Of a stretch of DNA of 20,079 bases, positions 1 through 20,079 are shown in pieces. The notes beneath the pieces are model-generated. The model searched no databases. It was not told the origin of the DNA and saw only the letters and a list, made by a program, of their open reading frames with translations. The first letter of the stretch is position 1; each line of letters starts with the position of its first letter. Made by a program: the position numbers and the translations under genes. Location of the stretch: positions 1 to 20,079 of the IMG/VR virus record IMGVR_UViG_3300032242_000541; one strand, 5' to 3'. Source of the stretch: a virus.

Positions 1-2523
1 GCTTGGATTATAAACACTGTTAGATCCGTCTGCACGGTCTACGTTCCATTTATTTTGAGGAATAATATAGTCTTGTATCTTAACAATCTTGACACCCGTA
101 GCAGAAGTTGATCCGCGATAATCTGGAGTCACATAAAGTTGTGTATCGCTAACTACTTGGCTAACCACATGGGTCATACCTTTAATAATTATACGATCGC
201 CTGCAATCAATTGGCTAGTATAGCGACTATTTAAACCAGTAACTAAGTTTGAATCTGGAGTAATTGACACACTACCTGCAAGTTGGAATGTTGAACTGCG
301 ACGTCCAATAGAGATAATTTGACCATCATACTGCCAGAATGTTCCGTTTTGCTCGTCAAATGTACCGGCACGAACTGTGGAACCGTTCCACTGATAAATG
401 CTTAATATACAAGGAGTACCGATAGCTCCAGTCGTAGCACCTAATGTGTTAACAACCGGAACAATTAAACTACGTTCGTCGGCAATAGCACTCACTGTAT
501 ATGTTCCATTAAAACCGCTAGTAGTCACACCGTTAACGATAACAACAGCACCTACTTGACATCCGTGGTCAACGTCGTCAGTAGTAATAAGTATGCCTGG
601 AGTAAATGTTAAAGTTGTTGCTGTATTAATGATAGCACTGGTAGGTTGATTTATAGTTATTACGTTACTGCTAACGTTACTAACATAAGTTCCTGTAGGA
701 ATACCTGCGGCGGTAACCGTCATGTTTTGTAAAACGCTGGCCAAATTACCACCAGTTGCTAGTGTAATTTGTGTAGAACCTGCTGAGGTTGAACCGTTGG
801 TGGCTTGTGTGATAACAGTTGCGGTTGTTCCAGAAGCTTGCACTGCACGTATATCATAGTTAGGAGCAAACAATGCACCTGTATTATAGTTAATAGCTTT
901 ACCAGACTGGTAACGAATATATTTCTTACTCATACGCACAGCCATTGATCCATGACTTGGACTGCCGGTGCCTAATATAACACCGCCGTCAAACGGTCTA
1001 TGTTGATAGAATGCATCCGGACGAGAGTAAACTAATCCTGTAACTGTTCCGGAAAGTACTCCGCTTGCACGAGCTGTAAAAGTTAAACTAGTTAGACTTG
1101 GAATTGTTTCAACAAAAAATGGGCCTTGAGCTAGTGAGTTATTATTACCCAACGAATCGCTTAAAATGCTATTAATAATAGTGTCGCCTGGAGCAAATCC
1201 GTGATTGGTTGCAAATGTAACTGTGACTGTTGCGTTTCCGGTTGTTCCTACGATAGCTGTCGAAGATGCTACCGTTTGTGATGTGTTTAATGCGTATGTA
1301 CCGTTACCGCCTACTCCAGTGAATGGAGTAGTAATAGAAATAATAGTGGTACCAGTTAATATACCTGTACCGCTAATGGCTTGTCCAACAGCAAGTCCAC
1401 TACTAGTACCTGCGGCAGTTAATGTGGTAGTAGTACCAGTTAATGTAGCACTTGTTGTTGTGGACGTTTGCGATGTGTTTACAGTCCAACTTGTGCCACT
1501 ACCTGAAACAATATATGTACCTGGAGTAATGTTTCCGCCAGTCAGCACCATACCAGCAGTTGGTGTACCTGGACTATTAACAGTTGTCAATGTGGTAGTA
1601 CCAGCAGTTATCGAACCAGTAAAGGTTGTTGTTGCTGTGGCAATAGTAGCACTTGAGCTTGATCCTATAGTTGCTGGGTTAGCGTATGAGAATGTCGGAG
1701 TACCAACGCTGGCTCCTGTGTAAAATCCGCCTTGGCGTAATTGTGTATAAATTGTAGATAACACGTCGCCGTTGTTTGTACCAACTTTAGCTTTGGCATA
1801 ATATGTCAATGAACTTGTAGAGATACTGTTGATTAAAAAAGTTCCTTCAGCACGACTAAATCCAGTAACAGTATTTGCATAGCCTTTAACTGTAATTGGA
1901 GTACCAACAGTCCAAGAAGTAGAAAATGTACCGCTAATAGTAATAGTAATCAAACTTTCGCCTAAACCACCTGTACCATTACTAGCATCAGTTGTGACGG
2001 TTAACACAGATTGGTCAGTTCCTGGAATTTCATATATACTTGGATAACCTCGCATTAAGTCATAAGTTAACCATTTGGTTGGCTGTAGTCCGTATTCAAA
2101 GTCAGCGTCGAGCATAGATTGCGGATTAGAAACACGAGTACGTTCAAAAGCATCTGTACCAATTTCTGGCATACGAACGTCCATATATGGTTTTTCATAT
2201 AGGATCTGCAATTGATCGCCAGCTGTCATGCCGGTAGTTGCAGTTTGTGTATCAACACTGACTAGAGTAATAGTCGTTATGCCGTCACTATTATCTAATG
2301 CTGTTGGAAAATTTGTAGCATCGTTTGCACGACTAAAACTAATTGTTGTTCCAGAATATGTAGAATCTGCAAAATTATAAATGATTGCATTCTTAGTACT
2401 ATTGGTAATCAACAATAGTTGGCTTAAATCGTATTTGCCGGGTATTTTAATCGTACCGTTAAAAGGTGCGCTAGTGTTTGTACTTGGTGTAAAAACGTAT
2501 TGTCTAATTTGACTCTTTGCCAT
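1..2523 (-). CDS. Large virion structural protein, repeat-rich (3' end beyond window)
   Basis: An open frame runs without a stop from ATG at 2523 to the left edge, so at least 841 residues; the C-terminus is missing. The start is preceded by GGAG at good spacing and by a late promoter octamer (2542-2549), so it should be a late virion gene. The composition is typical of tail or fibre proteins: Thr, Ser, Gly and Ala rich with short beta-type segments. Residues about 299-424 hold two tandem modules ending in the same NTSQT motif, and a looser third copy lies farther on. Around residue 508 is HRPFDGGV, followed by YIRYQSGKA, a signature I associate with structural proteins of T4-like cyanophages and related aquatic phages. 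No enzyme motif is visible. A tail-fibre or baseplate-associated role is inference; the structural assignment is firmer. Confidence 0.8.
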   Translation of the reverse strand, partial: MAKSQIRQYVFTPSTNTSAPFNGTIKIPGKYDLSQLLLITNSTKNAIIYNFADSTYSGTTISFSRANDATNFPTALDNSDGITTITLVSVDTQTATTGMTAGDQLQILYEKPYMDVRMPEIGTDAFERTRVSNPQSMLDADFEYGLQPTKWLTYDLMRGYPSIYEIPGTDQSVLTVTTDASNGTGGLGESLITITISGTFSTSWTVGTPITVKGYANTVTGFSRAEGTFLINSISTSSLTYYAKAKVGTNNGDVLSTIYTQLRQGGFYTGASVGTPTFSYANPATIGSSSSATIATATTTFTGSITAGTTTLTTVNSPGTPTAGMVLTGGNITPGTYIVSGSGTSWTVNTSQTSTTTSATLTGTTTTLTAAGTSSGLAVGQAISGTGILTGTTIISITTPFTGVGGNGTYALNTSQTVASSTAIVGTTGNATVTVTFATNHGFAPGDTIINSILSDSLGNNNSLAQGPFFVETIPSLTSLTFTARASGVLSGTVTGLVYSRPDAFYQHRPFDGGVILGTGSPSHGSMAVRMSKKYIRYQSGKAINYNTGALFAPNYDIRAVQASGTTATVITQATNGSTSAGSTQITLATGGNLASVLQNMTVTAAGIPTGTYVSNVSSNVITINQPTSAIINTATTLTFTPGILITTDDVDHGCQVGAVVIVNGVTTSGFNGTYTVSAIADERSLIVPVVNTLGATTGAIGTPCILSIYQWNGSTVRAGTFDEQNGTFWQYDGQIISIGRRSSTFQLAGSVSITPDSNLVTGLNSRYTSQLIAGDRIIIKGMTHVVSQVVSDTQLYVTPDYRGSTSATGVKIVKIQDYIIPQNKWNVDRADGSNSVYNPS

Positions 2524-2541
2524 TTAATTCTCCGTATCCTG

Positions 2542-2549
2542 TATTTATC
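2542..2549 (-). promoter_or_regulatory. T4-type late promoter octamer GATAAATA
   Basis: The minus strand reads GATAAATA, one base from the T4 late consensus TATAAATA. It sits 18 nt before the ATG of the large structural gene at 2523, which leaves room for a short leader containing the GGAG ribosome binding site. Late promoters of T4-like phages are read by sigma gp55 with the gp45 clamp. Confidence 0.65.
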
Positions 2550-2550
2550 G

Positions 2551-3408
2551 TTAGGCCATAGCCGCTGCCATAGCTATTGAGAACGATTTAGTATTGACGC
2601 CGCCAACAGTTTCTTTACCTGCGACTGTTAAGTTTCCTGCACTAATCACAACGTTGCCTGCCGAGTCAGTGATATTTCCAGTGACTGTCAAATTGCCTAT
2701 AATATAAGCATTTGCACCCACAAATAAATCTTTCGCTATTGCAACCCCGCCAGCGGTTGTAATAGATCCTGAACTTGCATTATTGTTATTTGTGTTAGTT
2801 GTATTAGTTGTTGAAATGATACCAGTACTTGAAACTGATATTAATGTACCAACACTAGTTAAACTGCTGGTTAATATTGCTGAATTTAAAGTATCACCGG
2901 TCAATGTATTGGCTGCGGCAGTTACAGTAATCGGAGCAGTTCCATCAAATGCCACACCGTTTATGTTTCTTGCTGTAGCTAATTTAGTGGCACTTCCGGC
3001 ATTACCGTCGATAGCAATTCCGGTTAAATTCTGAGCGGCACTAAGTCTGTTTACAGCAATAGTTGTAGTGCCAAGTACAAATGAACTATTAGTATAGAAT
3101 CCGTTGTCGACTTGTCGTGCAGAACCCGTAATACTTCCGTTAATATAGTTTGTAACTGTAAGATCGGTAAGAACACCAACACTGGTTAAACTACTGGCTG
3201 TAATGTTACTTGGAAGAGCTGTTCCGGTTAATGATCCGGCGTCTGCTTGGGTAATAGCATATCCTAATGCACTCCAAGTCTTAACTCCGTCACCATATTT
3301 GATCTTACGTGTGTCAGTTTCTAAACCAGGTTCTCCTGCACTCAGCACAGGGTTTACTGACAGCCAATTAGCCGCAGTGTCTCTTCTTAGTTTAATTTGT
3401 ACTGGCAT
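2551..3408 (-). CDS. Tail fibre-like protein with Mtd-type N-terminal motif
   Basis: A 285-residue protein. Residues 1-50 carry the pattern LRRDTAANW, NPVLSAGEPGLETDT and KIKYGDG, the short N-terminal domain found at the head of many phage tail fibres and of the major tropism determinant. The rest is fibre-like and repetitive: SSLTSVG occurs twice, and segments such as IDGNAGSATKLATARNING and FDGTAPITV recur in tail fibres of many phages. Near the C-terminus is a GGVAIAKDLFVG...GNLTVTG segment like those of T4-like cyanophage fibres. The ATG at 3408 has AAGGA upstream. It ends 27 bases before the start of the next structural gene and is probably co-expressed late. A trimeric fibre or short tail appendage is inferred; the receptor is unknown. 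Confidence 0.75.
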   Translation of the reverse strand: MPVQIKLRRDTAANWLSVNPVLSAGEPGLETDTRKIKYGDGVKTWSALGYAITQADAGSLTGTALPSNITASSLTSVGVLTDLTVTNYINGSITGSARQVDNGFYTNSSFVLGTTTIAVNRLSAAQNLTGIAIDGNAGSATKLATARNINGVAFDGTAPITVTAAANTLTGDTLNSAILTSSLTSVGTLISVSSTGIISTTNTTNTNNNNASSGSITTAGGVAIAKDLFVGANAYIIGNLTVTGNITDSAGNVVISAGNLTVAGKETVGGVNTKSFSIAMAAAMA

Positions 3409-3461
3409 TTTTAATCCTTATCCACGGGGCTACAAATTCGTCCCTTTACTATGTATTTACC

Positions 3462-3469
3462 TATAAATA
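3462..3469 (+). promoter_or_regulatory. T4-type late promoter octamer TATAAATA
   Basis: An exact match to the T4 late promoter consensus on the plus strand, directly before the only plus-strand gene of this part of the window. Only four bases separate the octamer from the ATG at 3474, so the transcript should begin at or very close to the start codon. Confidence 0.75.
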
Positions 3470-3473
3470 ACGT

Positions 3474-3989
3474 ATGAGCACCCAAACCACAAACTGGATT
3501 TTACCCTCTACTATTAACTATAATGTTGATCCAAACGGAGTTAATACCACCTGGACTGATCCTTATAAAGATACAGTAAATTTAATCTTTCCTATTATTA
3601 CGAATAAAAATGTACGTAGAATAAGCATACACGATACGGCCGCAGTTACGATCATGGGCGATACTGTAGTATTTTCAAACTTTGCGATTCCTACAGTAAC
3701 CACTTTGATCGGACTTAGTGTAGCTATCAGTGTGCGTAGACTAGGTAGGGTTACAGATTATGTTGTACAGCCATTAATTAACGGAACTTACTACAATAAT
3801 AATGCCACAGGATCCGGCGGATTACCCGATTCAATGATCTACGGATCTGCGACAGATACATGGGGAATAACCACAGGATTTAACAGTTCTACTTTTCAAT
3901 TATGTGTACAAGTGGGTCCGCACCCACAATATCCAGGTAACGATAAAGCCATAATAGACTCTGTATCTATACAACTAGTATACTCGTAA
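3474..3989 (+). CDS. Putative late virion protein, 171 aa
   Basis: This gene points against its neighbours and lies between a late promoter octamer and a strong terminator, so it looks like a single-gene late unit. The product begins MSTQTTNWILPSTINYNVDP. It is rich in Thr, Asn, Ile and Val, has no Cys cluster or catalytic motif, and has a short loop YYNNNATGSGG at about residues 106-116. Pattern and composition suggest an all-beta structural or fibre-accessory fold, and its neighbours are tail-type genes. I do not recognise a named family. The start is the first ATG; no Shine-Dalgarno sequence fits, which agrees with the octamer lying only four bases upstream. Confidence 0.7.
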   Translation: MSTQTTNWILPSTINYNVDPNGVNTTWTDPYKDTVNLIFPIITNKNVRRISIHDTAAVTIMGDTVVFSNFAIPTVTTLIGLSVAISVRRLGRVTDYVVQPLINGTYYNNNATGSGGLPDSMIYGSATDTWGITTGFNSSTFQLCVQVGPHPQYPGNDKAIIDSVSIQLVYS

Positions 3990-4014
3990 AAAAACCCGCT
4001 TAGTGCGGGTTTTT
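3990..4014. terminator. Bidirectional intrinsic terminator
   Basis: A perfect 10-bp stem (AAAAACCCGC / GCGGGTTTTT) with a five-base loop TTAGT. It lies exactly between two convergent genes whose stop codons end at 3989 (plus) and 4018 (minus). The A tract on one arm and T tract on the other let it stop transcription from both sides. Confidence 0.9.
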
Positions 4015-4017
4015 ATT

Positions 4018-4662
4018 TTAGTAAGTGCCTTTCGGACTCCATACACCAGTACATTCAGCAAGTCCTTTGCTGTAACCATGCATATAGTGTAAATGTTCGT
4101 GTGAACCTTCTGGATGTGTACAACTATGATGAGATTCTGCCATCAAACCACATGCATAACCCTCATGTAAAGCCGCTTTACGACGTAATGTATCCTGTAT
4201 AGTTTCTGACATTGGAGCAGTAGTCATAGGTGCTTGATAATCTCCAGCGCCTGCGCCGCCCATCGGAGCTTGATCCATAGTACCCATATCATTTTCGTTC
4301 ATTGCAGTGCTATCTGAATCCGATGGAGTTCTCAAGCTCTTCTGTAATTCTGCAGATCCGGTTAATCCCTTACCACCATGTGAATAGATAGCGGCTAATG
4401 TAGGAGGGTCAATCATGCCATTAGTTTGAACTCTACGCTCTGGAGCATTTTGCGGAAACTTACTAGCTACCGAACTAATTAATTTTTGAAAATCCTTAAC
4501 AGCATTAATAATCTTACCAGCGGCTGTTTCTATCGGATCGGACTTGGAAGAATCTGCTGGAGGTGCATCTAACTGGGCAGGATCTGCCGGGGTAGATTTT
4601 GCAGGAACTTCTGCTTCATTTAGAATATCTAAATACTTACGTAGTATATCTTGTTGGGCCAT
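4018..4662 (-). CDS. Late protein with disordered middle and RMF-like C-terminus
   Basis: A 214-residue protein behind an exact late promoter octamer, with AGAGAG as a plausible ribosome binding site. Residues 1-18 (QQDILRKYLDILNEAE) form a helix. Residues 19-48 are Pro, Ala, Ser and Asp rich and probably unstructured. Residues 49-92 contain a helical segment ending in NGMIDPPTLAAI, which recalls the end of a peptidoglycan-binding-type fold. Residues 112-155 are Met, Gly and Pro rich. The last part (165-204) has the spacing of ribosome modulation factor: GYxxG, then Cys 14 positions from that Gly, then HGYxxG. It is also very His rich (SHHSCTHPEGSHEHLHYMH), so metal binding is an alternative. 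Late timing suggests a virion or assembly protein; function is not established. Confidence 0.7.
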   Translation of the reverse strand: MAQQDILRKYLDILNEAEVPAKSTPADPAQLDAPPADSSKSDPIETAAGKIINAVKDFQKLISSVASKFPQNAPERRVQTNGMIDPPTLAAIYSHGGKGLTGSAELQKSLRTPSDSDSTAMNENDMGTMDQAPMGGAGAGDYQAPMTTAPMSETIQDTLRRKAALHEGYACGLMAESHHSCTHPEGSHEHLHYMHGYSKGLAECTGVWSPKGTY

Positions 4663-4680
4663 ATGTGTTCTCTCTTTATG

Positions 4681-4688
4681 TATTTATA
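4681..4688 (-). promoter_or_regulatory. T4-type late promoter octamer TATAAATA
   Basis: The minus strand is an exact TATAAATA, ending 18 nt before the ATG at 4662. It lies between the helicase gene's stop and this late gene, so it allows late expression of the 214-residue protein independent of the early replication operon upstream. Confidence 0.8.
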
Positions 4689-4712
4689 TAAAATACTCTT
4701 GCATGTATTTAG

Positions 4713-6167
4713 TTAGAAATCGTCCGAATCGCCCGGAATTTTATTCAATAATTCACGCAATTTACTGCTTTCTACATGGGCTGTTACTTTAGGTACAGGC
4801 GCACCTGCGGTTGGATCTGTGTATGTTTCACCAGCTGCCGTAATTATTGATTTTTGCTTAATGCTATTCAACAATGTGCTACCTGCGCTTTGTCCTGGGT
4901 TGTTATAATCATCCTCGGACAAATCTGTAATCCTCAGCGTATCCACATTAAAATCCAAGTCAATTTTCATACCAACACCGCTTGAACTACGGGTTTTCAT
5001 CAGCTGTATTTGATAACGTCCGCGCTCACGCATAGCCCTACTAGTAAAGATACCAAACACATTGTCTGCCGTCTGGATCTTACTAAGTCCGCCTGAAATA
5101 TGACTGTGATCAAACTCAACTTCTTCGACAGCACCGCGATTCAACTGTGCCGCAGTTACAAACACGCAATTCTTTTCTACTGCCAAATTACGCAATTCTT
5201 CCGATACATATTTGTCTTTTACGAATAAATTTTCAGCACTAATTCGTTTACTCAATGGCATTAACAAGTCCATATAGTCAACTAACAATACGTCGACTTT
5301 ACGTCCCATTTTAATTTCATACTCTTTCAAATAAGCGCGAATGTCATTGGCTGTTTTTCCTGACGGCATATACTTAACCTGGAACTGCCCAGATTTTTTA
5401 CCAATCATTTTAACCTTCATTTCAACATCATCGATTTGTTTAAAAATCTCTCTAGTTGGAATTCCAGTTACCATCGCATCTACACGCATACTAACAAGTT
5501 CTTCGCTCAACTCTAATGTTAAGTAGATTACATTAAGTCCAGATAATGCATAGTTTACTCCGAGATTAGCCAAGAATAACGATTTACCAGCACCAGAGCC
5601 GCCAGCCCAAATATTAAGCTCACCACGATTGAATCCTCCAAACAGTTTGTCATCAATGCTTTTCCAGCCTGTGGAAATTTGCCCATTTTTATCTTTAATT
5701 GCCATCAATCGACTACGAGGATCTTTAAAATAATCAGTACCCATGTCACGTTGCAATCCTACTTGTACTGCTTGTTTGATTTTTTCTTCTACAGGACCAT
5801 ACTCACCCTTTTCCAGTAAGTCTGCACTTTCTAAAATAGCACGTTCAAGCCCTTTGTGTCGAGTAAACGTTTCAAAGTCATTCATCAGCCATTCAAAATG
5901 TTCTTCACGTAAGTCCTGTGCGGCCTTTAATGTGCTACCAGTAGCCGCATTGATAATGTCCGGAGTCGGCAATACATTATTATCACTAACATATCTCGTA
6001 AGGAATTCAGCCGCATCTTGTAGTCGTCTATCAAATAGTTTGCTGTCAAAAATAGATTGGCAACGCACAAAAGTACCAGCATCTGCCAACATCATTTCTA
6101 AATATACACGCTGAATATCATATCCATAGTCAACGTTCTGTCTTGCTTTTTCTTGTTTTTCACTCAT
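4713..6167 (-). CDS. 41: Replicative DNA helicase, DnaB/gp41 type
   Basis: A 484-residue protein of the RecA-fold, hexameric DnaB-like helicase family, close in length to T4 gp41 (475). Residues 1-140 form the helical N-terminal domain. The motor starts near residue 160 with STGWKSIDDKLFGG. Walker A is GGSGAGKS (189-196), Walker B is LLVDYMDLL (294-302), the sensor-like AAQLNR lies at 339-344, and KTRSSSGVG (391-399) matches the arginine-finger region of DnaB-type helicases. In T4 this enzyme unwinds the lagging-strand template 5' to 3' and binds the gp61 primase, which is encoded in the same operon. The ATG at 6167 follows the carbamoyltransferase stop by 15 nt. No clear Shine-Dalgarno is present, but TATAAT stands five bases before the ATG. 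Confidence 0.95.
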   Translation of the reverse strand: MSEKQEKARQNVDYGYDIQRVYLEMMLADAGTFVRCQSIFDSKLFDRRLQDAAEFLTRYVSDNNVLPTPDIINAATGSTLKAAQDLREEHFEWLMNDFETFTRHKGLERAILESADLLEKGEYGPVEEKIKQAVQVGLQRDMGTDYFKDPRSRLMAIKDKNGQISTGWKSIDDKLFGGFNRGELNIWAGGSGAGKSLFLANLGVNYALSGLNVIYLTLELSEELVSMRVDAMVTGIPTREIFKQIDDVEMKVKMIGKKSGQFQVKYMPSGKTANDIRAYLKEYEIKMGRKVDVLLVDYMDLLMPLSKRISAENLFVKDKYVSEELRNLAVEKNCVFVTAAQLNRGAVEEVEFDHSHISGGLSKIQTADNVFGIFTSRAMRERGRYQIQLMKTRSSSGVGMKIDLDFNVDTLRITDLSEDDYNNPGQSAGSTLLNSIKQKSIITAAGETYTDPTAGAPVPKVTAHVESSKLRELLNKIPGDSDDF

Positions 6168-6182
6168 ACTTTATTATATACT

Positions 6183-7649
6183 CTAGTTAAACACTTTAAC
6201 ACCATAATGGCGTTCAAAGTTTTTCGAATCTGCATGGTTATTAACCATGGGCTTTCCCTTAATATTTAGACTGGTATTAAGTAGCATAGGGCATCCAGTT
6301 TCTTTGTACCATAATTCTAAGAGTTGTCTAAACGGGCTTCCATCGTTCGGTACAGTTTGTACACGTGAAGTTCCATCACGATGCACAATGGCAGGATAGT
6401 GGTCAGGATGCCTACAACGAGCGACCACTTGCATAAACCTACTGTTATCCCAACCGCGAGGCATATCAAAGTACATGTCAACATGCTCTTCGAGTATTGC
6501 CGGAGCAAAGGGTCTAAATTCTTGTCGTTGTTTAATTGCATTTACTCGATCCTTTATATCAGTGCCGCGAGGGTCTGCCAGTAGACTTCTATTGCCTAAT
6601 GCTCTAGGACCGAATTCTGCGCGGCCTCTGGCAACTCCACATATTTTATTCTGTACAATATACTCTACAATTTCTTTGTTGGTTGCACGGTATCCCATGT
6701 CGTATCCTAAGAACGGTGTAAAATCTTTAGGGTCAATGCGCCATTCTGGATGATTAGCCAGCACGGCACCGACTGTACTACCAGCATCACCTGGATTAGG
6801 CATAATCCAAGTTTTATCAAACCATCTACCAGTGAGTCTGTTAGCAAGACAATTCAACGCACATCCGCCCATTAAAACTAGATTTTTACTGTTAGTTAAA
6901 CGTTGAGCTGTTTCTAACAAATTAGAAAACATTTCTTCGTACACCATCTGTGTAGCGTATGCTATTTCAAAGCTGTCTTTTACTGTTAATTCGGGTCGCC
7001 ATTGTGTACACCCTCTATGTAGATTTTGTTTAAATTTAATCTTTTTACCATAACTGATAAAATCGTCTTTGATCGTACTAACTAACGAATCATTGCCATA
7101 CGCGGCCATTCCCATAAGAATATATTCATCCTCATTAGGTTTTAAACCTACACGCTGAGTCATAGCACTATAAAATAAACCTAAACTATGTGGATAACTT
7201 TGACTCCATAGCTTTTTAAGTTTAGTACCAGTAGCTTGCCAAATAGTTACAGTTTCAAATTCGCCAATAGCATCGATGACTAATACACATGCATCGTCGA
7301 ATCCGCTTGTATAATAACCAGCCGCGGCATGGCTTAAATGATGATCCACATATTCTACAGGCGCACTTATTTCATGCCTAGCCATGTAAATTTCAATATC
7401 ATTATCACGTCGTTTCCAGCCCTGTCCTGCAAATAATTGTCTTAAAGTTTTTTTAAAAGGTTTTTCATACCAATAAACTTTATCAGGATAACCGACTTGT
7501 TTGGCCGCCGCAACTAATTCTTTACACAGATCTCTATCATTCTTTACGCCACTATAACGCTCGCTATGACTAGCAAATACTAATTTTTCGTCGACAAACA
7601 CAGCTATTGCCGCATCGTGACTATTGGCGCTTATTCCCCAACTGATCAT
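6183..7649 (-). CDS. NodU/CmcH-type O-carbamoyltransferase
   Basis: A 488-residue protein of the carbamoyltransferase family that moves a carbamoyl group from carbamoyl phosphate, through carbamoyl-adenylate, to a hydroxyl. The N-terminus (ISWGISANSHDAAIAVF) is the actin-like fold opening. The catalytic HHLSHAAAGYY is at 103-113, GGCALNCLAN at 261-270, GRAEFGPRALGNRSLL at 342-357, FRPFAPAIL at 378-386 and LLNTSLNIKGKPMV at 456-469. It is shorter than many cellular members (about 550-600), but all core motifs are present. Its ATG overlaps the stop of the 36-residue gene (ATGA), and helicase follows, so it is expressed with the primosome genes. Phage enzymes of this family are known to act on 5-hydroxymethylcytosine in DNA; sugars or other hydroxyls are alternatives, and no hydroxymethylase gene is in the window. 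Confidence 0.92.
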   Translation of the reverse strand: MISWGISANSHDAAIAVFVDEKLVFASHSERYSGVKNDRDLCKELVAAAKQVGYPDKVYWYEKPFKKTLRQLFAGQGWKRRDNDIEIYMARHEISAPVEYVDHHLSHAAAGYYTSGFDDACVLVIDAIGEFETVTIWQATGTKLKKLWSQSYPHSLGLFYSAMTQRVGLKPNEDEYILMGMAAYGNDSLVSTIKDDFISYGKKIKFKQNLHRGCTQWRPELTVKDSFEIAYATQMVYEEMFSNLLETAQRLTNSKNLVLMGGCALNCLANRLTGRWFDKTWIMPNPGDAGSTVGAVLANHPEWRIDPKDFTPFLGYDMGYRATNKEIVEYIVQNKICGVARGRAEFGPRALGNRSLLADPRGTDIKDRVNAIKQRQEFRPFAPAILEEHVDMYFDMPRGWDNSRFMQVVARCRHPDHYPAIVHRDGTSRVQTVPNDGSPFRQLLELWYKETGCPMLLNTSLNIKGKPMVNNHADSKNFERHYGVKVFN

Positions 7650-7756
7650 TTGTAAATGAACGGATCCCGTTCTCTCAATTCTTTTAAACGCTTTTTAAAA
7701 CGCAAGTGATCTCTTATTGCAAAATAAGGATACAATAAAAAATTTATAAATTTCAT
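7646..7756 (-). CDS. Small conserved-type phage protein, 36 aa
   Basis: A short gene filling the space between primase and carbamoyltransferase. Its ATG (7756-7754) overlaps the primase stop as ATGA, its own stop overlaps the carbamoyltransferase ATG in the same way, and AAGGAGA stands at ideal spacing upstream. The product has a hydrophobic aromatic start (MKFINFLLYPYFAIRD), then a very basic helix (RFKKRLKELRER), and ends in DPFIYK. The N-terminal part could touch a membrane, but it is short. The perfect double overlap and ribosome binding site argue strongly that it is translated. Function is unknown. Confidence 0.8.
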   Translation of the reverse strand: MKFINFLLYPYFAIRDHLRFKKRLKELRERDPFIYK

Positions 7757-8727
7757 TCCATCTCCTTAAACCATTTCTTTGCTTTTAATTGTATTTTAAG
7801 ACTGTTTGATTCTTTAGCTTGTATAATCAGGTATAGTGTCGCTAACTTTCCTAGTTTGATTATAGCATCATTGATGTCCTTGACACCTTCCGGCCAATCA
7901 GGCATGCTGATAGACCATCCTAGTTCTACTGCCTGATCTAATGTTTGTTTGCCTGCTTTATCCTTGTCTGGTACTAAGACAATCTCTTTGTTTAGTTGTT
8001 TAAGTAACCAATTTTGACTGTCTTTAATTTCAGCGCCTAGTAAAGCACATCCGTCAATACTTATCGCATCAAACGGACCTTCTGCTACTATTACGAGTTC
8101 ACGATTATTCCGTTGGTTGTCTAGATTGAACACATACCCGGGCTGTTGCTCGCTTAGGTATTTTGGATTTGCTTCGCTATTAATTGTGCGGGCAGTATAG
8201 CCAACAATCTTATTTTCAAATAAAAACGGAACAATAAGTCTATTGCTAAATCCTACTTTTGGAGTCCAGTAGAAAGGAAAATCTTCTGGGAAAACTTTTC
8301 TATTAACCATATACTCTAGCACTGGTATTAGTTTTTCCGGAGGATCGTTCAACAGGTCCGCAATAGGAACACTATCCATAGGCAATGCACGTTCATCAAA
8401 TTTAGGAATAATATTGCGTATTTCAACATTGCCGCTGTCTTCAAATTTAAGTGCTTCTAATCTTAGTTGGCTGATAATGTCATCGGGAATGTTTAAATCC
8501 CGCATGAATTTATTCATTTTTTGGCTGATATGCCTGCCAGGTTGCCAACTACATTTGAATCCACAATTAAAACAGTGATAGCTTACTGCATCGCCTTGAT
8601 TAACAATAAATCCGCCACGGCCCCTGTCGTCAGTACAACACACAGCATTAAAACTTATCCAACCGCTTGGAGTTACCTTACGTTTTGCAGGCAAGTAGTT
8701 TGTTAATGTGTCCGTGATTATACTCAT
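7753..8727 (-). CDS. 61: DNA primase, gp61/DnaG type
   Basis: A 324-residue primase, near the size of T4 gp61 (342). A zinc-binding region lies in the first 60 residues, with Cys30/Cys31 and the HCFNCGF pair Cys52 and Cys55. A TOPRIM domain follows: VAEGPFDAISIDG (214-226) carries the metal-binding Glu216, and VPDKDKAGK (252-260) carries the Asp pair. In T4 this enzyme makes RNA primers for the lagging strand while bound to the gp41 helicase; both genes sit in this operon. It is the first gene after a strong sigma70-type promoter (8735-8763), with only seven bases between the -10 box and its ATG and no Shine-Dalgarno sequence. Confidence 0.92.
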   Translation of the reverse strand: MSIITDTLTNYLPAKRKVTPSGWISFNAVCCTDDRGRGGFIVNQGDAVSYHCFNCGFKCSWQPGRHISQKMNKFMRDLNIPDDIISQLRLEALKFEDSGNVEIRNIIPKFDERALPMDSVPIADLLNDPPEKLIPVLEYMVNRKVFPEDFPFYWTPKVGFSNRLIVPFLFENKIVGYTARTINSEANPKYLSEQQPGYVFNLDNQRNNRELVIVAEGPFDAISIDGCALLGAEIKDSQNWLLKQLNKEIVLVPDKDKAGKQTLDQAVELGWSISMPDWPEGVKDINDAIIKLGKLATLYLIIQAKESNSLKIQLKAKKWFKEME

Positions 8728-8734
8728 ATAGAGT

Positions 8735-8763
8735 AGTATAACAGGCTAGTTAATAAAGGTCAA
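8735..8763 (-). promoter_or_regulatory. Sigma70-type promoter for the primase operon
   Basis: On the minus strand a -35 box TTGACC (8763-8758) and a -10 box TATACT (8740-8735) are separated by exactly 17 bp; each differs from consensus at one position. The primase ATG begins seven bases after the -10 box, so transcription should start at or next to the start codon. Confidence 0.85.
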
Positions 8764-8766
8764 GTA

Positions 8767-9936
8767 TTATGGTGCAGGAGCCGTTATTGTAACGGTTTTG
8801 ATATTGCCAGTTCCGGGCATCCAAGTTCCATTTACTGCTGTACTAGATCTTAAGAAACTTACTCGAATATACGTATATCCGCTTAGAGTTGTATAAGTTT
8901 TTGACAATGTGTTTGTGCTAGATGTGACAGCAAATGTGTCGATTACAGTGCCTCTTCGAACTGCGGCAAGTGTACCATCTGGATTATAAGTTGGATTGCC
9001 GTTAGCCGGAAAACTTTCACTACTAATAGTAGCATCGGCAGTTGCTTCGATAATCACGGTTCCGGACAAACTAGAAAACACAAAATCTAATTTGGCGCTA
9101 GTTGTAGGAATAGCTTCATAGTATTTGATTAGTGCAGGGCTACTATGTAAGTATTCATTGATAAGGCTACTATACGATAAATCGGCAGTAAACGAATCTA
9201 GTACCTGTACACTTCGTGATGTAGGTGTCGCACTACCTACAACTTCTATAGTTCCTAATGCACCAAATTGCGTATCTGCATACAAGACAATAGGATTGGC
9301 TACACCGCTTTTTGTAGCAGTTACACTAAATTTTAAAAATTGATGATCAATACTGGCCAAATCTGTTGCTAGTATTGTAGCAGTGCCGATACCTTTAATA
9401 GGCTCAGTTGTGCTAGATAGCGTGACTCCAGTACGTGCTGTAACTGTTTGGCTTAAGAAGGTGACAGTCAACGTAGTTGTTGCAGAGTCGATGTCAGTAG
9501 TAACTGTAGATATAGTAACCGTTCCACTAATACCAGCTGATACAGTTAATGTACTTGCTGGTAAAAATGTTCCAGTTACACTTGATGTATTAATCGTAAT
9601 AGTTGTTGTGGTAGCCTTGCCGTTGGTAGCAAGTATTGTGGCACCAGTAGCACTAGCTGTTGTAGTAGCTAACGGGCTAACTGTATAAGGACTGTTAGGT
9701 AATTTATTACCCTCATAGTCCATAACATTTAACTGTATGCTAGTGATGACTGGACTAATTGCTATGTCTAATCGTTTCTGATCGGCATTTTTAATGTCGA
9801 ACTCCAGAACGTTATCAACGCCCTTATAAATTTTAACTGTTCTTTGATACACGGTTCGGTTCTCCACTGAAAATCCTGCCAAATCGGCTAATAGTTCAAT
9901 TCTATTAGAGTATAAATAACTTGAAATTTTACGCAT
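8767..9936 (-). CDS. Putative virion structural protein, 389 aa
   Basis: A late gene behind a CATAAATA octamer. The N-terminal 85 residues (YLYSNRIELLADLAGFSVEN, VKIYKGVDNVLEFDIKNAD, ITSIQLNVMDYEGN) form a pattern I recognise from virion structural proteins of T4-like aquatic phages. Residues about 86-200 are almost pure Thr, Ser, Ala, Val and Ile and contain two similar pieces, ATILATNGKA and ATILATDLAS, suggesting Ig-like beta repeats. The C-terminal part (about 205-389) is another beta-rich domain ending in IKTVTITAPAP. There are no enzyme motifs. A neck, baseplate or fibre-attachment role is possible; the exact position in the virion cannot be told from sequence. The ATG at 9936 has AAAGGG upstream. 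Confidence 0.75.
   Translation of the reverse strand: MRKISSYLYSNRIELLADLAGFSVENRTVYQRTVKIYKGVDNVLEFDIKNADQKRLDIAISPVITSIQLNVMDYEGNKLPNSPYTVSPLATTTASATGATILATNGKATTTTITINTSSVTGTFLPASTLTVSAGISGTVTISTVTTDIDSATTTLTVTFLSQTVTARTGVTLSSTTEPIKGIGTATILATDLASIDHQFLKFSVTATKSGVANPIVLYADTQFGALGTIEVVGSATPTSRSVQVLDSFTADLSYSSLINEYLHSSPALIKYYEAIPTTSAKLDFVFSSLSGTVIIEATADATISSESFPANGNPTYNPDGTLAAVRRGTVIDTFAVTSSTNTLSKTYTTLSGYTYIRVSFLRSSTAVNGTWMPGTGNIKTVTITAPAP
9911..9918 (+). promoter_or_regulatory. T4-type late promoter octamer TATAAATA, plus strand
   Basis: An exact late octamer on the plus strand, lying inside the first codons of the divergent structural gene and 45 nt before the ATG at 9964. It is the best candidate promoter for the plus-strand gene. 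Confidence 0.65.
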
Positions 9937-9958
9937 TTGGACAAAGACCCTTTAATAG

Positions 9959-9966
9959 TATTTATG
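9959..9966 (-). promoter_or_regulatory. T4-type late promoter octamer CATAAATA, minus strand
   Basis: On the minus strand CATAAATA matches the late consensus at seven of eight positions. It ends 22 nt before the ATG at 9936 and includes the start codon of the divergent gene on the other strand. Confidence 0.65.
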
Positions 9967-10338
9967 GCAAAATTAAGAGACGACATAACACAAAACCTAC
10001 CTTTTATTAGTGTAATTAATTACGGGGAACAAGAATACGTTGGTATTGTGATTAATCAAGATCAATACGTTACTAGTTTTTATGACTTAAACGCTATTAA
10101 AACACCCGAAGAAAAAGCTGATTTCCTGCAGATAGGAGAAACTTGGTGGTGGGAAAGTAATCGGCAATTTCCTATTAATATATTTTGTAGGGTGCAGATA
10201 CTACCCTTTCAATATGCCGTTAAAACATTCAATAGCAAAGATGTACGTATCATACTCGGCCCAGTTGTAAATTTAATGAACCTGACTATGAAACGTGTGA
10301 AACGCAAGAGTGTGCAGTTGGTACGTAAAGTGCGTTAA
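9964..10338 (+). CDS. Conserved-type phage protein of unknown function, 124 aa
   Basis: A single plus-strand gene between two minus-strand units. I choose ATG 9964 (MAKLRDDITQNLPFISVINYG) over an in-frame TTG at 9937, because the longer form would overlap the neighbour's promoter region and adds an unconvincing start. The product has a central FLQIGETWWWESNRQFPINIF segment (split here: FLQIGETWWWE, SNRQFPINIF) that I recall from conserved T4-like phage proteins. It ends in a very basic tail (MKRVKRKSVQLVRKVR) that could bind nucleic acid. A late octamer lies upstream. Its stop overlaps the stop of the converging DnaE-like gene by three bases within a TTAA. Function is unknown. Confidence 0.75.
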   Translation: MAKLRDDITQNLPFISVINYGEQEYVGIVINQDQYVTSFYDLNAIKTPEEKADFLQIGETWWWESNRQFPINIFCRVQILPFQYAVKTFNSKDVRIILGPVVNLMNLTMKRVKRKSVQLVRKVR

Positions 10339-10913
10339 GCATACTCATAACTGATACCTTCACAGATTAAATTCATCTGCACCACGATAGCCATAGCATA
10401 AGCCACTGCGTGAGCTTTCTTAAAATAGTACTCGTCATTTTCCGGTTTCGTCCATACTTCCGACATCACCGTAGTCCAATCTTTCCCAATTAGATAGCGT
10501 TTCGCCGGTCTAATCATTGCTAATACTGCCGCTAATTGCTCTATAGACTTTGGCTTTGCTTGTCGTAGAATAGATCCATGCCCATTCACATGGAATAGCA
10601 GTTGGGTAAAGTCATCCTGTTCTAGTAAGTCCCACAATGGTTCAGTCTCCATAAGTTGTTTAAGATGCTCTTCGCTTCTTACGCCTTTATAAATTCCTAC
10701 ATTTAAAAAATCAATTTTAAAATAACCACGTTCTTCTGCCTGTTTATAATCTATAGTGCTCATGCCTGTAATAGGGTTGTACGGAATAGTAGTACAATAT
10801 ACACCGGTATTATGCTTTTTAAAAGTTCCATTATCTTCAATAGATGCCGGTACATGCTTTAAAATATTTAAAGCATCTGTTCGATCTAAGAAGTCTATAT
10901 CAATATCTGGCAT
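10335..10913 (-). CDS. Miniature DnaE-like (polymerase III alpha-like) protein
   Basis: A 192-residue product collinear with parts of bacterial DnaE. It opens with MPDIDIDFLDR, matching the PDxDxDF palm motif that carries two catalytic aspartates. HNTGVYCTTIP (34-44) matches the HAAGV segment, and GYFKIDFLNV (63-72) matches KFDFLGL with the third aspartate (Asp68 here). HGSILRQAKPKSIEQLAAVL (112-131) followed by RP matches the DnaE finger-region helix. KKAHAVAYAMA (165-175) matches the NKSHAAAYA motif. PHP, tau-binding, OB and most finger regions are absent, so the chain is about one sixth of normal length. The start at 10913 is chosen because TAATG couples it to the stop of the 66-residue gene; an ATG 21 nt upstream is less likely. 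Activity is unknown. Confidence 0.75.
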   Translation of the reverse strand: MPDIDIDFLDRTDALNILKHVPASIEDNGTFKKHNTGVYCTTIPYNPITGMSTIDYKQAEERGYFKIDFLNVGIYKGVRSEEHLKQLMETEPLWDLLEQDDFTQLLFHVNGHGSILRQAKPKSIEQLAAVLAMIRPAKRYLIGKDWTTVMSEVWTKPENDEYYFKKAHAVAYAMAIVVQMNLICEGISYEYA

Positions 10914-11113
10914 TAGTAATCCACCCGTTTCCACTCAATAGCATCGATCTTTTCCCACTGTTGAGTTCCTTCTGTTGTGCGGCCTTGGTATTGCTCGCCT
11001 GTTTCCATATCGATCAATAACCATTTATCAGGACATCTAGTTTTTATCCATAGTTGTCTAGCAACTTCTAGTTCTTCAACAATTCTGCCGTCTTGCAAAA
11101 TTCTAGTTTTCAT
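10913..11113 (-). CDS. Small phage protein of unknown function, 66 aa
   Basis: A short soluble protein, MKTRILQDGRIVEELEVARQ at its start, with a CPDKWLLIDMETGEQYQG segment in the middle and an aromatic, charged end (EWKRVDY). It is tightly coupled on both sides: its ATG overlaps the zinc-finger gene stop (ATGA) and its stop shares a base with the DnaE-like start (TAATG). That places it in the uvsW operon and makes co-expression with the DnaE-like protein likely. No motif is recognised. Confidence 0.75.
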   Translation of the reverse strand: MKTRILQDGRIVEELEVARQLWIKTRCPDKWLLIDMETGEQYQGRTTEGTQQWEKIDAIEWKRVDY

Positions 11114-11799
11114 AATCCCGATTCCTTAATTACTTGTCTTACAAATACAATGTCAGCTGGATGCTGTTTAAATTTACGCATCCAAAATTGTGGATCTATA
11201 ATTGTTGCAATACTAGCCAGCTGTTCATCGCTAAATTTACTTAGCATGGTTTTACCGCTAGTACAGTTTAGCAAAACCCACGGACTTATTTTTCCATCCC
11301 TTATATCAAAACTAGCACGACTTAAACTAACATAATTAAAATAGTGACTCCACTGTGCATTATGTTCGTCAGCCCACGACATCATATGCCCAATGCTTCT
11401 TTGTAAGGCTGTTTCTACTTGTTCTGATTTAATAAGATCTAACACGTATTTTTCATAGAGTTCGTCCCTGCACCAGTGATCTAGTTTGACACCGCTCGTA
11501 ATAACATAATCGATAAATTTATCAGGATATAAAGGGTTAACATTGCTAACGAAACTGCCAAACTTAACGAAAGCATTATAGTACGGGCTCTTTGCAAATT
11601 CGTCATATGTTTTATTACCTTTGCTGTTTTGGCTCATTTTAAAAAACCGATTAAAAGTGTCATAGCCCAATACTACATGTTTTTCGGTTTTAGCTAACGC
11701 TCTACGTTTTTGCTCGCACAGATGCACGGCAAGTGTTTTTTCTTTTTGAAACTTATTGCCGCAATATTGACAAGTAAATGTAGCTACGTCCACTATCAT
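11110..11799 (-). CDS. Phage protein with N-terminal zinc finger, 229 aa
   Basis: The first 30 residues hold a single zinc-finger-like motif, CQYCGNKFQKEKTLAVHLC, with likely ligands Cys10, Cys13, His26 and Cys28, followed by a basic stretch (EQKRRALAK). The remaining ~190 residues are helical and rich in aromatic residues, with no recognised motif. Zinc-finger proteins with this HLCEQKRR-type ending occur in T4-like phages of aquatic bacteria, but their role is not known to me. Context is a recombination-replication operon, so DNA binding or loading is a reasonable inference. The start overlaps the previous gene's stop by four bases. Confidence 0.75.
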   Translation of the reverse strand: MIVDVATFTCQYCGNKFQKEKTLAVHLCEQKRRALAKTEKHVVLGYDTFNRFFKMSQNSKGNKTYDEFAKSPYYNAFVKFGSFVSNVNPLYPDKFIDYVITSGVKLDHWCRDELYEKYVLDLIKSEQVETALQRSIGHMMSWADEHNAQWSHYFNYVSLSRASFDIRDGKISPWVLLNCTSGKTMLSKFSDEQLASIATIIDPQFWMRKFKQHPADIVFVRQVIKESGL

Positions 11800-12272
11800 C
11801 TTAATTGTTTCTTAACTGATGCCTCATCCATTCCATAATCAACCGCTAATTCAATGATTTCTTTTTCTGTCATTAAATTTGCAAGTAAATCGCATTCGTC
11901 TAGTTTTCTACTAGGATACAGTTCCATTAAAAATTTTGACTTTTTACTGTTACCTGTTTTCTTTTTAAAACCCATCCACTCGTGATAAAACTTAGTTTTA
12001 CCATCATAACTACACATACACAAAAGTTGCCATAAGAGTTTAGGATGCTTTTGTAATATATTCCAGTTTTTATTAAAATATTCGTTGACAGTTAATACAA
12101 AATGTTCTTGTTGCTGTCTTGACGCACCTTTGGCACTGCTAATGTATCTATTTAAAATAAAGAATTCACTTTTTAGACTCTTTTGTTGTTCTGCATCCAT
12201 GGCATCCCATAGCTCTCGAACATTCTGGTCCACTGCTAAAATCTTTTCTTTTAGTTCAACTTTTTCACTCAC
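11796..12272 (-). CDS. Unknown replication-operon protein, 158 aa
   Basis: An all-helical-looking protein starting at GTG 12272, where it overlaps the upstream gene by eight bases; AAGGA lies upstream. Visible segments are EFFILNRYISSAKG (36-49), NEYFNKNWNILQKHPKLLWQ (63-82) and a charged C-terminus MTEKEIIELAVDYGMDEASV. The size, helical character and location among replication genes make a distant relative of the small clamp-loader subunit gp62 possible, but the known gp62 motifs are not clear here, so I leave it unnamed. Confidence 0.75.
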   Translation of the reverse strand: MSEKVELKEKILAVDQNVRELWDAMDAEQQKSLKSEFFILNRYISSAKGASRQQQEHFVLTVNEYFNKNWNILQKHPKLLWQLLCMCSYDGKTKFYHEWMGFKKKTGNSKKSKFLMELYPSRKLDECDLLANLMTEKEIIELAVDYGMDEASVKKQLR

Positions 12273-12507
12273 GAAGTTTGTCCTTGCTTAGTCTATATAT
12301 TATTATAACACGATCCAGAGCCTTTTGTAAAGCAGGATTGGTATGTGCTTGGAACCGAATATCCCGCCACATTTCGTCAATTGCCGCTTGGCCGACATTT
12401 GCATCCCAACCGATTGCCTTTCGTTCGATTGAACCAAATTCTCGAGCATAGGTCACGCCATTTGCCCGTTCGTAGATATAAGTTGCGCCAGGTTTAAGAC
12501 TACCCAT
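12265..12507 (-). CDS. Small conserved-type phage protein, 80 aa
   Basis: The product starts MGSLKPGATYIYERANGVTY and ends in ALDRVIIIYRLSKDKLRE. The LKPGATYIYER...TYAREFG opening recurs in small proteins of T4-like phages of aquatic bacteria. AAAGGAAT provides the ribosome binding site and overlaps the stop region of the oxygenase-like gene; the 3' end overlaps the next gene. It is probably a small soluble alpha/beta protein. No function is known to me. Confidence 0.75.
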   Translation of the reverse strand: MGSLKPGATYIYERANGVTYAREFGSIERKAIGWDANVGQAAIDEMWRDIRFQAHTNPALQKALDRVIIIYRLSKDKLRE

Positions 12508-12509
12508 TA

Positions 12510-13136
12510 TTATTCCTTTGGTACTAATCTTGCATCAAATGCCAGAACAGTACGATGGCCCGTTCCTTTCCATGGATACACAGTATGCGGCAAATAGCTT
12601 GGAAATAATACCACAGTACCGGGAGTTGGATTATATTTCCAAGTGTCGTTCATGATAAATTTACCAATGTCTTTGGTTTGCGGCATTCTAAATAACAATT
12701 TACTATCACTAGGTGTACTGTTAATTTCGTCTAATTCCGGAGCACTAACATAGATATTTCCGCTAATGTTTCCACCCGGATGTGTATGTAATTCTTGATA
12801 TTCTCCGGGAAACTGTCGTATGGTCCAGATGCTAGTTACCATCGGTTTGACATAGTCTAATTCTTCTGCGCCACTTTGACTTTTTATAAGTTCAATGTAT
12901 CCTTGGCATATATTTTCTAGGAATGAAACTAACCATGCAACATCTAGTTCTATTTTATTAGGATATACTTGTATTTGTTGTCCACCACGAATACTAATCG
13001 CCGGATTACCACTATCATTTAATTCCGGGTGAGAATGTAACAATTCTGTCACAGAATAAATTTTACTAAATTCTACAGGAGGAACATCATCTATTGCTAA
13101 GATGACTGGTTGGAAGTAGGCTACTTTTAATGTCAT
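12510..13136 (-). CDS. Putative 2OG-Fe(II) oxygenase
   Basis: A 208-residue protein with the core of the 2-oxoglutarate/Fe(II) dioxygenase family common in T4-like phages. ELHTHPGGNISGNIYV (115-130) supplies the first metal ligands (His117 or His119) and the first strands. TPGTVVLFPSYLPHTVYPWK (171-190) supplies the distal His184, and GHRTVLAFD (193-201) supplies Arg195 for 2-oxoglutarate. The usual HxD/HxH triad can thus be drawn as His117-x-His119 and His184. Its ATG overlaps the stop of the 168-residue gene (ATGA), suggesting coupled translation. The substrate is unknown: nucleobase, amino acid and small-molecule hydroxylation are all possible. Confidence 0.82.
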   Translation of the reverse strand: MTLKVAYFQPVILAIDDVPPVEFSKIYSVTELLHSHPELNDSGNPAISIRGGQQIQVYPNKIELDVAWLVSFLENICQGYIELIKSQSGAEELDYVKPMVTSIWTIRQFPGEYQELHTHPGGNISGNIYVSAPELDEINSTPSDSKLLFRMPQTKDIGKFIMNDTWKYNPTPGTVVLFPSYLPHTVYPWKGTGHRTVLAFDARLVPKE

Positions 13137-13639
13137 AATATTTTACTCAACTCGATTATTTCACTTTGTCTGCTAATTTCTTTGACAAAATATGCACAGT
13201 CCGGCTTGTCTCCGTGCGATAAAGGAGTTGCCAATAACTGATTATTTTTCATCTTTGGAAAATACCACTTAACATCGTTATAAAAATTTACAATTTCTAT
13301 TTTCTTAAATTCTACTCTAAAACTACTTAACGGATTAAAGACTAATGCTTCAAACCCTCTGTCATTTAAACTGGTCAAGGGCAATATTTCAATATCACAA
13401 CCACTCGAACTATCTCCTACAGCTATGTGCCAATCAATGGGCATGGTAACTTGCTGTCCGCCTATATTAAGCACCATTGCTGGCGCATTAAATGATTCTA
13501 GAAATATCAAAGGCATAAAAAAGAAATCAGGTTCTTTAGGATCACTGTTATCTAGCACAGCGAATCTACAATCTTCGTCTACTTCATCTGGGAGATTATC
13601 CAGTAAAAATGTTTTATTTTCTAACGTTAATATTTGCAT
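13133..13639 (-). CDS. Conserved-type phage protein, 168 aa
   Basis: A soluble beta-rich protein. Recognisable segments are FFFMPLIFLESFNAPAMVL (39-57), MPIDWHIAVGD (65-75), ILPLTSLNDRGFEALVFNPL (84-103) and NFYNDVKWYFPKMKNNQLLA (118-137), a pattern I associate with conserved uncharacterised proteins of T4-like aquatic phages. It lies six bases after uvsW with AAGGAAT in the gap, and overlaps the oxygenase-like gene by four bases. The tight coupling suggests it works with the oxygenase or with uvsW, but no catalytic motif is visible. Confidence 0.78.
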   Translation of the reverse strand: MQILTLENKTFLLDNLPDEVDEDCRFAVLDNSDPKEPDFFFMPLIFLESFNAPAMVLNIGGQQVTMPIDWHIAVGDSSSGCDIEILPLTSLNDRGFEALVFNPLSSFRVEFKKIEIVNFYNDVKWYFPKMKNNQLLATPLSHGDKPDCAYFVKEISRQSEIIELSKIL

Positions 13640-13645
13640 AATTCC

Positions 13646-15109
13646 TTATTTTTGCCAATCCGTTTTTTCTAACGTAAACGGATATTTGGCTTCCTTGTAA
13701 AATTTCTTTCTTTCTGTAAGATGTCGTTTGGCATACTTACATGTGGACGTAATGTCCCAGATCTGGACAAAGTCTTTGTCCTCTGCTTTTCTAATGCCTC
13801 GCCCAATACTCTGTATAACTCTGACAAAGCTCTTTCCGGGCTCAAGAAGAACCATATTAAAAATCCTAGGGATATTAATACCAACAGCGGCCACACCAAA
13901 AGTCGCCACAATAATCTTGTTATCACTTGTTTTAATTTCGTCATATTCTTCTTTCCGGTCTTTAGTCTTAACCTCGCCTGAGATAAACACAGCCTCTGGT
14001 ATTTCGTTTATTAAAAATTTGCCTGAATCAATTCTATTAACTAGAACTAATGTATTGCCTGATTGTGATATTGTCTTTATTAAATTACTGATATAAATCA
14101 TCCTGTCCTCATCGGTGACAAGATACTTTAATTCTTCTGGATAACTACTGAATTCTTTCACATCCATTAACTGCACTACTTTAACATGACAGTCACTTAG
14201 CACACCTTTAGTTTGTAATTCGTGTGCTTGTATACTGTGAATTACCGGACCAAGACTTGCAAAGATAGCTTCAAACTCGTGTGCTTCTTTAGGAACTGTT
14301 CCTGTTAGTCCCCAGCGAATTGGCGCATTACACAAGTTTTGTGTAAGTAGATTTTTCAATACTTCCGCTTTGGCCATGTGAACTTCGTCGACAATGACAG
14401 TCTTAACGCCATCGAGAAATTCTGCCAATGTTACAATATCATGTTCTTGATTTTTACTTTTCTTATCAAGTATATTAAGACTTTGCCAAGTACAAATTGT
14501 GTGAGTTTTGTTTAAATCTTTGCGATCACCGTAATAAACACCAACGTCCAATCCGCAATTAATAAAATCTTCTTCGGTCTGTTCAACTAGCGACTTGTTA
14601 GGTACAATGGTAATAGTTCTACCGAACGACTCGCATAACTTACTTAAAGTCGCGGTGATAATAGTCTTACCTGCGCCAGTCGCAACTTCTTGCAATGCCT
14701 GTGGATTTTTAAGAAAATTGTTAATTACATCTAGTTGATAATCTCGTAGTCGAATAGGCTCGCCTTCTTTTTGATGTCCAATTGGCCAACATCTATCTCC
14801 CCAGAAATCTTCTGTAACTTCCGGAAAGGCCAGCTTAATCGGTTCTCTTAGATCCTCTACTTCTTCCAGCGAAATACCCATACCGTTGAGTATTTGCAAG
14901 ACTTTTTCTAGCTGATTCAAATAGCCGTTGCCACCGAGTCCGAATAAACTTACTGTACCATCCCATCGGCCTAATTTATATGCAGGATGATATCTAGCGT
15001 AGGGTGCAAAAAATTTAAATGCATTTGCTAACTTCTTTCGTGCATCTAACTCAAGCCCTTCTATCTTGATATTAACCTCATCTTTTATGACTAATTTTAC
15101 GATCGCCAT
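13646..15109 (-). CDS. uvsW: UvsW-type DNA/RNA helicase
   Basis: A 487-residue superfamily 2 helicase, close to T4 UvsW (about 500). Residues 1-110 form the N-terminal domain typical of UvsW, with HPAYKLGRWDG at 41-51. LRDYQ (121-125) precedes motif I ATGAGKT (143-149). Motif II is DEVH (241-244), motif III GLTGT (267-271), and motif VI QSIGRGIRK (433-441). In T4 this enzyme unwinds R-loops, regresses forks and migrates branches, which helps switch from origin-dependent to recombination-dependent replication. It overlaps the 399-residue gene by 13 bases, so the two are co-expressed. All motor motifs look intact. Confidence 0.95.
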   Translation of the reverse strand: MAIVKLVIKDEVNIKIEGLELDARKKLANAFKFFAPYARYHPAYKLGRWDGTVSLFGLGGNGYLNQLEKVLQILNGMGISLEEVEDLREPIKLAFPEVTEDFWGDRCWPIGHQKEGEPIRLRDYQLDVINNFLKNPQALQEVATGAGKTIITATLSKLCESFGRTITIVPNKSLVEQTEEDFINCGLDVGVYYGDRKDLNKTHTICTWQSLNILDKKSKNQEHDIVTLAEFLDGVKTVIVDEVHMAKAEVLKNLLTQNLCNAPIRWGLTGTVPKEAHEFEAIFASLGPVIHSIQAHELQTKGVLSDCHVKVVQLMDVKEFSSYPEELKYLVTDEDRMIYISNLIKTISQSGNTLVLVNRIDSGKFLINEIPEAVFISGEVKTKDRKEEYDEIKTSDNKIIVATFGVAAVGINIPRIFNMVLLEPGKSFVRVIQSIGRGIRKAEDKDFVQIWDITSTCKYAKRHLTERKKFYKEAKYPFTLEKTDWQK

Positions 15110-16296
15110 GTGTTAGCTTTTGCCTCTATAATGCTTTCTTTTTCCGCGTGACTAATAATTAAATCACACCGGTTACTGTAAATTGCTGTCTTACTATGAC
15201 GCAAACTAGTACCTAACACTATAACACTTTTCGCCGCCCAATCGCAATCTTTTAGGAAAAATTTTGGTAATTTTCCAGTCTGTACACAGGCTACTTGTGT
15301 GTCAGCAGTCAACGGACTATTGTATTGCTTGTCTTTTATTAGATTATTAAATTCCTTGCCAGTGTCGGTATTTTCGAGTCTAAAATAAATTCCAATGTTG
15401 TCTGTGATTCCATTTTTTTCCATAGAATCTGAAAAATTCTGGAGATTTTTCACATAGTCATTGCTGTTGTTAGAGTCAAATACAACCAGTATCGGCAGTC
15501 GATCAATCGATTTTAATGTTGCTACTAATTCTGTTAAATCGTGCAAACTGCTGTTGATCCAAATCTTTGTACTAGATCTGTGTACTATTAAATCCGACAA
15601 ATTTCCGTATTTTTTCGGTGGATTTTTCACAAAATATTGGTAACGTATACTACGATCCTGACGCATTGTTTCGTTGATAAGATCGAGAGGCCCGCATTCT
15701 TTTTCTAAAGTTATTTTTAGATTAGTTGGTAAAATCTCTTCGAAAGTATAATTTGCCTTGATATCGGAAATTTCGTATTTTTTAATAATTTCGTAAAAAT
15801 TAGTGATTTTCTGGTCAACTTCAAACCGATATGATTTTAGCGACTCGATCAAGCATACAACGTTCTTTTCGGTCAATGCATAGTGCCAGCGGTTGTTAGA
15901 TATTTTTGCAATTTGACCAAACTCTCCAGTTGATATGTGATGCAGTACATCACGTATGCGAGTATTATGGGTAAATTCCACTGCTATAACTGATTCTTCA
16001 TCGACATTTTTGGTCAGAAAGATTTTTCTAATATTTTCGATAATTCTAAATGGCCGAGACCATAAATTATTTTCTAAGATTTCTATTATGTCAGACTCGA
16101 CATCTCTTAGTTGTAATCTGTATTCATATAAAATCTTATGTAGTAACTTACCTTGATTTTCTGTGATAAAACTAGGCAAGCAAACGCTTGTACTAAGACT
16201 CTTTAATACTTTTAAATCTTTCTTGTTGATAAAATTCGAAAATTTCTCAAGTCCGTTATCGCTAATTTTAGTAAGTAGGTTATCAATGGTCGTCAT
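15097..16296 (-). CDS. Unknown 399-aa protein, first gene of the uvsW operon
   Basis: A 399-residue protein not recognised. The N-terminal ~210 residues are helical and charged (IIEILENNLWSRPFRIIENI, NTRIRDVLHHISTGEFGQIA). The C-terminal half looks alpha/beta, with short hydrophobic strands RLPILVVFDSNN, TQVACVQTG and KSVIVLGTSLR, reminiscent of a RecA-like or Rossmann layer, but I see no Walker A, DExx or other nucleotide-binding signature. It is the leading gene behind a strong sigma70-type promoter and overlaps uvsW by 13 bases. It could be a partner of UvsW; that is inference. ATG 16296 is the first in-frame start and lies only six bases after the -10 box. Confidence 0.8.
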   Translation of the reverse strand: MTTIDNLLTKISDNGLEKFSNFINKKDLKVLKSLSTSVCLPSFITENQGKLLHKILYEYRLQLRDVESDIIEILENNLWSRPFRIIENIRKIFLTKNVDEESVIAVEFTHNTRIRDVLHHISTGEFGQIAKISNNRWHYALTEKNVVCLIESLKSYRFEVDQKITNFYEIIKKYEISDIKANYTFEEILPTNLKITLEKECGPLDLINETMRQDRSIRYQYFVKNPPKKYGNLSDLIVHRSSTKIWINSSLHDLTELVATLKSIDRLPILVVFDSNNSNDYVKNLQNFSDSMEKNGITDNIGIYFRLENTDTGKEFNNLIKDKQYNSPLTADTQVACVQTGKLPKFFLKDCDWAAKSVIVLGTSLRHSKTAIYSNRCDLIISHAEKESIIEAKANTWRS

Positions 16297-16302
16297 AGTA
16301 TT

Positions 16303-16331
16303 AGTATACAGTAGCAGGTCTTAAAAGTCAA
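16303..16331 (-). promoter_or_regulatory. Sigma70-type promoter for the uvsW operon
   Basis: On the minus strand the -35 box TTGACT (16331-16326) and the -10 box TATACT (16308-16303) are 17 bp apart. The ATG of the 399-residue gene begins six bases after the -10 box. It follows directly on the terminator of the recombination operon, so it restarts transcription. Confidence 0.87.
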
Positions 16332-16346
16332 CCTCTATAAATATTT

Positions 16347-16366
16347 AAAGGTGCCTAAGCACCTTT
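16347..16366 (-). terminator. Intrinsic terminator of the 32-uvsX-uvsY operon
   Basis: A perfect 8-bp stem (AAAGGTGC / GCACCTTT) with a four-base loop, 17 bases after the uvsY-like stop. On the minus strand it is followed by TTTAAATATTTAT, a T-rich tail. Confidence 0.85.
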
Positions 16367-16383
16367 TGGGAAGATTGATATGA

Positions 16384-16836
16384 TTAAAGTGTGGCGTCTT
16401 CCATGCCAGCTGTACGGAGTTTAATTACATTTGATAGTTGCCATTGCTTAATATCTAATGCCTTAGTAATGCCAAGCCATTTGTTTCTAAGTAGTGCAAA
16501 TTCGTTGATAATTTTTTCAAAGTCAACAACATCCGATTCACCATCTACATATTTTTCACAATCTTTCGACGAAAGTGCTCGTTGATAGTTCTCGAGATAT
16601 TTTCTAAAGTGTTGACTACGGAGCCTTCTTAATTCAATGTTAAGATATTCTAAGATAGCTTCAATTTCCTGTAGTTGTGAAAATCTTTCTTCAACAATGC
16701 CCGGCATGCTTGCGCTTGCTCGTTCGATATTACCGACAATTTTCACGTCTTGCCGTGCCTGGTTCAATTCTGCTTCAAAATGGGCCACGGCATCGGGTAT
16801 AAAAGAAATGTCTTTGCTAATCTTAGAATACCACAT
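16384..16836 (-). CDS. uvsY: Probable UvsY recombination mediator
   Basis: A 150-residue helical protein, near the size of T4 UvsY (137). The first half is helical and acidic, the middle carries ELRRLRSQHFRKYLENY, and the C-terminus FALLRNKWLGITKALDI...VIKLRTAGMEDA resembles the UvsY ending in which a helix leads to the conserved arginine-rich tail segment. UvsY in T4 loads UvsX on gp32-coated DNA. The gene is the last of the 32 - uvsX operon, which supports the call. Identity with other UvsY proteins is low by eye, so this rests on length, tail pattern and position. Confidence 0.65.
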   Translation of the reverse strand: MWYSKISKDISFIPDAVAHFEAELNQARQDVKIVGNIERASASMPGIVEERFSQLQEIEAILEYLNIELRRLRSQHFRKYLENYQRALSSKDCEKYVDGESDVVDFEKIINEFALLRNKWLGITKALDIKQWQLSNVIKLRTAGMEDATL

Positions 16837-16841
16837 GTATA

Positions 16842-17075
16842 TTATTCCAGTTCTTTATAATCGTCTTCGTCTTCGTCGGATTCTTCGTCTAGGTAGTATT
16901 CAATCGCCGAATCTAGAATGCCGTCGACTCCAGTTGCGCCTTCTAGCACACGATCTTGTGTTCCAAAATCTGCTAATAGATCAACATAGCGTTCAGCTAC
17001 TGCTTCTAAATTCTTTTTATCGATAAACTCACTAAACAGTACCCATACGTCAGCAATTTGTGTTTCATTCAACAT
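16842..17075 (-). CDS. Small acidic protein between uvsX and uvsY, 77 aa
   Basis: A very acidic product (MLNETQIADVWVLFSEFIDK at the start; the end is a run of Glu and Asp, YYLDEESDEDEDDYKELE). It overlaps the uvsX 3' end by 11 bases and has GAGGAGA as a strong ribosome binding site inside uvsX. The acidic tail resembles those that contact basic replication proteins, so it might modulate UvsX or gp32; this is inference. No family recognised. Confidence 0.75.
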   Translation of the reverse strand: MLNETQIADVWVLFSEFIDKKNLEAVAERYVDLLADFGTQDRVLEGATGVDGILDSAIEYYLDEESDEDEDDYKELE

Positions 17076-18123
17076 TTTCGTCCGTCTCCTCTGGAATGGT
17101 TGTTGTTATTTCGGGTTTGATATGGAATTTTGCCATTATCATATCTAATTTATCATCTTTCCATTCTTTTCGGTAGAATTTGAATTCCTCACCAGTCTCT
17201 GGATCAATCCACTTGAGTCGATTACCTTCTTGTTTTAGCAAACCGGCTTTCTCGCACATATCGACCATTCCTGAATAAGGATTCATACCTGTTTCATACG
17301 GAATTTTAATTTGTACAGTTTCAAAAGGTTTGCTATAACGAGTTTTCATAATCTTACAGCTTGCACGAATACCCATTACATCCGATACTTTATTGCCATC
17401 TTCATCCTCTTTGAGTTTGAGTTTTTTCATAGCAACAACAATACTAGACGCATAGACAAAGCCTTGTCCGCCGCTAATCTTATCGTCTGGATCGAACATG
17501 TCCTGTGACGCATACGTGTGATTTGTACAAACCATACCTACATTATAACTACCAAACATGTTAACACAGTTACGCACTAAACTGGTAAGTGCTTTAGGTT
17601 TACGGCCCATGTCTCCTTTCATATCACCAGCTTGGAACTGGTTAATGTCAGTAGGGGTAAGCAACATACCCAATGAGTCTATGACAAATAAGACCTTAGG
17701 ACGTTCTGTCATTTCTTTGTACTCTTTCATGAATTCATGAATGGTTTTAGCCACATCATCAATCATTGCCATGTTGAGTTTAAGCAGTTTGTCTTCGCTA
17801 GTATCTACACCAAGTGCATGTAACCATGTTTCGTCTAGCGCATTTTCTGTATCAATTAAGATAACATAAATGCCCTGTGCTTGTGCGTTGCGCACTAGGT
17901 TACCCGAGCAGATAAAACTCTTACCTGCACCAGACTCGCCAGCAAATACTGTTACCTTACCTAAAGGAATACCTTTATTAAAGTCTCCGCTGATTAGATA
18001 GTTAAGCGTATAGTTGCCTGTGCTGACCCAATCTGTTGGATCGTTAAATCCAACACCAAGCCCGTCGATTGACTTGGTCAAAGTTTTTCTAAACTTTGAT
18101 AAATCGAACGCTTTAGTTGCCAT
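17065..18123 (-). CDS. uvsX: UvsX RecA-like recombinase
   Basis: A 352-residue RecA-family strand-exchange protein. Walker A is GESGAGKS (62-69), Walker B is VLFVIDS (144-150), and the loop with KISGGQG is at 215-221, the region where RecA-type proteins contact DNA. The acidic end (PEETDENVE) is typical of UvsX. The start is placed at 18123 (MATKAFDLSK) rather than at an upstream ATG at 18156, because it follows the previous stop by one base and the shorter form fits the family. It acts with gp32 and UvsY, both in this operon. Nothing is truncated and all motor motifs are intact. Confidence 0.95.
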   Translation of the reverse strand: MATKAFDLSKFRKTLTKSIDGLGVGFNDPTDWVSTGNYTLNYLISGDFNKGIPLGKVTVFAGESGAGKSFICSGNLVRNAQAQGIYVILIDTENALDETWLHALGVDTSEDKLLKLNMAMIDDVAKTIHEFMKEYKEMTERPKVLFVIDSLGMLLTPTDINQFQAGDMKGDMGRKPKALTSLVRNCVNMFGSYNVGMVCTNHTYASQDMFDPDDKISGGQGFVYASSIVVAMKKLKLKEDEDGNKVSDVMGIRASCKIMKTRYSKPFETVQIKIPYETGMNPYSGMVDMCEKAGLLKQEGNRLKWIDPETGEEFKFYRKEWKDDKLDMIMAKFHIKPEITTTIPEETDENVE

Positions 18124-18124
18124 A

Positions 18125-18337
18125 TTAAACGTCCCTGTCCATTTCACATGCTTCACGCACTAGTGAAACAACTTCGTCTAATGTGTTACACAAGATCTTG
18201 GCATTGACATAATCGCCTTTCTTGTTGCGTCCACCTGCTTCTACCATGAAGCCATTGTCGTACATGTTGATTGTAAACGACTCATTTACCTTAGTCAATT
18301 TGTCTCCAAATGACTTTACTGATTTTGCTGTTGCCAT
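18125..18337 (-). CDS. Small conserved-type phage protein, 70 aa
   Basis: A short protein between gene 32 and uvsX, MATAKSVKSFGDKLTKVNES at the start and NAKILCNTLDEVVSLVREAC near the end. It has AGGAG before ATG 18337, and its stop precedes the uvsX ATG by one base. The GFMVEAGGRNKKGDYVNAKI pattern suggests a small beta-alpha fold. It may be an accessory of recombination by position; no motif supports a function. Confidence 0.75.
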   Translation of the reverse strand: MATAKSVKSFGDKLTKVNESFTINMYDNGFMVEAGGRNKKGDYVNAKILCNTLDEVVSLVREACEMDRDV

Positions 18338-18360
18338 TTTATTCTCCTAATAGATGATAA

Positions 18361-18393
18361 CTCGGGCGTACGACTAAGTCGCAGAGGCCCAAG
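18361..18393 (-). other. Structured intergenic RNA element after gene 32
   Basis: Read on the minus strand, CTTGGGC pairs with GCCCGAG (one G-U), enclosing a small internal loop and a second five-pair stem (GCGAC with GTCGT) around a three-base loop. No U tract follows the 3' side, so it does not look like a terminator. It sits between the gene 32 stop and the ribosome binding site of the 70-residue gene. Confidence 0.5.
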
Positions 18394-18401
18394 CCGTATT
18401 T

Positions 18402-19388
18402 TTATTGCTTTTGACGATTGCGAATCATTGCCAAGATATCTTGGGCACGTGAGTCGCCACCTTCTGCCGCTGGAGCACTTGCTGGTGCTGGAGCCGCTTT
18501 TGCTACTGGAGCAGGTGTGTCATCTTCATCATGTGATGCCGCTGGAGCAGGTGCGGCCTTTGGAGTTGACTTAACAGGATCGCCGGTGTTTTGGCTCATT
18601 CCTGCTGGTTTGAAATATTGACCCCAACGTTCCATGTCATATGGTTCGCCGTCAACTGATGCTTCAAACATTTCTTTCATAACTTTCAACTCAACTTCGC
18701 CTGGCTTCTTAGGAAGGAAGTCGGACAAGTTAAACAAGCCATGGTCTTTGATTGCCGCTTGTTCTGTATCATTTAGTGGACGCTCACGACGTGCCCAACT
18801 TGAAGTTGAGTAGTCTGCGTATCCGCCCTTGCTACCTTTCTTCATACGATAATCTAAACCGTGGATGAAGTCAGTTGGCAAATCTTCCAACTCTGGGTCA
18901 ACAAGTGCCGCGCGAATTGATGTAAAGATTTGAGGGCCGATGATAAAACGGCGAATTGGATTTTCTGGTTGGTCTTCAGTTTTCTCGCCAAGTCCGTCTT
19001 CAACAACAAACCCTTGGAAAATGTAACTGCGTTTCTTCCAGTATTTACGACCCATGTCTTCTAATGCTGGATCTTTAAACCAACCACGTACTTCTGCCAA
19101 GATTGGGCAAGTGTCGCCATACATTTCTACGCATGGAACTTGTACTGTTACTGGTTTGGATTCTGACTCACCTTTGATTCCGGCGAATGGCAATTTGATC
19201 ATTGCACGTTCTACCCAGAAAAATGTGTTGTCTTGGTTACCGTCTGGTAAGAAACGAAGTGTGGACTCACCACCTTCTTTGAGATTCCAGAATGGATAAA
19301 TTGATTTATCTCCACCTGAACGTTGATTGTCTGAACCTTTCGATTCTGCTGCCTTGAGCTTTGCTCTGATTTCTGCTAAAGATGCCAT
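18402..19388 (-). CDS. 32: gp32-like single-stranded DNA-binding protein
   Basis: A 328-residue protein with the gp32 layout. The basic N-terminus (residues 1-30) is the likely cooperativity region. The OB core (about 30-240) includes YPFWNLKEGGESTLRFLPDG, the CVEMYGDTCPIL zinc-site remnant (Cys86, Cys94), RSYIFQGFVV and the FIIGPQIFTSI strand. The tail (about 265-310) is a Pro/Ala-rich linker, followed by SRAQDILAMIRNRQKQ at the end, the conserved C-terminus of cyanophage-type gp32. In T4 this protein coats single-stranded DNA, removes secondary structure and recruits other replication proteins through its acidic end. AGGAG precedes the ATG. T4 gp32 is 301 residues; this one is somewhat longer because of the linker. 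Confidence 0.93.
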   Translation of the reverse strand: MASLAEIRAKLKAAESKGSDNQRSGGDKSIYPFWNLKEGGESTLRFLPDGNQDNTFFWVERAMIKLPFAGIKGESESKPVTVQVPCVEMYGDTCPILAEVRGWFKDPALEDMGRKYWKKRSYIFQGFVVEDGLGEKTEDQPENPIRRFIIGPQIFTSIRAALVDPELEDLPTDFIHGLDYRMKKGSKGGYADYSTSSWARRERPLNDTEQAAIKDHGLFNLSDFLPKKPGEVELKVMKEMFEASVDGEPYDMERWGQYFKPAGMSQNTGDPVKSTPKAAPAPAASHDEDDTPAPVAKAAPAPASAPAAEGGDSRAQDILAMIRNRQKQ

Positions 19389-19459
19389 AATTGTTCTCCT
19401 ATTAATAGCCTTTGTTTGCTTTATGTGCCTAATATTGTTTTACCAACCTTGATAAAACA

Positions 19460-19491
19460 AAAAGTGCATACATGTTATTGTACGCACTTTT
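19460..19491 (-). terminator. Intrinsic terminator downstream of the right-edge gene
   Basis: Arms AAAAGTGC and GCACTTTT (eight pairs, extended by three after one mismatch) with an eight-base loop. On the minus strand they are followed by TGTTTTATC. It separates the partial gene at the edge from gene 32. On the plus strand the tail TTTTATTTATA is also T rich. Confidence 0.75.
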
Positions 19492-19498
19492 ATTTATA
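19491..19498 (-). promoter_or_regulatory. Candidate late promoter octamer overlapping the terminator
   Basis: An exact TATAAATA on the minus strand, overlapping the first base of the terminator's 5' arm and lying about 100 bases before gene 32. It could also be a by-product of the T tract of the hairpin read on the other strand, so it is listed as a candidate only. Confidence 0.4.
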
Positions 19499-19541
19499 AG
19501 AGCAAGAGAAATCTTGCTTGAAATGTGAGTATTTTACTCGA

Positions 19542-20079
19542 TTATCTTGATAACTGTATAATACGTGCCAAAGTTTGATCTTCGTTATACATCTGTCCAG
19601 TTGTATTATAAGATTCTTTTATCGATAATTGTTTTTTGACAATATCCATATACACTAATGGAACTTCTTCTATCTTTTTTCTTTTTTCTTTTACTGCTTT
19701 AATCCAAGTTGGAATATTTTTAATATCTGCTGGATTTACAGGTCGAGTAGTACCATTTACGGTAATTTTAGTTTTAGGATCAATAATCAGATAGCCAAAT
19801 TCCTTTTCAGCTTTTCGAGTGTCGTCGCCTGTGATACCGTCTGTTTTTAACTTTGTACCGTCTTTATTCGTTGCGCCCAAATCAGCCAATTGTTTTTGCC
19901 TGTCATAGACTTCCGGCTTACCTTTAGGATCCATTCCTGGACGTGTTGAGTTTTGTGGTTGATCCCCAGTTCCCGATTGTTTACTTGATCCATCAGCGTT
20001 CCAACCACTTGCGTATTTTGCATCCCAGGCTTGTGCTTGTAATGGATCTGTTGGTCGGGGTTTAACTGAATCGGCCGCA
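19542..20079 (-). CDS. Partial gene with a peptidoglycan-binding-like fold (5' end beyond window)
   Basis: The frame is open from the right edge, and the visible part gives 178 residues to the stop at 19542. The first ~55 visible residues are Pro, Gly, Ser and Asp rich (disordered). The following DRQKQLADLGATNKDG...TDGITGDDTRKAEKEFG has the repeat-like pattern of the peptidoglycan-binding domain (LQ...LG..DGxxG..T..A...F). Then comes ITVNGTTRPVNPADIKNIPT, a basic helix (KEKRKKIEE) and a C-terminus NEDQTLARIIQLSR. No lysozyme catalytic region is visible. It could be a virion-internal or baseplate-associated protein; an amidase is less likely from what is seen. The 4018-4662 gene has a similar disordered, helical and domain layout. 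Confidence 0.7.
   Translation of the reverse strand, partial: AADSVKPRPTDPLQAQAWDAKYASGWNADGSSKQSGTGDQPQNSTRPGMDPKGKPEVYDRQKQLADLGATNKDGTKLKTDGITGDDTRKAEKEFGYLIIDPKTKITVNGTTRPVNPADIKNIPTWIKAVKEKRKKIEEVPLVYMDIVKKQLSIKESYNTTGQMYNEDQTLARIIQLSR

Follow-up and report, generated by a model that had tools for sequence, protein, structure and literature searches.

The question raised by this locus is what a 192-residue relative of the alpha subunit of bacterial DNA polymerase III (Pol III alpha, DnaE) does among the replication genes of a phage. The preliminary description of the window, i.e. of the whole stretch of 20,079 nucleotides that was analysed, had proposed a condensed family C relative in a T4-like replication cluster. 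The open reading frame is genuine. It lies on the minus strand and has its ATG at 10913, its coding part at 10338-10913 and its stop codon at 10335-10337 (10335-10913 with the stop codon included). We call its product the C-terminal half, in view of the second gene described below. The protein starts with MPDIDIDF, and all the signature segments of Pol III alpha that had been listed for it can be seen in the right order in the 192-residue translation. These are PDIDIDF (residues 2-8, 10890-10910, minus strand, as are all those that follow), where Asp3 and Asp5 align with D401 and D403 of E. coli DnaE; HNTGVY (residues 34-39, 10797-10814), which by eye resembles HAGGV and whose His34 and Gly37 are kept in 203/203 relatives; KIDFL (residues 66-70, 10704-10718), where Asp68 corresponds to D555 of E. 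coli; the finger helix segment LRQAKPKSIEQL...IRPAK (residues 116-138, 10500-10568), supported by Pfam, PDB-profile and DnaE alignments; and FKKAHAVAYA (residues 164-173, 10395-10424), supported by the PDB-profile and DnaE alignments. In E. coli DnaE, catalysis depends on D401, D403 and D555.

The protein belongs to a family that is widespread in jumbo phages. It matches PHROG 11778 ('DNA polymerase') over residues 3-185 with an E-value of 2.8e-68, far better than chance would give, and tblastn retrieved 63 phage records, some phages being entered twice; in 61 of these records a single place accounts for 80% of the query or more. Identity is below 60% throughout. The genomes measure 284-490 kb in 57 of the best 60 of these 63 records, and the carriers among the matches listed include RaK2, 121Q, PBECO4, Atu_ph07, PA5oct, Paride, Munch and XacN1, as well as Sharanji, for which E. 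coli K12 MG1655 is given as the host. Judged from sequence, the similarity of the C-terminal half alone to DnaE is weak. As a single sequence it stays below the curated cut-offs of the Pfam finger domain (14.5 bits for a cut-off of 22) and of the NCBIfam polc model (19 bits for a cut-off of 434). When a profile of the family was compared with the PDB, all nine matches up to an E-value of 0.1 were Pol III alpha (best E-value 0.0018). Along E. coli DnaE the profile aligns collinearly, its residues 1-18, 93-137 and 159-175 falling on residues 399-418, 596-641 and 751-767, each of these three stretches being weak when taken singly.

Kinship with Pol III alpha is settled by the predicted structure. 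The AlphaFold model of the C-terminal half, built on an alignment of 96 sequences, has a mean pLDDT of 92.2. In a Foldseek search of the PDB the first 15 rows were Pol III alpha, except for one entry titled only 'DNA polymerase', with a best E-value of 8e-4 and a first unrelated row at an E-value of about 1. The TM-scores were low (0.38-0.51, normalised by the query), as expected if segments have been deleted from the core. VIA-align placed residues 1-190 on residues 461-841 of 3e0d_A, with 188 of them aligned at an rmsd of 3.7 (Z 9.8). For E. coli 2hnh, residues 2-189 fell on residues 401-781, with 182 aligned at an rmsd of 3.9 (Z 8.8). The first 14 rows of VIA-align are Pol III alpha chains and three entries titled 'DNA polymerase', which by size and numbering look like PolC; row 15, which is unrelated, has a Z of 2.8. 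The model thus shows the palm-plus-finger core of DnaE with large parts absent: the stretch of 3e0d_A comprises 381 residues, of which the C-terminal half matches only 188, and the model has neither a thumb nor the middle of the fingers. The PHP domain has no Pfam match in the C-terminal half or in three of the partner proteins described below. These results bear out the earlier proposal of a DnaE-like fold lacking the PHP, OB and most of the finger regions.

The preliminary description had also suggested that the palm aspartates are retained, and they are. The C-terminal half was extracted by HMM from all 238 IMG/VR loci that we fetched, with no motif required and few copies cut, yielding a conservation set of 204 distinct sequences, the one of the window included. 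Positions 3, 5 and 7 are aspartate in 202/202 of the distinct sequences that have a residue there, and Lys66, Asp68 and Arg135 are kept in 203/203. MPDIDIDF was one of the six patterns used to find the loci. A pattern free of the aspartate motifs found 141 distinct sequences, which are likewise invariant at these positions (139/139 and 140/140) and whose pairwise identity goes down to 25%. Conservation of FKKxH in this subset is partly a matter of selection, since that pattern was used to find the sequences. The palm with three catalytic aspartates, one of the features of the full family C enzyme, is found in the C-terminal half. The gene evolves at a dN/dS of 0.06-0.18 in the 12 least-diverged pairs of relatives listed. 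For the window and its relatives, dN/dS is 0.06-0.08 in the six of 13 comparisons where dS could be estimated, the other seven giving no estimable dS.

The window protein lacks the part of the palm that precedes it in DnaE and carries the GRGS loop; in related phages this part is encoded by a partner gene. We searched the complete genomes of 10 named phages with the palm profile PF07733 and found in each of them one match above the cut-off, located away from the C-terminal half and covering at most positions 13-125 of the profile. The partner is a gene of about 170 codons that ends where the C-terminal half begins. Its frames span 169-213 residues from stop to stop and finish with EFLN, EFLK or an EFFR-like ending, which corresponds in E. 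coli DnaE to FERFLNPERVSMPDFDVDF. The partner stops one residue past the EFL-type ending in 154/160 IMG/VR loci. The two pieces meet almost seamlessly at the 'FERFLNPERVS-MPDFDVDF' of DnaE. Since the partner ends at EFL and the C-terminal half starts with MPDIDIDF, the break falls inside the palm, with about five DnaE residues missing between the pieces. The two genes are separated by 15 to 224 kb in the ten named phages. The view of the window protein as a stand-alone mini-polymerase must therefore be abandoned, as the GRGS palm segment is a separate gene in 10/10 named phages; nor has that upstream piece been lost, for it persists as its own gene in related phages.

The evidence for the partner parallels that for the C-terminal half. 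Partners fall in PHROG 11127 ('DNA polymerase'), with E-values of 2.2e-50 to 3.1e-85 in the three of ten that were scanned. The AlphaFold model of a partner (from IMGVR_UViG_3300024503_000015) has a pLDDT of 94.5, and the first 14 rows of its structural comparison contain no other chains than Pol III alpha and PolC-like ones, aligned over residues 59-168 with a Z of 7.9-12.5; the next row has a Z of 2.5. Gly134, Gly136, Arg137, Gly138, Ser139 and Ser140 are invariant in 128/128 distinct sequences, and the same positions are invariant in the 49 distinct sequences found without the GRGS pattern. The N-terminus deserves a separate remark. Residues 1-60 of the modelled partner (whose gene is at L380:3001-3504) are confidently predicted, but none of the structural rows examined aligned with them; they may have a fold that these rows do not represent. 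This block of about 60 residues is present in every partner scanned against PHROG 11127. We considered that it might be the tail of a PHP domain, as one HMMER alignment spans residues 209-393 of E. coli DnaE, and rejected this because the profile-profile alignment covers only about 318-394 and the structural one only 270-393.

The two pieces and a family B polymerase (PolB) occur together in all 10 named jumbo phages that were searched whole. A family A polymerase was also sought in these phages, and none of the 10 gave a match above the cut-off (121Q had one sub-threshold match). Among database records, 57 of the best 60 of the 63 with the C-terminal half are among the best 60 of the 86 with the partner, and direct search found the partner also in MG592671 and OR228459, outside the partner records listed. 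The unverified record PP728206 (109 kb) has the C-terminal half and PolB, and direct search found no partner in it. Of 13 IMG/VR records found through the C-terminal half, two have the partner (270 and 181 kb); the 11 that lack it measure 58-150 kb and may be fragments. Conversely, seven of eight IMG/VR records found through the partner have the C-terminal half, the eighth (G016, 191 kb) having the partner and neither the C-terminal half nor PolB. Both PP728206 and G016 may be incomplete. PolB is above the cut-off in nine of the 10 IMG/VR records that carry the partner. The co-occurrence is partly there by construction in eight of these 21 IMG/VR records.

The closest long relative of the window, IMGVR_UViG_3300024503_000015 (270 kb, 81% identity in the C-terminal half), encodes the C-terminal half at 6825-7388, PolB near 165 kb and the partner at 191421-191918, the two halves being 184 kb apart. 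The window has the C-terminal half only; the partner and PolB would lie outside its 20 kb, and by analogy with these relatives its own phage presumably has the partner too. A mirror-tree comparison of the halves in 19 genomes, uncorrected for kinship, gave an r of 0.71, which none of 5000 shuffles reached, and shows at most that the halves are co-inherited. A motif scan for both pieces in one locus returned none in 377 of 378 loci, most of which reach only 3-10 kb, E. coli dnaE being left out.

The neighbourhood of the gene is a T4-like replication and recombination cluster, as had been proposed, and the condensed DnaE relative within it is supported by PHROG 11778 and by the Pol III alpha fold at the Z of 9.8 given above. 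On the same strand the window encodes SSB, UvsX, UvsY, a UvsW-like DNA helicase (13646-15109, minus strand, matching DNA helicase PHROGs and named UvsW by synteny with RaK2), small genes, the C-terminal half, a gp61-like DNA primase (7753-8727, minus strand, by PHROG match) and a gp41-like, DnaB-like replicative helicase (4713-6167, minus strand, by PHROG match). Directly upstream of the C-terminal half is a 66-residue ORF (10913-11113, minus strand, PHROG 4098), whose stop overlaps the ATG of the gene by one base (TAATG), making translational coupling possible. A small antisense gene (9937-10338, plus strand, PHROG 11637, no Pfam match) lies tail to tail with the C-terminal half and overlaps its stop. 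The order C-terminal half, small antisense gene, one or two genes, then primase and/or helicase is found in eight annotated loci (Phosso, Atu_ph07, Paride, RaK2, 121Q, SCTP-2, Vibrio phage 2.275.O and Munch, where some of the genes are 'hypothetical'); the gene order around the C-terminal half differs in XacN1, and the CM1 locus has no annotation. An opposite-strand gene directly follows the C-terminal half in 9/10 annotated loci, one gene standing between them in XacN1. On the partner side, a clamp loader gene lies a few genes away in RaK2, Atu_ph07 and Paride.

The window holds other genes as well. A NodU/Nol-like carbamoyltransferase (6183-7649, minus strand, PHROG 1601, with both Pfam N and C domains above the cut-off) separates primase and helicase, which are adjacent in RaK2, 121Q and Munch. 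A 2OG-Fe(II) oxygenase (12510-13136, minus strand, PF13759 above the cut-off) lies between the UvsW-like helicase and the C-terminal half, and a 399-residue ORF beside that helicase (15097-16296, minus strand) matched neither PHROG nor Pfam within the limits applied. Scans of the 20 kb for Rfam families (at the gathering threshold) and tRNAs gave no match.

Such proteins have been described before. The passages of Iyer, Anantharaman, Krishnan, Burroughs and Aravind (2021, Viruses 13:63; PMC7824862) that deal with the polymerases of group 2.2 jumbo phages, with Atu_ph07 as an example, report a phage-specific minimal Pol III alpha that is split between distant genes and stands beside a family B polymerase. 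There, cooperation of the pieces in the synthesis of one strand or in repair is suggested, and an ancestral origin, before LUCA, is proposed for the minimal form (PMC7824862). Their C-terminal piece consists of the palm with the metal-binding aspartates and a template-binding segment, with no other Pol III domains, and the window protein matches it. The window protein belongs to this split minimal Pol III alpha, already described in 2021, so that a family C relative is not unexpected here, contrary to the earlier account (PMC7824862, in the same passages). Single pieces had been noted earlier still, in the relevant parts of two reports, as a truncated Pol III alpha of 172 residues (CBB_328; PMC5259590) and as the Pol III alpha subunit gp316 of Atu_ph07 (PMC6102473). 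GenBank records name the pieces too, e.g. both of them in Phosso. The PHROG library matches the C-terminal half and the partner over their whole length with families 11778 and 11127, respectively, and keeps these as separate families without stating that they are two halves. Unlike the phages of Iyer et al., ours is an uncultivated phage fragment whose partner lies beyond the 20 kb. What the present analysis works out beyond their study is the site of the break, the conservation of the residues and the structural models. A biochemical test of the split pair was not found in the open-licence papers searched.

The window gene probably codes for one part, the C-terminal half, of a minimal Pol III alpha that is split in two, and the pair is probably an accessory polymerase or nucleotidyltransferase beside PolB. 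With the DnaE of E. coli, Thermus and Mycobacterium structures the phage pair has in common the palm and finger core, the motifs, the catalytic aspartates and GRGS; it differs from them in having no PHP, HhH or OB part, in large gaps in the core and in being made from two genes. The two chains would associate as a heterodimer that rebuilds one palm and one active site, and the relevant passages of Iyer et al. also infer an active enzyme made of two chains (PMC7824862). In such a heterodimer the C-terminal half would hold the metal ions with its aspartates, provide the finger helix and contact template and primer, while the GRGS loop of the partner would hold the phosphates of the incoming dNTP. 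As it has no thumb, the pair should be distributive and suited to short synthesis. It may thus perform short-patch synthesis beside the family B replicase, be it gap filling, repair or the synthesis of one strand.

The main rival explanation is a non-catalytic scaffold, in which the reduced palm would bind primer-template, nucleotides or replisome proteins, e.g. as an adaptor between clamp loader, primase and PolB. The absence of the thumb and of the middle of the fingers, the full PolB in the same phages and the replisome genes near both halves would all fit such a role. We nevertheless regard it as less likely, because binding alone would hardly demand that Asp3, Asp5, Asp7, Lys66, Asp68 and the GRGSS of the partner be invariant down to 25% identity. 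A decoy that binds host DnaE, the clamp or their partners and stops host replication has the likeness to DnaE in its favour and nothing else; it is highly improbable, as invariant catalytic residues would be of no use to a decoy, and the protein, whose gene lies among replication genes, has been retained at low identity in phages that infect many hosts. Decay of a captured dnaE gene would account for the large missing parts of DnaE, and is hardly credible given a dN/dS of 0.06-0.18, an HMM match in every one of the 238 loci fetched, where cut copies are few, and two separate genes both kept in 10/10 named phages. Both of the latter readings are disfavoured, and neither has positive support.

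Another phage bears on the origin of the break. In Tenacibaculum phage Larrie (ON950054, locus L465, 2646-6226) DnaE is split between FERFLN and PDIDSDF, i.e. at the same palm site as the jumbo-phage pair. Unlike that pair, the Larrie DnaE otherwise has its full size, including PHP, fingers and HhH, and its two genes are adjacent; PolB has no match in ON950054. This same-site split is perhaps new. The first protein has a tail of 56 residues at the break and the second has 19 residues ahead of the motif. We considered an intein remnant at this place, and found no Hint domain in Pfam up to an E-value of 1. The DnaE of Gilda and Leopard is also broken, with the break falling between PHP and palm. 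A further record, OR844993 (L466, 'Staphylococcus phage SA 1306 Kay', unverified), has a full-length DnaE among genes that by eye resemble bacterial housekeeping genes, and probably holds host chromosome. The full-size DnaE of Larrie shows that an otherwise ordinary DnaE can be broken at the palm site. It hints at palm breakage as a step of reduction that recurs and is tolerated, rather than as an ancestral state from before LUCA. It is possible, and we propose it tentatively, that the chains of about 170 and about 190 residues form the smallest active family C polymerase, working beside PolB with neither thumb nor PHP, and that its break is such a recurrent reduction.

The conservation of the residues and the existence of cultivated carrier phages make the function of the pair worth testing. 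If the pair is active, it would set the minimum that a family C polymerase needs, would show that two chains can make up a family C active site, and would give jumbo phages a second, unrelated polymerase. The pair also bears on a question of origin: Iyer et al. proposed that such minimal forms are ancestral, the alternative being that reduction produced them.
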